Assembly (NCBI RefSeq): GCF_003202035.1
Contig: NZ_QJKC01000008.1
Span: forward strand, 124,001 to 188,000
Direction of reading: 5' to 3'
Length of the DNA stretch: 64,000 bases
Source: Aquitalea magnusonii
Lineage (GTDB): Bacteria > Pseudomonadota > Gammaproteobacteria > Burkholderiales > Chromobacteriaceae
Within the stretch, counting starts at the first letter, position 1. Each line of letters starts with the position of its first letter. Positions 1-64,000 of this stretch are shown piece by piece. The translations under genes and the position numbers were made by a program. Below the pieces are notes generated by a model. The model ran no database searches, was not told the origin of the DNA, and was given only the letters and a program-made list of their open reading frames with translations.

Positions 1-1
1 G

Positions 2-1051
2 GTGATGATTGTCGACGACTCGGCCGTGGTACGGCAGGTGTTGAGCGAAGTCTTTAACGCCAGCAGCGGCATCGAGGTCATGGATGTGGCCACCGACCCC
101 ATCGTCGCCATGGAAAAAATGAAGCAGCGCTGGCCGGATGTCATCGTGCTGGATGTGGAAATGCCGCGCATGGACGGCATCACCTTCCTCAAGCAGATCA
201 TGGCCAGCCGCCCCACCCCGGTGGTGATTTGCTCCTCACTCACCCAGAAGGGGGCCGACATCAGCATGCAGGCCATGGCCGCCGGTGCGGTGGAAGTGAT
301 TGCCAAGCCGCATGCCGGGGTAAAGCAGTTTTTGCAAGACAGCAACAATCTGCTGATCCAGGCGGTAAAGGGCGCCGCTGCCGCGCGCATGAGCCGCATG
401 CGCAGCCTGCCGCCCACCCCCCTGGAAAGCCGCCCCAAGCTGTCGGCAGATGCCATCCTGGCCGCCCCCACCGGGCAACAGATGTTCCAGACCACCGAGC
501 GCATCGTCGCCATCGGCACCTCCACCGGCGGCACCCAGGCGCTGGAAGCCATTCTCACCAAGCTGCCGCGCACCTGTCCGGGGCTGGCCATCGTGCAGCA
601 CATGCCGGAAAAATTCACCGCCTCCTTTGCCGAACGGCTGGACCGCCTGTCGGAAATCGAAGTCAAGGAAGCGGCCACCGGCGACCGCATCCTGCCGGGG
701 CGGGCGCTGATCGCCCCCGGTGGCAAGCACATGATGATCAAGCGCAGCGGCGCCTTCTATCAGGTGGAAGTGGTGGACGGCCCGCTGGTCAGCCGCCACA
801 AACCCTCGGTCGATGTGCTGTTCCGCTCGGCGGCCAAATTCGCCGGCAAGAATGCACTGGGCATCATCATGACCGGCATGGGTGACGACGGGGCCAAGGG
901 GCTGAAGGAAATGCATGATGTCGGCGCCCGCACCATCGCCCAGGACGAAGACAGCTGCGTGGTGTTCGGCATGCCCAAGGAGGCGATCAAGCTGGGGGCC
1001 GCCGATGAGGTCATCCCGCTGGACGCCATGGCCAAGGCCATATGCCGTTAA
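2..1051 (+). CDS. cheB: Chemotaxis protein-glutamate methylesterase/glutaminase CheB (5' end cut by window)
   Basis: CheB removes methyl groups from chemoreceptor glutamates and deamidates glutamines, resetting receptor sensitivity; phosphorylation by CheA activates it. The visible part has an N-terminal receiver domain (residues 1-115, phospho-acceptor D51 in [10 protein letters not shown]), a linker, and a C-terminal esterase domain with the expected triad: S174 in GTSTGG, H200 in QHMP and D296 in TGMGDDG. The first visible codon is GTG, directly followed by MIVDDSA; CheB proteins usually have a few residues before this strand, so the true start lies just outside the window. A receiver-EAL gene follows 13 bp downstream, suggesting one operon. 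Identity is secure. Confidence 0.95.
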
Positions 1052-1064
1052 GGGAGAAGCACTG

Positions 1065-2276
1065 ATGCAGTTGACCACCATGCAGGATGTGCTGATCGTC
1101 GACGACAGCCACCTGCACCGACAACTGGCCAGCGAACTATGCAGCCAGCTGGGTTTCACCCACATCCGCCACGCGGTCAATGGCGAGGAAGGCATGGCAC
1201 TGGTGCGCCAGCAATTGCCCGATCTGATACTGCTCGACCTGGAAATGCCGCGCATGGACGGGGTGCAGGTCATGCAACAGCTGGCGCTGGAAAAACTCGC
1301 GCCCTACATCATTCTCACTTCGGGCAAGGATTACATCCTGATTTCCACGCTGGAGCTGATGGGCAGCGGGCTGGGGCTGCCCGTGCTGGGCGGCTTGAAA
1401 AAGCCGCTGCAAGCCGGAGAGCTGCAGGATCTGCTGGCACGGCTGAGTACGCAGGCTGCCCATGGCAAGGAAAGCTATGCGCTATGTGATGCGGCCGACA
1501 TCCGCCAGGCTCTGGAACAGCAGCAGATCATTCCCCATTACCAGCCCAAGGTCGATCTGGGCAGCGGTCAGCTCAAGGGTGTGGAAATGCTGGCACGTTG
1601 GCGCCACCCCGGCGGCGGACTGATCATGCCGGGCAGCTTCATCCCGGTCATCGAACAATATGGCTGGGCCACCGAACTGACGCTCACCATGCTGGAGCAG
1701 GGACTGCAACAATGGCAGGACTGGGCACGCCAGGGCCTGCGCCTGCCATTGTCCATCAATCTGTCCGCCCGCTCGCTGCAGGGCAGCACCCTGATCAGCG
1801 AAATGGAAAGCCGCCTGCAACGCAGCAGGGTGCCTGCGCGCTATATCACTTTTGAAATCACCGAAACCGCCATTGCCGACAATCTGTCGGAGGCCATCGG
1901 CATGGCCGCGCGCTTGCGTCTGGCCGGCTTTGGCCTGTCCATCGACGATTTCGGCACCGGCTTTGCCACCTTGCAGCAGCTCACGCGCTTTCCCTTCACC
2001 GAATTGAAAATCGACCAGTCGCTGGTCACCGCCATTGGCCACAAGCCGCATCTGCAAGCCATCACCAACAGCATCATCGAACTGGGCCAGCGCATGCAGC
2101 TGACCACGGTGGCCGAGGGCATCGAAACCCAGCAGGACATGGAGCTGATGCAGACGCGCGGCTGCAATCTGGGACAGGGTTATTTCATTGCCCGGCCCAT
2201 GGAGGCCGCACAGCTGCAACCCTGGGCCAAGCAGCGCCAGCAGTTGGCCGGCGCGATGCCACCGGCCATCAGCTAG
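1065..2276 (+). CDS. Response regulator with C-terminal EAL (c-di-GMP phosphodiesterase) domain
   Basis: Residues 1-125 form a receiver domain with phospho-acceptor D58 (LLDLEMPRMDG). Residues from about 145 form an EAL domain. The signature is EML (E174) rather than EAL, but the other catalytic landmarks are intact: the N in NLSARSL, the E in FEITET, DDFGTG, the K in KIDQS and VAEGIET. It is therefore probably an active phosphodiesterase that hydrolyses cyclic di-GMP to pGpG under phosphorylation control. The ATG at 1065 is preceded by a good Shine-Dalgarno (AGGGAGAAG); the frame is open further upstream inside cheB, but that part reads as cheB shadow. Its place directly after cheB suggests it links chemotaxis signalling to c-di-GMP and motility. 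Confidence 0.88.
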   Translation: MQLTTMQDVLIVDDSHLHRQLASELCSQLGFTHIRHAVNGEEGMALVRQQLPDLILLDLEMPRMDGVQVMQQLALEKLAPYIILTSGKDYILISTLELMGSGLGLPVLGGLKKPLQAGELQDLLARLSTQAAHGKESYALCDAADIRQALEQQQIIPHYQPKVDLGSGQLKGVEMLARWRHPGGGLIMPGSFIPVIEQYGWATELTLTMLEQGLQQWQDWARQGLRLPLSINLSARSLQGSTLISEMESRLQRSRVPARYITFEITETAIADNLSEAIGMAARLRLAGFGLSIDDFGTGFATLQQLTRFPFTELKIDQSLVTAIGHKPHLQAITNSIIELGQRMQLTTVAEGIETQQDMELMQTRGCNLGQGYFIARPMEAAQLQPWAKQRQQLAGAMPPAIS

Positions 2277-2292
2277 GCTGTGGCAGGCCGGC

Positions 2293-3285
2293 TCAGGGCA
2301 GACGCCACAGAGGCGGCTCGTCCATCAGGGCGATCTGTTCGCGCAGCGACAGGATCTGCTCTTCCCAGAAGCGCGGCTGGGCAAACCAGGGAAAGGCGGC
2401 CGGAAAGGCCGGATCATGCCAGCGCCGCGCCAGCCAGGCCGAATAATGCAGCAGGCGCAGGGTGCGCAAGCCCTCCAGCAAGTACAGCTCACGCACATTG
2501 AAATCGCAGAAATCCTCGTAACCCGCCAGCACATCCGCCAGCTGGGCAGACTGCTCCTCGCGCGAGCCGGACAGCAGCATCCACAGGTCCTGCAAGGCCG
2601 GCCCCATGCGGCTGTCGTCGAAGTCGACGAAATGCGGGCCATCGTCGGTCCACAGCATGTTGCCGTTATGGCAATCGCCATGCAGGCGCAGCTGGCGCAC
2701 CGTACCGGCACGGTCGAAGCAGCGCCGCACCCCATCCAGCGCCTGGGCGGCCACACCGCGATACACCTCGCAAAGATCAGGCGGCAACAGATTATTGGCC
2801 AGCAGATAGTGCACCGGCTCCACGCCAAAGCTGTCGATATCCAGCGCCGGCCGCTGCGCATAATCCGCCACCTGCCCCAGTGCGTGAATCCGCCCCAGGA
2901 AGCGGCCTATCCACTCCAGCGTGCGGCTATCGCCCAGCTCCGGCACCCGTCCGCCACGCCGGGCGAACAGGGCAAAACGGAAACCGCCATGCTGGTGCAG
3001 GCTGGCCCCGTCAAACAGCAGCGGCGGCACCACCGGAATCTCGCGCTCGGCCAGCTGCAGGCTGAAAGCATGCTCCTCCAGTATCTGGGCAACGCTCCAG
3101 CGCCCGGGGCGGTAAAACTTGGCCACCAGCGGCGGACCATCTTCCATGCCCAGCTGATAGACGCGGTTTTCATAGCTGTTGAGTGCCAGCAGGCTGCCGG
3201 AGGCCCGCAGGCCCAGGCTTTCCACCGCATCCAGCAGCGCATCCGGTGTCAAGCCGGCAAAAGGGGGAGTGGCATCATGTGTCAT
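2293..3285 (-). CDS. srkA: Stress response kinase SrkA (YihE family)
   Basis: A 330-residue protein of the aminoglycoside-phosphotransferase/choline-kinase fold, matching the length of E. coli SrkA (about 328). The Brenner motif LHGDCHNGN carries the catalytic Asp and Asn, and VDFDD carries the metal-binding DFD-like motif. SrkA is a Ser/Thr kinase that protects against envelope and antibiotic stress. The ATG at 3285 (MTHDATPP) is preferred; an in-frame codon nine residues upstream has no family support. It converges on the EAL gene with a gap of only 16 bp, and no obvious T-rich terminator is visible there. Confidence 0.9.
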   Translation of the reverse strand: MTHDATPPFAGLTPDALLDAVESLGLRASGSLLALNSYENRVYQLGMEDGPPLVAKFYRPGRWSVAQILEEHAFSLQLAEREIPVVPPLLFDGASLHQHGGFRFALFARRGGRVPELGDSRTLEWIGRFLGRIHALGQVADYAQRPALDIDSFGVEPVHYLLANNLLPPDLCEVYRGVAAQALDGVRRCFDRAGTVRQLRLHGDCHNGNMLWTDDGPHFVDFDDSRMGPALQDLWMLLSGSREEQSAQLADVLAGYEDFCDFNVRELYLLEGLRTLRLLHYSAWLARRWHDPAFPAAFPWFAQPRFWEEQILSLREQIALMDEPPLWRLP

Positions 3286-3346
3286 CGCGCCATTATACGT
3301 GCAGTTCCACACGGGCTACCCATTGCTGCGTCGGCTCGGCTAGTAT

Positions 3347-3373
3347 GCAAGAAGGGAGTCCTCCCGAACTTGC
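3347..3373 (+). promoter_or_regulatory. Short hairpin in the leader of the small ORF and selA
   Basis: An interrupted inverted repeat, GCAAG-aa-GGGA...TCCC-gaa-CTTGC, ends directly before the GGAG Shine-Dalgarno of the 75-codon ORF at 3386. It could mask that ribosome-binding site. E. coli selAB is reported to carry a SECIS-like element in its leader that binds SelB. Any analogy here is speculative, because the apical loop is only about four bases and lacks a clear GGUC. Confidence 0.3.
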
Positions 3374-3385
3374 AGGAGCCACACC

Positions 3386-3613
3386 ATGCATACCCGTGAT
3401 CCGCAGCAGGACAACAGACTGCTATCGCTCCCGGCCGATATCGCCGAAGCCACCTGGAGCGGCTGGCAATGCATCGCCCATACCCTGCACCGCCAGCGTT
3501 GCGAGCCGGCCCCCGATCAGCAAAGCCGGTGGCGCCACATGCTGGGCTGGCTGGCCGGCAATCTGCTGCTGGTGGCACTGCTGTATCTGCTATACCGATT
3601 TTCCCGATTCTGA
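3386..3613 (+). CDS. Small single-pass membrane protein upstream of selA
   Basis: A 75-residue frame with a clear GCAGGAG Shine-Dalgarno. Residues 1-50 are polar with two Cys; residues 53-70 form one hydrophobic helix (MLGWLAGNLLLVALLYLL) followed by YRFSRF, consistent with a tail-anchored or single-pass inner-membrane protein. I do not recognise a family. It ends with a UGA codon at 3611-3613, and selA begins nine bases later in the same reading frame, so only the UGA separates the two. The selA Shine-Dalgarno overlaps this stop, suggesting coupled translation. Close spacing and codon use support a real gene in the selA transcript, but the function is unknown. Confidence 0.6.
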   Translation: MHTRDPQQDNRLLSLPADIAEATWSGWQCIAHTLHRQRCEPAPDQQSRWRHMLGWLAGNLLLVALLYLLYRFSRF

Positions 3614-3622
3614 GAAGGCACC

Positions 3623-5032
3623 ATGGAGCTGAAAAACCTGTACGCCCGCCTGCCCTCGGTAGACCGGCTGCTCAATCACCGCCTGCTGGAAAAGGTCGTC
3701 GACCGCCATGGCAGCGCCGCCCTGGCCGAGGCCGTGCGCCAGACCCTGGATGAGGCACGCCAGCACATCCGCGCCACCAACAGCCTGCCCGGCTGGGCCG
3801 CAGACGAACAGCAGCTGGCGCAGGCCGCCAGCCAGCGCGTGGCCAGCCGCCAGCAGATGCAGATGCGGCCGGTGTTCAATCTCAGCGGCACCGTGCTGCA
3901 TACCAATCTGGGGCGCGCGCCGATGGCCGAGGCCGCCGTGGAGGCCGTCAGCCATGCCATGCGCGAGTCGGTAACGCTGGAATACGATCTGGACGGTGCC
4001 GGCCGTGGTCATCGCGACCACGCCATCAGCGCATTACTGCAGGAGCTGACCGGCGCCGAAGCCGCCTGCGTGGTCAACAACAATGCCGCAGCCGTGCTGA
4101 TCCTGCTCTCCACCGTGGCGGCCGGACGCGAAGTAGTGGTATCGCGTGGCGAGCTGGTGGAAATCGGCGGCGCCTTCCGCATGCCGGATGTGATGCGCCA
4201 GGCCGGCTGCCGGCTGGTGGAAGTGGGCGCCACCAACCGCACCCATCTGCGCGATTACCAACAGGCCATCCATGCCGACACCGGCTTGCTGATGAAGGTA
4301 CACACCAGCAACTACCATATCGAAGGCTTCACCCACAGTGTCAGCGAAGCCGAACTGGTCGAACTGGCCCACCAGCATGGCTTGCCGGTGGCCACCGACC
4401 TGGGCTCGGGCGCGCTGATCGATCTGGCCGCCCATGGCCTGCCAGCCGAACCCATGCCACAACAGATGATTGCCCAGGGCGTGGATCTGGTGAGCTTTTC
4501 CGGTGACAAACTGCTGGGAGGCCCGCAAGCCGGACTGATCATCGGCAAGAAAAGCTGGATAGACAAAATCCAGCAACATCCGCTCAAGCGTGCCCTGCGC
4601 TGCGACAAGATGACACTGGCCGCACTGGAAGCCACGCTGCGGCTCTATCTGCAACCGGACAAGCTGACACAACAGCTGCCTACCCTGCGCCGGCTGACCC
4701 GCCCGCAAGCGGAAATGCAAGAACAAGCAGCGCGCCTGCTGGACTGCCTGGGCAGCTTCGCCGGCGCTGAGTTCGATACCGCGACAGCCGCCTGCCTGTC
4801 GCAGATTGGCAGCGGTTCGCTACCGGTCGACCGCCTGCCCAGCTGGGCGATTACCTTCAGTGCCCGCGATGGCCGCGGCAGCACGCTGGAAGCACTGGCC
4901 CAGCGACTACGCAGCCTGCCCACCCCGGTGATCGGCCGGCTCAACGATGGCAAGCTATGGCTGGACCTGCGCTGCCTGGAAGATGAAGCGGCCTTTCTCG
5001 CCAACCTGCAGCCGCCGGACTCAGCCGGCTAG
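3623..5032 (+). CDS. selA: L-seryl-tRNA(Sec) selenium transferase SelA
   Basis: A pyridoxal-phosphate enzyme converting Ser-tRNA(Sec) to Sec-tRNA(Sec) with selenophosphate; it works as a large ring-shaped oligomer. The 469-residue length is typical. Visible hallmarks are the [15 protein letters not shown] strand-loop, the VNNNAAAV segment and the PLP lysine K296 in [22 protein letters not shown] Shine-Dalgarno lies five bases before the ATG. The stop overlaps by a few bases the end of the convergent glpM-like gene. selB and selC follow downstream, but are separated from it by that opposing gene and a CDF exporter. Confidence 0.97.
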
Positions 5033-5373
5033 CCGTGCCAGCGGTTCCAGCCCTGGATCAGCACAAAGGCTGCCACCGCCCAGCTCAGCGTGGCAGCAGC
5101 CAGCGCCCACGGCAGGCGCAGGCGGTCGACCAGGCAATACAGGCTGAACAGGTAAACAAAATACGGCAGCAAGGACCACATGCCGAACAGCACGGTGGTT
5201 TTCAGCGCCAGCGCGCCGCGCTCGCTACCGACGATGTAGTGGGCAATCAGCGCGAAGGTGGGAAACAGCGGCACCAGGCCGGCAATATAGTAATTGCGCG
5301 AACGCGACAGCAGGCTGATCAGCACCACCGCCAGCGCACCGAGCAGAGACTTCAGCAACAGAGCCAAGATCAT
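5029..5373 (-). CDS. glpM: GlpM-like inner-membrane protein
   Basis: A 114-residue, very hydrophobic protein with about four predicted helices, the first starting [22 protein letters not shown]. It resembles the small GlpM family described in Pseudomonas alginate studies; the molecular role is not established. The ATG at 5373 is chosen because the frame upstream is low-complexity intergenic sequence. It is transcribed against selA and selB, sits between them, and overlaps the selA stop, so it interrupts an otherwise co-directional selenocysteine locus. Confidence 0.7.
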
Positions 5374-5454
5374 TCCGTAACAGGATGGAAAACAGTGGCT
5401 ATTCTGACATGATCCGCCGCCAACGCCGGTGAAATGCAGATCATTCTTATTATT

Positions 5455-5480
5455 GTTTTTATTTACCGGAAAATAAAAAC
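5455..5480. promoter_or_regulatory. A+T-rich inverted repeat in the glpM/CDF divergent region
   Basis: GTTTTTATTT and AAATAAAAAC form a perfect 10-bp inverted repeat around a 6-base spacer (ACCGGA). A further direct copy of AATAAAAAC lies at 5487-5495. It sits 67 bp before the CDF exporter start and 82 bp before the divergent glpM-like start, where an operator would be expected. The bound regulator is unknown; a metal-responsive repressor is one possibility given the exporter. Confidence 0.45.
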
Positions 5481-5546
5481 CAATTAATAAAAACTTATTC
5501 GAGCTATGGCATACTGCACTCCCCACCCGCTTTGAACTGTAATGTC

Positions 5547-6485
5547 ATGACCATTCACACCAGCCACACACCACACGAACCCGGTGACATGGCCGCACGC
5601 GACCGGGCTGCCCACCGCAGCACCATGGTCAGCGTCTGGGTCAATATCGTCCTGGCTAGCGCCCAGGTACTGATTGGCGTATTCGCCAAATCCCAGGCGC
5701 TGGTGGCCGACGGCATCCACTCGCTGTCCGACCTGCTCTCCGACTTCGTGGTGCTGTTGGCCGGCCATCACAGCCGCAAGGCCCCGGATGCCGACCACCA
5801 GTACGGTCACCAGCGCTATGAAAACGCCGCCTCGCTGATACTGGGCCTGCTGTTGCTGGCCGTAGGCATCGGCATGCTGTGGTCGGCCGCGGTGAAGTTT
5901 CACGACCCGTCAGCCATTCCCACCGTGCACAGCATCGCGCTGTGGGTGGCACTGGTGGCGCTGGTCGCCAAGGAATTGCTGTTCCGCTTCATGCTGGCGG
6001 TGGCCAAGCGCGTGCGCTCCAGCATGCTGGTGGCCAATGCCTGGCATGCGCGCTCCGACGCCGCCTCGTCACTGGTGGTGGCCATCGGCATTGTCGGCAA
6101 CCTGATGGGCTATCCCATTCTCGATCCCATCGCCGCGCTGATTGTCGGCTTCATCGTCGGCAAGATGGGCTGGAGCTTTGCCTGGAACTCGCTGCACGAC
6201 CTGATGGACCGCGCCGCCGATGCCGAAGAAGCCGAAGCCATCCGCCAGACCCTGCTGGTCACACCCGGCGTGCTGGCACTGCATGATTTGCGCACCCGCA
6301 AAATGGGCGACCTGATCGTGGTGGATGTCCATCTGGAAGTGGATGGCCACATGAATGTCTTTGATGCCCACGACATCGCCGAGCGAGCCCGCGACATGGT
6401 GATGCAGCAACACCCGGTGCTCAATGTGATGACCCATATCGACCCGGTGGGGCTGGAACATCCGGCCGACCGTTCCATCGCATGA
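5547..6485 (+). CDS. Cation diffusion facilitator family metal exporter
   Basis: A proton-coupled divalent-metal exporter of the inner membrane, 312 residues, with about six transmembrane helices followed by a cytoplasmic domain of about 85 residues. The transport site is visible as H58-x3-D62 in helix 2 (DGIHSLSD) and H167-x3-D171 in helix 5 (HARSD). HxxxD in both helices is the pattern usually linked to zinc rather than iron or manganese; that assignment is inference. The ATG at 5547 is chosen over a TTG five codons earlier. The stop overlaps the selB start by four bases (ATGA), so exporter and selB should be translationally coupled. Confidence 0.9.
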   Translation: MTIHTSHTPHEPGDMAARDRAAHRSTMVSVWVNIVLASAQVLIGVFAKSQALVADGIHSLSDLLSDFVVLLAGHHSRKAPDADHQYGHQRYENAASLILGLLLLAVGIGMLWSAAVKFHDPSAIPTVHSIALWVALVALVAKELLFRFMLAVAKRVRSSMLVANAWHARSDAASSLVVAIGIVGNLMGYPILDPIAALIVGFIVGKMGWSFAWNSLHDLMDRAADAEEAEAIRQTLLVTPGVLALHDLRTRKMGDLIVVDVHLEVDGHMNVFDAHDIAERARDMVMQQHPVLNVMTHIDPVGLEHPADRSIA

Positions 6486-8407
6486 TTTTCGCCAGCGCCG
6501 GCCACATCGACCACGGCAAAACCGCGCTGCTGCAGGCGCTGACCGGCCACAATGCCGACCGGCTGCCCGAGGAAAAAAAGCGCGGCATGACCATAGACCT
6601 GGGCTATGTCTATCTGCCGCAGGCGGATGGCCGGGTGCTGGGCTTTGTCGACGTACCCGGCCACGAGAAATTTCTCGCCAACATGCTGTGCGGCCTGTCC
6701 GGCATTCCGCATGCGCTGCTGGTGGTGGCGGCCGACGACGGCATCATGCCGCAGACACGCGAGCATCTGGCCATTCTGCAACTCAGCGGCATCGCGCAGC
6801 TGAGCGTGGTCATCAGCAAATGCGATCTGGTCGACCAGGCCCGCCTGCAGCAAGTCACCGCCGACATCCGGCAACTGCTGCAAGCCAGCCGCTGGGCCGC
6901 GGCCCCGCTGTTTGTGGTCTCCAGCCACAGCGGCGAGGGCATCGCCGGCTTGCGCCAGCATCTGCTGCAGCAAAGCAGCCTGCCGGATGCCGCCGCCAGC
7001 TTGCGCTTCCGCCTGGCCATCGATCGCGCCTTCACCCTCAGCGGAGCCGGTCTGGTGGTGACCGGTACCGCACTGGGCGGGCGCGTGGCAGTCGGCGACA
7101 AACTCTGGCTGACTGGTCGCAATGTGCCGGTACGCGTGCGCAGCCTGCATGTGCAGAATGCCAGTGCCAGCCAAGGCCAGGCCGGCCAGCGCATTGCGCT
7201 CAACCTGGTTGGCGATGTGGAAAAGCAGCAGGTCCAGCGCGGTGACTGGCTGCTGGCCACCGCCCCGCCACCGCCCAGCCAGCGCATCACCATTGCCCTG
7301 CAGGCCATTGCCCCGCTCAAGCACTGGCAGGCCGTGCATATCCACCACGCGGCCCGTCACACCACCGGCCGCCTGGCACTGCTCAGCCGCAGCCAGCTGG
7401 AGGCCGGCGCCCATACCCTGGCCGAGCTGACGCTGGATCAGCCACTGTGGCTGGCCGATGGAGACCGGCTCATCCTGCGTGATGCCAGCGCCCGCGACAC
7501 CATCGCCGGCGCGCAGGTGCTGGAACTGCAGCCGCCAACGCGCGGCAAGCGCCTGCCGGAACGGCTGGAGCATCTGCAGCAGCTGCAGGAGTCCATGCTG
7601 AACCTGCCGGCCAAGCTGGCCGTGCTTGGCCGGCAGCAGGCGGTGATGCTGGACGACTTCGCCTGGGCCAACCAGCTGCCCGATCACGGCATGCAGGCCC
7701 TGCTGCAACACAGTACCGGCCAGCAGGTGGCAGACCGCCTCTACGCGGCCGAGCGCTGGGCCGGCTTGCAGCAGAAACTGCTGGATGGGCTGGCCAGGCT
7801 GCATCAGCAACACCCGGACCAACTCGGTGCCAGCCGTGGCCGCCTGCGCCGGCTGGCCCTGCCCAGCGAACCGGAGGCCACGGTCAATCTGCTGCTGGAG
7901 CAGTTGCTGCAACAGGGCAGCCTGCGCCAGACCCGCGGCTGGCTGCACCTGCCACAGCATCTGCTCGCGTTCACCCCCCAGGAAGAAGTGCAATGGCAGC
8001 AGCTGGCGCCGCACTTTGCCAACAGCAGCGAGCCGCATTGGGTGCGCGATCTGGCGGCTGCCAGCGGAATGGAGGAAGAAACACTCCGGCAGCTGCTGCG
8101 CAAGGCTGCCCGGCTAGGCCATGTGCTGGCCGTGGTGCCCGACCGCTACTTTGCAGCGGAAACCATGCAAGGCATGGCCGACATCGTCCGTCAGCTGTGT
8201 CAGCAACACGGCCATGCCGATGCCGCCAGCTTTCGCAACCAGCTGGCCTGCGGCCGCAAACTGGCGATACAGATTCTGGAATTCTTTGATCGCAGCGGCT
8301 TCACCCGCCGCCTGGGCGACCGCCACCTGCTGCGCGAAAACCTGCTGTTCGCCGGCCACAGCACCAGCAGCAGCCAGGGCACGGACGAAACTTCACCCGC
8401 AGGCTGA
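6482..8407 (+). CDS. selB: Selenocysteine-specific elongation factor SelB
   Basis: A GTPase that carries Sec-tRNA(Sec) to UGA codons marked by a SECIS hairpin. The 641 residues start with G1 GHIDHGKT, followed by DVPGHEKF (G3) and SKCD in the G4 position. EF-Tu-like beta-barrel domains follow to about residue 350. C-terminal winged-helix repeats that bind SECIS RNA end in the FDRSGFTRR region. The start overlaps the CDF stop by four bases. selC begins 22 bp after the stop, so protein and tRNA genes form one block. Length is close to E. coli SelB (about 614). Confidence 0.96.
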
Positions 8408-8429
8408 AACCGGTATAATCGGCCGACAC

Positions 8430-8524
8430 GGAAGAGAGGCATCCCCGGTGGGGTGGCTGGTCTTCAAAACCAGAGGGGGCCGCCAGCGGTCCCGGGTGGG
8501 TTCGACTCCCATTCTCTTCCGCCA
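8430..8524 (+). tRNA. selC: tRNA-Sec (anticodon UCA)
   Basis: A 95-base gene with features particular to tRNA-Sec. The acceptor stem has eight base pairs (GGAAGAGA with TCTCTTCC), with discriminator G at 8521 and CCA encoded at 8522-8524. The anticodon stem CTGGT/ACCAG encloses the loop CTTCAAA with anticodon TCA at 8464-8466. A long variable arm follows, and the T arm contains GGTTCGACTCC. It lies 22 bp after selB. It reads UGA as selenocysteine together with SelA, SelB and SelD; selD was not seen in this window. Confidence 0.97.
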
Positions 8525-8545
8525 CTTTCCTGCCAGCCTGGCGAC

Positions 8546-8572
8546 AAAAAAAGCCCGCGGATCGCGGGCTTT
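8546..8572 (-). terminator. Terminator between selC and the orphan gene
   Basis: AAGCCCGCG and CGCGGGCTT pair around a 3-base loop. The long T-run is on the minus strand (seven A on the plus strand before the stem), so it mainly ends the leftward gene at 8605-8964. The short TTT on the plus side may also help end selC. Confidence 0.75.
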
Positions 8573-8604
8573 GCTACTGAGCGGCCAAGCGTGGCTGCCG
8601 CCGT

Positions 8605-8964
8605 TCAAGGCTGATTAGCCTTCAGCATCTGCCGGTAATATTCAAGATAAACGCTATACAGATGATGCAGGACATTGGCGCCGCGCCGGCCAGACTTGGC
8701 CATGCAGGCCTGCCTCGCGGCGTTCAGCTCCCTGATTTCATAAGGCATCAGCACGATTTCATCGCGCGATTGATAAACCGAATGCACCGACTTCAGATTA
8801 TCAATCACATGCTGAATCAATCTGGCTTCCGGGGAATGGACATTAACATACAGCACATGAAATGCCTTGAGCAGCGCAATCATCTGGATGATTTTTTCTT
8901 CGTCGGCCCTCCCGGAACAAAGATCCGCACAGCAATTAGTCAAATTTTGTTTGATATTTATCAT
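8605..8964 (-). CDS. Hypothetical protein next to selC
   Basis: A 119-residue, largely helical, soluble protein that I do not recognise. It has a CCADLC cluster near residues 11-16 and a Lys/Arg-rich stretch around [10 protein letters not shown]. There is no signal peptide or membrane segment. Codon use and base composition look more A+T-rich than the neighbouring housekeeping genes. Together with the A+T-rich 400 bp upstream and its position beside selC, a known integration site in other bacteria, this suggests later acquisition. A good terminator follows it. The ATG at 8964 opens the frame. Confidence 0.6.
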
Positions 8965-9358
8965 GATGCGACACTGACCTTGACTGACTATTGCCGAATA
9001 ACAAGCTGCACGCGCCCTGCCTGAATGGCAGCGGCTGGTAACTTCAAACTCATTCCAAATGTCAAAAAATTAATCGATTGAGAAAAAGCAAACCATACGA
9101 CTTAAGTACTTTTCTTCAAATAAAAACAAATAAGCAGCGCACAGCAGCCAGCACCCTGCGCTGACAGACGACACATTCAATTCGCCCGGCAACAGCATGC
9201 AGCTGCAATTGCACCGCTCAAGCATATCACTTCAAACTTCCTTGCCAAGTATGCGCGGCAAAGGAAAAGAGCTGCACCCGGCAGCCCTTTATTCATATTG
9301 AATAATAATAAACTTTAATCATGCGGACGTATTGCCGCCATTTAAAGCAGGCTTTCTT
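8965..9358. other. A+T-rich gene-free interval
   Basis: About 390 bp with long A/T tracts, unlike the flanking DNA. It is upstream of the orphan gene and downstream of the SDR gene. A perfect minus-strand TTGACA at 9060-9065 lacks a convincing -10 box at 17 bp. No open frame, tRNA remnant or repeat of the selC 3' end was recognised. Confidence 0.4.
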
Positions 9359-10117
9359 TTACAGAAACATGCCACCCGAAGCCTCAATACGCTGCGCATT
9401 GATCCAGCCGGCCTCATCAGACAACAGCATGGCCATCACCGCACCAATATCATCCGGCAGGCCGACCCGCCCCAGCGCAGTCTGGCTGGCAATGAACTGG
9501 TTGAGCTGGGCATTATCCCGGACGGCGCCACCACCAAAGTCGGTTTCAATGGCTCCGGGTGCCAGCACATTCACGGCAATGCCGCGAGGCCCCAATTCCT
9601 TGGCCAGATAGTGGCTCAGCACCTCGACCGCCCCCTTCATCGCGGCATAGGCGGCATAACCTGGCAGGGCAAAGCGTGTCAGACCGCTGGAAACATTCAG
9701 GATGCGGCCACCATCGGCCAATAGCGGCAATAGCGCCTGGGTGAGGAAAAACACCCCCTTGAACTGGATGTTGAGCAAGTGATCGAACTGGGCTTCCGTC
9801 GTTTCGGCAAAGCCGGCATGGATGCCGATGCCGGCATTGTTGAGCAGATAGTCAAACTGCTGGCGCTGCCAGCGCTGCTGCAACAGCTGGCGCAGCTGTT
9901 CGGCAAAGGCCGGAAAGCTGCTGCTCTGTGCCACATCCAGCGGCATGGCGGCAGCCTGGCCGCCGGCCGCGTCAATTTCGGCCACCACGGCGTCGGCTGC
10001 GGCCTGGTTCGCCTGATAGGTCAGCACCACAGCTACCCCACGGGCGGCCAGCTTGAGGGCGGCATTGCGCCCCAGACCACGGCTGCCACCGGTGACCAAA
10101 GCAATTTTCTGTTGCAT
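9359..10117 (-). CDS. SDR family NAD(P)-dependent oxidoreductase
   Basis: A classical short-chain dehydrogenase of 252 residues. The nucleotide-binding motif is TGGSRGLGR near the N terminus, NNAG marks the core, and the catalytic Tyr/Lys lie in YAAYAAMKG after NVSSG. The substrate cannot be predicted; SDRs of this type reduce carbonyls or oxidise alcohols. The ATG at 10117 (MQQKIALVTG) has an AGGAGCTT Shine-Dalgarno and fits the family start, so upstream in-frame codons are rejected. A LysR regulator is divergently transcribed 132 bp away and is the obvious candidate controller. Confidence 0.88.
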   Translation of the reverse strand: MQQKIALVTGGSRGLGRNAALKLAARGVAVVLTYQANQAAADAVVAEIDAAGGQAAAMPLDVAQSSSFPAFAEQLRQLLQQRWQRQQFDYLLNNAGIGIHAGFAETTEAQFDHLLNIQFKGVFFLTQALLPLLADGGRILNVSSGLTRFALPGYAAYAAMKGAVEVLSHYLAKELGPRGIAVNVLAPGAIETDFGGGAVRDNAQLNQFIASQTALGRVGLPDDIGAVMAMLLSDEAGWINAQRIEASGGMFL

Positions 10118-10249
10118 GTGAAGCTCCTGAGGAAAGCGCAGAAGCAGGATGCATCTGCAGGATTGCAGTGTATTGTTTTGCTTTATGGCGATAAACATGC
10201 CATTTACGATCATAATGTTCGTGATATCAAGACAATGGAGCCGCCGGCC

Positions 10250-11197
10250 ATGGATCAGCTACAAGCCATGCGCATTTACCTGCGCGTCGCCGAGATGGGC
10301 AGTTTTACCCGGGCCGCAGCCCAGCTGTCCTTGCCCAAGGCCAGCGTATCCACAGCCATCCAGCAACTGGAAAACCGCCTGGGCGCACGCCTGCTGCACC
10401 GGACCACGCGCCAGGTCAGCATGACGCCGGATGGGCAACTGTATTACCAGCGCTGCAAGGACTTGCTGGATGAAGTGGAGGAACTGCAGGCGCTGTTTGC
10501 CAACACGCCGGCCCGCCTGAGTGGCCGCCTGCGCGTGGACCTGCCCCACGCCATTGCCCGCCACAGCGTGCTGCCCAACTTGCCGGACTTCCTGCAGCGC
10601 CATCCGCAGCTGGAAATCGAACTGAGCAGCACCGACCGGCTGGTCGATCTGCTCAGCGAAGGTTTCGACTGCGTGCTGCGCGTGGGCCAGCTGCGCGACT
10701 CCAACCTGATTGCCCGTCATCTGGGCTGGCAGCGCCAGATCAATTGCGCCAGCCCGGACTATCTGGCACGCCACGGCACACCGCATAGCCTGGATGAGCT
10801 GGCCGGCCACCGGCTGATCCATTACCAAAGCGTGCTGGGTGGGCGGCGCAGCGGCTTCGAATACCAGGACAGCAGCGGCAGCCTGTGCCACTACAGCATG
10901 GCGGGGGCGCTGACGGTGAATAATTCCGATGCCTACCATGCCGCCTGCCTGGCCGGCATGGGGATCATCCAGGCACCGCAGGCAGGGGTTGCCGCCCAGT
11001 TGGCCGCGGGGCAGCTGGTGGAAATCCTGCCAGACTGGCAGGCGCCACCGCTGGCGGTCTCCCTGCTCTATGCCAACCGTCGCCAGCTGCCGCAACGCTG
11101 CCGGGTGTTCATGCAATGGCTGAGCGAGCTGTTGCAGCCCATTTTGCAGGACAGCAGCGGCAATGCCGCTGTCAGAGCGGACGCCGATCCGCTATAA
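10250..11197 (+). CDS. LysR family transcriptional regulator
   Basis: A 315-residue LysR protein: an N-terminal winged helix-turn-helix (MDQLQAMRIYLRVAEMGSF..., with KASVSTAIQQLE as recognition helix), then a periplasmic-binding-like effector domain. It resembles the many LysR proteins divergent from short-chain dehydrogenases. Start MDQLQ is chosen from family alignment, although an ATG five codons upstream is possible. The shared region contains imperfect dyads (for example ATGGC-N9-GCCAT at 10185-10203), plausible binding sites. The chemoreceptor gene follows after 31 bp, so the two may be co-transcribed. Confidence 0.85.
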   Translation: MDQLQAMRIYLRVAEMGSFTRAAAQLSLPKASVSTAIQQLENRLGARLLHRTTRQVSMTPDGQLYYQRCKDLLDEVEELQALFANTPARLSGRLRVDLPHAIARHSVLPNLPDFLQRHPQLEIELSSTDRLVDLLSEGFDCVLRVGQLRDSNLIARHLGWQRQINCASPDYLARHGTPHSLDELAGHRLIHYQSVLGGRRSGFEYQDSSGSLCHYSMAGALTVNNSDAYHAACLAGMGIIQAPQAGVAAQLAAGQLVEILPDWQAPPLAVSLLYANRRQLPQRCRVFMQWLSELLQPILQDSSGNAAVRADADPL

Positions 11198-11228
11198 CCA
11201 TTAAAAGCAGGTACATCACGGGGAAAAC

Positions 11229-12563
11229 ATGTTTGATCGCAAACTGAAACAGGAATTAGCCGAGCTCAAGCAGCAACTCCATGCCGAACAGCAGCTGGGC
11301 AAGGCACTGGACCGCTCCATGGCGGTGATCCGCTTCAATCCGGATGGCAGCATCATCGAGGTCAATCAGAACTTTCTTAATACCATGGGCTATCAAAGCC
11401 AGGCCGAGCTGCTGGGCAAAAAGCACAGCCTGTTCTGCGACAGCGCCTATGCCGCCAGCAGCGACTATCAGCGCTTCTGGGACATGTTGCGCCGGGGCGA
11501 GTTTTATCAGGGCAGGGTCAAGCGCCGCAGCGCCGATGGCCGCAGCATCTGGCTGGAAGCCACGTATAACCCGCTGCTGGATGAGCAAGGTCGTGTGGTC
11601 AGCATCATCAAGTTTGCCACCGACATCACCGCCAAGGTCAACGAGGCCGCCCGCAACAACGCCATCCTGCAAGCCATCAACCGCGCCATGGCGGTGATCG
11701 AGTTCACCCCGGACGGGCAGATCATCAATGCCAATGACAACTTCCTGCAGGCCACCGGCCACAGCCGCGACAGCCTGATCGGCAAGCCGCACCGCCTGCT
11801 GTGCCCGGCCGAATTCGCCACCAGCCAGGAGTACGAAGCGCTGTGGCAGCGCCTGCGCAGCGGTCAGCATTACAGCGGCCGCATCCAGCGGCTGAGCCGT
11901 GATGGCCGCACCGTGTGGCTGGAGGCCAACTACAATCCGGTGCTGGATGAAAACGGCCAGGTACTCAGCGTCATCAAGTTCGCCACCGACATCAGCCAGC
12001 AGGTTGCACAACAGGTACAGGAGCGGGATGCCGCGCTGCTGGCCTATGGCTCCTCGCAAGAGACCCAGACACTGGCCAATGCCGGGGTCTTCGACATCGA
12101 GCAAAGCATCGAAGGCATCATGACCATGGCTACCGACATCGAACGCGGCAGCCAGCAAGTACTACAGCTGGGTGAGCGCTCGCAGCAGATCGGCTCCATC
12201 GTGCAGACCATCAAGGAAATTGCCGACCAGACCAATCTGCTGGCCCTCAATGCCGCCATCGAGGCGGCGCGCGCCGGCGAAATGGGCCGGGGCTTCGCCG
12301 TGGTGGCCGACGAGGTGCGCAAGCTGGCCGAACGCACCAGCTCCTCCACCGGGGAAATCAGCCATATGGTGCAGGATATCCAGGGCCATACCGACGCGGC
12401 GGTAGCCAGCATGCAAAGCCTGCTGCAACAGGCCAATGGCAGCGTGGAGCTGTCCCAGCGCGTGGGACAGACCATTTCGCAGATCAACCACCAGGCCAAG
12501 GGCGTGGTGCAGGTGATCAGCCGCTTTGCCGAGATGAAAAACCAGAACGATCAGCTGGACTGA
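11229..12563 (+). CDS. Soluble chemoreceptor with two PAS domains (BdlA-like)
   Basis: A 444-residue methyl-accepting chemotaxis protein without membrane segments. A short coiled-coil start leads to PAS1 (about 24-131) and PAS2 (about 146-252). These two are so alike (both contain MAVI-F-PDG, WLEA-YNP and IKFATDI) that they look like an internal duplication. The conserved hairpin tip follows around [20 protein letters not shown] and [18 protein letters not shown]. Length and layout match BdlA/Aer2-type cytoplasmic receptors that sense redox or oxygen through a cofactor in PAS. The signalling segment is short, and classic methylation helices are hard to see. Confidence 0.88.
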
Positions 12564-12669
12564 AGGCGGCGGAAAAGCGCTCAAGGGTAATTCCGCATTG
12601 GCAGGGCGGGGGAATGGGGATTAAATGCAGCCAGTACCCTGCTCCAGCCTGTCGGAGGCCCCGCGCACC

Positions 12670-13425
12670 ATGAAAATCGGCCTGTTCATTCCCTGTTTCA
12701 TCAACGAACTGTTTCCCCATGTGGCCATGGCCACGCTCGAACTGCTGGAAAGCCTGGGCTGCGAAGTGGCTTTTCCCATGGAGCAGTCCTGCTGTGGCCA
12801 GCCGCTGGCCAACAACGGCGACAGCAAGGGCGCCTGTGAGGCCGCCCGGCGCTTTACCGGCGTATTCCAGCAATACGACTATGTGGTCGCCCCTTCCGGC
12901 AGCTGCGTTTCGCACGTCACCCACCACTACGACTGGTATATCGCGGAAGATCCGGCCTATCAGCAGCTCAAGCCCAAGGTCTACGAGATCATCGAATTCC
13001 TGCAGGACGTGCTCAAGCTGGAAAAACTGCCCAAGCCGGTGTATTTCCCGCACAAGGTTTCCATTCACCAGAGCTGCCACGGCCTGCGCGAACTGCACCA
13101 CGCCAGCCCGTCCGAACTGATGATTCCCTACCAGTCGCGGCTGGAAAACATCCTCAAGCTGGTGGATGGTGTGGAAGTGCTGCTGCCCGAGCGCCGTGAC
13201 GAATGCTGCGGTTTTGGCGGCACCTTCTGCGTGGATGAGCCGGAACTGTCCACCGCCATGGGCGAAGATCGCGTGGCCCAGCATGAGGCCACCGGTGCGG
13301 AATATATCGTCGGCGCCGACCCCTCCTGTCTGATGCACATGGGCGGCATCATCCGCCATCAGGGCAGGCGCATCCGTCCGCTGCACATTGTGGAAATCCT
13401 CACCGGTCGCGGAGCAGGCGCATGA
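12670..13425 (+). CDS. lutA: L-lactate utilisation protein LutA (Fe-S oxidoreductase subunit)
   Basis: A 251-residue protein of the YkgE/LutA family with two cysteine-rich CCG repeats, SCCGQPLAN and ECCGFGGTFC, which bind iron-sulfur or redox cofactors. With LutB and LutC it forms an L-lactate dehydrogenase complex oxidising lactate to pyruvate. ATG 12670 (MKIGLFIPCF) matches the family N terminus; an upstream in-frame ATG at 12625 gives a Cys- and Pro-rich extension without family support. It overlaps lutB by four bases (ATGA). No lactate permease or LldR-type regulator is adjacent. Confidence 0.94.
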   Translation: MKIGLFIPCFINELFPHVAMATLELLESLGCEVAFPMEQSCCGQPLANNGDSKGACEAARRFTGVFQQYDYVVAPSGSCVSHVTHHYDWYIAEDPAYQQLKPKVYEIIEFLQDVLKLEKLPKPVYFPHKVSIHQSCHGLRELHHASPSELMIPYQSRLENILKLVDGVEVLLPERRDECCGFGGTFCVDEPELSTAMGEDRVAQHEATGAEYIVGADPSCLMHMGGIIRHQGRRIRPLHIVEILTGRGAGA

Positions 13426-14822
13426 AAGACGACAGCGTAAAACACCCGCAAGCCGCGGCTGAATTCCTCAAGGACCGCGCCCAGGCCAAATGGCACGACA
13501 GCGCCATCTGGTGGGTGCGGCAAAAGCGCGATGCCCAGGCCAAACAATTGCCGGAATGGGAAGAACTGCGCCGGCTGGCGCGCGAGATCAAGGCCCACAC
13601 CCTGTCGCAGCTGGACGACTATCTGGCGCAGTTTGAAGCCAATGCCCAGAACAACGGTGTCACCGTGCACTGGGCGGCCGATGCCGACGAGCATAACCGC
13701 ATCGTGCACGGCATTCTGGCGGCACGGCAGGTGAAGAAGCTGGTCAAGTCCAAGTCCATGCTGACCGAAGAGTGCGGACTGAACCCCTATCTGGAACAGC
13801 GCGGCATCGAAGTGGTGGATACCGACCTGGGCGAACGCATCGTGCAATTGCGCCACGAGGCACCCAGCCACATTGTGATGCCGGCCATCCACCTGAAAAA
13901 AGAACAGATTTCCGAGCTTTTCCATAAAGAACTGGGCACCGAGGCCGGTAATAACGACCCCACCTACCTCACCCATGCGGCGCGGGCCAATTTGCGCGAG
14001 CATTTCCTGACTGCCGATGCCGGCCTGACCGGGGTGAACTTTGCCATTGCCGAAACCGGTGGCGTGGTGGTGTGCACCAATGAAGGCAATGCCGACCTCG
14101 GCACCAGCCTGCCCCCGATTCACATTGCCAGCATGGGCCTGGAAAAAATCATTCCCAGGCTGGAACACCTGGGGGTGTTCACCCGGCTGCTGGCGCGCTC
14201 GGCCATCGGTTCACCGGTGACGACCTATACCTCGCATTTCCATCAGGCGCGCCCCGGTGGCGAGATGCACATTGTCATTGTCGACAATGGCCGCAGCGAC
14301 ATCCTTGGCAATGAAGACTTCTACCAGAGCCTGCGCTGCATCCGCTGCGGTGCCTGCATGAATACCTGCCCGGTCTACCGGCGCAGTAGCGGCTTCAGCT
14401 ACAGCTACATCATTCCCGGCCCCATCGGCTCTACCCTGGGCCCCAGTCGCGACATGAAGAAACACGGCAGCATGGCCTTTGCCTGCAGTACCTGCGGCTC
14501 CTGCTCCAATGTCTGCCCGGTCAAGATCAACCTGCACGAACAACTGGTACTGCACCGCAAGAAGGCGTTTGAGCAGAACCTGCTGCCCGCCGGCAAGAAA
14601 ATGGGCCTGCTGGCCATGCGCTTCCTCACCCAGCACCCGGCGCTGTTCGATCTGGGCGGCAAGGTGATGCGCAAGGTCGTACCCATCATTCCGGAAAGTC
14701 TCACCCGCCATAGCGCGTGGAGCCGTGCCGGACGCGATCTGCCGCCGATGCCGGCCCAGAGCTTCAAGGAGCTGTACCAGCAGCGCAGTCAGGACAAGCA
14801 GGACAAGGAGGGCCAACAATGA
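13422..14822 (+). CDS. lutB: L-lactate utilisation protein LutB (Fe-S protein)
   Basis: A 466-residue LutB/YkgF protein. The N-terminal domain is of the LUD type. The C-terminal half carries two [4Fe-4S] clusters, seen as CIRCGACMNTCPVY and CSTCGSCSNVCPVK. It transfers electrons within the LutABC lactate oxidase complex. The start overlaps the lutA stop and the stop overlaps the lutC start (both ATGA), a tightly coupled three-gene operon. Confidence 0.95.
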   Translation: MKDDSVKHPQAAAEFLKDRAQAKWHDSAIWWVRQKRDAQAKQLPEWEELRRLAREIKAHTLSQLDDYLAQFEANAQNNGVTVHWAADADEHNRIVHGILAARQVKKLVKSKSMLTEECGLNPYLEQRGIEVVDTDLGERIVQLRHEAPSHIVMPAIHLKKEQISELFHKELGTEAGNNDPTYLTHAARANLREHFLTADAGLTGVNFAIAETGGVVVCTNEGNADLGTSLPPIHIASMGLEKIIPRLEHLGVFTRLLARSAIGSPVTTYTSHFHQARPGGEMHIVIVDNGRSDILGNEDFYQSLRCIRCGACMNTCPVYRRSSGFSYSYIIPGPIGSTLGPSRDMKKHGSMAFACSTCGSCSNVCPVKINLHEQLVLHRKKAFEQNLLPAGKKMGLLAMRFLTQHPALFDLGGKVMRKVVPIIPESLTRHSAWSRAGRDLPPMPAQSFKELYQQRSQDKQDKEGQQ

Positions 14823-15385
14823 GCGCCCGTGACACCATACTGGCCCGTATCCGCCAGAACCGCCCGGCCGCCACGGCATTGCCGGACATCCATGCCGTAC
14901 CCTTCATCCGCTACGACGATCAGTTTGCAGCCTTTGCCACGCTGATCCGCAATCTGGGCGGCGATGCCGTGCAGTTGCCGGATGGGCAGAGCGTGGCCGA
15001 TGTCGTGGCTGCGCGCTGGCCGGATGCCGGTCGCACCGTCGACCTCACCGTGCCACAGCACGAGGAAGTGGATGATCCACATGCCTGGCACGATGTCGAC
15101 GTCGCCATCGTCCCCGGCCAGCTGGCGGTGGCAGAAAATGCCACGGTCTGGGTCAGCCATCCGGACAACCGTTTCCGCTCGATTTACTTCCTCACCCAGA
15201 AGCTGGTACTGGTGGTGCCGCGTGAGGCCATGGTGGACACCATGCGCGATGCCTATGCCCGCATCCAGCTGGCCGAGCACGGCTTTGGTGCCTTCATTTC
15301 CGGCTCGTCGCGCACCGCGGATATCGAACAAAGCCTGGTAATGGGTGCCCATGGCGCCATGGCCGCACTGGTGATTTTTGTCTGA
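14819..15385 (+). CDS. lutC: L-lactate utilisation protein LutC (LUD domain)
   Basis: A 188-residue LUD-domain (YkgG/LutC) protein, the third member of the lactate oxidation complex. Typical segments are the N-terminal SARDTILARIR, a central AENATVWV strand and the C-terminal FISGSSRTADIEQSLVMGAHG glycine-rich motif. The ATG overlaps the lutB stop. A strong terminator follows within 30 bp and closes the operon. Confidence 0.94.
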   Translation: MSARDTILARIRQNRPAATALPDIHAVPFIRYDDQFAAFATLIRNLGGDAVQLPDGQSVADVVAARWPDAGRTVDLTVPQHEEVDDPHAWHDVDVAIVPGQLAVAENATVWVSHPDNRFRSIYFLTQKLVLVVPREAMVDTMRDAYARIQLAEHGFGAFISGSSRTADIEQSLVMGAHGAMAALVIFV

Positions 15386-15412
15386 TTTGTACGCACGGAG
15401 CATTGCTTCCTT

Positions 15413-15435
15413 GGGCCCCTGCGGGGGCCTTTTTT
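15413..15435 (+). terminator. Terminator of lutABC
   Basis: GGCCCC and GGGGCC pair around a short loop and are followed by six T on the plus strand, directly after lutC. Confidence 0.88.
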
Positions 15436-15473
15436 CTGCCCGCCATTTCTCTCCACCATGTCGATCAGACATG

Positions 15474-15505
15474 AAAAAACCGCCGGTCTGGCGACGGGCG
15501 GTTTT
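15474..15505 (-). terminator. Terminator of the RhlE-type helicase gene
   Basis: AAAACCGCC and GGCGGTTTT form a stem with an extended T-run on the minus strand, 20 bp after the helicase stop. Confidence 0.82.
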
Positions 15506-15525
15506 CGGCTGGCAGCGGTCAATAC

Positions 15526-16965
15526 TCAGCGGTTGACTTCCACCTTGTAACGCGGCGGCAGCAGCAGGGCCGGCACTTCGCGCTGCGCCTTGCGGCTACG
15601 GCGGCTGCCCGCGGTCGGATTGATGGTTTTCAGGCCCTCGCCCGACTTGCCCACCATCAGGGCAGAAGCCGGCAAGGACATCGGATCACGCTGCGATTCA
15701 CGCGGGGTGGAACGCACCGGGCTGCTGCGGCCTTCGCGGCCTCCTTCGCGGCCATAATCACGCCCCCCCTCGCTACGGGAAGATTCGCGGCGCGGCGCGG
15801 CTTCGTCACGCGGGGCGGCGGCTCCCGGCTGGAAGCCTTCCACCACCTGCGGTGTCAGCGTCTGGCGGGTCAGCTTTTCAATCGCCTCGTGCTGGCGGGT
15901 TTCCGCCGGGCTCATCAGCGAAATGGCGATGCCACTGGCACCGGCACGGCCAGTACGGCCGATACGGTGTACATAGTCTTCCGGCGAATTGGGCAGCTCG
16001 TAATTCACCACGAAGGGCAGTTCGGTAATATCCAGGCCACGGGCCGCCACATCGGTGGCCACCAGCACGCGCAGGCTGCCTTCCTTGAAGGAGGACAGGA
16101 TTTCCAGGCGCGAGGCCTGGGCCTTGTCGCCATGGATGGCTTCGGCCACCAGGCCATCACGCTTGAGATCACGCGCCAGCTGGTCGGCACTGATCTTGGT
16201 CTTGCAGAACACGATGACCTGGCTCATGTCGCGGGTCTTGATCAGATGGCTCAGCAGATGGCGCTTGCGGCCGGCATCCACCGAATACACCAGCTGTTCC
16301 ACCTGCTCGTTGGTGGCATTCTGCCGCGCCACTTCCACGGTCTGCGGATCTTTCATGAAGTCCGCGGCCAGGCGCTTGATTTCCGTGGCAAAAGTCGCCG
16401 AGAACAGCAGGGTCTGCCGCTCCTTGGGCAACATGCTCATGATCTTGCGGATATCCTGGATGAAGCCCATGTCCAGCATGCGGTCGGCTTCGTCCAGCAC
16501 CAGCACTTCCACCTTGTTCAGCTGGATGGTTTTCTGCTGGATATGGTCGAGCAGACGGCCCGGCGTGGCGATGACGATTTCCATGCCACGACGCAGCTCG
16601 GCGGTTTGCGGGTCCATATTCATGCCACCAAACACGGTGGTGGCACGCAGCGGCAAATACTTGGTATAGGTTTTTACATTCACGCCGATCTGGTCGGCCA
16701 GCTCGCGCGTGGGCGACAGCACCAGCGCACGCACCGGGTGCATGGCCGGCGATACGCTGGTATTGGCGAATTTCTTCAGCCGCTCCAGGATGGGCAGCAT
16801 GAAAGCGGCAGTCTTGCCGGTGCCGGTTTGCGCCGCCGCCAGCAGATCGCGACCGGACAGAACCAGCGGAATGGCCTTGGCCTGGATGGGGGTAGGCTCG
16901 GTATAGCCTTGCTCTTCAATGGCACGAAGAATCTCGGGCGACAGCCCGAGTTCGGAAAACAGCAT
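15526..16965 (-). CDS. rhlE: DEAD-box ATP-dependent RNA helicase (RhlE type)
   Basis: A 479-residue helicase that unwinds short RNA duplexes. Motifs in order: Q motif (GYTEPTPIQ), Walker A AQTGTGKT, DEAD in VLDEADRMLDMGF, SAT, ARGLDI and HRIGRTGR. The tail after residue 370 is Arg/Glu/Gly-rich and disordered, ending in a basic patch, as in RhlE proteins with RNA-binding C termini. A perfect 12-bp palindrome, TGTTCATGAACA (17023-17034), lies 58 bp upstream of the start and may be an operator. RhlE-type helicases often act in ribosome assembly or cold adaptation. Confidence 0.93.
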   Translation of the reverse strand: MLFSELGLSPEILRAIEEQGYTEPTPIQAKAIPLVLSGRDLLAAAQTGTGKTAAFMLPILERLKKFANTSVSPAMHPVRALVLSPTRELADQIGVNVKTYTKYLPLRATTVFGGMNMDPQTAELRRGMEIVIATPGRLLDHIQQKTIQLNKVEVLVLDEADRMLDMGFIQDIRKIMSMLPKERQTLLFSATFATEIKRLAADFMKDPQTVEVARQNATNEQVEQLVYSVDAGRKRHLLSHLIKTRDMSQVIVFCKTKISADQLARDLKRDGLVAEAIHGDKAQASRLEILSSFKEGSLRVLVATDVAARGLDITELPFVVNYELPNSPEDYVHRIGRTGRAGASGIAISLMSPAETRQHEAIEKLTRQTLTPQVVEGFQPGAAAPRDEAAPRRESSRSEGGRDYGREGGREGRSSPVRSTPRESQRDPMSLPASALMVGKSGEGLKTINPTAGSRRSRKAQREVPALLLPPRYKVEVNR

Positions 16966-17022
16966 GTGTGTGCTCCTGCAATTCGGTTGGGTGATGGCGG
17001 CGCAGCGGGCGACGCATCCCCT

Positions 17023-17034
17023 TGTTCATGAACA
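17023..17034. promoter_or_regulatory. 12-bp palindrome upstream of rhlE
   Basis: TGTTCATGAACA is perfectly self-complementary and sits in the 5' region of the helicase gene. No regulator can be assigned. Confidence 0.3.
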
Positions 17035-17086
17035 TGACCGTGCTGAAATGGCAACGCCGCCCATCACGGGCGGCGGTTGGCAGGCA

Positions 17087-18007
17087 TCAGGCCATGTGAT
17101 TGGCAACGCTGAGCAACAGGACGACAAACAACCAAAGCAGGGCTGAGCGCCACACCAGTCCGACGGCACTTTTCAGAAAGCCTGGATCAGCCTCGTCGCC
17201 CAGGCCCAGTTCAGGCCGGAACTTGATGGTGTAATCCTGTCGGAGCGGATCGCCCAGTTTGACGCCCAGCGCGCCGGCCGCCGAGGCCAGCAGAATGCCG
17301 TTAGCGTAATTGCCCCAGGTTTTTGCCTGCGAGCGCCAGCAGTAAACCGCGTCTTCAAAATCGCCCATTACGGCGAAGCTGGCTGCGGTCAGACGCACCG
17401 GCAACCAGTCAAGCCAGGCAGCCGCACTGCCGGCAAAACGACCAAAGCGGTCTTCCTCTGCCTGACGGCCCCCCCACTTCTGGCCGAGCATGCTGCACAG
17501 ACGGTACAGCAAGGCACCGGACGGACCCGGCAGCAGAACAAACCAGAACATGGTGCCGAATACGTGACGATAGCTGTCCACCACCCCCTGCTCGATGGCC
17601 AGGCGTGAAATCTCGCTCACCGACAATTCGGCCGCCGGCAAACCAGTCCAGCGCGACAGTGCGATACGGGCGTCCAGATCACGCCCCTCGGCCAAGGCCA
17701 GGGAAATCTCGGAAAAAGCGCTGGAAAAGTGGCGGAAGCCCATGGTGAGATAAAGCACCAGCACGTTCCACAGGATGGCCAGCAGCGGGTTGGCCGCATA
17801 CAGGGCGTAGTACACCAGCAGGCTCAGCAACACCGGCGGCAGGATGGCCAGCATCCACGCAAACACGCCATGCCGGTTGGCACCGGCATTGAGGTTGCGT
17901 TCCAGGTGATTGGCATAACGGGTGAACACATGCCAGACGCGGTTACGGTTGCCCAGTGGGCGCAGCTGTTCAAGTGCCAGCGCAAATATCAGGGAAATCA
18001 GGGTCAT
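17087..18007 (-). CDS. CobD/CbiB-like membrane protein
   Basis: A 306-residue integral membrane protein of the CobD/CbiB (adenosylcobinamide-phosphate synthase-like) family, starting MTLISLIFALALEQLRPL. Hydrophobic helices lie near residues 50-90, 150-175 and at the C terminus (SALLWLFVVLLLSVANHMA). No other cobalamin genes are nearby. In betaproteobacteria this stand-alone paralogue may not make cobalamin, resembling the AmpE/CobD-like group. ATG 18007 is preferred; longer starts add a polar stretch with no support. A G+C hairpin (17053-17072) lies after the stop. Confidence 0.7.
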   Translation of the reverse strand: MTLISLIFALALEQLRPLGNRNRVWHVFTRYANHLERNLNAGANRHGVFAWMLAILPPVLLSLLVYYALYAANPLLAILWNVLVLYLTMGFRHFSSAFSEISLALAEGRDLDARIALSRWTGLPAAELSVSEISRLAIEQGVVDSYRHVFGTMFWFVLLPGPSGALLYRLCSMLGQKWGGRQAEEDRFGRFAGSAAAWLDWLPVRLTAASFAVMGDFEDAVYCWRSQAKTWGNYANGILLASAAGALGVKLGDPLRQDYTIKFRPELGLGDEADPGFLKSAVGLVWRSALLWLFVVLLLSVANHMA

Positions 18008-18118
18008 CAGATTTTTGGATGGTGGTTTGCTCAGGCCTAGCGGCGAAGATACCACATAAGGGGCTGCTGCGCCCACCACATCGCAGCAGCAGGCGGGAGA
18101 AAGCGCGAGAAAACCGGC

Positions 18119-18598
18119 TCAGGCCGAACCGAGAAAGCGGCGGCCGCCTACCGGCTGCGGCTGCTGGCCGCCACGGTCATAGCTGAGGGTGGCAGCCGCG
18201 GCCTGGCGCAATACCGCCAGTGACTCTTCAACCTGCCCCAGTTGCTGCTCGATAAAGCTGCCATTGAGCTGGTTGATGCCCTGTGCACGGTGGATCTGGT
18301 CTTCCAGGGCCAGCCAGGCCTGCCGCTCGGCCGGCTTGTCCGCCAGCCAGAGATACACGGTGTCGCTATCCGACAGGCCCAGCGACTTCATCAACTGGGC
18401 ACGCTGCTGCGACTGGCGGGCCAGTTCGTCCAATACCTTGCTCTTGCTGTCGGCCAGCGCTTCCAGCAAATGCACCTGACCGGCAATCATCACCTGCTGT
18501 TCCTGCTGCAGCAGTTCAACCAGCCGCAGCACATGGGCGGTTTCCGCCTGGCACAGCTCGGCAAAGCCTGGTTGTTGATTCATGGCAGCGTCAACCAT
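18119..18598 (-). CDS. flgN: Flagellar export chaperone FlgN
   Basis: A 159-residue, mostly helical protein in the standard flgM-flgN order, 10 bp after flgM. FlgN chaperones the hook-filament junction proteins FlgK and FlgL before export. Features are an N-terminal helical region (LCQAETAHVLRLVELLQQEQQVM) and a conserved G-NQLNG segment. Two starts are possible, 18598 or 18583 (MNQQPGF); neither has a strong Shine-Dalgarno, fitting translational coupling to flgM. Confidence 0.85.
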   Translation of the reverse strand: MVDAAMNQQPGFAELCQAETAHVLRLVELLQQEQQVMIAGQVHLLEALADSKSKVLDELARQSQQRAQLMKSLGLSDSDTVYLWLADKPAERQAWLALEDQIHRAQGINQLNGSFIEQQLGQVEESLAVLRQAAAATLSYDRGGQQPQPVGGRRFLGSA

Positions 18599-18608
18599 TG
18601 CGCCGGGC

Positions 18609-18911
18609 TTACTGGTTCAGCAATTCTTTGGTGGAAGCGATCAGGCTGTCGGCAATCTTGCCCGGATCGACCGAAAAGCTGCCGGATGCAATGGCGCTCT
18701 TGATGGCATCCACTTTGGCGGCATCGAACGACGGCTCGCTATCGCCCGCCTGGCTTGCCAGGGCGCTGATACGGCTGGCCAGCGGATTGATTTCCACACT
18801 ATCGGTCGGGGCCGCGCTGGTCGCAGAGGCTTGCGTGCCGGCATCGCGCTTGGCCAGCTTGCTTTGGCTGGCATAGGCGCCAACCGCACTGCCCGAGTTG
18901 TCGATTTTCAT
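18609..18911 (-). CDS. flgM: Anti-sigma-28 factor FlgM
   Basis: A 100-residue protein with an N-terminal unstructured Ser/Ala-rich half starting MKIDNSG and a C-terminal sigma-28 binding region (VDAIKSAIASGSFSVDPGKIADSLI). FlgM holds FliA inactive until the hook-basal body is finished and FlgM is exported. ATG 18911 is chosen over one five codons earlier because it matches the family start. A sigma-28 promoter lies just upstream, making the gene part of a negative feedback loop. Confidence 0.93.
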   Translation of the reverse strand: MKIDNSGSAVGAYASQSKLAKRDAGTQASATSAAPTDSVEINPLASRISALASQAGDSEPSFDAAKVDAIKSAIASGSFSVDPGKIADSLIASTKELLNQ

Positions 18912-18947
18912 GGTGGGACCTTCCAAACTAACGAGGGGTTTGTTCTA

Positions 18948-18974
18948 TTATCGGCTGAAAAAGCAATCTCTTGA
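18948..18974 (-). promoter_or_regulatory. Sigma-28 (FliA) promoter of flgMN
   Basis: On the minus strand the -35 TCAAGAGA (18967-18974), an 11-base spacer, and a perfect -10 GCCGATAA (18948-18955) match the FliA consensus. The start of transcription would fall about 30 bp before the flgM ATG. Confidence 0.82.
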
Positions 18975-18982
18975 AAATTTAT

Positions 18983-19657
18983 TCAGTACGACAGGCTGAC
19001 GGTGCCATCCGGTTGTACCATTCCGCGCACCACCCTGCCACTACTGAGCCGGACCGACACCGCTTCGCCGACCGCGGCATTGCCATTGGCCGTGCCTTCG
19101 GACAGCACGCTGAAACCGTCGCCCCCGGCCGACACCTTGACCGGTTGTCCGGCGCGCACCGCATAGGGGGCATGCACCATGAAATTGCGCAGCCAGCTGC
19201 CGGCCGGTGCCCCGCTGCGCATGCTCTGGCCCACCGCAAGGTCAACGCTGTTGATGACATTGCGCGCCATCGCCGGATTGGCCATTTCCACCAGCTTCAC
19301 ATCGCCAGCCTGCAGCACCTCGCCAGCCGCCACCGAGCGGGTCAGTACCACGCCCAGCTGCTTTTCACTGACGGTCACCGGCAGGCGGATGCTCCAGCCG
19401 CTATCGGGGCAGACGATCACCAGGCTGGTATTGCCACTGGTCTGAGCCGTATTGGACCAATCCACCTTGGGGCTGCTGCAGGCGGGCAGTACCAGCCGCC
19501 GATCCAGCCGCCCCAGCTTGTAGCTGGCCTGGCGTTGGCTGACCTCCTGCTGCATGAAGCGGTCGGCCAGTTTTTCCAGTGCCGCCATGTCCTGGTTGGC
19601 CGCAGCGCACACCGTGCCGGACAGCAGCATGCTCAGAAACAGATAAGGGAATTTCAT
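18983..19657 (-). CDS. flgA: Flagellar basal body P-ring assembly chaperone FlgA
   Basis: A 224-residue periplasmic protein with a signal peptide (cleavage after about residue 18, AVCAA region as GTVCAA). The conserved SAF domain is visible around VLTRSVAAGEVLQAGDV, and the C-terminal VSAGGDGFSV...GEAVSVR region is typical. FlgA assists assembly of FlgI into the P ring. It lies upstream of flgM and flgN in the same direction and has its own sigma-54-like promoter. Confidence 0.93.
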   Translation of the reverse strand: MKFPYLFLSMLLSGTVCAAANQDMAALEKLADRFMQQEVSQRQASYKLGRLDRRLVLPACSSPKVDWSNTAQTSGNTSLVIVCPDSGWSIRLPVTVSEKQLGVVLTRSVAAGEVLQAGDVKLVEMANPAMARNVINSVDLAVGQSMRSGAPAGSWLRNFMVHAPYAVRAGQPVKVSAGGDGFSVLSEGTANGNAAVGEAVSVRLSSGRVVRGMVQPDGTVSLSY

Positions 19658-19697
19658 CCTGCCATTGTATCCAGTCCGGTTGCCAATGCGTATCGGC

Positions 19698-19712
19698 GCA
19701 AGCCGACTGCCA
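19698..19712 (-). promoter_or_regulatory. Sigma-54 promoter of flgA
   Basis: On the minus strand TGGCA-N6-TTGC matches the -24/-12 consensus with exact GG-N10-GC spacing. Transcription would begin near 19686, about 30 bp before the flgA ATG. In Pseudomonas-type hierarchies early flagellar operons are activated by a FleQ-like protein with sigma-54; that regulator is not in this window. Confidence 0.7.
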
Positions 19713-19750
19713 TCAGAGTGGCAAAGCCGGCAACAGTTGCATGCTGCAAT

Positions 19751-19777
19751 AAAAAACAGGCTCCTGACGGAGCCTGT
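19751..19777 (-). terminator. Terminator of thrC
   Basis: ACAGGCTCC and GGAGCCTGT pair around a 4-base loop with a run of six T on the minus strand, 20 bp after the thrC stop. Confidence 0.9.
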
Positions 19778-19797
19778 CTGACTGACTTGGGCAAATC

Positions 19798-21207
19798 TTA
19801 GCCAGCCAGCGTCTGTTCGACAAAGGCTTTGACCTTGGCGGCATCGGCGTCGAATACCACCACTTTTTGCGGCAGATCTTCCAGGCCGTCGAAACCGGCC
19901 GGACGCGGCGGATCGCGGTCCAGTGCCTCGCGGATGGTATCGGCAAACTTGGCCGGTAGCGCCGTTTCCAGGCAGACCACGGTTTCACCCGGCAGGCGCA
20001 GCTCGCGGGCCACCTTGATACCGTCGGCGGTATGGGTATCCACCACCACGCCATCGCTGGCATCCACGGCACGAATGGTGGCCAGGCGGTCGGCATGGCT
20101 GCTCTTGCCGGAGACAAATCCGAACTTGCCGGCTGCATCGCTCAGTCTGGCGGACAGATCAAAACCCTTGCCGGCATCCACATCGGCCCACAGCGCCTTG
20201 ACCGCAGCACCGTCGCGGCCCAGCAAGTCGAACACAAAGCGCTCGAAATTGGAGGCCTTGGAAATGTCCATGGACGGGCTGGAGGTGACATAGGTATTGG
20301 CCGTGCCGCGCGGACGGTAGACACCGGTACGGAAGAATTCGTCCAGCACGTCGTTTTCGTTGGTGGCGACGATCAGGCGCTGTACCGGCAGGCCCATCTG
20401 GCGCGCGATATGGCCAGCACAGACATTGCCGAAGTTACCGGACGGCACACAGAAGCTGACTTGTTCGTCATTGCTGCTGGTGGCGTTGAAATAGCCCTTG
20501 AAGTAGTACACCACCTGCGCCACCACGCGGGCCCAGTTGATGGAGTTGACGGTGCCGATCTGGTATTTGGCCTTGAAGGCGTGATCGTTCTGCACGGCCT
20601 TCACGATGTCCTGACAGTCGTCGAACATGCCCTTGATGGCGATGTTGTGGATGTTGGCATCCTGCAGGCTGAACATCTGCGCGCGCTGGAAGGCACTCAT
20701 CAGGCCATCCGGACTCAGCATGAAGACATTGATGCCCTTTTTGCCGCGCATGGCGTATTCGGCGGCACTGCCGGTATCGCCGGAGGTGGCACCCAGGATG
20801 TTCAGCGACTGGCCTTTCTTGGCCAGCACATATTCAAACAGATTGCCCAGCAACTGCATGGCCATGTCCTTGAAGGCCAGCGTCGGGCCATTGGACAGCT
20901 CCAGAATCACCAGGCCATCGGACAGGCGCTTGACCGGGGTGATGGCTTCGCTGCCAAACACGGCTGCGGTGTAAGTGCGGCTGACGATGTCCTTGAGATC
21001 GGCCTCGGGAATATCGGTGGCGAACAGGCGGATGATTTCAAATGCCAGTTCGGCATAGGACAGACCACGCCAGGCATCCAGCTGGCTGCGGCTGATCTGC
21101 GGGTAGCTTTCCGGCAGCGCCAGACCACCATCCGGTGCCAGGCCCATGAGCAGGATGTCGCTGAAACTTTGCGGCTGCATGCCGCCACGTGTGCTGAGAT
21201 ACTTCAT
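19798..21207 (-). CDS. thrC: Threonine synthase
   Basis: A PLP enzyme converting O-phospho-L-homoserine to threonine. The 469 residues start MKYLSTRGG, a typical start; the PLP lysine is K113 in LAFKDMAMQ, and the phosphate-binding segment GATSGDTGSAAEYA is intact. It is the last gene of the leftward run alaA-hom-orf-thrC. The terminator downstream isolates it from flgA. Confidence 0.97.
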   Translation of the reverse strand: MKYLSTRGGMQPQSFSDILLMGLAPDGGLALPESYPQISRSQLDAWRGLSYAELAFEIIRLFATDIPEADLKDIVSRTYTAAVFGSEAITPVKRLSDGLVILELSNGPTLAFKDMAMQLLGNLFEYVLAKKGQSLNILGATSGDTGSAAEYAMRGKKGINVFMLSPDGLMSAFQRAQMFSLQDANIHNIAIKGMFDDCQDIVKAVQNDHAFKAKYQIGTVNSINWARVVAQVVYYFKGYFNATSSNDEQVSFCVPSGNFGNVCAGHIARQMGLPVQRLIVATNENDVLDEFFRTGVYRPRGTANTYVTSSPSMDISKASNFERFVFDLLGRDGAAVKALWADVDAGKGFDLSARLSDAAGKFGFVSGKSSHADRLATIRAVDASDGVVVDTHTADGIKVARELRLPGETVVCLETALPAKFADTIREALDRDPPRPAGFDGLEDLPQKVVVFDADAAKVKAFVEQTLAG

Positions 21208-21272
21208 GATCAGTTGGTCAACCTGTACAAATTGGAGGGCTGTTGCGGGCAGGACACGCTGCCCGCAGCCTG

Positions 21273-21620
21273 TTATTCGGCGCCACTGGCATCCAGATGG
21301 TGGCTGCAGGCAGCGGAGGCTTCCGCCAGCCGCTTTTTGCCGCGCGGATCATCCTTGCGGATCTGCCCGGTCAACACCCCCATCACTTCTTCCGAGGTAA
21401 AGGTGTTGGCCAGGTGTTCGCTGGCGCACTGGCAGTATTTCTGGACCTGGGCGTCGGAGTGCTCGGCCACCCCGTCCGATGCCGGGGTGCGCTTGATACA
21501 GCTGCGCATCAGGAAGCCCTGCAGCAGATTATGCTGGCCGGGCGTCAGCGGCGTGGCATACAGCGCCGAAGCAGTCAGGGCGCAGGCCATGCCTACGCCA
21601 TTCATCCAGAGTCTTGCCAT
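21273..21620 (-). CDS. Small exported cysteine-containing protein between hom and thrC
   Basis: About 115 residues. It starts MARLWMNGVGMACALTASALYA, a plausible signal peptide cleaved before TPLTPGQ. The mature part has four Cys (SCIK, YCQC, AACS), enough for two disulfides or a metal site, and resembles small helical periplasmic proteins of unknown function. A start three codons earlier is possible. Its position inside the threonine pathway genes and lack of a clear ribosome-binding site suggest it is carried by the hom-thrC transcript. Function is unknown. Confidence 0.6.
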   Translation of the reverse strand: MARLWMNGVGMACALTASALYATPLTPGQHNLLQGFLMRSCIKRTPASDGVAEHSDAQVQKYCQCASEHLANTFTSEEVMGVLTGQIRKDDPRGKKRLAEASAACSHHLDASGAE

Positions 21621-21667
21621 TGCAACCATCCAGTCGCCGCCCCGCCGGCAATGACGGGGCGAATGCC

Positions 21668-22990
21668 TTAGTCGTTGAGTTCTTCCATGCGCAGGCGCAC
21701 TACCTTGCCGGCCACGCTGTCCAGTGCCTCGATGGCGGCGATGGCGGCGTTGATGGCTCCTTCCTGCACCCGGTGGGTGAGGATGACCACTTCGGCATTG
21801 CCTTCGCTGGCCGAGCCCTTCTGGATCAGCGCTTCGATGGAGATGTCGTTTTCTGCCAGCAGACCGGTGATATTGGCCAGCACACCCGCGCGGTCGGCAG
21901 CGCCGATACGCAGGTAGTAAGAGCTGTATACCTCGTCGATCGGCAGGATGCGCAGGTCTTTCAGCTGATCCGGCTGGAAGGCCAGATGCGGCACGCGGTG
22001 TTCCGGGTCGGCGGTCAGCAGGCGGGTCACGTCGACAATGTCGGCCACCACGGCGGAGGCGGTCGGCAGCGCGCCGGCACCGGCACCGTAGTGCAGGGTC
22101 TGGCCGACGGCATCGCCCTTGGCCAGTACCGCGTTCATCACGCCGTTGACGTTGGCAATCAGCTGGCTTTCCGGAATCAGCGTCGGATGCACGCGCAGTT
22201 CCACGCCGGCATCGGTGCGGCGGGTAAAGCCCAGCAGCTTGACGCGATAGCCCAGTTCTTCAGCGTATTTGATGTCCACGCCGTCCAGCTTGCTGATGCC
22301 TTCCAGATAGCAGCGATCAAACTGCATGGGAATGCCAAAGGCCAGGGCAGCCATGATGGTGAGCTTGTGACCGGCGTCGTGACCTTCGATATCGAAGGTG
22401 GGGTCGGCTTCGGCGTAACCCAGGCGCTGCGCTTCGGCCAGTACGTCGGCAAAGCTGGCACCCTTTTCGCGCATTTCGGTCAGGATGAAGTTGGAGGTGC
22501 CATTGATGATGCCGGCGATCCATTCGATGCGGTTGGCCGACAGGCCCTCACGCAGCGCCTTGATGATGGGGATGCCACCGGCCACGGCCGCCTCGAAGGC
22601 CACCATCACGCCCTGCTCCTGGGCGCGGGCAAAGATTTCATTGCCATGCACTGCCAGCAGCTTCTTGTTGGCGGTCACCACATGCTTGCCATTGGCAATG
22701 GCCTGCAGCACCAGTTCCTTGGCCACGGTGTCGCCACCGATCAGCTCGACCACGATGTCGACTTCCGGATCGTTGACCACGGCAAAGGCATCGGCGACCA
22801 GTTTGACATCGTCGCCCACCAGCTGGCGCGCCAGCTCCAGATTGCGGCGCGAGGCAATGGTCAGGCGGATTTCACGGCCGGCGCGGCGGGCGATTTCCTC
22901 GGCATTGCGCTTGAGTACGGTGGCGACACCGCCACCGACAGTCCCCACGCCCATCAGGCCAATATTGATCGGTTTCATTACCATCTCCAT
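21668..22990 (-). CDS. hom: Homoserine dehydrogenase
   Basis: A 440-residue enzyme reducing aspartate-semialdehyde to homoserine. The NAD(P)-binding start is MKPINIGLMGVGTVGGG, catalytic-domain signatures include GGIPIIKALREGLSANRIEWIAGIINGT, and a C-terminal ACT domain (from about residue 350, YYLRIGAADRAGVLANIT) gives feedback control by threonine. Start 22978 (MKPINIG) is equally possible. It is monofunctional, without an aspartokinase domain. It lies between alaA and thrC on the same strand. Confidence 0.96.
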   Translation of the reverse strand: MEMVMKPINIGLMGVGTVGGGVATVLKRNAEEIARRAGREIRLTIASRRNLELARQLVGDDVKLVADAFAVVNDPEVDIVVELIGGDTVAKELVLQAIANGKHVVTANKKLLAVHGNEIFARAQEQGVMVAFEAAVAGGIPIIKALREGLSANRIEWIAGIINGTSNFILTEMREKGASFADVLAEAQRLGYAEADPTFDIEGHDAGHKLTIMAALAFGIPMQFDRCYLEGISKLDGVDIKYAEELGYRVKLLGFTRRTDAGVELRVHPTLIPESQLIANVNGVMNAVLAKGDAVGQTLHYGAGAGALPTASAVVADIVDVTRLLTADPEHRVPHLAFQPDQLKDLRILPIDEVYSSYYLRIGAADRAGVLANITGLLAENDISIEALIQKGSASEGNAEVVILTHRVQEGAINAAIAAIEALDSVAGKVVRLRMEELND

Positions 22991-23075
22991 GTCTGTCTCT
23001 AGTGTTTTGTCCCGGGCCGACGGCCTCTTGGCAAAACGGCTGTGGCCGGCTTGCCAGGAGGTCTTCAGGCAGATG

Positions 23076-23110
23076 ACGTGGCCGACGAATGTACTCTCCG
23101 TCGGCCACGT
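23076..23110. repeat. Perfect 12-bp inverted repeat between alaA and hom
   Basis: ACGTGGCCGACG and CGTCGGCCACGT enclose an 11-base loop, starting 7 bp after the alaA stop. There is no T-run on either side, so it is not a classic intrinsic terminator. It could stabilise the alaA transcript end or serve as a Rho-related stop. Confidence 0.5.
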
Positions 23111-23116
23111 GATGCA

Positions 23117-24424
23117 TCAGGCGGTGCCGTGACGCTGGCGGTAACGCGCCAGGAAACGGGCAATGCGGCCTATTGCTTCGATCAGGTCATCCGAGTTAGG
23201 AAGGAATACCACGCGGAAGTGATCCGGCGCAATCCAGTTAAACCCGCTGCCCTGCACCAGCAACACTTTTTCTTCCTGCAGCAGTTCAAGGATGAACTGC
23301 TGGTCGTCACTGATGGGGTAGATTTTCGGATCAAGTCGGGGGAACAGGTACAAGGCGCCTTGCGGCTTGACGCAAGTCACCCCCGGAATGTCGGTGAGCA
23401 GCTTGTGCGCCAGATCGCGCTGGCGGGCCAGCCGGCCGCTGGGTGCCACCAGGTCGTCGATGCTCTGGTAGCCGCCCAAGGCGGTCTGGATGGCAAACTG
23501 CGCCGGCACATTGGCACACAGCCGCATCGAGGCCAGCATGTTGAGCCCCTCGATATAGTCGCGCGCGTGTTTTTTCTCGCCACACAGAATCATCCAGCCG
23601 GCGCGATAGCCACAGGCGCGGTAGTTCTTGGACAGGCCGTTGAAGGTGACCACCAGCAGGTCCGGCGCCAGCGCGGCGATGGAGGTGTGCCTGACTTCGT
23701 CGTACAGCACCTTGTCGTAGATTTCGTCGGCGTAGATGATCAGCTGGTGCTGGCGCGCCAGCTCGACAATCTGCTGCAACAGCGCCGGCGGATACACGGC
23801 ACCGGTGGGATTGTTGGGGTTGATCACCACGATGGCGCGGGTATTGGGAGTGATCTTGGCACGGATGTCGTCGATATCGGGGAACCAGCCCTGCTCTTCG
23901 TCGCAGACATAATGCAGCGCCTTGCCACCGGCCAGGCTGACGGCGGCCGTCCACAGCGGATAGTCCGGTGCCGGCACCAGCACTTCGTCGCCATTGTCCA
24001 GCAGTGCCTGCATGGCCATCACGATCAGCTCGGACACGCCGTTGCCGATGATGATGTCGTCCATGCTGACATTGGGCAGGTGCTTTTCCTGGGCGTAATG
24101 CATGATGGATTTGCGCGCGGCAAACAGGCCCTTGGAATCGGAATAGCCAGAAGCGGACGGCAGGTTGACGATGACGTCTTCGATGATTTCATCCGGGGCA
24201 AAAAAACCGAATGGCGCAGGATTGCCGATATTCAGCTTGATGATGCGATGGCCTTCGTCTTCCATCTTCTTGGCATGCTCAAGCACCGGGCCACGGATGT
24301 CGTAGCAAACATTGGCGAGCTTCTGCGATTTGTGTACTGGCTGCATGGTGGCCTGTTTTTCCGTCACGGGCCGCGCCCCGGACCCTGCGGCGGTCTTGCG
24401 GCGGCGCGGTTTGTTGTCTTTCAT
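23117..24424 (-). CDS. alaA: Glutamate-pyruvate aminotransferase AlaA
   Basis: A class I PLP aminotransferase making alanine from pyruvate and glutamate. Strong E. coli AlaA (YfbQ) signatures are visible: NVCYDIRGPVLEHAKK, KLNIGNPAPFGF, IGNGVSELIVMAMQALL, VPAPDYPLWTAAVSLAGGK, NPNNPTGAVY, YADEIYDK and FNGLSKNYR with the PLP lysine. The start at 24424 has an AAGGGA Shine-Dalgarno and gives a basic extension of about 26 residues before the family start MQPVHKSQKL (24346), which lacks a clear ribosome site. Either start could be used. Confidence 0.93.
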   Translation of the reverse strand: MKDNKPRRRKTAAGSGARPVTEKQATMQPVHKSQKLANVCYDIRGPVLEHAKKMEDEGHRIIKLNIGNPAPFGFFAPDEIIEDVIVNLPSASGYSDSKGLFAARKSIMHYAQEKHLPNVSMDDIIIGNGVSELIVMAMQALLDNGDEVLVPAPDYPLWTAAVSLAGGKALHYVCDEEQGWFPDIDDIRAKITPNTRAIVVINPNNPTGAVYPPALLQQIVELARQHQLIIYADEIYDKVLYDEVRHTSIAALAPDLLVVTFNGLSKNYRACGYRAGWMILCGEKKHARDYIEGLNMLASMRLCANVPAQFAIQTALGGYQSIDDLVAPSGRLARQRDLAHKLLTDIPGVTCVKPQGALYLFPRLDPKIYPISDDQQFILELLQEEKVLLVQGSGFNWIAPDHFRVVFLPNSDDLIEAIGRIARFLARYRQRHGTA

Positions 24425-24593
24425 TGGAGTCCCTTGTCTGTCCCGGCCATTGGCGACACCGTCCGGCAACGGCAGGTCAGGGTATAATCCTATCCCAAAC
24501 CGTGCTGCACTGCATTACGGAGTGCGCGCATGCGCCAGCGCGCCACCAGCGCCGGCGTCAGCACCATCAATACCCTTGCAGGAAAGCGAGCCC

Positions 24594-24962
24594 ATGAAAA
24601 TGCATCAGGCCCTGGGACAGGGCAAAAACCTGTTTACCGGTTATGGCGAAGGCCATGTGCTGATCAATGCCGAACGTCACGAGGGGAATCTGATCGTGAC
24701 GCCGGACAGCGTACAGCCCTGGGGTGTGGATGACTTCTCCAGCCTGGCAGAGTCACATTTCAACATGCTGCTGGATTTGCAGCCCGAGGTGGTGCTGTTC
24801 GGCTCCGGCGCCAGCCTGCGCTTTTTCCATCCGCGCCTGATGGCCGCACTGGTCAATGCCGGCATCGGCGTGGATGTGATGGATACCCAGGCCGCCTGCC
24901 GCACCTTCAATATCCTGATGGCAGAAGACCGACGCGTGGTGGCCGCCATTCTGGCGATCTGA
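24594..24962 (+). CDS. Mth938-like domain protein (DUF498)
   Basis: A 122-residue single-domain protein of the Mth938/NDUFAF3 fold: a central YGEGHVLINAERHEGNLIV, then QPEVVLFGSGASLRFFHP and GIGVDVMDTQAACRTFNILMAEDRRVVAAIL. The human relative NDUFAF3 assists respiratory complex I assembly; the bacterial role is not settled. It is divergent from alaA and convergent with the NDH-2 gene. An AGGAAAG Shine-Dalgarno precedes the ATG. Confidence 0.88.
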   Translation: MKMHQALGQGKNLFTGYGEGHVLINAERHEGNLIVTPDSVQPWGVDDFSSLAESHFNMLLDLQPEVVLFGSGASLRFFHPRLMAALVNAGIGVDVMDTQAACRTFNILMAEDRRVVAAILAI

Positions 24963-24994
24963 ACCGGCACGGGCAGCACGGCCGCGAGGCGGAT

Positions 24995-26305
24995 TTAATG
25001 CAGCTTGAGCGCTGGCTGCGCGCTTTGCCGCAGCTTGTCACCCAGATACAGCAAACCGGCCAGACGCCAGCCATACAGCACCGCCTGATGCTGACGGTAC
25101 AGACCGTTGTAGATCAGCCTGGCACCACGCCCTTCGACAAGATATTGGCGCTTGGACCCGGCCAGCAGATTACCCACCGCACCCTGCTGGCCCAGCGACA
25201 CCAGCATTCCCTTGGGATGGAAAACAAAGGCCGGTCCCTGGCCGCCTTGCAGTTGCAATTGCAGGGTTTGCGCCAGCCAGCGCGCTTGCTGATGCGCCAC
25301 CTGGGCAGTGGCGGGCAAGGGATGGCTGCCATGGCTGTCTGGTGCGGCAGCACAATCTCCGATGGCGTAAATATGCTGACTACCCTGGCAGCGCAAATAC
25401 TCATCCACCATCAGTTGCTTGCTGCGTGTGGTGCGCAAGCCATCCAGCCCGGCCAGCCAGTCTGGCGCCTTGACCCCGGCGGCCCAGACGATGAGGTCGG
25501 CGGCGATTTCCTTGCCACCTTGCAGCACCACCCTGTCTGACTGCACTTGGGCCACGCGGCTGCTGGTCATCACCGTGATATGGCTGGCGCTCAGTTGCTG
25601 CTCGGCATAGGCCGACAATGCCGGTGTGCCGGCTTGCAACAAACGCTCGGCACCCTCGATGACATAGATTTTCACCCGCTCCGGCTGCAGATTGGCGCCA
25701 TACAAATGCAGCTCGAACAGGGCGCGATGCAGCTCTGCCGCCAGCTCAACCCCCGTGGCGCCACCGCCAATAATGGCAATCTGCAGTGTGCTGTCAGCGT
25801 CAGCGGCATTGGCACAGCGGAATGCCAGCTCCAGCACGCGCTGGCGCAGCTGCTTGGCATCGGCTGCGTTATTCAGCTGCATGGCGTATTGCGCGACCCC
25901 TGGAGTGCCAAAATCATTGGTTTCGGCGCCCACAGCCAATACCAGATAGTCGTAGTGGACTTCGCGCTCAGCGCTGAGCAGCTTGCCCGCTTCGTCCAGC
26001 ACGGCGGCCAGCTGCACGCAGCGCCGCTGCTGATCCAGTGCCTGCATGCGGCCATATTCAAAGACATAGCCATTGCGGTAGCCATGCGCAAAATAATTGA
26101 CCTCGTCCATGCCGGTATTGAGTGCGCCACTGACCACTTCGTGCAGCAGGGGTTTCCAGATATGCGCTGGCGCGCTGTCGATCAGCATGATGCGTGCTGC
26201 CTGCCGTTTTCCCAGGGTGCGCCCCAGACGGGTGGCAAGCTCCAGGCCGCCGGCACCGCCGCCAACGATGACAATGGTGGGTAAAGCAGAGTGTTGGCTC
26301 GTCAT
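24995..26305 (-). CDS. ndh: Type II NADH:quinone oxidoreductase
   Basis: A 436-residue FAD enzyme oxidising NADH and reducing ubiquinone without proton pumping. Two dinucleotide folds are visible: IVIVGGGAGGLELATRLG at the N terminus for FAD and IAIIGGGATGVELAAEL for NADH. IYAIGDCAA marks the FAD-binding C motif, and AQVAHQQA is typical of NDH-2. The C-terminal region (YNGLYRQHQAVLYGWRLAGLLYLGDKL) is amphipathic and likely anchors it to the membrane. A 9-bp perfect inverted repeat lies just upstream. Confidence 0.93.
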   Translation of the reverse strand: MTSQHSALPTIVIVGGGAGGLELATRLGRTLGKRQAARIMLIDSAPAHIWKPLLHEVVSGALNTGMDEVNYFAHGYRNGYVFEYGRMQALDQQRRCVQLAAVLDEAGKLLSAEREVHYDYLVLAVGAETNDFGTPGVAQYAMQLNNAADAKQLRQRVLELAFRCANAADADSTLQIAIIGGGATGVELAAELHRALFELHLYGANLQPERVKIYVIEGAERLLQAGTPALSAYAEQQLSASHITVMTSSRVAQVQSDRVVLQGGKEIAADLIVWAAGVKAPDWLAGLDGLRTTRSKQLMVDEYLRCQGSQHIYAIGDCAAAPDSHGSHPLPATAQVAHQQARWLAQTLQLQLQGGQGPAFVFHPKGMLVSLGQQGAVGNLLAGSKRQYLVEGRGARLIYNGLYRQHQAVLYGWRLAGLLYLGDKLRQSAQPALKLH

Positions 26306-26357
26306 GTATTTTCCTGCGGTAGAAATTGAAAGCCATGCGCGATGTCATGGGCAAGAT

Positions 26358-26382
26358 GCGATCTGCCATCCATGCAGATCGC
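26358..26382. promoter_or_regulatory. Perfect 9-bp inverted repeat upstream of ndh
   Basis: GCGATCTGC and GCAGATCGC flank a 7-base spacer, 53-77 bp before the ndh start. The position suits an operator; the regulator is unknown. Confidence 0.4.
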
Positions 26383-26466
26383 GCTGTAGCATATTTGCCA
26401 TGACTGCGGGCACCTACCGGCCATCTGGCCGGGCACTACCGGCTGGCTTATTCAGCAGAACACATG

Positions 26467-26488
26467 AAAAGGCCCCGCAAGCGGGGCC
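26467..26488 (-). terminator. Terminator of the AhpD-like gene
   Basis: GGCCCCGC and GCGGGGCC pair around a 2-base gap (in practice a 4-base loop) with four T following on the minus strand. Confidence 0.75.
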
Positions 26489-26534
26489 AGTTCCAGACGA
26501 CAACACCCTTGGCATGCCGCACACCAGTCAGCCA

Positions 26535-26894
26535 TCAGGCATGAGCGGCCGCTTCGCCACCAAACTCTTCAAAAGCCTGCAGCGCCTCTGCCGCCGTCAT
26601 CAGCGACGGTCCGCCGCCCATGTACACCGCCACTTGCAGCATTTCCATGAACTCGGCGCGGCTGCAACCCAGCTCCACCAGCGCCTTGCTATGGAAGGCC
26701 AGACAGCCCTGGCAACGGCTGGCGATGCCGATGGCCAGCGCGATCAGCTCCTTGGTCTTGTTGGACAGCGCGCCATCGGCATGGGCGGCGCGGCTCATCT
26801 GGCCGAAGCCCTTCATGGTTTCAGGTATTTCGCGGCGGAAGTCGGCCAGCTTGCTGCCCAGATCGCGGGCCAGTGCGGTGTAATCATGACTCAT
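26535..26894 (-). CDS. Carboxymuconolactone decarboxylase/AhpD-like protein
   Basis: A 119-residue all-helical protein of the AhpD superfamily with the redox motif C-QG-C-LAF-H (CxxC followed by His), typical of alkylhydroperoxidase-like members rather than the decarboxylase proper. It probably acts in peroxide or thiol redox chemistry. A GAGGAG Shine-Dalgarno precedes the ATG. It is divergent from the sigma-54 activator gene, with a long A+T-rich palindrome between them. Confidence 0.88.
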   Translation of the reverse strand: MSHDYTALARDLGSKLADFRREIPETMKGFGQMSRAAHADGALSNKTKELIALAIGIASRCQGCLAFHSKALVELGCSRAEFMEMLQVAVYMGGGPSLMTAAEALQAFEEFGGEAAAHA

Positions 26895-26924
26895 GGAAAG
26901 CTCCTCAGCTGTTTTGCATGATTT

Positions 26925-26948
26925 ATATTATATATTTTTATATAATAT
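26925..26948. promoter_or_regulatory. 24-bp perfect A/T palindrome between divergent genes
   Basis: ATATTATATA-TTTT-TATATAATAT is a perfect 10-bp inverted repeat made only of A and T. It lies 31 bp before the AhpD-like start and contains a TATAAT on the plus strand, so it can overlap promoters. It is strikingly A/T-pure for this GC-rich region and is most likely an operator. Confidence 0.6.
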
Positions 26949-27027
26949 TGCAAGCCGACCAAGCAGCTTGGCGATGCGCCCGGCCTGCGTGGTAATCTGC
27001 CGCATCCACCTTGGCCAAGGACAGACC

Positions 27028-28437
27028 GTGCCCCACTCCGCTTCCGAACTGGCAGATTATGATCACGTCCGGCAATGGGCGATGCAGTCGCTGTTCCAGC
27101 ATATGGACGATCTCTACCAGGGCACGGTAATCGTGGACGAGCAGGCGCGCATCATCTGGATCAATGCCCGCTATGCCGGGCGCTTCGGCTTTGCCGACCC
27201 GCAAAGCGCACTGGGCCAGCCAGTGGAAAACGTCATTCCCAATAGCCAGATGCGCGAGGTGCTGCGCACCGGCGAACCCATGCTGCTGGACATCATGCCC
27301 ACCGGCGACGACCAGCTGGTGGTCACCCGCCTGCCGCTGAAGGATGCAAGCGGCCGTACGGTGGGCGCGGTCGGCTTTGCCCTGTTCGACCAGATCCAGT
27401 CACTGGCGCCGCTGGTGGCCAAATTCACCCGGCTGGCCGAGGAACTGGCCGCCACCCGCGAATCGCTGGCGCAGGCACGCCGTGCCAAATACAGCTTTGA
27501 ACATTTTGTCGGCGACAGCCCGCTGATCAGCGAGGTCAAGCGCCAGGCGCGGCTGGCGGCACCGCTGGAAGGGGCAGTGTTGTTGCTGGGCGAAACCGGC
27601 ACCGGCAAGGAAGTGCTGGCTCACGCCATTCACGCTGCCTCGCCACGGGCAGGCAAGCCGCTGGTCAGCCTGAACATGGCGGCCATTCCCGACACCCTGC
27701 TGGAAGCCGAGTTGTTTGGTGCCAGCGCCGGCGCCTATACCGGGGCGGACAAGAAAGGTCGCAGCGGCAAGCTGCAACTGGCCGATGGCGGCACGCTGTT
27801 TCTGGATGAAATCGGCGACATGCCGGCCGCACTGCAGGCCAAGCTGCTGCGGGTATTGCAGGACAAGGAGTTCGAACAGCTGGGCTCCAACCGCGTGCTG
27901 CGCGCGGATATCCGCATCATTGCCGCCACCTCGGCCCGGCTGGAAGAAAAAGTCAGCGCCGGCAGCTTCCGCGCCGATCTCTACTACCGGCTGAATGTAC
28001 TGACCATCCAGCTGCCGCCGCTGCGCGCCCATCTGCAGGATTTGCCCGTGCTGTGCGAATCGCTGCTGCTGCAACTGGCACAGCGCGGCCACATGGGGCG
28101 CTGCCAGCTGACCGCGGCGGCCCTGCAGCGGCTGGCCGCCTACCACTGGCCGGGCAATGTGCGCGAGCTGCGCAATATTCTGGAGCGGGCCAGCATGCTC
28201 AGCCAGGGCGACATGCTGGACGAAGCCGACATCAGCAGCCTGCTCGGCCCCTTGCCTGCCGGGCAGCAGGATGGCGGCGACTATCAGCAGCACATGGCGC
28301 GTTTCGAGGCGCAATTGCTGCGGCAGGCACTGGCCAGCGCCGCCGGCCATGTGCCGACAGCCGCCCGCCAGCTGGGCATGGGCCGCGCCACCCTGTACAA
28401 GAAGCTGGCGGCGCTGGGCATCCGCACCTCCCCCTGA
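27028..28437 (+). CDS. Sigma-54-dependent activator with N-terminal PAS domain
   Basis: A 469-residue enhancer-binding protein. Residues from about 20 to 130 form a PAS-like sensor (GTVIVDEQARIIWINARYAGRFG). The AAA+ domain has Walker A GETGTGKE, the sigma-54 contact loop as GAYTGA rather than GAFTGA, Walker B GGTLFLDEIGDM and the WPGNVRELRN signature. A C-terminal Fis-type helix-turn-helix ends it (AARQLGMGRATLYKKL). The GTG start at 27028 has an AAGGA site. It stands directly before a sigma-54 promoter and the ketone-body genes, so it is their likely activator; the signal sensed by PAS is unknown. Confidence 0.88.
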   Translation: MPHSASELADYDHVRQWAMQSLFQHMDDLYQGTVIVDEQARIIWINARYAGRFGFADPQSALGQPVENVIPNSQMREVLRTGEPMLLDIMPTGDDQLVVTRLPLKDASGRTVGAVGFALFDQIQSLAPLVAKFTRLAEELAATRESLAQARRAKYSFEHFVGDSPLISEVKRQARLAAPLEGAVLLLGETGTGKEVLAHAIHAASPRAGKPLVSLNMAAIPDTLLEAELFGASAGAYTGADKKGRSGKLQLADGGTLFLDEIGDMPAALQAKLLRVLQDKEFEQLGSNRVLRADIRIIAATSARLEEKVSAGSFRADLYYRLNVLTIQLPPLRAHLQDLPVLCESLLLQLAQRGHMGRCQLTAAALQRLAAYHWPGNVRELRNILERASMLSQGDMLDEADISSLLGPLPAGQQDGGDYQQHMARFEAQLLRQALASAAGHVPTAARQLGMGRATLYKKLAALGIRTSP

Positions 28438-28453
28438 GGGGTCGTCCGGGCTC

Positions 28454-28469
28454 GTCTCCAAACAGAGAC
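28454..28469. promoter_or_regulatory. Upstream activator site 1
   Basis: GTCTC-CAAACA-GAGAC, a 16-bp dyad identical to the copy at 28544. Its position, 153-168 bp before the -24 GG, is typical for a sigma-54 enhancer. Confidence 0.75.
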
Positions 28470-28543
28470 GGCGTCCACCGGACGAGACAGCCAGCGCACA
28501 CCCCGCCAACAGCGGCCCGGATAGGGGCCGCCAGCGCCATAGC

Positions 28544-28559
28544 GTCTCCAAACAGAGAC
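28544..28559. promoter_or_regulatory. Upstream activator site 2
   Basis: A second identical copy of the 16-bp dyad, 90 bp from the first and about 64 bp before the -24 GG. The pair probably binds the adjacent activator. Confidence 0.75.
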
Positions 28560-28621
28560 AGCAAGCCCTCACCGCCAGCACAAATCACAGCAAGTGATTG
28601 ATTTTATTCAGTCATCAATTC

Positions 28622-28637
28622 AGGCACGCTTCCTGCT
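28622..28637 (+). promoter_or_regulatory. Sigma-54 promoter of the ketone-body operon
   Basis: AGGCACG-CTTC-CTGCT matches TGGCACG-N4-TTGCW in all but two positions. The GG (28623-28624) and GC (28635-28636) have the required spacing. Transcription would start near 28648, giving a leader of about 75 bases before the permease. Confidence 0.8.
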
Positions 28638-28721
28638 GTTATCCCGTTCAGGGACCTGGCCATGCGTCAGGTCCACACAAGGGCCCCGCAGTGGGCCGCA
28701 CAACAATAGAGGAGATGCACC

Positions 28722-30113
28722 ATGAGTTTTATCGTGGTTTTGCTGGCACTGTTCTTCCTGATGCTGGCCGCCTACCGCGGCTATAGCGTCATCCTGATGG
28801 CCCCGCTGGCGGCACTGGGTGCCGTGCTGCTGACCGACCCCTCGGCCGTGGCGCCTGCCTTCAGCGGGCTGTTCATGGACAAGATGGTGGGCTTCGTCAA
28901 ACTGTACTTTCCGGTATTCCTGCTCGGTTCGGTGTTTGGCAAGCTGGTGGAGCTGTCCGGCTTTTCCAAATCCATTGTCGCCGCCGTCATCCGCTTTATC
29001 GGCGAGAAACGCGCCATCGCCGTCATCGTCGCCGTGTGCGCGCTGCTGACTTATGGCGGGGTTTCGCTGTTTGTGGTGGTGTTCGCCGTCTATCCCTTTG
29101 CCGCCGAGATGTTCCGCCAGAGCAATATTCCCAAGCGGCTGATTCCCGGCACCGTGGCGCTGGGCGCCTTTTCCTTCACCATGGATGCGCTACCGGGTAC
29201 CCCGCAGATCCAGAACATCATCCCCACGACATTCTTCAAGACCACGGCCTGGGCCGCGCCGGCGCTGGGTGTGGTGGGCGCGCTGTTCATCACCATCGTC
29301 GGCCTCACTTATCTGGAATGGCGCCGCCGCAGCCTGATGGCCAAGGGCGAAGGCTATGGCACCGACTTGCGCAACGAGCCGGAACAGATCGACACCAGCA
29401 ATCTGCCCTCGCCCTGGCTGGCCATTGCCCCCTTGCTATTGATCGGCATCAGCAACTTTGCCTTCACCCGCTGGATTCCGGCCTGGTATGGCGCCAGCCA
29501 CGAGCTGAAACTGGCCGGCATGGCCAAGCCGGTCACCACGCAGATCTCCACCGTCACCGCCATCTGGTCGGTGGAAGCCGCCCTGCTGCTGGGCATTGCC
29601 TTTGTGGTGCTGACCGCCTGGCCCGCCATCCGCGAGAAGTTTGCCGAAGGCAGCAAGGGCGCGATTGCCGGGGCCATGCTGGCGGCGATGAACACCGCCT
29701 CGGAATACGGCTTTGGTGCGGTGATTGCCGCCCTGCCCGGCTTTATGGTGATTGCGCATGCCTTGCAGAACATTCCCAACCCGCTGGTCAATGCCGCCGT
29801 CACCGTCAGCACGCTGGCCGGCGTGACTGGTTCGGCCTCCGGCGGCATGAGCATTGCGCTGGCCGCCATGGGCGAGCAGTTCATCAGCGCCTGCCAGGCT
29901 GCCGGCATTCCGCTGGAAGTGCTGCACCGGGTAGTCGCCATGGCCAGTGGCGGCATGGACACCCTGCCGCATAACGGCGCAGTGATCACCCTGCTGGCGG
30001 TCACCGGCCTCACCCACCGCGAGGCTTACCGCGACATCTTTGCCGTCACCCTGATCAAGACGCTGGCGGTGTTCTTCGTGATTACCGTGTTCTATCTCAC
30101 CGGTCTTGTGTAA
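28722..30113 (+). CDS. GntP family permease (probable 3-hydroxybutyrate or short organic-acid uptake)
   Basis: A 463-residue, roughly 12-14-helix inner-membrane transporter of the GntP family, with conserved GGVSLFVVVFAVYPFAAEMFR, ALPGTPQIQNIIPT and GASGGMSIALAAMG-like (SASGGMSIALAAMG) segments. GntP members import gluconate or hydroxy-acids; neighbouring 3-hydroxybutyrate dehydrogenase and CoA-transferase genes make 3-hydroxybutyrate or acetoacetate the likely cargo (inference). GAGGAG lies before the ATG. It is the first gene after the sigma-54 promoter. Confidence 0.87.
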   Translation: MSFIVVLLALFFLMLAAYRGYSVILMAPLAALGAVLLTDPSAVAPAFSGLFMDKMVGFVKLYFPVFLLGSVFGKLVELSGFSKSIVAAVIRFIGEKRAIAVIVAVCALLTYGGVSLFVVVFAVYPFAAEMFRQSNIPKRLIPGTVALGAFSFTMDALPGTPQIQNIIPTTFFKTTAWAAPALGVVGALFITIVGLTYLEWRRRSLMAKGEGYGTDLRNEPEQIDTSNLPSPWLAIAPLLLIGISNFAFTRWIPAWYGASHELKLAGMAKPVTTQISTVTAIWSVEAALLLGIAFVVLTAWPAIREKFAEGSKGAIAGAMLAAMNTASEYGFGAVIAALPGFMVIAHALQNIPNPLVNAAVTVSTLAGVTGSASGGMSIALAAMGEQFISACQAAGIPLEVLHRVVAMASGGMDTLPHNGAVITLLAVTGLTHREAYRDIFAVTLIKTLAVFFVITVFYLTGLV

Positions 30114-30129
30114 ACCCATCCATCACAGC

Positions 30130-30151
30130 GGCCCCGCCCTGCGGCGGGGCC
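30130..30151. repeat. Intercistronic hairpin between permease and dehydrogenase
   Basis: GGCCCCGCC and GGCGGGGCC with a 4-base loop. There is no T-run; it may protect or separate parts of the operon mRNA. Confidence 0.5.
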
Positions 30152-30167
30152 TGACAGGATAAGCATC

Positions 30168-30944
30168 ATGACTTCACTGGCAGGAAAAACCGCGCTGGTT
30201 ACCGGCTCCACCAGCGGCATTGGTCTGGGCATTGCCCAGGCGCTGGCCGAGGCCGGCGCCAATATCGTGCTCAACGGCTTTGGCGATATTGAAGCGGCAC
30301 TGGCCCACATCCGCACCACCGGCGTGCGGGCCTGGCATAACCCGGCAGATTTGTCCGACCCGGCCCAGATCGACGCATTGTGCGCCTTTGCCGCACACGA
30401 AACCGGCGGCGTGGACATTCTGGTCAACAATGCCGGCATCCAGCATGTGGCGCCCATCGAGACCTTTCCCCCGGCGCAATGGGACAAGGTGCTGGCCATC
30501 AATCTGAGCGCGGTGTTCCACACCAGCCGCCTGCTGTTGCCGCTGATGCGCCAGCGCGGCTGGGGCCGCATCATCAATATCGCCTCTACCCATGGCCTGG
30601 TGGCCTCCAGCGGCAAATCCGCCTATGTAGCCGCCAAGCACGGCGTGCTGGGCCTGACCAAGACCGTGGCGCTGGAAACCGCCCACAGCCCCGTCACCTG
30701 CAATGCCATTTGTCCGGGCTGGGTGCTCACCCCGCTGGTGGCACAGCAGATAGCCGACCGTGCCAAAGCGCAGGGCATCAGCCCTGAGCAGGCCCAGCGC
30801 GACTTGCTGGCCGAGAAACAACCCTCCGGCCAGTTTGTCACGCCGCAGCAACTGGGCGCGCTGGCGGTGTTTCTGTGCAGTCCGGCGGCCGACGAAGTAC
30901 GCGGCGCCACCTGGGCCATGGATGGCGGCTGGACCGCCCAATAA
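30168..30944 (+). CDS. bdhA: 3-hydroxybutyrate dehydrogenase
   Basis: A 258-residue SDR oxidising D-3-hydroxybutyrate to acetoacetate with NAD. The nucleotide motif is [12 protein letters not shown] and NNAGIQHV is the core; catalytic S140, Y153 and K157 are in place ([10 protein letters not shown]...SAYVAAKHG). The C-terminal [13 protein letters not shown] is typical of bacterial BDH. Next to a CoA-transferase pair, this gives the route 3-hydroxybutyrate to acetoacetate to acetoacetyl-CoA. Confidence 0.93.
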
Positions 30945-30963
30945 GCAAAGCAAGGACCATGCA

Positions 30964-31677
30964 ATGAACAAGCTTTACCCGGATGCCGCCAGCGCGCTGG
31001 CGGACATTGTGGCCGACGGCCAGACCATCGCCGTGGGCGGCTTTGGCCTGTGCGGCATCCCCGAGGCGCTGATCGCCGCGCTGCGCGACAGCGGCGTGCG
31101 CAATCTCACCGCCATTTCCAATAATGCCGGGGTGGACGGCTTTGGCCTGGGCCAGCTGCTCAATACCCGGCAGATCCGCAAGATGATTGCCTCCTATGTG
31201 GGAGAGAACAAGGAATTCGAACGCCAGTACCTGAGCGGCGAGCTGGAGCTGGAATTCACCCCGCAAGGCACGCTGGCGGAAAAACTGCGCGCCGGCGGCA
31301 GCGGCATTCCGGCCTTTTTCACCCGCACCGGCTACGGCACGCTGGTGGCCGAGGGCAAGGAAGTGCGCGAATTCAACGGCCTGCCGCATATCCTGGAGCA
31401 GGCGTTGCAGGCCGATGTGGCGCTGGTCAAGGCCTGGAAGGCCGACCGCGCCGGTAATCTGCTTTACCGCCGTACCGCGCGCAATTTCAATCCCAATGTC
31501 GCCATGGCCGGACGCATCACCGTGGCCGAGGTAGAAGAGATCGTGGAAAACGGCATGCTGGACCCGGACGCCATCCACACCCCCGGCATTTTCGTGCAGC
31601 GACTGGTGCTCAATCTCCATCCCGAAAAACGCATCGAGCAGCGCACCGTGCGCGCTGCCAGTCTGGCGGAGGCATAA
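30964..31677 (+). CDS. scoA: 3-oxoacid CoA-transferase subunit A
   Basis: A 237-residue alpha subunit of a succinyl-CoA:acetoacetate-type CoA-transferase. The typical start [34 protein letters not shown] holds the glycine-rich CoA-binding motif, followed by SNNAG and the [16 protein letters not shown] segment. It works with subunit B encoded 2 bp downstream. Succinyl-CoA as donor is probable from the family, but acetate-type (AtoDA) specificity cannot be excluded. Confidence 0.93.
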
Positions 31678-31679
31678 GC

Positions 31680-32360
31680 ATGGCCTGGACCCGAGAACAA
31701 ATGGCCGCCCGTGCGGCACAGGAATTGCAGGACGGCTTTTATGTCAATCTGGGCATTGGCCTGCCCACGCTGGTGGCCAATCATGTGCCCGCCGGCATGG
31801 AGGTATGGCTGCAGTCGGAAAACGGCCTGCTGGGCATCGGCCCGTTTCCGACCGCAGACGAGATAGACCCGGACCTGATCAACGCCGGCAAGCAGACCAT
31901 CACCACCCTGCCCGGCTCGGCCATTTTCAGCTCGGCCGACTCCTTCGGCATGATTCGCGGCGGCAAGATCGATCTGGCCATTCTGGGGGCGATGCAGGTG
32001 AGCCAGCGTGGCGATCTGGCGAACTGGATGATTCCCGGCAAGATGGTCAAGGGCATGGGCGGCGCGATGGACCTGGTGGCTGGCGTCGGCAAGGTGGTGG
32101 TGCTGATGGAACATACCGCCAAGAAAAAGGACGGCAGCGAAGAAGCCAAGCTGCTGGAGCGCTGCACCCTGCCGCTGACCGGCGTGGGGGTGGTCAGCCT
32201 GATCATCACCGACCTGGGGGTGATCCGGGTGGAGGCCGACGGCCTGCATCTGCAGGAGCTGGCGCCGGGTGTCAGCCTGCATGACATCTGCTCGCGCACC
32301 GCTGCGCCGCTGAAGCTGTCGGCCATGGTCAGCAGCGGACAGCCCGCCTTGGCCTGCTGA
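31680..32360 (+). CDS. scoB: 3-oxoacid CoA-transferase subunit B
   Basis: The 226-residue beta subunit bearing the catalytic glutamate E47 in the SENGLLG motif, which forms the glutamyl-CoA thioester. Other family segments are [17 protein letters not shown] and [11 protein letters not shown]. Translation is probably coupled to subunit A. A bidirectional terminator follows and ends the operon. Confidence 0.95.
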
Positions 32361-32392
32361 GCGGTATCAGCCGCGCCAGGCGACCGGCGCAG

Positions 32393-32430
32393 AAAAAAAG
32401 CACGCCGTCGGCAAAACGGGCGTGCTTTTT
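32393..32430. terminator. Bidirectional terminator between scoB and ubiB
   Basis: GCACGCC and GGCGTGC pair; seven A before and five T after the stem supply T-runs on both strands for two convergent genes. Confidence 0.88.
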
Positions 32431-32480
32431 CTTGGCTGGAACGGCGGGCAACAGCGCCGCAGGAGCTTGCTGAGTGGCGC

Positions 32481-34007
32481 TTACAACAAGGACTTGGCCA
32501 GCAAGACCGTCAGCAGGATGGCAATCAGCGTCAGCAGGAAGTTCTGCCGTTTCTGCTCACGCATCAGCTGGATATAGCCTTCCACCAGCAGATCGCTCTT
32601 GGCCGCCGACAGCGCCTCGTTCAGCTTGCGCGGCAGCGTGGGCAGGGTGGTGGCCCATTGCGGAGCCTCCTGCTTGAGCGTGCGCAACATGCCGCGCCAG
32701 CCCATCTGCTCGTTCATCCACTTGGTAAGGAAGGGCTTGGCGGTGACCCACAAGTCCAGATTGGGGTCCAGCTGGCGGCCCAGGCCCTCGATATTGAGCA
32801 GGGTTTTCTGCAGCAATACCAACTGCGGCTGGATTTCCACATTGAAGCGACGGCTGGTTTCAAACAGGCGCAGCAGCACCAGACCGAAGGAAATCTCCGA
32901 CAAGGGCTTTTCGAAAATCGGCTCGCACACCGTGCGTACCGCCGCCTCCAGCTCCTCGGCGCGGGTTTCTTTCGGCACCCAGCCGGATTCGATATGCGCG
33001 GTGGCCACGCGGTGGTAATCGCGATTGAAGAAGGCCAGGAAATTCACTGCCAGATAATGCTTGTCCTCGTCGGTGAGGCTGCCGACGATGCCGAAGTCCA
33101 GCGCGATATAACGGCCATCCTCCGCCACGAAGATATTGCCCGGATGCATGTCGGCATGGAAAAAGCCGTGACGGAACACCTGGGTAAAGAAGATCTCCAC
33201 GCCAAAGCGCGACAGCTTGCTCAAGTCCACACCCTGCTCGCGCAGGCGCTCGATCTGCCCCACCGGCGTGCCATGCATCCACTCCAGCGTCAGTACCTGA
33301 CGGTTGGTGTAGTCGTAAAACACTTCCGGCACGATCAGCATGTCCGAACCGATAAAGTTGCGGCGCAGCTGCGAGGCATTGGCCGCCTCGTGCATCATGT
33401 CCAGTTCGTCGTGCAGGTATTTGTCGAACTCGGCCACCACCTCGCGCGGCTTCAGCCGTTTGCCGTCGATGAAGAAGCGCTCCACCCAGCGGGCCAGCGT
33501 GGCCATCAAGGCCAGGTCCTGCTCGATCACCGGCTGGATGCCGGGACGCAATACCTTGACCGCCACTTCGCGGCCACGGCTGCCATCCGGCTGTTTCAGC
33601 CAGGCCTTGTGCACCTGTGCCACCGAAGCACTGGCCACCGGGGTGATCTCAAAATCCACATACAGGTTTTCCACCGGCTGGCCAAAGCTCTGTTCGATCA
33701 CCTGCCGCGCCAGTGCGCCGTCAAACGGGGCCACGCGGTCCTGCAACTGCGCCAGCGCGTCGGCATAGTCCGGCGGCAGCAGATCGCGCCGGGTGGACAA
33801 TACCTGGCCGAACTTGACGAAAATCGGCCCCAGGCTTTCCAGCGCCAGCCGGACACGCTCGGGCAGCGGTGCGCTGACATCACGCGGCAGCGGACACAGC
33901 TTCAGCAGCGTATGGACAAAACCCAGCCGCGAATGGCCTTCGAAAAAATCATCCAGACCATAACGGTACAGCGTGGAAACAATCTTGAAAAAACGCGAAA
34001 TCCGCAT
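32481..34007 (-). CDS. ubiB: Ubiquinone biosynthesis kinase-like protein UbiB
   Basis: A 508-residue atypical kinase/ATPase required for ubiquinone synthesis. The KxGQ motif is seen in [16 protein letters not shown], the nucleotide loop in ASASVAQVH, and the catalytic core in HADMHPGN and ALDFGIVG. Two C-terminal hydrophobic segments (about 485-508, [19 protein letters not shown]) anchor it. It is the last gene of the run that starts with queA; ubiJ lies 17 bp upstream. Confidence 0.97.
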
Positions 34008-34024
34008 AATGACCGGGCTAGCCC

Positions 34025-34603
34025 TTATTCCTTTGGTTTCACCAGCGCCGCTTCCAGCCGCGCCAGTCTTTTTTCGCTACGCGCCACATCGTCACGCAGG
34101 CTGTCCACGGCGGCCACAAAGCCGCCCACCGCCTGACGGCTGGCCAGCATGGGCGCTTCTTCGCGCAGGTGCTCCACCCAGTTTTCCAGCAGGCGCCAGG
34201 CAATTTCGCCCTTGAAGCCGAGCGAGGCGCGTGCCACGCGCTGCAAGCGGTGGGCCGCCGCATCGCCCATCACCCGCGACAGGTCTTCGCCGGCATCCCA
34301 GCGCAGCCGCGCAATCAGCCGGCCGATGGCCGCGGCCAGCTCGGCGTCGCCTTCCAGGCTGACATCGCTCAGCGCCGGGTCGCGACCGCTCACCGCCGCC
34401 AGCGCGGCGGCATGCTGCAAGCGGATGGTGGCCTCCGGCTCGCCGGCGCAGGCGGCCAGCCAGCCTTCATCGGTAATCACCCCGCGCACCGTCAGCGGAG
34501 CCAGCACGATGCCGACACGACGGCCGGCGTGGGCCGCCAGCTCGGCCCGCACGGCAGGCTGCTGGTTCAGCAGATGATTGAATACGGCAATCTGGATACG
34601 CAT
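34025..34603 (-). CDS. ubiJ: Ubiquinone biosynthesis accessory factor UbiJ
   Basis: A 192-residue protein with an SCP2-like lipid-binding domain (residues 1-110) and a C-terminal coiled coil ([21 protein letters not shown]). UbiJ helps the soluble ubiquinone-synthesis metabolon hold its lipid intermediates. The ATG at 34603 (MRIQIAV) with GGAGC ahead is preferred over a TTG two codons earlier. In E. coli the order is ubiE-ubiJ-ubiB; here a lysE-type exporter separates ubiE from ubiJ. Confidence 0.9.
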
Positions 34604-34634
34604 CAGCAATGCTCCACAAACAAGCGGCCCGGCT

Positions 34635-35264
34635 TCAGGGTTTCAAGCGGGCAAACAAGAGATTGATACCCAGCAGGATAAACAGGCCGCCACACAGCTG
34701 GTCCAGCCGCTGCGCCACACCCTTGCGCCGCAGCCACTCACCCAGCCGCGCCGACAGCAAGGCCAGCGCCGCACACCACAGCAGGCCGGTTGCCACGAAG
34801 GTAAGGCCAAGAATCACAAAGGACACGGCAGTGGCCCCCGGTTTGACGAACTGCGGCAGAAAAGCAAGGAAGAACAGCGCCACCTTGGGATTGAACAGAT
34901 TGGTGAAAAAAGCCTCGCGCAGGATCTTGCCGGGCCGTGCGGCTTGCAGCCGGGCGGCATCGCCAGCCACGCTGCTGCCGGGCTGGCGCAGCATCTTCAC
35001 ACCCAGGTACAGCAAATAGCCCGCGCCCAGCAGCTTGACCGCCAGAAAGGCCATGGCCGAGGCGGCCAGCAGCGCCGACAGGCCAAAGGCCGCCAGCAGG
35101 GTATGGCCAACACTGCCCAGGCCGATGCCCAGGGCCGACAGCAGGCCGACACGACTGCCCTGGGCCGTGCTGCGCCCCAGAATGTAAAAGGTGTCCGGGC
35201 CGGGCGTCAGGTTGAGCAACAAGCCTGCCGCCATGAAGGCCCACAGATTGGTGATGCCATCCAT
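34635..35264 (-). CDS. LysE/RhtB family amino-acid exporter
   Basis: A 209-residue inner-membrane exporter with about six helices. The family signature NLTPGPDTFYILGRS near the N terminus and FFTNLFNPKVALFFLAFLPQFV in the middle are clear. Substrate is unpredictable (homoserine, threonine, lysine and others are known). It sits unexpectedly between ubiE and ubiJ on the same strand. A perfect 16-bp palindrome (35308-35323) lies between ubiE and this gene and may uncouple its expression. Confidence 0.9.
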   Translation of the reverse strand: MDGITNLWAFMAAGLLLNLTPGPDTFYILGRSTAQGSRVGLLSALGIGLGSVGHTLLAAFGLSALLAASAMAFLAVKLLGAGYLLYLGVKMLRQPGSSVAGDAARLQAARPGKILREAFFTNLFNPKVALFFLAFLPQFVKPGATAVSFVILGLTFVATGLLWCAALALLSARLGEWLRRKGVAQRLDQLCGGLFILLGINLLFARLKP

Positions 35265-35307
35265 GGCGCTTTCCTTGTCATTGCCTTGCTCTGGCGAGCG
35301 GGGGAGC

Positions 35308-35323
35308 GCTGCCCGCGGGCAGC
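35308..35323. repeat. Perfect 16-bp palindrome upstream of the exporter
   Basis: GCTGCCCGCGGGCAGC is fully self-complementary, between the ubiE stop and the exporter start, without a T-run. Confidence 0.4.
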
Positions 35324-35336
35324 CTCCGCTGCCGGA

Positions 35337-36077
35337 TCAGAGTTTGTAGCCCTTGTGCAGCGCTACCACGCCGCCGGTCATATTGTGATAGTCCACCTTG
35401 CCGAAGCCGGCTTCCTGCATCATGGCTTTCAGGGTTTCCTGGTCCGGATGCATGCGGATGGATTCGGCCAGATACTGGTAGCTGTCGGCATCGCCGGCCA
35501 CCATCTTGCCCATCACCGGCAGCGCCTTGAAGGAGTAGAAGTCATAGAAGGGCGACAGCGGTTTCCAAACCTTGGAAAATTCCAGCACCATCAGCTTGCC
35601 GCCCGGCTTGAGCACGCGGCACATTTCTTTCAGCGCGGCGTCCTTGTGCGTCATGTTGCGCAGGCCAAAGGCCACCGACACCGCATCGAAGTAGTTGTCC
35701 GGGAACGGCAGCTTTTCCGCATCGGCCAGCGATACCGGCAGGATCAGGCCCTCGTCCAGCAGGCGGTCACGGCCCACGGTCAGCATGGAGCTGTTGATGT
35801 CGGTCAGCCACACTTCGCCCTTCTTGCCCACGCGCTTGGACCAGCCACGCGCCAGGTCGCCGGTGCCACCGGCGATGTCCAGCACCTTGTCGCCGGGCTT
35901 GACGCCGGAGGTGGTGAGGGTGAAATGCTTCCACACGCGATGCAGGCCACCGGACATCAGGTCGTTCATCACGTCGTACTTCTTGGCTACCGAGTGGAAA
36001 ACTTCGGCCACCTTGCCGGCTTTTTCACTCTCGGCCACCGTCTTGAAGCCAAAATGCGTTTCTTGATCCATATTCAC
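35337..36077 (-). CDS. ubiE: Ubiquinone/menaquinone biosynthesis C-methyltransferase UbiE
   Basis: A 246-residue class I SAM methyltransferase. Motif I is [15 protein letters not shown]. The family blocks [33 protein letters not shown] and [16 protein letters not shown] are all present, as is the C-terminal [14 protein letters not shown]. It methylates the ring in ubiquinone synthesis. The start overlaps the DUF971 stop by four bases. Confidence 0.97.
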
Positions 36078-36445
36078 TCCCTGCTCGCGCCTGCGGCGGC
36101 GAGGCGATTCAGATAATCCTGCCAGTATGCCTGTTGCTGCGCACCCAGCTCGTAAAGATAAGTCCAGCTGTAGAGGCCGCTGTCGTGGCCATCATCAAAA
36201 GTGATCTTCAAGGCGTAGTGGCCCACCGGCTCCAGCGCGGTGATGCCGACATGGCGCTTGCCCACCTGCAGCACTTCCTGACCGGCACCGTGGCCACGTA
36301 CCTCGGCCGAGGGCGAATATACCCGCAGATATTCGGCCGGCAGCTGGAAGCACGCACCATCATCAAAGCTGATTTCCAGCGTACGCGAAACGGCGTGCAG
36401 GGTGATTTCCTGCACCTGGGCACTATTGGGACTGATTCCTGCCAT
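36074..36445 (-). CDS. DUF971 family protein (gamma-butyrobetaine hydroxylase-like N-terminal domain)
   Basis: A 123-residue single-domain protein. The motif [29 protein letters not shown] and the later [27 protein letters not shown] are diagnostic for DUF971. It is often found beside ubiE in betaproteobacteria; its function is uncertain. ATG 36445 is chosen because the frame upstream is the antisense of queA. It is coupled to ubiE by ATGA overlap. Confidence 0.9.
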
Positions 36446-36470
36446 GTCTGCCTCGTCGTGTAATGGGGCC

Positions 36471-37502
36471 TTAGCCCTGCTCGTCCTTGCGCTCCAGCAA
36501 CATGGCATCGCCATAGCTGAAGAAGCGGTATTCCTGCTGCACCGCATGGGCGTAGGCCGCACGCATTTCCGCATAGCCGGCAAAGGCCGACACCAGCATC
36601 AGCAAGGTGGATTTGGGCAGGTGGAAATTGGTCAGCAAACGGTCCACCACGCGGAAACGATAACCCGGCGTGATGAAGATGTCGGTTTCGCCACGACCAG
36701 CCAGCAGTTCGCCACTGCGTGCGGCGGATTCCAGTGCGCGCATGCTGGTGGTGCCCACCGCCAGTACCTTGTTGCCACGGGCATGGGCGGCCTGGATCAG
36801 CTCGTAAGTGCGTTGCGGCACATCGTAGATTTCGCTGTGCATCTTGTGATCGGCAATGTTTTCCACCCGCACCGGCTGGAAGGTGCCTGCGCCCACATGC
36901 AGGGTGACATAGGCCAGCTCCACGCCCTTGGCCTGCAAGGCCGCCAGCATGTCTTCGGTAAAGTGCAGGCCGGCGGTGGGTGCTGCCACCGCGCCCTGTT
37001 CACGGGCATAGACGGTCTGGTAGCGCTCGTCGTCATCGCCTTCGGCACTTCTCTCTATATAGGGAGGCAGTGGCAGCTTGCCCGAGGCTTCCAGAATGTC
37101 GAAGACATTGTCTTCGGCCAGAAAGCGCAGCTTGAACAGCGCGTCGTCGCGCTCGACCATTTCCGCTTCCCAGCGTTCGGCAAAAATCAGCCGCGTGCCG
37201 GGCTTGGGCGATTTGGAAGAGCGCACATGAGCCAGCACGGTATGGGCATCCAGCACGCGCTCGACCAGGGCTTCTATCTTGCCGCCGCTGGCTTTTTCGC
37301 CAAATAGCCTGGCCTTGATGACGCGGGTATCGTTGAATACCATCACGTCACCGGCGCTGACGTGGGCGGCAAAATCGGCAAACTGCCCGTCGCTCAGGCT
37401 AGTGCCGGCAACATGCAGCAAACGGCTGGCACCGCGCACCGCGGGCGGATGCTGGGCAATCAGGTGTTCTGGCAGGTGGTAATCGAAATCAGACAGCAGC
37501 AT
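36471..37502 (-). CDS. queA: tRNA S-adenosylmethionine ribosyltransferase-isomerase QueA
   Basis: A 343-residue enzyme that transfers the ribosyl part of SAM to preQ1 in tRNA, giving epoxyqueuosine. Family segments include [56 protein letters not shown] and [11 protein letters not shown]. It heads the leftward operon queA-DUF971-ubiE-lysE-ubiJ-ubiB; a minus-strand TATAAT at 37531-37536 is a likely -10 box 29 bp ahead. Confidence 0.96.
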
Positions 37503-37802
37503 GGCGTGAAGCTCGAATCAAAACCGGCAAATTATACCCGCGCCAGCCAGCCCCGGCACGGACTTGTTCTGCCAGACGCCGAATTTGAGCTTGATCAAGA
37601 GTGTGGCGCAAGGAACTGTAAAAAATTTGCCACCGTTTAAAATGCGGTTCACTGTAGTGCATTCGCTCGAAATGGCGGGCTTTCCGGCCAAATCCGGCGC
37701 AGCGGCCAAACATCAAACAACCGTTTGAAATACTGGAAAAGCTAGACATCGTGTCGCCATTTGCGGCAAACTCGCGCCCATGTTGAACTCAGGAGCAAAG
37801 CT
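37503..37802. other. Divergent promoter region between queA and aroQ
   Basis: About 300 bp with no credible gene. It holds the queA -10 candidate (37531-37536), A+T-rich stretches near 37617-37645 and the aroQ Shine-Dalgarno AGGAG at 37791-37795. A short frame on the minus strand has no family support. Confidence 0.5.
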
Positions 37803-38252
37803 TTGACCGGAAAAATCCTTGTGCTGCACGGCCCCAACCTCAATCTGCTCGGAACACGGGAACCACAGCACTATGGCCGGGATACGCTTGCCTCCATCAA
37901 CCAGCGGCTGACCGAACAGGCCAGCGCCGCCGGTTTCGAGCTTGAGGCGCTGCAAAGCAACGCCGAACACCTCTTGATTGACCGCGTCCACGCCTGCATG
38001 ACAGACGGAACGTCGTTCATCATCATCAATCCAGCGGCCTTCACCCACACCAGCGTTGCCCTGCGTGACGCCATTTCCGGGGTGAAGGTGCCATTCATAG
38101 AAGTCCACCTGTCCAACGTCCACGCCCGTGAACCCTTCCGCCAGCATTCGTATTTTTCCGATCTGGCGGTCGGCGTGATCTGCGGCCTGGGCGCGCAGGG
38201 CTATGAGCTGGCACTTGCGCACGCCATCCGGCGTCTGTCCGCGCAAGCCTGA
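37803..38252 (+). CDS. aroQ: Type II 3-dehydroquinate dehydratase
   Basis: A 149-residue type II dehydroquinase of the shikimate pathway. It has the family start [17 protein letters not shown] with the catalytic Tyr in [37 protein letters not shown], and [11 protein letters not shown] near the C terminus. The start is TTG at 37803, chosen because an AGGAG site precedes it by eight bases; upstream in-frame codons lie before that site. accB follows 34 bp downstream, the common aroQ-accB-accC order. Confidence 0.95.
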
Positions 38253-38286
38253 GCATAATAAAGTACATCCCATCCGAAGGATTACC

Positions 38287-38748
38287 ATGGATCTGCGTAA
38301 ACTGAAGAAACTGATCGATCTCGTCGAAGAATCCGGCATTGCCGAGCTCGAGGTGACCGAAGGGGAAGAGAAAGTCCGCATCACCCGCGTATCGGCCAAC
38401 ACCCAGATCGCCTACGCCCAGCCGATGATGCAGATGCCGATGCAACAGCAAATGGCCGCACCGGCCGCCGCACCGGCCGCTGCCGCAGCCGAAGCACCGG
38501 CTGCCGCCAACAACGCCAATGCGCTGAAGTCGCCGATGGTCGGCACCTTCTACCGTTCGGCCAGCCCGGGCTCCAAGCCTTTTGTCGAAGTGGGCCAGAG
38601 CGTGAATGCCGGGGATACCCTGTGCATCATCGAAGCCATGAAACTGATGAACGAAATCGAAGCGGATCGTTCCGGCGTGGTGAAGGCCGTACTGGCCGAA
38701 GACGGCCAGCCGGTTGAATACGGCGAGCCGCTGTTCATCATCGAATAA
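38287..38748 (+). CDS. accB: Biotin carboxyl carrier protein of acetyl-CoA carboxylase
   Basis: A 153-residue carrier. The N-terminal domain (1-40) is followed by an Ala/Pro/Gln-rich flexible linker (about 45-80) and the biotinyl domain with K119 in the EAMKLMNE motif; the thumb segment [17 protein letters not shown] is also present. Biotin on K119 is carboxylated by AccC and used by AccAD for malonyl-CoA. Confidence 0.97.
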
Positions 38749-38845
38749 TTCTCTCTGCTTCGCTAATAGACGCCAGAGATGACAGGGCACGACGCAGCGT
38801 CTGTGCCCTTGTCGTTTGACGCGCCACTCAACGGACGTCCCTACC

Positions 38846-40204
38846 ATGTTTGAAAAAATCCTGATTGCAAACCGCGGCGAAATCGCCCTGCGCATCCAGC
38901 GCGCCTGCCGCGAAATGGGCATCAAGACCGTGGTCGTGCATTCCGAAGCCGACCGCGAAGCCAAATACGTCAAGCTGGCCGATGAATCGGTCTGCATTGG
39001 CCCGGCCCCGTCGACCAAGAGCTATCTGAATGTGCCGGCGCTGATTGCCGCTGCAGAAGTGACCGACGCCCAGGCCATCCACCCCGGTTATGGCTTTCTG
39101 TCGGAAAACGCCGACTTTGCCGAACGGGTGGAACAGTCCGGTTTCGTCTTCATCGGCCCGCGCCCGGAAACCATCCGCCTGATGGGCGACAAGGTCTCCG
39201 CCAAGGATGCGATGATTGCCGCCGGCGTGCCCTGCGTGCCGGGTTCCGAAGGTGCCTTGCCGGATGATCCGGCCGAGATCGTCAAGATCGCCAAGAAAAT
39301 CGGCTTCCCGGTCATCATCAAGGCAGCAGGCGGCGGCGGTGGCCGTGGCATGCGCGTGGTGCATACCGAAGGTGCGCTGATCAACTCGGTACAGATGACC
39401 CGCACCGAAGCCGGCGCCGCATTCGGCAACCCGACTGTCTACATGGAGAAATACCTGCAGCAGCCGCGCCATATCGAAATCCAGATCCTGGCCGACGAAT
39501 ACGGCAATGCCATCTACCTGGGCGAACGCGATTGCTCGATGCAGCGCCGTCACCAGAAAATCATCGAAGAAGCACCGGCTCCGGGCATCACAGACGAGCA
39601 GCGCCAGCGCATTGGCACCGCCTGCGCCGAAGCCTGCAGCCGCATCGGCTACCGTGGCGCCGGCACCTTTGAATTCCTGTTTGAAAACGGCGAGTTCTAC
39701 TTCATCGAAATGAACACCCGCGTACAGGTGGAACACCCGGTGACCGAGATGATCACCGGCGTGGACATCGTGCAGGAGCAGATCCGCATTGCCGCCGGCG
39801 AAAAGCTGCGCTACAAGCAAAGCGACATCGTACTGCGCGGTCATGCCATGGAATGCCGTATCAACGCCGAAGACCCGTTTACCTTCGTGCCCTCGCCGGG
39901 CAAGATCGAAAGCTACCACCCGGCCGGTGGCCCGGGCATCCGCATTGATTCGCATATCTACCAGGGCTATACCGTGCCGTCGCACTACGACTCCATGGTC
40001 GGCAAGCTGATTTCCTACGGCGACACCCGCGAACAGGCCATGGCGCGCATGCGCGTGGCCCTGTCGGAAATCTCCATCTCCGGCATCAAGACCAATATCC
40101 CGCTGCACCAGGAATTGTTCATGGATGCCGCCTTCCAGCGTGGCAGCACCAGCATTCACTATCTGGAAGAACGCCTGTCGCAGATGAAAAAGGGAGAGGC
40201 ATAA
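38846..40204 (+). CDS. accC: Biotin carboxylase subunit of acetyl-CoA carboxylase
   Basis: A 452-residue ATP-grasp enzyme carboxylating AccB-bound biotin. It shows [17 protein letters not shown], the glycine-rich ATP lid [50 protein letters not shown] and [14 protein letters not shown]. The stop shares one base with the prmA start (TAATG). Confidence 0.98.
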
Positions 40205-41100
40205 TGGCCTGGCTGCAAGCCACCATCGACACCGATTCGGCGGTGGCCGAACGCCTGGCCGATGCCTTGATGGACGCCGGCGCACTGTCGACCGCCATTG
40301 AAGATGCGCTGGCCGGCACCGAGCTGGAACAGCCCATTTTCGGCGAACCCGGCATGCCGGTGGACAAGCTGTGGAATCACAGCCGCATCATCACCCTGTT
40401 TGCCGAAGATGCCGATGTCGCGCTGCTGATCGCCGCCGCCTGCACCGCCTGCAAGCTGGCCATGCCGGCCTACAAGACCGAACGCGTGGAAGAGCAGGAC
40501 TGGGTACGCCTGACGCAATCCCAGTTCGAGCCCATCCGCATTTCGGACCGCCTGTGGATCACCCCCACCTGGCACGATGCACCGTCGCCGGACGCCATCA
40601 ACCTGCAACTGGACCCGGGCCTCGCCTTCGGTACTGGCAGCCATCCCACCACGCGGCTGTGCCTGCAATGGCTGGATGCGCACATTGCCGGTGGTGAAAG
40701 CGTGCTGGATTACGGCTGCGGCTCCGGCATTCTGGCCATTGCCGCCCTCAAGCTGGGCGCAGGCACGGCGCTGGGGGTGGATATCGATGCCCAGGCGGTG
40801 CGTTCCAGCCGCGACAATGCCGAACAGAACCAGGTCAGCGCCACCTTCTGCCTGCCGGATGCCAATCCGGCCGCGCAGTATGATGTGGTACTGGCCAATA
40901 TCCTGGCCAATCCGCTGCGCATGCTCGGCCAGCTGTTGGCAAGCCATGTAAAAACCGGTGGTAGAATCGTGCTTTCCGGTATTCTTGCCGAACAGGCTGA
41001 TGAACTGTCTGCCATTTATGCGCAATGGTTCACCATGGATACGCCCGTGTTCGACGAGGGTTGGACACGATTGACAGGAACCCGACGCCCAAGCGTATGA
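40204..41100 (+). CDS. prmA: Ribosomal protein L11 methyltransferase
   Basis: A 298-residue SAM methyltransferase trimethylating ribosomal protein L11. The N-terminal substrate-recognition domain leads to the motif DPGLAFGTGSHPTTRLCLQWL and SAM motif I VLDYGCGSGILAIAALKLGA, then VLANILANPL. It is coupled to accC by one-base overlap, and its stop overlaps the next gene by four bases. Confidence 0.96.
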   Translation: MAWLQATIDTDSAVAERLADALMDAGALSTAIEDALAGTELEQPIFGEPGMPVDKLWNHSRIITLFAEDADVALLIAAACTACKLAMPAYKTERVEEQDWVRLTQSQFEPIRISDRLWITPTWHDAPSPDAINLQLDPGLAFGTGSHPTTRLCLQWLDAHIAGGESVLDYGCGSGILAIAALKLGAGTALGVDIDAQAVRSSRDNAEQNQVSATFCLPDANPAAQYDVVLANILANPLRMLGQLLASHVKTGGRIVLSGILAEQADELSAIYAQWFTMDTPVFDEGWTRLTGTRRPSV

Positions 41101-42257
41101 GCTATACGACACAGTGCCCCAGTTGCCAGACCCGTTTCAAGGTTAACGACAAGCAGTTATCTGCCGCCAACGGACTCGTCCGCTGCGGGCGCTGTTCGCA
41201 TGTATTCAACGCCACCGAGCATTTTGTCAGTACCGACACCCCGCCGCCGGTACTGACGCCGCCACCGCTGGCTCCGCAGCCCGCGCCGGCCACGCCGCCG
41301 GCAGCCGCCCGCACGCCGCAGCCACCAGCCGATCCGATGGACGATTTCGAGCTGGAACTGCCCGACTTCGACCCGCAAACTGCGGCCGGACCGGCTCCAG
41401 CCGCGGATTTCGAGCTGGAAGCTGCCCCCGCGCTGGCACCTGCCACCGAGCTGCAGCAGCCCGACAGCGCCAGCAGCCGCGAGGCAGAAGAATTCCAGCG
41501 CGCACTGGCCGAAGCCCTGCAAACCCGCAAAAACAGCCCGCCACCCAGCCAGAATTACGTCGCCGAACTGGATGAGCCAGAACAATCCGCTCCGCTGCCC
41601 GATGTATTCGGCAACAAACGTCGCCGTGGCGAACAGGCCGATGATGTCCCGCCGCCCGCAGCTGCGCCCAGCAGCGAGCAGGCTGACATTCCGGCTCCAC
41701 CGCCGCGCCCGCCCCACCCCTATGGCGATCTGGGCGAAACAGATGAGGACAGCAGCAAGGACGAACAGCGGCGCAATCCGCTACTGACCGTGGCCATGGT
41801 CTTGCTGGCCATCATCGGCAGCGTGCTGCTGGCCGGCCAGCTGGTTTACTTCAACCGCACCCGCATTGCCGCCGAAGTACCGGAAGCGCGGCCGGCGCTG
41901 GAGGCTTTCTGCCATATTGCCGGTTGCAGCGTGCCCTGGCCCACTGATATCGCGCAGATCCGCACCGAATGGTCGGAGCTGGCCTTCGTGCCGGAACATG
42001 CCAACCTGATCCAGCTGTCCGCCACGCTGAAAAACCATGCCGCCTTTGCCCAGAACTATCCGATGCTGGAAGTTTCGCTCAAGGATGCCGACGACCAGGT
42101 GCTGATCCGCAAGGTGTTCTCGCCCAAGGAATACCTGAAGGCCGACGACTTCAAGCTGCAGCGCTTCAATGCCAACAGCGAGGTGAAAGTCACCATGCGG
42201 CTGGATGCCGGCAAGGTGCGCGCCATGGGCTACAGCCTGTACTGGTTCTATCCCTGA
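41097..42257 (+). CDS. Zinc-ribbon, single-pass membrane protein (DUF3426)
   Basis: A 386-residue protein beginning with a zinc ribbon of the MJ0042 type (C7-x2-C10 and C30-x2-C33), followed by about 200 residues rich in Pro, Ala, Glu and Asp. One membrane helix (LLTVAMVLLAIIGSVLLAGQ) leads to a C-terminal DUF3426 domain expected outside the cytoplasm. Ordinary neighbour of prmA in beta- and gammaproteobacteria; function not established. Start 41097 overlaps the prmA stop (ATGA). Confidence 0.88.
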   Translation: MSYTTQCPSCQTRFKVNDKQLSAANGLVRCGRCSHVFNATEHFVSTDTPPPVLTPPPLAPQPAPATPPAAARTPQPPADPMDDFELELPDFDPQTAAGPAPAADFELEAAPALAPATELQQPDSASSREAEEFQRALAEALQTRKNSPPPSQNYVAELDEPEQSAPLPDVFGNKRRRGEQADDVPPPAAAPSSEQADIPAPPPRPPHPYGDLGETDEDSSKDEQRRNPLLTVAMVLLAIIGSVLLAGQLVYFNRTRIAAEVPEARPALEAFCHIAGCSVPWPTDIAQIRTEWSELAFVPEHANLIQLSATLKNHAAFAQNYPMLEVSLKDADDQVLIRKVFSPKEYLKADDFKLQRFNANSEVKVTMRLDAGKVRAMGYSLYWFYP

Positions 42258-42276
42258 GCGGCAGCTCGCCCGTCAC

Positions 42277-42299
42277 AAGCGGCCTCGGCCGCTTTTTTT
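42277..42299 (+). terminator. Terminator of the aroQ-accBC-prmA run
   Basis: AGCGGCC-tc-GGCCGCT with seven T following, 20 bp after the DUF3426 stop. Confidence 0.9.
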
Positions 42300-42381
42300 G
42301 TGCCCGCAGGTCAACAGAATGGCGAATCGGCCTTGTATTTGGCGCCCTGCTGTCCACCATGAAAGGATAAGGAGGCAGCAC

Positions 42382-42957
42382 ATGGACGATTTCATACTGC
42401 AGTATGGTGACGAGGCCATTCCGGTGAGCGGCGAATTCCCGCGGCCGGACAGTTATCTGCCCAGCTTCATGCTGGTGGATGAATACAAACGCGATATTGC
42501 GCTGGAGGCGTTTGCCGGCCAGCCCAAGGTGATTCTGACCTTGCTGTCGCTGGACGAGGAAGAACACGGCGGCCTGGCACTGCTGCGCGACACCCGGCGC
42601 TTTCTCGAAAGCTGGCCGGCACTGCAGCTGATCGTGGTCTGTGTCGATTCGCCCTCTTCCCTGCTGCGCAGCCGGCACGAACATGGCCTGCCCGGCGTCA
42701 CCCTGCTGTCCACCCTGCGTGGTCGCGATTTTCACAAGCAATACGGGGTACTGGCCAGTGGCTATCCGCTTAGCGGCTATACCGCCCCGGCCATCCTGAT
42801 TGCCGACGGCGACAATATCATTCTCTATGCTGAGCGCCTGCGCCACAGTAATGGCCGTTTCAATCAGCACGAGATTGCCCTGCGCCTGCAACAGGCCGCA
42901 CCGGCGGATGAACCCGCCGCGACGGCCGGCACAGACGAGGCCGGCAGCCCGCCCTGA
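42382..42957 (+). CDS. Tpx-like thioredoxin-fold protein lacking catalytic cysteines
   Basis: A 191-residue protein whose order of segments follows thiol peroxidase Tpx: the first strands, an FAGQPKVILTLLSLD strand corresponding to the Tpx active-site strand, then VTLLSTLRGRDFHKQYGV and GYTAPAILIADGDNIILYAE. The peroxidatic Cys position is H62 (SLDEEEHGG), and the resolving Cys region reads RSRHEHGL. The only Cys, C87, lies in a strand (VVCVD) that is not a catalytic position. It therefore cannot use the normal peroxidase chemistry. A strong AAGGAGG Shine-Dalgarno shows it is expressed. Role unknown; chaperone-like, binding or regulatory use is possible. Confidence 0.75.
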   Translation: MDDFILQYGDEAIPVSGEFPRPDSYLPSFMLVDEYKRDIALEAFAGQPKVILTLLSLDEEEHGGLALLRDTRRFLESWPALQLIVVCVDSPSSLLRSRHEHGLPGVTLLSTLRGRDFHKQYGVLASGYPLSGYTAPAILIADGDNIILYAERLRHSNGRFNQHEIALRLQQAAPADEPAATAGTDEAGSPP

Positions 42958-43094
42958 AGCCGCGGCGGGATCAGCCAGCACAGCATGAGTGGCCGGTGAT
43001 GACGATGCGCACCGGCCAAAGTTCCGCGCTATTGAACACCAATAGTAAACAAATGATTTAAATAACCAGTATTTATTGAACCAATCGCCAAAAA

Positions 43095-43100
43095 TATACT
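43095..43100 (+). promoter_or_regulatory. -10 box candidate for the small exported protein gene
   Basis: TATACT lies in an A/T-rich stretch 54 bp before the ATG; no well-spaced -35 box was found. Confidence 0.35.
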
Positions 43101-43153
43101 GTCACCAAGCTGCAGAACACAGCAGACCCCCTCTCTTCAGCAAGGAATACAGT

Positions 43154-43384
43154 ATGAAAACCCTGGCCATCGCCCTGATTACCCTGATCAGCAGCAGCAC
43201 CGTTTTTGCCCACGGCCGCGAGCACAACCCACCGCCAGCCGCCACGGTAAGCGCCTGGCAGGCCGAGCAGCAAGCCATCAACAATGATTTCGCCAGACTG
43301 CCGGCCGCCGAACAGCAGCGTATCCAGAAAATCCATGCCTACTGGGATGCGCAAAGCCTGCGCGAGAACCAGCACACGCACTAG
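43154..43384 (+). CDS. Small exported protein, His-ended
   Basis: A 76-residue protein with a signal peptide (MKTLAIALITLISSSTVFA) cleaved before HGREH. The mature part of about 57 residues begins HGREHN and ends NQHTH, so both ends can offer His ligands for metals. The middle is helical (WQAEQQAINNDFARL). I know no named family. Its own promoter-like region and a flanking terminator show it is transcribed alone. A periplasmic metal-binding or stress role is only a guess. Confidence 0.65.
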   Translation: MKTLAIALITLISSSTVFAHGREHNPPPAATVSAWQAEQQAINNDFARLPAAEQQRIQKIHAYWDAQSLRENQHTH

Positions 43385-43406
43385 GCAGCCGATATACGCA
43401 GCACAC

Positions 43407-43432
43407 AAAAAAGCCTCCATTCCGGAGGCTTT
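43407..43432. terminator. Bidirectional terminator between the small exported protein gene and gpsA
   Basis: AAGCCTCC and GGAGGCTT pair around five bases, with A-runs before (T-run on minus strand for gpsA) and TTT after. Confidence 0.8.
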
Positions 43433-43454
43433 GTTGACTGGCATGGCCGCACCG

Positions 43455-44459
43455 TCAATCCAGCGCGCCACCACCTTCCGACTTGGGCGCACGGCTCAGC
43501 AAGCCTTCCACCACCCGGTGCGGATCATTGCCCTGATACAGCAGGCCACATACGGCGGCGGTGATCGGCATTTCCACTTCCAGTCTTTCCGCCATGGTCA
43601 GCACTTCGCGGGCAGTGCTCACCCCTTCGGCCACATGGCCCAGTTCGGCCAGAATGGTTTCCAGCGATTTGCCTTCGGCCAGTTTCAAGCCTACCTGGCG
43701 GTTGCGCGACAGCGCACCGGTGCAGGTGAGAATGAGATCGCCCATGCCGGACAAACCCATCATGGTTTGCTGGCTGGCACCCAGCGCACTGGCCAGCCGG
43801 GTGATTTCTGCCAGACCACGGGTGATGAGCGCGGCGCGGGCATTCATGCCAAAACCCAGGCCATCGGCCACACCGGTGGCAATGGCCATCACGTTTTTGA
43901 CGGCGCCGCCCACTTCCACCCCCACCAGATCATCATTGGCATACAGCCGCAGCAAGGGGCTGTGCAGCTCGCGCGCCATGCGCCGGGCAAACTCGGCATC
44001 ATCGGCGGCAATGGTGACGGCAGCCGGCAGACCCTCGGCCACTTCGCGGGCAAAGCTGGGGCCGGACAATACGCCGCAGGGGTGATCCGGCGGCAATTCT
44101 TCGGCCACCACCTGATGCGGCAACAGGCTGGAACCGGCTTCGAAGCCTTTGCACGCCCACAGGATGGGCGGCAGCGACGAGGACAGTGCCGTCAAGGCGC
44201 GCAAGGTCGGCCGCAGGCCGACGATGGGGGTGACGATAAGGATCAGCTCGGCACCATGGATGGCGCGCGGCAATTCTGCGGTCAGCGTGATGCTGGCGGG
44301 AAAGGGGCTGTCGGGCAGATAGCGGCGGTTGACACGCTCGGCAGCCATTTCCGACATCTGGGCGGCATCGCGGCCCCACAGGCTGACGTCATGATGACGG
44401 GCAAAGGCCAGCGCCAGGGCGCTACCCCAGGCTCCACTCCCCAGAATGGCCAGTTTCAT
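43455..44459 (-). CDS. gpsA: Glycerol-3-phosphate dehydrogenase [NAD(P)+]
   Basis: A 334-residue soluble enzyme reducing dihydroxyacetone phosphate to sn-glycerol-3-phosphate for phospholipids. The nucleotide motif is [11 protein letters not shown]; the catalytic lysine region [21 protein letters not shown] and [12 protein letters not shown] are conserved. It is in the grxC-secB-gpsA cluster known from E. coli, here with an SH3 gene between secB and gpsA. Confidence 0.97.
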
Positions 44460-44462
44460 GGT

Positions 44463-44909
44463 TTACAGGCCCCACAGATCGGTAATGCGGGCAAAGCCGC
44501 TGCTGCCATCGCGGTGCTTGACCTTGACCCAGCCATCCTTGGGCGCTTCCTGCCATTGCAGCACGCCATCGCGGGCCACGCTGAACACGGGCTGGCCATC
44601 GGCCGAGGCCGTGGCGCGCACCACGGCCTGGTCGGCCGTCACCAGCAGCCAGCGCTGGCCGGACAGCGCCGCCTGCGGAATCCAGGCAATGCCGCCGGTG
44701 GCATCACGCACGCGTGCCCACTCTTTCTGGCTGGACAACACTTCCACCGGATAATAACGGCTGACCAGGAACAGCTTTTTGGCACTCAATGCGGGCGCCT
44801 CGTACAGCGCCACACCGGTTTCCTTGACCGAACGGAATTCCAGCGCCTGCGCCGGCAGGGCATGCAGCCCGGCCAGCACGGCAGCAGCAGTGACGAGGCG
44901 GCGCAGCAT
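44463..44909 (-). CDS. Periplasmic SH3-like domain protein
   Basis: A 148-residue exported protein. Residues 1-22 are a signal peptide ending PAQA. Two bacterial SH3-like repeats follow (about 27-80 with VALYEAPALSAKKLFLVSRYYPVEVLSSQKEWARVRD, and 85-145 with VVRATASADGQPVFSVARDGVLQWQEAPKDGWVKVKH). Such domains bind peptidoglycan or proteins. Its ATG shares one base with the secB stop (TGATG), so it is translated with secB. Confidence 0.82.
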   Translation of the reverse strand: MLRRLVTAAAVLAGLHALPAQALEFRSVKETGVALYEAPALSAKKLFLVSRYYPVEVLSSQKEWARVRDATGGIAWIPQAALSGQRWLLVTADQAVVRATASADGQPVFSVARDGVLQWQEAPKDGWVKVKHRDGSSGFARITDLWGL

Positions 44910-45361
44910 CAGGCGTTGCCGGCTTCGGCTTGCTGGGCGCGCTGCTGCATGTACAGCGCTTCGAAGTTGATCGGCGACAGCAGCACCGGCGGGAAGCCGG
45001 CACGGTTCACCAGATTGGAAACGGTTTCACGGGCGTAGGGGAACAGGATGTTCGGGCAGGCCACGCCGAGAATCGGCTCGATGTCTTCAACCGGTACGTT
45101 TTCGATGCGGAAGATGCCGGCTTCGGTCACTTCGCACAGGAACATGGTTTTTTCCGGCAGCTTGGCGGTCACGGTCACGGTCAGCGCCACTTCGTAAAAG
45201 CCTTCATCGACCTGCTTGCCTTCGCTGGCCAGCTGCATGTCGATTTCCGGCTGGGCCGCTTCCAGATAGACCTGCGGTGCATTCGGCACTTCCAGGGACA
45301 GATCTTTTACGTAGATTTTTTCGATGGAGAATACCGGTTGCAGCTCTTGTTGCTCGCTCAT
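44909..45361 (-). CDS. secB: Protein-export chaperone SecB
   Basis: A 150-residue tetrameric chaperone that keeps preproteins unfolded for SecA. The family segments [76 protein letters not shown] are all visible. Order grxC-secB-gpsA is conserved. Confidence 0.98.
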
Positions 45362-45509
45362 GTCTCAGTCTCGCTGATGGCCGCCAATGGCAGCCGGTTG
45401 CAAAGGAAAATCAGGTTTGCATCATCGCATGAAAGCACGGTGTGCGGCCAGTGTGTCCCGGCGGGAATGGGCCGCTGCGGCGCAGGACTCCGTGCTTGCT
45501 TGATTGGCG

Positions 45510-45767
45510 TCAATCCGCCAGCAGCACATCCAGCTTGCCGGCCTGGTTCAGGGCCACCAGGTCATCGCAGCCGCCGACGTGGGTGTCGCCGATGAAGATT
45601 TGCGGCACGGTGCGCCGACCGGTGCTGCTCATCATGCGCTCGCGCGCCGCATCGTCCAGATCGATGCGGATTTCTTCGATGCCGGTCACACCCTTGCTGG
45701 CCAGCACTTGCTTGGCGCGGATGCAATAGGGGCAGACCGCCGTGGTATACATGGTGACGTGTTTCAT
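45510..45767 (-). CDS. grxC: Glutaredoxin 3
   Basis: An 85-residue glutaredoxin with active site C12-P-Y-C15 and the glutathione-binding TVPQIFIGDTHVGGCDDL segment. It reduces disulfides with glutathione. Located 148 bp before secB; the spacing leaves room for a secB promoter. Confidence 0.97.
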   Translation of the reverse strand: MKHVTMYTTAVCPYCIRAKQVLASKGVTGIEEIRIDLDDAARERMMSSTGRRTVPQIFIGDTHVGGCDDLVALNQAGKLDVLLAD

Positions 45768-45796
45768 GACAAAACCTGTTTGATGCGTGGTGGGAT

Positions 45797-47218
45797 TCAG
45801 GGCTGCATTATAGCTTCTGCCGGCGCCAACTGGCTGCTATCCGGCGCGCTGCGGTCGAAGCGGTGAATCAGATCCGCCACGATGCCGTCCAGTGCCGGCC
45901 CCATCGCCAGCGCCCGCGGGCTGTTGATGATGGCGACAATGGCCAGCCGCCGCCCGTCGGCAGCCTGCCAGTAACCGGCCAGCGCCTTGACGTCCTTCAG
46001 CGTGCCGGTTTTCATGCGCAGCCGCGGGCCGATGGCGGCAAAGCGACGTTTGAGCGTGCCGTCCTCGCTGGCGACAGGCAGGCTGGCCAGCAGCTCAGCC
46101 GCATAGGGACCGCGCGCCGCATTCAGCAGCACCTGGCCTAGCAGGCGGGCGGATACGCGCTCGCGCCGCGACAGGCCGCAGCCGTTTTCCAGCACCAGTG
46201 CCTCGTCGGAAATATGCTGCTCGGCCAGCAGGCGGCGTACCGCGCGCTGGGCAGCGGCCGGGGTGTCGCTGCCGCCCTCCTCCTTCCCCAGCGTGAGGTA
46301 AACGGTGCGCGCCATGGTGTTGTTGCTGTATTTGTTGATATCGTTCAGCGCCACGGTCAGCGGCTCGGACTGGAATTGCGCCAGCGTGCGCGCCCCTGCC
46401 GGTGCTGGCGCGACCGCCACACCCTGCGGACCGCTGCCGCCCAGTTCGGCCCACAGCGCGGCAAACGACTGGGCAGCAAAGTCATTGTGTTCCAGTACAT
46501 TCACATAAGCCTGACTGCCATCGCAGGCTGCGGGCAGTTTGCCGCTGACTTCGATCTGCCCGGCTTGCTGGCGGATCTGCACCCATTGCCGGACATCCGG
46601 GCAAGCAGCGGAACCGCCGGCACTGCTCAGCCTGGCCTGCAGGCTGATGCCGGCCAGTGGCGGGTCCAGCACCACCCTGGCGCCATTGGCATCATTGAAA
46701 AAGCGCAGCCAGGCCACTTTCAGGCCGGTGAGATGGGTATCCGGTTCGACCGTGAAAGACCTGCCCTCGTCGCCTGCGAAATTTTCCGCCGTGCCGATGC
46801 TGCTGAAAGCGCTCTTGTCCAGCAGCAGCCGGCCGTCGATGCGCTGCACCCCACGCTGGCGCAGGCCACGCAGCAGCTCTTGCAGATTGGCCGTGCTGAA
46901 GCGTGGATCGCCCGCGCCCACCCAGACCAGATCGCCCTTCAATACGCCATTTTCCAGCGGGGCATCCGACAGCAGCCGTGTGGTCCAGCGGTAGCCGGGC
47001 TTGAGCCGGTTGAGCGCCGTCCAGCTGGTCAGCAGCTTCATGGTGGATGCCGGATTGACCGCTGCATCGGCACGCAGGCTGGCCAATTCGGCGCCGCCTT
47101 CGACCGGCGCCGCCCAGATGGCGACTTCATCCGCTTTCAGGCCGTGCAGGTCCAGCGTGGCGCCCGCCGCAGTGGCGGCAAGCATGAGCAGTGCGATAGC
47201 GGGTAAAACAGGCTTCAT
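45797..47218 (-). CDS. dacB: D-alanyl-D-alanine carboxypeptidase/endopeptidase (PBP4)
   Basis: A 473-residue periplasmic penicillin-binding protein with a signal peptide (to about residue 20). Active-site motifs are S58-T-M-K61 (SxxK), YSNN (SxN) and KTGTLKDV (KTG). It trims or cleaves peptidoglycan cross-links. Its ATG overlaps the priA stop by one base (TAATG). Confidence 0.95.
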   Translation of the reverse strand: MKPVLPAIALLMLAATAAGATLDLHGLKADEVAIWAAPVEGGAELASLRADAAVNPASTMKLLTSWTALNRLKPGYRWTTRLLSDAPLENGVLKGDLVWVGAGDPRFSTANLQELLRGLRQRGVQRIDGRLLLDKSAFSSIGTAENFAGDEGRSFTVEPDTHLTGLKVAWLRFFNDANGARVVLDPPLAGISLQARLSSAGGSAACPDVRQWVQIRQQAGQIEVSGKLPAACDGSQAYVNVLEHNDFAAQSFAALWAELGGSGPQGVAVAPAPAGARTLAQFQSEPLTVALNDINKYSNNTMARTVYLTLGKEEGGSDTPAAAQRAVRRLLAEQHISDEALVLENGCGLSRRERVSARLLGQVLLNAARGPYAAELLASLPVASEDGTLKRRFAAIGPRLRMKTGTLKDVKALAGYWQAADGRRLAIVAIINSPRALAMGPALDGIVADLIHRFDRSAPDSSQLAPAEAIMQP

Positions 47219-49392
47219 TACATCTCCTGCGGGTCAACATCCAGCGACCAGCGCAAGCCACGGCCGTACTGGCGCGCCTGGGCATCCAGCAGCGGGGGCA
47301 GTTGATCAAGAAAACGGTGCAGGGCCTGGCGATTGGCCGACTCCAGCACCAGTTGCGCGCGTTCGCGATTGGCCAGCCGCACCATCAAGGCGGGGGCCGG
47401 GCCGGAGATCAGCACGCCTGCGGCCATGTCTTGAACCTGGCTGCGCACCTGCGTGAGAAAGGCGCTGGCGCTGGCCAGTTCCGCGGCATCGGCCCGCAGC
47501 AGCGCCTGGTACACCGCAGGCGGAAAGGCCGCCTGGCGGCGTTCCTGCAGCAGGCTGGCGGCAAAGCCATCGAAATCATGTGCCACCAGCGCCTGATACA
47601 GCGGGTGTTCCTGCCATTGCGTCTGCACCAGCACTTCGCCCGGCGCATCGGCGCGGCCGGCGCGGCCCGCCACCTGGGTGAGCTGGGCAAACAGCCGCTC
47701 GGACGCACGATAATCCGCCGAGTACAGCCCGCCGTCGGCATTGAGCACTGTTACCAGCGACAGGGTGCCAAAGTCATGCCCCTTGGCCAGCATCTGGGTG
47801 CCGACCAGCATGTCCACCTCGCCGGCATGCACCTTGCGATAGATGTCGTCCCAGGCTTGCTTGCGCTGGGTGGTGTCGCGGTCGATGCGCAGGATGCGCG
47901 CTGTCGGGAACAAACGTCCCAGTGCGGATTCCAGCCGCTGCGTGCCCTCGCCCAGCGGCTTGATGTCGGGCGCGCCACACTCCGGGCAGGCATGCGGGAC
48001 GTTTTCCTCCCAGCCGCAATGATGGCAGCGCAGCTTGCGCTCCAGCAAATGCAGTACCAGCCGGGTGGAGCAGCGCGGGCAACCGCTGGTCCAGCCGCAA
48101 TCAGTACAGGCCAGCACCGGGGCATAGCCGCGGCGGTTGATGAACACCAGGCTCATTTCCTGACGTTCCAGCCGTGCCGCCAGCGCCTTGATCACCGGCT
48201 CGGACAAGCCCTCGACCAGCTTGGCGCGCCGGGTGTCCACCAGCCGCACCTGCGGCAGTTTGGCCGCGCCATGCGCCCGCTGGCTGAGCTTGAGCTGGCG
48301 GTAGCGGCCGGCCTCGACATTGGCCACGGTTTCCAGGCTGGGCGTGGCACTGCCCAGCACGATGGGAATGCCGGCCCGGTGTGCCCGCCAGATCGCCAGA
48401 TCGCGTGCATGGTAGCGCAGGCCGTCCTGCTGCTTGAAGGAGCCGTCATGTTCTTCATCCACCACGATCATGCCCAGCCGCGGCATGGGGGTGAATACCG
48501 ACAAGCGGGTGCCGATGATGATGTCGGCCCGCCCCTGCCAGGCATCCAGCCAGTTGCGCAGGCGCTCGCCCTCGGCCAACTGGCTGTGCTGCACGGCGAT
48601 GCTGCTGGCGGGAAAGCGCTGGATGAAGCGCTCGATCAGTTGCGGGGTCAGGTTGATTTCCGGCACCAGCACCAGTACCTGCTGCCGCTGTGCCAGGCAG
48701 CGCGCGATGCGCTGCAGATAGACTTCGGTCTTGCCGCTGCCGGTGATGCCATGCAAGAGCCAGGGCTGGAAACCAGCCGGCCCACTGCTCAAGGCATCCA
48801 GTGCCGCCTGCTGGTCGGCATTCAGCTGCGGGCTGGGGCCCAGCTGCAAGGGCTGGAGGTCCGGCTCCACTCTGTGCACCAGGCCCTCGGCCAGCCAGTC
48901 GGCCAGGATCTTGCCGGCCTGCGGCGTGAGCTGACGGGCTTGCGTCTGCGTGAGCGGGCCATCGCCCAGCGCCTGCCACAAGGCCAGCCGTGCCCGTTGC
49001 CGTGCAGCCGGCATCGCAGCCAGGCCCGCATCAGTCAGGCCATAGGGACGCTCGTCCGGCGGCGTGATGTCGCGCGCCTCGCGCAATGCCGTTGGCAGGG
49101 CGGTAAACAGGGTCTGGCCCAGCGGGAAGTGATAGTAGGCGGCGGCGAATTCGGCCAGGGCGAGGAAATCGGCTGACAAGGGGGGCAGGCTGTCGAATAC
49201 CTGTTCCACCTGCTTGAGCTGGCTGTCCGGCAAACCCTCCGGGGGTATGCCAGTGACAACCACGCCACACAACTGGCGATTGCCAAAGGGAACCGCCACC
49301 CGCTGACCGGGGCTGACTGGAAAATGAGACAGGTAGGTAAATGCGCCAAATAGGGGCAGATCGACCACCACCTGAACTCTCTGAAGACCCAC
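47218..49392 (-). CDS. priA: Primosomal protein N' (replication restart helicase PriA)
   Basis: A 724-residue 3'-5' DNA helicase that restarts stalled replication forks. It shows an N-terminal DNA-binding domain (VVVDLPLFGAFTYL), Walker A GITGSGKTEVYL, DEEHDGSFKQ, a zinc-binding block with CTDCGW, CPRCS, CHHCGWE and CPECG, and helicase motifs GTQMLAKGHDF and QVAGRAGR. Start is GTG at 49392. dacB follows with overlapping codons. Confidence 0.97.
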   Translation of the reverse strand: MGLQRVQVVVDLPLFGAFTYLSHFPVSPGQRVAVPFGNRQLCGVVVTGIPPEGLPDSQLKQVEQVFDSLPPLSADFLALAEFAAAYYHFPLGQTLFTALPTALREARDITPPDERPYGLTDAGLAAMPAARQRARLALWQALGDGPLTQTQARQLTPQAGKILADWLAEGLVHRVEPDLQPLQLGPSPQLNADQQAALDALSSGPAGFQPWLLHGITGSGKTEVYLQRIARCLAQRQQVLVLVPEINLTPQLIERFIQRFPASSIAVQHSQLAEGERLRNWLDAWQGRADIIIGTRLSVFTPMPRLGMIVVDEEHDGSFKQQDGLRYHARDLAIWRAHRAGIPIVLGSATPSLETVANVEAGRYRQLKLSQRAHGAAKLPQVRLVDTRRAKLVEGLSEPVIKALAARLERQEMSLVFINRRGYAPVLACTDCGWTSGCPRCSTRLVLHLLERKLRCHHCGWEENVPHACPECGAPDIKPLGEGTQRLESALGRLFPTARILRIDRDTTQRKQAWDDIYRKVHAGEVDMLVGTQMLAKGHDFGTLSLVTVLNADGGLYSADYRASERLFAQLTQVAGRAGRADAPGEVLVQTQWQEHPLYQALVAHDFDGFAASLLQERRQAAFPPAVYQALLRADAAELASASAFLTQVRSQVQDMAAGVLISGPAPALMVRLANRERAQLVLESANRQALHRFLDQLPPLLDAQARQYGRGLRWSLDVDPQEM

Positions 49393-49881
49393 GGAAATTT
49401 TCCCTTTTACATCAAACCCAATTCTGACAAGGCTTTGCGCGATCTATGCACAGAAGCTGTGGATATCTTTGTGCACAACTCGCTTGCCGGCCGGGGAAAG
49501 GCTATTAAATCAGCATTTCCGCTAGATTGCACAAAAATTAATCAGAAGAATAAGCGTTTATTTTTCAATGACTTATAATCAGCGCACTAATATTGCCCAG
49601 TGGGCTTGACAAGTCTGCACAGCCACAGTTCCCGGTGTGAATAACTCTGAGAACACCACCGGGCAAAGCTGTCAACACCCCTTTGATCAGCCGGGCAAAA
49701 AAGCCTGTGCCGGCAGCGCAAAGTCCGCCGCGGCTGGGGCTATACCCCACGACCCGAACTGGATGAAACAGCTGACAGACCCGCTTATTTTGCCAAACAC
49801 CCTGCTAATAAAGCGGGGATTGATCAGGTCAGGCTGGCCAATAGCGGCATGGCCGGGGCGCATACCCCGGCCATGGCAGGC
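49393..49881. other. 490-bp gene-free interval between hemE and priA
   Basis: This contains the priA promoter side with a TTGTGCACAA palindrome (49469-49478). On the plus strand it contains a good -10 box, TATAAT at 49574-49579, with a weak -35. Downstream of that box are several possible RNA helices: CCCGGTG with CACCGGG near 49631-49663, GGGG with CCCC at 49736-49748, and long-range pairing of GTCTG...CAGC (49613-49623) with GCTG...CAGAC (49771-49780). A small RNA is possible; no known RNA family was recognised and no open frame is convincing. Confidence 0.4.
49848..49875. terminator. Strong hairpin after hemE
   Basis: A perfect 11-bp stem (CATGGCCGGGG with CCCCGGCCATG) and 6-base loop, starting 6 bp after the hemE stop. 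It has no T-run, so it may be a mRNA-stabilising or Rho-assisted end. Confidence 0.5.
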
Positions 49882-50943
49882 TTACTGGTGGAAGGGACGG
49901 GACAGGCGATGCACGGCCGCTACCAGGGCGGCGGCATGCTCGGGATCGGCATGCTGGGAGATGCCGTGGCCCAGATTGAAGACATGGCCGGAGCCCTGGC
50001 CATAAGCCGTCAGGATACGTCCGGCCTCGGCCTCGATGGCTGCCGGCGAGCCAAACAGCGCGTTCGGGTCGAAATTGCCTTGCAGGGCAACCTTGTCACC
50101 GACGCGGGCACGCGCCAGGCCGATGTCGGTGGTCCAGTCCAGGCCCACGCAGTCGGCACCAATGGCGGCGATGTCTTCCAGCCACTGGCCACCGTTCTTG
50201 GTGAACACGATGACCGGCACGCGCCGGCCATCGGCCTCGCGCTTGAGGCCGGCGACGATGCGCTGCATATAGGCCAGCGAGAATTCCTTATAGGCGGCAT
50301 GGCTGAGCGCGCCGCCCCAGGTGTCGAAAATCTGCACGGCCTGGGCGCCGGCATCGATCTGGGCGTTCAGGTAATCGGTCACGGTCTGGGCATTCACCGC
50401 CAGGATGTGATGCAGCAGCTCAGGGCGGCTGTACAGCATGGCTTTGACATGGCGGAAATCATCCGAGCCACCGCCTTCGATCATGTAGCAGGCCAGGGTG
50501 AAGGGGCTGCCGGAAAAGCCGATCAGCGGCACGCGGCCGTCCAGCGCCTTGCGGATGCTGGAGACGGCATCGAATACGTATTGCAGCTTGTCCAGCGCCG
50601 GAACGCTCAGTGCGCGGATGGCAGTTTCATCACGCAGCGGGCGCGCAAACTTGGGGCCTTCGCCTTCGGCGAAATACAGGCCCAGACCCATGGCATCCGG
50701 TACGGTGAGGATGTCGGAGAACAGGATGGCTGCATCCAGCGGGAAACGCTCCAGCGGCTGCAGGGTGACTTCGGTGGCGAAGTCCGGGCTGGTGCACAAG
50801 CCCATGAAGCTGCCGGCGCGGGCGCGGGTGGCGCGGTATTCCGGCAGGTAGCGTCCAGCCTGGCGCATCATCCAGATGGGGGTATATTCAACCGGCTCCT
50901 TCAGGAGCGCGCGCAGGAAAGTGTCGTTCTTGAGCTGGGTCAT
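49882..50943 (-). CDS. hemE: Uroporphyrinogen decarboxylase
   Basis: A 353-residue haem-pathway enzyme converting uroporphyrinogen III to coproporphyrinogen III. It has the two signatures [16 protein letters not shown] (active-site loop) and [20 protein letters not shown], plus [10 protein letters not shown]. The ATG at 50943 matches the family start [14 protein letters not shown]. Confidence 0.98.
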
Positions 50944-50958
50944 GATGGTATGGGCTTG

Positions 50959-51924
50959 CTAGCTTGGCGTAATGGAATCAGCCGGCATTATACCCGTCCC
51001 TGCCTTGCGCAGGGGTATTACCGGCAGGGCGGTGGCGGGAGTGGCACGCCACTGGCGCTGCCAGATTACCTGGCCGAAACGGCCATCCCAGTCCAGCCGG
51101 GCCGTGGCAAAACGCTGTGGCAAGGCCTGCCAGCACAGCCCCGGCCACAGGTGGTGCACACCGCGCAAATGGCTGTTGAGCAGGCACAGTCCCAGCCAGC
51201 GCGGCAGGGCCAGGTTGGCGGCGCGGCGGGCATCGCCCAGCGGCTGACCGGCAAAGCAGACATGGTCGGTCAGCGAGATCAGCAGCGCGCGCGCCAGCAA
51301 GGCCAGCCACAGCATCCAGTCATGCGCGCCGTAGATCAGCAAGGACAGGCCGGGCAAGAGCCAGGCCAGCAGGGCATCCAGCCGCGCGCCATGTCGCTGC
51401 GGGCTGCGCCACAGACGGCGCTGCAGCAAGGGGAACAAGGGGGCGCGTCCGGCCAGCCAGCGCCAGCGGCTGCACGCCGGGCAGAACAGCAGCAACAGGC
51501 TGCCGGCCAGCGCCATCAGATAGGCCGCCCCACACAGTCGCAGCCACAGGTAAAGCCGGCGTTGCCAGCCCGCCTCCTCGCCCGGTTCATACACCTCCAC
51601 CCGGCAGGCCGCACTGCGGCTGTAGCGGTGATGCAGATGATGCGCCTGCCGCCATACCTCGAAGGGAATGCCCAGGCTGATGCCCAGCAGCCGTCCGGCC
51701 AGCCGGTTGTAACGCACCGAGGGCAGCAGCAGGCCGTGCACGGCTTCGTGCAGCAGCTGCCAGCGCAGCGGAATCAGCAGCACCGCCGCCACCAGCAACA
51801 GGCCATAGGCCGGATGAAACCAGGCCACGGCCAGCGGCACGGCCACCAGTTCAACCAGCCACAAGCGCAGTGCCAGCAGCAGCAACACCAGGTTGAGGCG
51901 GACGGGAATGGCAGAGGAAGACAT
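50959..51924 (-). CDS. Membrane fatty-acid desaturase family protein
   Basis: A 321-residue membrane protein with three His boxes: HEAVH (about residue 59), HHLHH (about residue 95) and HLRGVHH near the C terminus. They bind a di-iron centre. Several hydrophobic helices flank these boxes. The substrate may be membrane lipid acyl chains or a related compound. The gene ends just upstream of hemE, likely one transcript. Confidence 0.85.
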   Translation of the reverse strand: MSSSAIPVRLNLVLLLLALRLWLVELVAVPLAVAWFHPAYGLLLVAAVLLIPLRWQLLHEAVHGLLLPSVRYNRLAGRLLGISLGIPFEVWRQAHHLHHRYSRSAACRVEVYEPGEEAGWQRRLYLWLRLCGAAYLMALAGSLLLLFCPACSRWRWLAGRAPLFPLLQRRLWRSPQRHGARLDALLAWLLPGLSLLIYGAHDWMLWLALLARALLISLTDHVCFAGQPLGDARRAANLALPRWLGLCLLNSHLRGVHHLWPGLCWQALPQRFATARLDWDGRFGQVIWQRQWRATPATALPVIPLRKAGTGIMPADSITPS

Positions 51925-52013
51925 GCGGGCTCCGGCGGCGGCAGTAGCGCGCAGTGTGACGGTTCAGCATGAAACACAGATGACGCTGGCCGCCACCGCC
52001 AGCAGGGAGGCGT

Positions 52014-52538
52014 TCAGATCCAGCCGGCAAAACCCAGCAGCGCGCCGCCGGCCAGCAGCCACAGCGGATTGACGCGGGTACGCCAGGCCAGCACGGTACT
52101 GGCGGCACACAACAGCCAGCCGCTCCAATGCTGGTTGGCCGCCTCGCTCATCAGCATGGCACTGCCGGCCACCAGGCCGATGGTCAATGGCGCCAGACCG
52201 CGCTCGATGGCGCGCCGCCATGGCGAGGCATGCCAGCGTTGCCACAACCTGGCCACGTAATAACACAGCAGGGACGAGGGGCCGCACATGCCCACGGTGG
52301 CGACGCAGGCCCCGGCCAGACCGGCCACCTTCCAGCCGATCAGGCTCACCACCAGCACATTCGGCCCGGGCGCGGCCTGGGCAATGGCAAACAGCGCGGC
52401 GAATTCCTGGCCGCTCATCCAGTGGTGGCTTTCCACCACGTAATGATGCATTTCCGGAATCAGGGTAATGGCTCCGCCCACCGCCATCAGCGAAAACAGC
52501 GCGAAACTGCCCAGCAGCGACAGCAGTAGCAGGATCAT
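52014..52538 (-). CDS. chrA: Chromate transporter, short-chain ChrA C-terminal half
   Basis: A 174-residue membrane protein of the ChrA family with MAVGGAITLIPEMHHYVV and the family motif QAAPGPNVLVVSLIGWKVAG. It is the second of two half-length subunits; in many bacteria ChrA is one fused protein. The ATG overlaps the stop of the first half (ATGA), so the two are made together and probably act as a heterodimer. Substrate in the family is chromate; sulfate or another anion is possible. Confidence 0.87.
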   Translation of the reverse strand: MILLLLSLLGSFALFSLMAVGGAITLIPEMHHYVVESHHWMSGQEFAALFAIAQAAPGPNVLVVSLIGWKVAGLAGACVATVGMCGPSSLLCYYVARLWQRWHASPWRRAIERGLAPLTIGLVAGSAMLMSEAANQHWSGWLLCAASTVLAWRTRVNPLWLLAGGALLGFAGWI

Positions 52539-53095
52539 GAGCGCGCCCCCGTCCGCCCACGCTGCCACGCCAGCAGCACCGAAACGGGAGCCAGCACCAG
52601 CAACACCAGCAGCAGCGGCCAGCGCAGCACTCCCACGGCGATAAAGGTCAGCACGGCCAGCAAGGCGGCCACCGCATGGCGCTCTATTTTCGTTCCCATG
52701 CGCAAGGCCATGGCCAGCAGCAAACCGGCCGCCGTGGAGGCCAGGCCATGCAAGGTGCCCTGCACATCCGGCAGGCTCTGGTAATGGTCGTACAGCACCG
52801 CCATGCTCAGCACGATGACCAGCGGCGCCAGCATCAGGCCGGCCACCGCCAGCCAGGCACCGGCCACACCGTGGCAGCGTGAGCCGATGGCGATGGACAT
52901 ATTGACGATATTGGGTCCGGGCAGAATCTGCCCCAGGCCCAGCAGTTCGGTGAATTCTTCTTCGCTCAGCCAGCGGCGCTGCTGCACCAGCATGCGATGC
53001 GCCTGTGGCAGCACACCGCCGAAACCGCTGAGTCCTATGCTGAAAAAGCCCAGGAACAGCTGGCGGCGGCTTGGAATGATCAGGGATGGAGTCAT
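52535..53095 (-). CDS. chrA: Chromate transporter, short-chain ChrA N-terminal half
   Basis: A 186-residue half transporter: FFSIGLSGFGGVLPQAHRMLVQQRRWLSEEEF, then the family motif GQILPGPNIVNMSIAIG and several hydrophobic helices. It is the partner of the following gene. It is divergent from a LysR regulator 76 bp away, whose binding-site-like dyad lies between them. Confidence 0.88.
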   Translation of the reverse strand: MTPSLIIPSRRQLFLGFFSIGLSGFGGVLPQAHRMLVQQRRWLSEEEFTELLGLGQILPGPNIVNMSIAIGSRCHGVAGAWLAVAGLMLAPLVIVLSMAVLYDHYQSLPDVQGTLHGLASTAAGLLLAMALRMGTKIERHAVAALLAVLTFIAVGVLRWPLLLVLLVLAPVSVLLAWQRGRTGARS

Positions 53096-53152
53096 ATTGC
53101 AAGCCTAGCCCGCTCCGGCCCAATCAACAAACGAGTTTTTATGGCTTTCCAT

Positions 53153-53167
53153 GTGAGCTAAACTCAC
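53153..53167. promoter_or_regulatory. LysR-type T-N11-A dyad
   Basis: GTGAG-CTAAA-CTCAC is a perfect 5-bp dyad and contains T-N11-A, the LysR box shape. It ends five bases before the LysR ATG and therefore covers its ribosome-binding region, consistent with autoregulation. Confidence 0.6.
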
Positions 53168-53171
53168 CAGC

Positions 53172-54059
53172 ATGAACCGACGCCTGCCTCCGCTGAATGC
53201 CCTGAAAGCCTTTGAAGCCGCTGCCCGCCACGGTAGTTTCAGCGCCGCAGCCAGCGCGCTGTATGTGACACATGGTGCCATCAGCCGCCAGATCCAGCAG
53301 CTGGAGCAGTGGCTGGGGGTGGTGCTGTTCGAGCGCCACGGCCGGCGCGTGCGGCTGTCGGCGGCCGGCCAGTCCTACCTGCCGGCGATTCAGGCGGCAC
53401 TGGACAGCATTGCCGCTGCCACCGAAAAGCTGACCGCACGCAAGCAGGGACGGCGGCTGAACATCAATGTCACCCCCACCCTGGCCATGCACTGGCTGCT
53501 GCCGCGGCTCACCCGCTTCCAGCTGCGCTATCCCGGCGTCGAACTGCGGCTGGCGACCTCCGATGCCAGCATCAACAATCAGAACGCCGATTTCGACATC
53601 GCCATCCGCCGCGGCAAGGATCACTGGCATGGCTTTGTCTCGCATGCCTTTCTCACCGAACGGGAGATTCCGGTATGCAGCCCGTCCCTGCTGCAACGCC
53701 TGCCCATCCACCAGCCGGCCGACCTTGCCGTCCACACCCTGCTGCATGCGGAAACCCGCCCGGTCGCCTGGGCGCGCTGGCTGGCCGCCGCCGGCGTACC
53801 GGCCCTGCAATCGGCAGCCGATCAGCATTTTGATCATTACTACCTGGCCTTGCAGGCGGCGGTGGACGGACTGGGGGTAACGCTGGGGGCCTTGCCGGTC
53901 ATCGAAAGCGAGCTGGCCAGCGGCAAGCTGGTGGCACCGCTGGCCGGGCCGGAAATCAGCGTGCGCGGCTATTCCTGGGCGGTACCGCAAGCCCTGGTGG
54001 GCGATGAACTGGTGACAGCCTTCTGCCACTGGCTGGAAGAGGAAGGCAGCCAGCACTGA
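53172..54059 (+). CDS. LysR family transcriptional regulator (GcvA-like)
   Basis: A 295-residue LysR protein starting MNRRLPPLNALKAFEAAARHGSFSAAASALYVTHGAISRQIQQLE, the layout of GcvA-type regulators. An effector-binding domain follows from about residue 90. It is divergent from the chrA pair and is their likely regulator. The ATG lacks a normal Shine-Dalgarno because an operator-like dyad occupies that region. Confidence 0.88.
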   Translation: MNRRLPPLNALKAFEAAARHGSFSAAASALYVTHGAISRQIQQLEQWLGVVLFERHGRRVRLSAAGQSYLPAIQAALDSIAAATEKLTARKQGRRLNINVTPTLAMHWLLPRLTRFQLRYPGVELRLATSDASINNQNADFDIAIRRGKDHWHGFVSHAFLTEREIPVCSPSLLQRLPIHQPADLAVHTLLHAETRPVAWARWLAAAGVPALQSAADQHFDHYYLALQAAVDGLGVTLGALPVIESELASGKLVAPLAGPEISVRGYSWAVPQALVGDELVTAFCHWLEEEGSQH

Positions 54060-54071
54060 GGCCGGCAGCCT

Positions 54072-54926
54072 TCAGGGGCGATACCACAGCCGGGCATCCT
54101 GCAAGGGCGTGCCCGGTGGCAACAGCGGATTGTCCAGCGGGATCAGCGTGCGCTGGGCCAGCGCCAGCCCGGCCAGGTCCTGGGCGTTATAGCGCAGGAA
54201 CAGCTGGTTGAAACGGCCGTCCTGCAAGGCCATGCGCAAGCCCTGTTCCAGGCGGGCCGCCAGCTGCGGCTGATGCGGGCTGACAAAGAAATACATGGCC
54301 GTGGGATAACGCAGCAGCAGGTGGTGATCGATCACCAGCCCTTTTGCCACGGGCATGGCCGCTTCGCGCTGCACTTCCATCACGCTGCGCGGGAAATAGT
54401 CGAAACGCTTGCGCTGCAACATGGGAAAGAGATTGCCATAGTCCTGGCTGGTCAGTACCTTCAGGCCGGCACTGCGCAGGATGGTGGTATCCGGCCAGTC
54501 GTCCACCTGCCCGGCCACCAGGCGCGCCAGTTGCTGACGAGTGCGGATGCCGGCCAGCAAATCCGGCTGGTCGGCCGGCACCAGCGCCACCCGCCAGCCG
54601 ATCAGCCCCTTGTCCAGCGGAATGCGGATGGGCAGGGCCTTTTGCTCACGCTCATTGCTGGTCATGCCCCAGAACAGGTCGATGCCGCCATCCGGCTTGC
54701 CCAGCTGCACCAGAGCGCGCGACTGGTTCATGGCGCTGGCGGCCAGCAGCTGGCAACGCAGCCGCGCCTCGTCACAGGCCAGTTGCAACAAGGCCAGCAT
54801 ATAGGGCCGATGCGGATCGCTCAGCCCGGAAACCAGGGCATAGCGCACCGGCTGTACCGGTACTGTAGCCAGGCTGTGGGCACTCAGCAGCAAGGACAAC
54901 AACAGGGTGGCAAGTGGCTTGAACAT
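54072..54926 (-). CDS. Periplasmic solute-binding-like protein (SBP family 3 type)
   Basis: A 284-residue exported protein with a signal peptide (MFKPLATLLLSLLLSAHSLA). The mature part has the two-lobe pattern of family 3 binding proteins: an early YALVSGLSDPHRPYMLALLQLAC strand-helix, IDLFWGMTSNERE and FFVSPHQPQLAARLEQGLRMALQDGRFNQLF. It has no ABC permease or histidine-kinase partner nearby, so transport is unproven; it may be a stand-alone sensor or an orphan. It converges on the LysR gene. Confidence 0.75.
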   Translation of the reverse strand: MFKPLATLLLSLLLSAHSLATVPVQPVRYALVSGLSDPHRPYMLALLQLACDEARLRCQLLAASAMNQSRALVQLGKPDGGIDLFWGMTSNEREQKALPIRIPLDKGLIGWRVALVPADQPDLLAGIRTRQQLARLVAGQVDDWPDTTILRSAGLKVLTSQDYGNLFPMLQRKRFDYFPRSVMEVQREAAMPVAKGLVIDHHLLLRYPTAMYFFVSPHQPQLAARLEQGLRMALQDGRFNQLFLRYNAQDLAGLALAQRTLIPLDNPLLPPGTPLQDARLWYRP

Positions 54927-55061
54927 GGCGGCGACCTTGGTGTGTATTGATACTGTTATAACAGATGCATCAAACCATCACTGCCTCGCTAGCAGCAGGC
55001 TACTGCAGTGTAGACAGCCGCCTGGCCGCTCACCGTGCCTTCCTGATCGAATGACCAGTGG

Positions 55062-58000
55062 CTAAGCCACGTGCTTGCTGTTCCCGGTGGGCGCCAGCCG
55101 CCGCCGCAGCCACTGGCGCAAGCCATCCAGATAGCTGTAGACCACCGGCAGCACAATCAGCGTCAGCAGGGTGGAGGTGATCATGCCGCCGATGATGGCA
55201 TGCGCCATCGGCGCGCGGGTTTCCGCCCCTTCGCCGCCACCCAGCGCCATCGGCAACATGCCGAAGATCATCGCCAGGCTGGTCATCATGATGGGGCGCA
55301 GCCGGACCCGGCCGGCTTCGATGATGGCCGCGCTGCGCTCCAGGCCCTCGCGCCGTGCCTGATTGATGAAATCCACCAGCAGAATGCCGTTCTTGGCCGA
55401 CAAGCCCATCAGCATGATGATGCCGATGACCGAGAACATGTTGAGGGTGGAGCCGGTCAGCCACAAAGCGAGGAATACGCCGACAAAGGCCAGCGGCAGT
55501 GCCACCATGATGGCCAGCGGCTGGGTAAAGCTGCGGAACTGCGCCGCCAGGATCATGTAGATGAAGATCACCCCCATCGCCAGCGCCTGCAAGGCATAGC
55601 CCAGTGATTCCTCCATGTCGCGGCGCTCGCCCTCCTCGGCCAGCACCACGCCGGGCGGCAGCTTGAGGGCGGCGGTGATCTTGCTGATGTCGGCAAATAC
55701 CGAACCCGGGTCGCGCCCGGCGATATTGCCGGTGACGGTCACCTGGCGCAGCAGGTCGACCCGGTCGATCTGGCGCGGGCTGAGGCCGGGGCTGAGCCGG
55801 GTCACGGTGGACAGCGGCACCATGCTGGCTGCGCCATTGGCATCCGGCCGTCCGGCCACGGTGATGATGTCCAGCAACTCATTGCGCCGCTCGCTGCGCG
55901 GCACTTGCAGCAATACATCGTAGTTCTCGCCATCCGGCGCTTCCCAGCTGCCCACCACGTCGCCCGCCAGCAACTGCGACAGGGTGCTGCCCACCCGGCT
56001 GAGATCCACCCCCAGGCTGGCGGCGGCATCGCGGCGGACTTCCAGCTTGAGCGCCGGGTCGGCGTCGGCCAGGCTGCTTTGCAGATCGCCCACGCCCTGC
56101 ACGCTGCCCAGCTGCTTGATCAGGGCCGTGGCCGCGGCATCCAGCTCGCTCAGATTGCTGCCGCGCAAGCCGATATTGATGGGTTTGCCACCCGGGCCTT
56201 CCTTGCCCATTTCTTCCAGCGACAGGATTTCCACCCCGGCCACCCGGCTGACGGCAGTGCGCGCCTGCTGCATCACGCTGAACAGGCTGTGATGGCGCGT
56301 GCTTTTGCTGCCCAGATCCACCACCAGCTGGCCATCGCTCTTGCCCGCACCAAAGCTGCCGCTGCCGGCGGTCAGCTGGATGGACTGCACCGCCGGCAGA
56401 CGGCGCAGCAAGGCTTCCAGTTCGCGTCCCTTGCTGGCGGTGTAATCCAGCGAAGAGCCGGGAGCCGTTTTGTACGATAGCGAAAACTTGCCCTTGTCAG
56501 CGCGTGGCATGAATTCGCCACCGATGAAGGGCAGCAGCAGGCAGCTGCCAAGGAGCAGCAGCAGCGCGCCGCTCAGCACCGTCTTGCGATGGCGCAGCGT
56601 CCAGCCGATGGCGGTCACATAGTGTGTGGCCAGCTGGTCCAGCGAGCGCTCACAGCCGTCCAGCAGCCGGCCCAGCGGCCCGCGATGGCGGTCGCCATGC
56701 TGGTGCGGATCGGGCCAGACCGAGGACAACATGGGGTCGAGGGTAAAGCTGACCAGCATGGAAATCAGCACGGCCACGGTGACGGTAAGTCCGAACTGGT
56801 GGAAAAACTTGCCGATGATGCCGCTCATGAAACCGACCGGCAAAAACACCGCCACCACCGTCAGTGTGGTGGCCAGTACGGCCAGGCCGATTTCATTGGT
56901 GCCATCCAGCGCCGCCTGATAATGGCTCTTGCCCAGATGGCGGTGACGCACGATGTTTTCGCGCACCACGATGGCGTCATCGATCAGCAGGCCGATGGAC
57001 AAGGACAGCGCCATCAGCGTCATCAGGTTAAGCGTGAAGCCGAGCGCTTGCAGCGCAAACAGGGTGCCGATCAGCGCCACCGGCAAGGTAAGGCCGGTAA
57101 TCACCGTGCTGCGCCAGCTGCCCAGAAACAGGAAGACGATCAGCACGGTCAGCGCCGCGCCCTCCAGCAAGCTGGCTTCGACATTGGCCAGCGATTTCCT
57201 GACGTCCTCCGACTTGTCATAGGTAAAGCGCACCTGGGTGCCGGGCGGCAGCTGGGCTTGCAAGTGATGAATCACCTGCTTGACGCCATCGGCCACCTCC
57301 ACCACGTTGGCGCCGCGTGCCGCACGGATGTCCATGCCCACGCCGGGCTTGCCGTCGATCAGCGCCAGGCTGTCCGCTTCGGCCTCGGCATCGCTGACAC
57401 TGGCGATGTCGGACAGGCGAATGGGGCTGCCATTGCGATAGCCGGTGACCAAACTGGCAAAGTCGTCCGGCGACTTGAGCTTGCCGCTGACGCGCACGCT
57501 CAGCTCATTGCTGGCGGTGCTGACGGCGCCGGCCGGGTAGTCGCGGTTACCGGCGCGGATGGCATCGGCCACTTCCTGCAGCGACAGCCCGCTGGCTTCC
57601 AGCCGGTAGGGGTCGACATCGATGCGGATCTGCCGCTTCACCCCGCCCACCACCTTGGCCTCGCCCACACCGGATACCGTCTGCAGCCGTTTTTTCAGCG
57701 TATTTTCCAGCCAGGTGGTCAGGGTGCGTTGCGACACCTGGCTGGAGCTGAAGCTGAGCGACAGCAGCGGCTGATCATTGGGATTGAATTGTGATACCGA
57801 TGGCGTGCTGATTTCACGGCGGAAGCGGCCCTGCACCCCGCCCACCCGGTCGCGCACATCCTGCACGCCAACATTGGGGTCTACCGTCAGGGCGAACTCC
57901 ACCACGATGGTGGAGCTGCCCTCGAAGGAGTAGGAGCGGATGTGCTTGACGCCATTGATGGTATTGATGGCCTCTTCCAGCGGGCGGGTGACCTCGCTTT

Positions 58001-58178
58001 CCACCACTTCGGGCGAGGCGCCGCTGTACTGGGTGGTGATGACGGCGACCGGGAAGCGGATGTCCGGCAATTCCTCCACCGGCAGCCGCGACCAGGCAAA
58101 CAGGCCGAGCACCAGCAAGGCCAGCATCAACACGGTGGCAAAGTAGGGATTGCGCACGCTGACACGGGTCAACCACAT
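55062..58178 (-). CDS. RND efflux pump inner-membrane subunit (HAE1/AcrB family)
   Basis: A 1038-residue proton-driven efflux transporter. N-terminal helix followed by [25 protein letters not shown], a duplicated porter-domain arrangement, and 12 helices in two sets. The proton-relay acidic pair is visible in [13 protein letters not shown] (helix 4), and [13 protein letters not shown] marks the second half. Drug, dye or organic-solvent export is likely. The adaptor gene lies 9 bp upstream; no outer-membrane TolC-type partner is adjacent. Confidence 0.95.
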
Positions 58179-58187
58179 GGCAGCTCC

Positions 58188-59297
58188 TTACTTGAGGCCG
58201 GCCGGCAGGCTGACGGCATCACCGGCCGCCACCCCCAGCAGCGCAGCGGACAGGACCAGCTGGCCCGGCTTCACCCCCAGCAGCGCCACCTTGCGCTCGG
58301 TCTGCGACCATAGCAGCACCTGCACCGGCCGCCGCTGCAGCCGGCCCTGCTCCACCAGCATCACCCAGGGCTTGCCCTGCAAGTCCTGCACCGCGGTCTG
58401 CGGCAACACCACCTGCCCTTCCAGCTGGCGCAATACCACACCGCCCTTGGCAAACTGGCCGGCCTTGAGCCGGCCGTCATGATTGTCGACACGGATGTAA
58501 ATCAGAAAGCTGCGGGTGCCGCTTTGCGCCACCGGATTGACGCGCACCACGGCACCGCTCAGCTCATCCGGCAGGCCCTCCACGCTGAAGCGCGCCTGCT
58601 GGCCGGGCTGGATGCGGCCTATCCATTGTGCCGGCACTGTCGCGCTCAACTCCAGCACCCCCAGATCGGCAATGGAAAACAGCCGCGCATTCTTGGCGGC
58701 GATTTCACCGGGGTTGATCTTGCGCTCGTAGACCACGCCGGCAATCGGCGCGCGCACCACGCTGTCTGCCTGCAGCCGCCGCGCCCGGGCCAGCTGGCTG
58801 CTCTGCGCCTGCAACTCGCCCTGGCGCACGGTGAATTCGCTCTCGGCCTCGTCGTAGGCCAGCTGGGAAATGAAACCTTTCTGCAGCAGCTCGTGCTGCT
58901 TGTCCAGCTTGATGCGCGCCAGCTTCAGCCGCGACTGGTTGCCGGCCAGCTGGGCCTGCTGCTCGCTCACCGACTGGTCCAGCGATTCCGAGTCCAGCCG
59001 CGCCAGTTCCTGTCCCTGCCGCACCGTCTCGCCTTCGCGCACCAGCACATCCTTGACCCTGGCCTCCACCTCGGCGGCGATGCTGCTGCTTTTCAGTGCG
59101 GCCAGCGTGCCGGTAAACGGCAACGCATCCCGCAAGCTCGACAGCTGCGCCACTTCGACATCGGCACGCGCCAGTTCGCGTGCGCCGGCCACGGCAGCGG
59201 AGGCAACCGTCTTGCCGCTGGCCGCCTCCTCCGCGTGCTTGCCACACCCGGCCAGCAGCGCCAACAGCATCCCCCATCCCAGCCAGCTTGCTTTCAT
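58188..59297 (-). CDS. RND efflux membrane-fusion (adaptor) lipoprotein
   Basis: A 369-residue periplasmic adaptor with a lipobox LLAGC (C18), then a lipoyl-like half-motif (SIAAEVEARVKDVLVREGETVRQGQELARLDSE), a coiled-coil hairpin (SEQQAQLAGNQSRLKLARIKLDKQ), the second lipoyl half (VRAPIAGVVYERKINPGEIA) and a C-terminal beta-barrel. It links the RND pump to an outer-membrane channel. Confidence 0.92.
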   Translation of the reverse strand: MKASWLGWGMLLALLAGCGKHAEEAASGKTVASAAVAGARELARADVEVAQLSSLRDALPFTGTLAALKSSSIAAEVEARVKDVLVREGETVRQGQELARLDSESLDQSVSEQQAQLAGNQSRLKLARIKLDKQHELLQKGFISQLAYDEAESEFTVRQGELQAQSSQLARARRLQADSVVRAPIAGVVYERKINPGEIAAKNARLFSIADLGVLELSATVPAQWIGRIQPGQQARFSVEGLPDELSGAVVRVNPVAQSGTRSFLIYIRVDNHDGRLKAGQFAKGGVVLRQLEGQVVLPQTAVQDLQGKPWVMLVEQGRLQRRPVQVLLWSQTERKVALLGVKPGQLVLSAALLGVAAGDAVSLPAGLK

Positions 59298-59321
59298 CCG
59301 TTCTTGTCGTCCGTGTTCATG

Positions 59322-60572
59322 TCAAGGCGCAGCCGCCATCGACGGCGTCATGCCCTTGGGCAGCAGCATCCACATGCTGCCGCTCTGCTTCATGCGGCCC
59401 GCATACATGCCGGCCTCGCTGCCATACCCCCAGAACAGGTCGGCACGCACCGCTCCGCGGATGGCGCTGCCAGTATCCTGCGCATGCACCAGCCGCGTCA
59501 GTGGTTGCTGACTGAGCGGCCAGGTGGTGGCCAGATAGACCGGCGTGCCCAGAGGAATGTAATGCGGATCCACCGCAATGCTGTAACCACCAGTCAGCGG
59601 CACCCCCAGCGCACCGGCCGGGCCACTGTCACCACCGGGCAGCGTCTTGAAGAAGACATAGCTGGGGTTGACCGCAAACAGCTCCTGCTGCCGGCCAGGG
59701 TGGGCCTTGATCCAGCCCTGTATGCCCTGCATCGAGGCGGCAGACAAGGTCAGCTCCCCTTTTTCCACCAGCCATTTGCCAATCGACTGATAGGCATAGC
59801 CATTCTGCTCGGCATAGCCGACATGCAGGAAACTGCCGTCCTCCAGCTGGATGCGGCCGGAGCCTTGCACCTGCAGGAAGAACAGCTCCACCGGGTCTTC
59901 CACCCAGGCCAGCACCGGCGCGCTGGCCACGCCCTTGCCCTGGGCGATCTCGGCCCGGGTGTAATACGGCAGCAGACGATTGCCTGCCAGCCGGCCCTTG
60001 AGCTTGTTGCTGCGCGGGTCGACGGGGAAATCCGCCGGATGGATTTCAATCTCGCCCGGCGCGGCTTCATTCTTGCCCGGCAGTAACTGCAAGCGATTGC
60101 CAGCCGCCTTGCGAGCCACCAGCACGCTGCGGCCATGCAGGGCGGGCGGGTAATCCAGCACCAGCAGGTCGGCCGGCACGCCATAGACCGGATACGGCGT
60201 GCGCTCGCTGCGGCTGCGGCTGCCATTGAGCAGGGGTTCGTAATAACCGGTAATCAAGCCGCCGCTGCCGGCGCTATCGCGTACCGCCCAGGCATTGAAG
60301 TGGCTTTCAAAGAACAGCCGCGTCCGGGTGTCATCGCCAGATGGAATGCGTGCGGCATCGGCACAGACCGCCTGCCAGCCCGGCTTGCGTGCCGTCACCT
60401 TGCAGCTTTGCTGCAGGGCCGACAGGGTGTCACCCATATTCTGCTGCTGCCAGGCCGGCAAGGCTGCCGGACTCAGCACACCGCCATCGCCCGGACGCGG
60501 CATGGGAGGGGAAGTAGTGGAACAGGCGGCCAGCCACAACAGTGGCAGCAGCAATAACAATCGTTTCAGCAT
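59322..60572 (-). CDS. mltA: Membrane-bound lytic murein transglycosylase A
   Basis: A 416-residue outer-membrane lipoprotein with lipobox LAAC (C17). MltA-domain features include GLITGYYEPLLNGSRSR, EDPVELFFLQVQGSGRIQLEDG and a C-terminal 3D domain (AVDPHYIPLGTPVYLATTWP, HAQDTGSAIRGAVRADLFWG) with the catalytic aspartate region. It cleaves peptidoglycan glycan chains, leaving anhydro-muropeptides. Confidence 0.96.
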   Translation of the reverse strand: MLKRLLLLLPLLWLAACSTTSPPMPRPGDGGVLSPAALPAWQQQNMGDTLSALQQSCKVTARKPGWQAVCADAARIPSGDDTRTRLFFESHFNAWAVRDSAGSGGLITGYYEPLLNGSRSRSERTPYPVYGVPADLLVLDYPPALHGRSVLVARKAAGNRLQLLPGKNEAAPGEIEIHPADFPVDPRSNKLKGRLAGNRLLPYYTRAEIAQGKGVASAPVLAWVEDPVELFFLQVQGSGRIQLEDGSFLHVGYAEQNGYAYQSIGKWLVEKGELTLSAASMQGIQGWIKAHPGRQQELFAVNPSYVFFKTLPGGDSGPAGALGVPLTGGYSIAVDPHYIPLGTPVYLATTWPLSQQPLTRLVHAQDTGSAIRGAVRADLFWGYGSEAGMYAGRMKQSGSMWMLLPKGMTPSMAAAP

Positions 60573-60837
60573 GGACGGGAACTTGCGTAATTGAGAATCA
60601 GGGTGGTGCGGACTGCTGGCAGCCAGCTGCCATGTTACCGTGCGCCGCGCAGCGCTGCACGGTGAGGACTGGCGTCTGACCCGGAGCTGGCCGGCGAGTT
60701 CGCCAGATGCATCATTTCATCGAGCCGCAACAAAACTGCAAACAAAGCTGGATAACATGTCGCCACAACACAGTCCACTGGCGATCCATCGCAATGGTCG
60801 GCCAGGCCATCACGCTGCTTGAAGCAAGGAGATAACC

Positions 60838-61137
60838 ATGAAGCACCTTTTCGCTCGTTCCGCCCTGTTGGCAACCCTGGCCCTGAACATTGGCTTCGCC
60901 CCGCTCATGGCACATGCCGAAGATGCGGTTCCCAGCGACGAACAGCTGGCCACCAATGTCAAGAACGCTCTGGATGCTGATCCGGAACTGAAAGCGCTGA
61001 ACCTGCACGTTGTCAGCAAAAAGCAGGAAGTGACCATCGACGGCAAGATGACCGATGACCAGCAGATGTTCAAGGCCGGCGTCATCGCCGAAAAGGTGCC
61101 GGGCGTCAAGTTCGTCATCAACAATATGAATATGTAA
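60838..61137 (+). CDS. Periplasmic BON-domain protein
   Basis: A 99-residue exported protein with a signal peptide (MKHLFARSALLATLALNIGFAPLMAHA) and one BON domain (DEQLATNVKNALDADPELKALNLHVVSKKQEVTIDGKMTD...AEKVPGVKFVINNMNM). BON domains bind phospholipid or peptidoglycan, and OsmY-type members protect against osmotic stress. A strong AAGGAG site lies before the ATG. Confidence 0.88.
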   Translation: MKHLFARSALLATLALNIGFAPLMAHAEDAVPSDEQLATNVKNALDADPELKALNLHVVSKKQEVTIDGKMTDDQQMFKAGVIAEKVPGVKFVINNMNM

Positions 61138-61143
61138 GTGCCT

Positions 61144-61196
61144 GGCCCGGCAACGGGCCGGTCGCGCTCCACGCCTCCGCCAGCCGGAGGCGTTTT
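61144..61196 (+). terminator. Terminator pair after the BON gene
   Basis: First a GGCCCG/CGGGCC hairpin (61144-61159), then ACGCCTCCG/CGGAGGCGT (61171-61193) followed by TTT. The second is the probable intrinsic terminator. Confidence 0.75.
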
Positions 61197-61553
61197 CCTT
61201 TGTGGCCCCACCCAGACGCCTCCCAAACAGGGCCGGAATCACCCTGGCAAACGGCTGAATCAGCCTAAACCCTCCCAATCCTGCTCCTGGTCAACTGTCG
61301 GACAAGTATGACCATCCCGACATTCAGTACAGCCACACCCCAACCCTACGTAGCAGTCAGCCCGCCCAGTACGCGCATCTTGCCTGCAATTAAAAGAAAA
61401 TACGCAAAAATAAACGCAAATTTACGTAAATAACTGCCAATTTCCCGCTACACACTGATGCATTGACGCTGCCGCGCCCGCCTTAGCACACTCTGCCCGC
61501 CCAAGCCCTCCGCCACGGCGCAAGGGCTATCCCGTCAATGATCAGGAAAACTC
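61197..61553. promoter_or_regulatory. Porin upstream region with phased A-rich repeats
   Basis: About 350 bp without a gene. At 61402-61430 three near-identical heptamers (ACGCAAA, ACGCAAA, ACGTAAA) are spaced 12 and 10 bp apart, close to one helical turn, in an otherwise unusual A-rich tract. This could be a regulator array or bent DNA for the porin promoter. No confident -10/-35 pair was identified. Confidence 0.4.
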
Positions 61554-62669
61554 ATGAACCCACGCATTCTGGCCACCGTCCTGGCCTGCACCCTGCCCGC
61601 ACTGGCCCAGGCCGATGTCACCGTCTACGGCTCGCTGCGCGTTGGCATCAACAGCATGAAAAGTGCCGATACCAATTACCGTCACAGCAGCGGCATCGAT
61701 GACTATGGCAGCCGGATTGGTTTCAAGGGCCGCGAAGACCTGGGCAGCGGGCTGCAGGCGATCTGGCAGGTGGAGACCGGCATGGCGCTGGATGGCGTGC
61801 CCAACAATGGCACCGGCAGCGGCCGGCTGGCCAACCGCATGAGCTTTGTCGGGCTGGAAGGCGGCTGGGGCACAGTACGTGCCGGGTATCTCGATGATGT
61901 CCTCACCAATACCCAGGCCACCGACATCATGGCCAGCCCGCGCCGCGACGTGAAAGGCGGCATCGCCTACCCGCTGTATGAAGCACGCGACATCTTCGGC
62001 AGCAACAACTATGGCGACAGCCGCGCCAAGAACAGCCTGCGCTACGACAGCCCGCGCCTGTCCGGCGTACAGGGCAGCCTGCAATACGGTGCTGGCGAAA
62101 AGCAGGAGGATGGCAAGAGCAGCGGCGATACCTGGGGCCTGCGCCTGTCTTACGCCGATGCCGCCTACTTCGCCACCTACGCCTACATGACCAAGCTGAA
62201 CAGCATTGCCAGCAACAACAGCGGCATACACCGGCTGGAATTCGGCTACAACGCCAATAATCTGTCGCTGGCCGCCACCCTGCAAAAAATCACGCTGTAC
62301 GGCAATGCCCACAAGAATCTGGACAATAGCAACGACTTCGAGATACCGGGCATCCTGGAAACCAGCATCGCGCCGACCGGCAACAACAAGCTCACCAGTC
62401 AGGTGTATGCGCTGAGCGCCGCTTACCGCATGGGCAACTTCAAGCCGATGGCGCTGTACTCGCACCGCCGCCAGGTGAAGGTCGATGGCCAGAGCCTGAA
62501 CTGGGGCGCCAACCAGTGGGCCATCGGCGCCGAGTACTACCTGAGCAAAACCAGCTGGCTGCAAGCCGGCTATGGCCAGGTCAGACAAAACGCTGGCGGC
62601 CAGCGCGCGCTGAAACTGCAGCAGCCCGATGCCAACGCCACCTGGCTGATGATGCGCAAGGACTTCTGA
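61554..62669 (+). CDS. Outer-membrane porin (neisserial/Gram-negative porin family)
   Basis: A 371-residue trimeric-type porin. The signal peptide MNPRILATVLACTLPALAQA is followed by DVTVYGSLRVGINSMKS, a standard first strand. GFKGREDLGSGLQAIWQVE, NRMSFVGLEGGWGTVRAGY and RYDSPRLSGVQGSLQYG are family blocks. The C-terminal residue is Phe (KDF), the BAM-recognition signal. It allows diffusion of small solutes. Confidence 0.93.
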   Translation: MNPRILATVLACTLPALAQADVTVYGSLRVGINSMKSADTNYRHSSGIDDYGSRIGFKGREDLGSGLQAIWQVETGMALDGVPNNGTGSGRLANRMSFVGLEGGWGTVRAGYLDDVLTNTQATDIMASPRRDVKGGIAYPLYEARDIFGSNNYGDSRAKNSLRYDSPRLSGVQGSLQYGAGEKQEDGKSSGDTWGLRLSYADAAYFATYAYMTKLNSIASNNSGIHRLEFGYNANNLSLAATLQKITLYGNAHKNLDNSNDFEIPGILETSIAPTGNNKLTSQVYALSAAYRMGNFKPMALYSHRRQVKVDGQSLNWGANQWAIGAEYYLSKTSWLQAGYGQVRQNAGGQRALKLQQPDANATWLMMRKDF

Positions 62670-62689
62670 GCATTCCACTGCTGCGCAGC

Positions 62690-62714
62690 AAAAAGCCCGC
62701 CGTGACGGCGGGCT
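62690..62714 (-). terminator. Terminator of lysA
   Basis: AGCCCGCCG/CGGCGGGCT stem with a three-base loop and five T on the minus strand, between the convergent porin and lysA genes. Confidence 0.85.
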
Positions 62715-62735
62715 GTGCTGGCCGGATATCGCGGC

Positions 62736-63971
62736 TTACACCGCTTCCAGCGCCAGCAATTCCGCCATGGTCTGCCGGCGACGGATCAGCCGCGGGCCAG
62801 CCTCATCCAGCAATACCTCGGCCAGCAGCGGACGGCTATTGTAGTTGGACGACATGGTGGCACCATAAGCACCAGCATCGTGGAACACCAGCCAGTCACC
62901 CACTGCCGCCGGCGGCAGGTCGCGGCTTTCCACCACGCCGCCTTCCTGCTGGGTGAACACATCACCCGACTCGCACAGGGGGCCGGCCACCACCGTGGCC
63001 ACCTGGCCGGTTTTCTCCTGACCACTGCGCTCCAGCACGGAAATTTCGTGGTAGCTGCCATACAGCGAAGGACGCATCAGGTCATTGAACCCGGCATCCA
63101 CCAGCACGAAATGACGGCTGCCCATGTCCTTGACCGCACGCACCTCGGCCACCAGCGCACCGGCTTCGGCCACCAGGAAGCGGCCCGGTTCGATCTCCAG
63201 CCGCACCGCGTGGCCCAGCAGTTGTTCCACTTGCTTGCGCGCGCTATCCCACAGCTGGAAATAATGTTCGGTATCGATGCGGCCATCACCGTCGCGATAG
63301 GGAATGGACAGGCCACCGCCGGCCGAAATGGCCTCGATATCCTGCCCCAGGCTGCGCACCAGCTCCACCATGGCACCGCATACCTGCTGCAGATGGCCAT
63401 AATCGACACCCGAACCGATATGCATGTGGATGCCCACCAGCTTGAGGCCGCACTCGGCGATCACCGCCAGCGCCTGTGGCAGATCGGCATGCCAGATGCC
63501 GTGCTTGCTGTTTTCACCACCGGTATTGGTCTTGTGGCTGTGACCATGGCCAAAACCGGGATTGATGCGCAGCCATACCCGATGACCCGGCGAGCGTTCG
63601 CCCAGCTGGCGCAGCATGTCGATGCTGCCGGCGTTGACCACGATGCGCTCGGCCACCACCTGCTCCAGCGTGGCGCGGTCCAGCACATCGGCGGTAAATA
63701 CCACCTCGGACGGCTCGGCCGACGACAAGTCGTAACCGGCCTGGCGCGCACGTTCGATCTCGCCCAGCGACACCGCATCCACCATCACGCCCTGCGCACG
63801 CATCAGGCGCAGGATATGGGTATTGGAATTGGCCTTCTGCGCATAGCGGATGACATCGAACTGCTTGAGCTGGGCGATGCGGGCGCGAATCACCGCGGCA
63901 TCGTATACCCACAGCGGGGCGCCGAATTGTTGGGCCAGGGAGGCAAGTTGGGAGGCAGCGAAAGTTTTCAT
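62736..63971 (-). CDS. lysA: Diaminopimelate decarboxylase
   Basis: A 411-residue PLP enzyme making lysine from meso-diaminopimelate. It follows the E. coli LysA type closely: VWVYDAAVIR, PLP lysine K46 in YAQKANSN, GFGHGHSHKTNTGGENSKHGIW, GIHMHIGSGVDYGHL, SAGGGLSIPY, EPGRFLVAEAG and GPLCESGDVFTQQEGG. ATG 63971 (MKTFAAS) is preferred; the frame is open a few codons further upstream toward the window edge. Confidence 0.95.
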   Translation of the reverse strand: MKTFAASQLASLAQQFGAPLWVYDAAVIRARIAQLKQFDVIRYAQKANSNTHILRLMRAQGVMVDAVSLGEIERARQAGYDLSSAEPSEVVFTADVLDRATLEQVVAERIVVNAGSIDMLRQLGERSPGHRVWLRINPGFGHGHSHKTNTGGENSKHGIWHADLPQALAVIAECGLKLVGIHMHIGSGVDYGHLQQVCGAMVELVRSLGQDIEAISAGGGLSIPYRDGDGRIDTEHYFQLWDSARKQVEQLLGHAVRLEIEPGRFLVAEAGALVAEVRAVKDMGSRHFVLVDAGFNDLMRPSLYGSYHEISVLERSGQEKTGQVATVVAGPLCESGDVFTQQEGGVVESRDLPPAAVGDWLVFHDAGAYGATMSSNYNSRPLLAEVLLDEAGPRLIRRRQTMAELLALEAV

Positions 63972-64000
63972 GGCATTCCATTCAATGATTGCCATGATAC

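Follow-up and report, generated by a model that had tools for sequence, protein, structure and literature searches.

An HbcR-type sigma-54 switch predicted for 3-hydroxybutyrate use in Aquitalea magnusonii, with operator dyads that vary with the activator's recognition helix

Between an activator gene and a permease gene of Aquitalea magnusonii lie repeats of the form GTCTC-N6-GAGAC and a candidate -24/-12 promoter, which raises the question of whether these elements form a sigma-54 switch for the use of 3-hydroxybutyrate and acetoacetate, and whether the neighboring activator reads the repeats, as an earlier sequence-only reading had proposed. We analysed the locus (Table 1) in a window of 64,000 nucleotides, meaning the whole stretch of DNA. 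Genome comparison, the coupling of dyads to activator and the covariation of dyads with its recognition helix all support such a switch, and we consider it very likely that this module represents the HbcR sigma-54 switch in Aquitalea, working by the mechanism proposed below.

Table 1. Features of the putative switch and its operon (window positions).
Feature	Position	Strand	Description
HbcR-like sigma-54 enhancer-binding protein	27028..28437	+	PAS, AAA+ with GAYTGA, Fis-type HTH with GRATLYKK recognition helix
Dyad 1	28454..28469		GTCTC-CAAACA-GAGAC; GTCTCCAAACAGAGAC, same as dyad 3
Dyad 2, degenerate	28473..28488		GTCCA-CCGGAC-GAGAC; 19 bp from dyad 1
Dyad 3	28544..28559		GTCTC-CAAACA-GAGAC; starts 78 bp before -24 box start
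IHF-like site	28591..28603	-	CAAGTGATTGATT on + strand; reverse complement fits WATCAANNNNTTR, zero mismatch
-24/-12 sigma-54 box	28622..28637	+	AGGCACGCTTCCTGCT, GG-N10-GC; two departures from pattern TGGCAYNNNNNTTGC
Permease	28722..30113	+	Ion-transporter-superfamily fold predicted; top PDB hits: an MleN integrative model, TRAP and DASS carriers
3-hydroxybutyrate dehydrogenase	30168..30944	+	PRK12429 357 bits, TIGR01963 353 bits, both above cut-off; 2q2q E 2e-115
3-oxoacid CoA-transferase subunit A	30964..31677	+	TIGR02429, above cut-off
3-oxoacid CoA-transferase subunit B	31680..32360	+	TIGR02428, above cut-off

Domain models matched the activator in the order PAS_4 (74-163), Sigma54_activat (206-373) and HTH_8 (469-507; 514-aa numbering), in agreement with the PAS sensor and GAYTGA loop described earlier, and receiver domain models gave no match, leaving the single-PAS, AAA+, Fis-HTH architecture of the HbcR type. 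Identification as AtoC (NF008469; 277 bits vs a curated cut-off of 714) or PrdR (NF041552; 336.5 vs 795 bits) was rejected. The open reading frame opens at ATG 26893, which overlaps the start of a divergent CMD gene; because of this overlap, because AAGGA precedes GTG 27028, and because the alignments of most homologs, the closest relatives excepted, begin at about residue 39-66, GTG 27028 (469 aa) appears to be the likelier start. Two close relatives align farther upstream (L003 from 11, L006 from 1), an extension that DNA similarity alone could produce.

The dehydrogenase and CoA-transferase bear out most of the claim that a complete module lies within 5.3 kb; "all parts" was slightly too strong, as thiolase is absent among the module's five genes (activator to CoA-transferase B) and the permease matched no Pfam or NCBIfam model in our profile search, its putative substrate being suggested by fold only. 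Activator, permease and dehydrogenase stand in the HbcR-type order, and the genome carries a single copy of rpoN, through which the switch would act.

Dyads 1 and 3 start 90 bp apart and are identical, as the sequence-only reading had stated; with the degenerate dyad 2, the promoter holds three dyads instead of the two described. The exact pattern occurs twice in the window against a mean of 0.01 in 100 dinucleotide shuffles of it, none of which contained two, and the genome search suggested with that reading returned dyads 1 and 3 as the only exact matches in 4.4 Mb. The reversed control pattern also gave two exact matches, and at ≤1 mismatch the genome contains 18 dyads (the exact two included) vs 44 for the control; it is therefore the clustering that matters, not the genome-wide number. 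With the dyads not enriched in the genome, we claim no further target. A GTCTC-N6-GCGAC pair before a chemoreceptor gene (C1:329934, C1:330064) has another, longer palindrome, which is also found in some members of the genus, and was not counted as a target.

Within the genus, three dyads stand in register, with diverging spacers, in 9/9 aligned promoters; dyad 2 reads GTCTA..GAGAC in seven relatives and is perfect in G009. All exact dyads are at the permease promoter in nine of ten genus genomes (two in eight genomes, three in G009), and the tenth, G008, has no exact dyad and lacks the adjacent activator, dyads at ≤1 mismatch and box. More widely, 40 of 61 genomes contain an exact match, and many of those also match the reversed control, so the exact dyad is no marker outside this locus.

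The promoter described earlier as well spaced does have GG-N10-GC spacing, and it is a conserved box with activator sites upstream, as expected of sigma-54 dependence. It also departs twice from the pattern, and boxes at least as good as AGGCACGCTTCCTGCT number 243 in the window against a mean of 219 expected, about chance level; the box is therefore credible through its conservation and not alone. Of 84 promoters, 64 had a fitting box within 160 bp of the gene and 60 had a dyad 3, taken to be the best-matching dyad (≤2 mismatches) among those 60-90 bp upstream of the box. The distance between the two was 77-80 bp in 50 promoters, 66-69 bp in nine and 88 bp in one. Boxed promoters without dyad 3 were L168 (nearest dyad 100 bp), L169 (192 bp), and L173 and L197 (both with zero GTCTC dyads); those without a fitting box comprised 12 without activator and eight of the 69 loci with a K-type activator, that is, with K at the recognition-helix residue considered below. 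An IHF-like site, named for its fit to the IHF consensus, is conserved at the permease promoter and was found (≤1 mismatch) in 55 of 60 dyad 3-box spacers vs 13.6% of mononucleotide shuffles, a weak control. Dyads 1 and 2, here 19 bp apart, are separated by 18-21 bp in other promoters, about two helical turns. For the variable dyad 2-dyad 3 distance, phasing at 10.5 bp was weak (R 0.37 for 37 values and 0.35 for 25 distinct ones, the nine Aquitalea promoters contributing two values; best period 11.1), and the claim was dropped.

Across loci, the dyads accompany the activator. They occur (≤1 mismatch) before the permease gene at all 69 loci where a K-type activator is adjacent, 16 outside Pseudomonas and 53 within, a set that includes near relatives and is thus not independent; the corresponding figure was 17/1780 (about 1%) for shuffled regions, 2/17 for loci where the DNA read contained no activator, and 0/1 for loci with an E-type activator, a thin comparison in which L173 alone adjoins the permease. 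Pseudomonas shares the putative operator, with GTCTC-type dyads (≤1 mismatch) at 54 of 56 permease loci (55 genomes of 79 searched), the exceptions being L197, with an R-type activator, and L240, a second copy for which the DNA read shows no activator. A class-wide search returned five more permease loci in four genomes other than our own. The 450 bp upstream of each gene hold no dyad at ≤2 mismatches, and no activator helix was recognised within 1.5 kb; L286 does contain a WPGN word, but stops interrupt its frame and we attribute it to chance. E-type loci away from a permease (L007-L010, L012) had no dyad at ≤1 mismatch, apart from one at 6804 in L010, far from the activator and also taken as chance. 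Transcription of the activator is divergent at the four f31 loci (L166-L169), and CoA-transferase genes were found at none of them; L167 and L168 also lack the dehydrogenase within the 11 kb read. Two loci, L163 and L165, keep the dyads although the 9.5 and 11 kb read there show no activator, as might be expected if the dyads were the operator of a different regulator, such as a repressor, merely located near the activator. We regard this as very unlikely, given that the dyads follow the activator across families, even where it is divergent, and that recognition helix and half-site vary together.

That the activator reads the dyads is indicated most strongly by this covariation, which comes from eight related Pseudomonas genomes in which the recognition helix has R instead of K and the dyads are GTCCC-N6-GGGAC. 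When half-site position 4 was left open in the search, it was C in 35/36 half-sites of these eight R-type loci and T in 91/92 half-sites of 22 K-type relatives, the sample being the best 30 of 191 matching Pseudomonas genomes. Dyads 1 and 3 were GTCCC-like (≤2 mismatches) with all eight R-type activators read, and none was GTCTC at ≤1 mismatch. The R group falls on one branch of a 41-row tree (with a long-branch warning among E-type rows), and the changes of helix and dyad therefore probably represent a single evolutionary event. By eye, the variable residue aligns with LuxO Arg427, which PMC11407668 names as critical. We think it likely that the K-to-R substitution at residue 458 (469-aa numbering) determines the base recognised at half-site position 4 in the HbcR family (K: T; R: C) and that the promoter dyads of one Pseudomonas clade changed along with it, so that activator and enhancer there form a natural and possibly orthogonal pair. 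If true, this position-458 rule would be part of a recognition code for sigma-54 activators with a Fis-type HTH.

A symmetric change of both arms would also preserve an RNA stem, and in Aquitalea and Pseudomonas the dyads lie directly 3' of the activator gene, where hairpins could serve as its terminator or attenuator. Such a role seems extremely improbable: no T run follows the dyads in the window, the dyads are not 3' of the activator at L166-L169 because it is divergent there, the dyad-to-box distances step by about one helical turn, and the dyad covaries with an HTH residue.

Taken as an enhancer, the three dyads would very probably be bound by the activator, presumably as dimers, with dyads 1 and 2 side by side and dyad 3 at its preferred spacing, usually 78-79 bp ahead of the -24 box. 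A bend between dyad 3 and the promoter, probably imposed by IHF, would let the assembled AAA+ ring reach RNA polymerase-sigma-54. The probable signal for the PAS domain is (R)-3-hydroxybutyrate or a close product; sensing it would set off ATPase-driven opening of the DNA at the -24/-12 box and induce genes for uptake of the acid, its oxidation to acetoacetate and activation by CoA transfer. The same switch could instead respond to acetoacetate, a longer 3-hydroxy acid or another ligand, as the permease substrate is putative, judged from fold, and one analysis assigns the HbcR PAS to autoinducer-type binding (PMC8694187). This alternative is unlikely in view of the operon's gene content and of the reported response of P. 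fluorescens HbcR to R-3-hydroxybutyrate, the overexpressed protein rescuing motility when this acid is supplied (PMC10482368).

According to PMC13390443, P. aeruginosa growth on (R)-3-hydroxybutyrate requires the sigma-54 regulator of hbdH. The same paper describes the canonical dehydrogenase PP_3073 of P. putida KT2440 as dispensable, the main flux passing through a LysR-regulated operon, and the HbcR-type module therefore need not be the main route everywhere. We found no published statement of a GTCTC-type operator in the literature searched; the primary HbcR paper (Lundgren 2015) may give one.

The closest known systems are the HbcR (PA2005)/RpoN regulon of P. aeruginosa PAO1 and HbcR PFLU2630 of P. 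fluorescens SBW25, for both of which the P. simiae locus L183 stood in. Its activator is 51% identical to that of Aquitalea, and both loci share the order activator, permease, 3-hydroxybutyrate dehydrogenase, a -24/-12 box and the dyads, of which P. simiae has one exact copy and one with a single mismatch. Next in line is an acetoacetate-CoA ligase in P. simiae, where the two-subunit CoA-transferase of Aquitalea was not found. AtoC of E. coli is likewise a sigma-54 AAA+ activator, for acetoacetate use, but is the response regulator of AtoS, while the Aquitalea protein has a PAS domain in place of the receiver. The GcsR enhancer of P. aeruginosa resembles the Aquitalea promoter in having three palindromes ahead of an RpoN box, interpreted as sites for three dimers (PMC4894688), and differs in its tandem half-sites (TGTAACG-N4-CGTTCCG) and in belonging to a TyrR-like regulator of glycine cleavage. 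The Aquitalea module is thus an ordinary member of the HbcR/PA2005 type with an unusually clear operator code. It provides a predicted operator with preferred spacings and a one-residue, one-base-pair specificity hypothesis for HbcR-type activators, and it links Aquitalea and other loci of its bacterial order to the experimentally studied HbcR of Pseudomonas.

The window contains the word GTCTC-N6-GAGAC twice, as one identical 16-mer, against 0.01 copies expected, bearing out the two identical dyads that the sequence-only reading had placed before the permease gene (dyads 1 and 3 in the table); a search of the complete 4.4 Mb genome found no further exact copy. Alignment of the intergenic region across nine genus genomes, including this one, revealed another dyad between them that had been missed by that reading, 19 bp past dyad 1 and 71 bp before dyad 3 (72 bp in two genomes). 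G009 has a perfect left arm in this dyad; seven relatives have the degenerate form GTCTA there, and the window has another degenerate form, GTCCA. The dyad arms are preserved across these genomes while the spacers diverge, and all exact dyads in the nine lie at the permease promoter. Also missed by that reading was an IHF-like site of 13 bp between dyad 3 and the promoter, which fits the consensus perfectly in eight of the nine genomes and has a single mismatch in the remaining one. The proposed well-spaced -24/-12 promoter held in part: the GG-N10-GC spacing is kept, but the box departs twice from consensus, and because boxes of equal or better quality occur in the window at about chance frequency, its support comes from conservation.

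Features of the activator-permease region, in window coordinates
Feature	Start	End	Length
Activator ORF	26893	28437	
Intergenic region, activator to permease			284 bp
Dyad 1	28454	28469	
Dyad 2	28473	28488	
Dyad 3	28544	28559	
-24/-12 box	28622		
Operon (permease, 3-hydroxybutyrate dehydrogenase, two CoA-transferase subunit genes)		32360	

The tenth genus genome, G008 (61% complete), was handled separately. Its permease, 95% identical, lies beside the CMD gene, the divergent neighbour of the activator gene (L179, G008:C18:1-8000); neither activator nor dehydrogenase was found within the 8 kb read around it, and the upstream region has lost both the fitting box and every dyad at ≤1 mismatch, a single 2-mismatch word being left. 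In the window (region 26535-27030), the activator ORF opens with an ATG that lies within the beginning of the divergent CMD gene; GTG 27028 is the likelier start.

The dehydrogenase scored over cut-off with 3-hydroxybutyrate dehydrogenase models in a profile search and also matched solved structures. The permease had no match in Pfam and no sequence match in the PDB; its predicted fold (mean pLDDT 77) resembles an MleN integrative model and TRAP and DASS carriers (best TM 0.64), which is consistent with an organic-anion carrier, with no particular substrate indicated. A second 3-hydroxybutyrate dehydrogenase, over cut-off, is encoded elsewhere in the genome (C6:182855-183619; L214), the next gene there encoding a patatin-like phospholipase (DUF3734).

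Another paired palindrome, approximately TGTCKCAG-N2-CTGCGACA, with starts 130 bp apart, precedes a 4HB chemoreceptor gene in the same genome (C1:329934-330079; L213 2435-2580), adjoining genes that resemble FapB/FapC amyloid subunits below cut-off. It recurs in G002, G005 and G007, is degenerate in G008, and looks like a candidate operator of another regulator.

Searches for the permease gave hits in 13 of 61 family genomes (1e-40; one a weak partial match), 24 of 300 of the order (1e-90), 5 of 369 of the class (1e-150, this genome among them) and 55 of 79 Pseudomonas genomes (1e-150); four of the order genomes (five loci, L157-L161) were only 43-45% identical and were left out of later counts. 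Among 89 regions upstream of the permease, a dyad (≤1 mismatch) was present at all 69 loci with an adjacent K-type activator (recognition helix Y-K-K or Y-K-R), perfect in 58, and at 2 of 17 with no activator in the DNA read, several of which were so scored on a 1.5 kb flank; dinucleotide shuffles gave one in 17 of 1780. The lone R-type locus (Y-R-K; L197) had no GTCTC-type dyad, and dyads were present at L192, where the activator helix was unreadable. The two activator-less loci with dyads (L163, L165) carry three each (≤1 mismatch) before the permease, and their activator may lie elsewhere in those genomes. The activator genes of L192 and L279 appear broken (helix unreadable; one internal TGA), which may reflect sequencing errors.

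A dyad lies 60-90 bp ahead of the box in 60 of the 64 promoters having a fitting one; at L168 the distance is 100 bp, outside this range, and the search for a fitting box came up empty at 8 of the 69 K-type loci. Dyad 3 precedes the box by 77-80 bp in 50 promoters, 66-69 in nine and 88 in one (n = 60), so that the classes differ by roughly a helical turn, as would be expected if helix face matters. A dyad 1-dyad 2 pair was recognised in 44 of the 60 promoters, with a separation of 18-21 bp, and the pair-to-dyad 3 distance, from 57 to 170 bp, is weakly phased.

All aligned activators with GTCTC dyads have the helix Y-K-K or Y-K-R. Y-E-K homologs occur at L173, L007-L010 (Rhodocyclaceae/Rhodocyclales) and L012 (Motiliproteus); only L173 adjoins the permease, and it has no GTCTC dyad at ≤1 mismatch. 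L197 carries ATCCC-N6-GGGAT where dyad 3 would stand. When its activator was used to query 398 Pseudomonas genomes, 191 matched at 1e-215, and among the best 30 of these, 8 were Y-R-K (86-100% identity, L197 included) and 22 Y-K-K. In this set of 30, no Y-R-K locus had a GTCTC dyad at ≤1 mismatch; dyads 1 and 3 were GTCCC-like in 8/8 and dyad 2 in 6/8 (≤2 mismatches). Counted with position 4 of the half-site left open, the R clade had C at that position in all but one of 36 half-sites (35; 18 dyads, seven of eight genomes, L255 having no dyad at this search threshold), and the 22 Y-K-K loci had T in all but one of 92 (91; 46 dyads). This covariation of helix residue and half-site supports a model in which the activator would read the dyad. 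Because the tree places the R group on one branch, the K/R-T/C covariation is probably a single event, several half-sites and one residue having moved together. The residue aligns by eye with LuxO Arg427, listed among critical recognition-helix residues in a passage of PMC11407668.

The activator-permease-dehydrogenase order is shared with P. simiae, although there an acetoacetate-CoA ligase gene comes next; from gene order and kinship, we infer that the P. simiae activator corresponds to HbcR of P. fluorescens SBW25. In P. aeruginosa, PA2005 (HbcR) and RpoN reportedly regulate (R)-3-hydroxybutyrate metabolism, to go by the title of a 2015 study by Lundgren. Overexpressed HbcR of SBW25 responds to supplied (R)-3-hydroxybutyrate, as described in PMC10482368. 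A caution comes from P. putida KT2440, where PMC13390443 assigns the main flux to another, LysR-regulated dehydrogenase. The parts of the predicted sigma-54 switch for ketone-body use are confirmed, and the switch is of an ordinary kind; its putative operator anatomy (three dyads, an IHF-like site and a preferred spacing) and predicted specificity residue are unusually clear at the sequence level. The system itself is known; the novelty is that its operator has been defined and that helix residue (K/R) and half-site base (T/C) covary.
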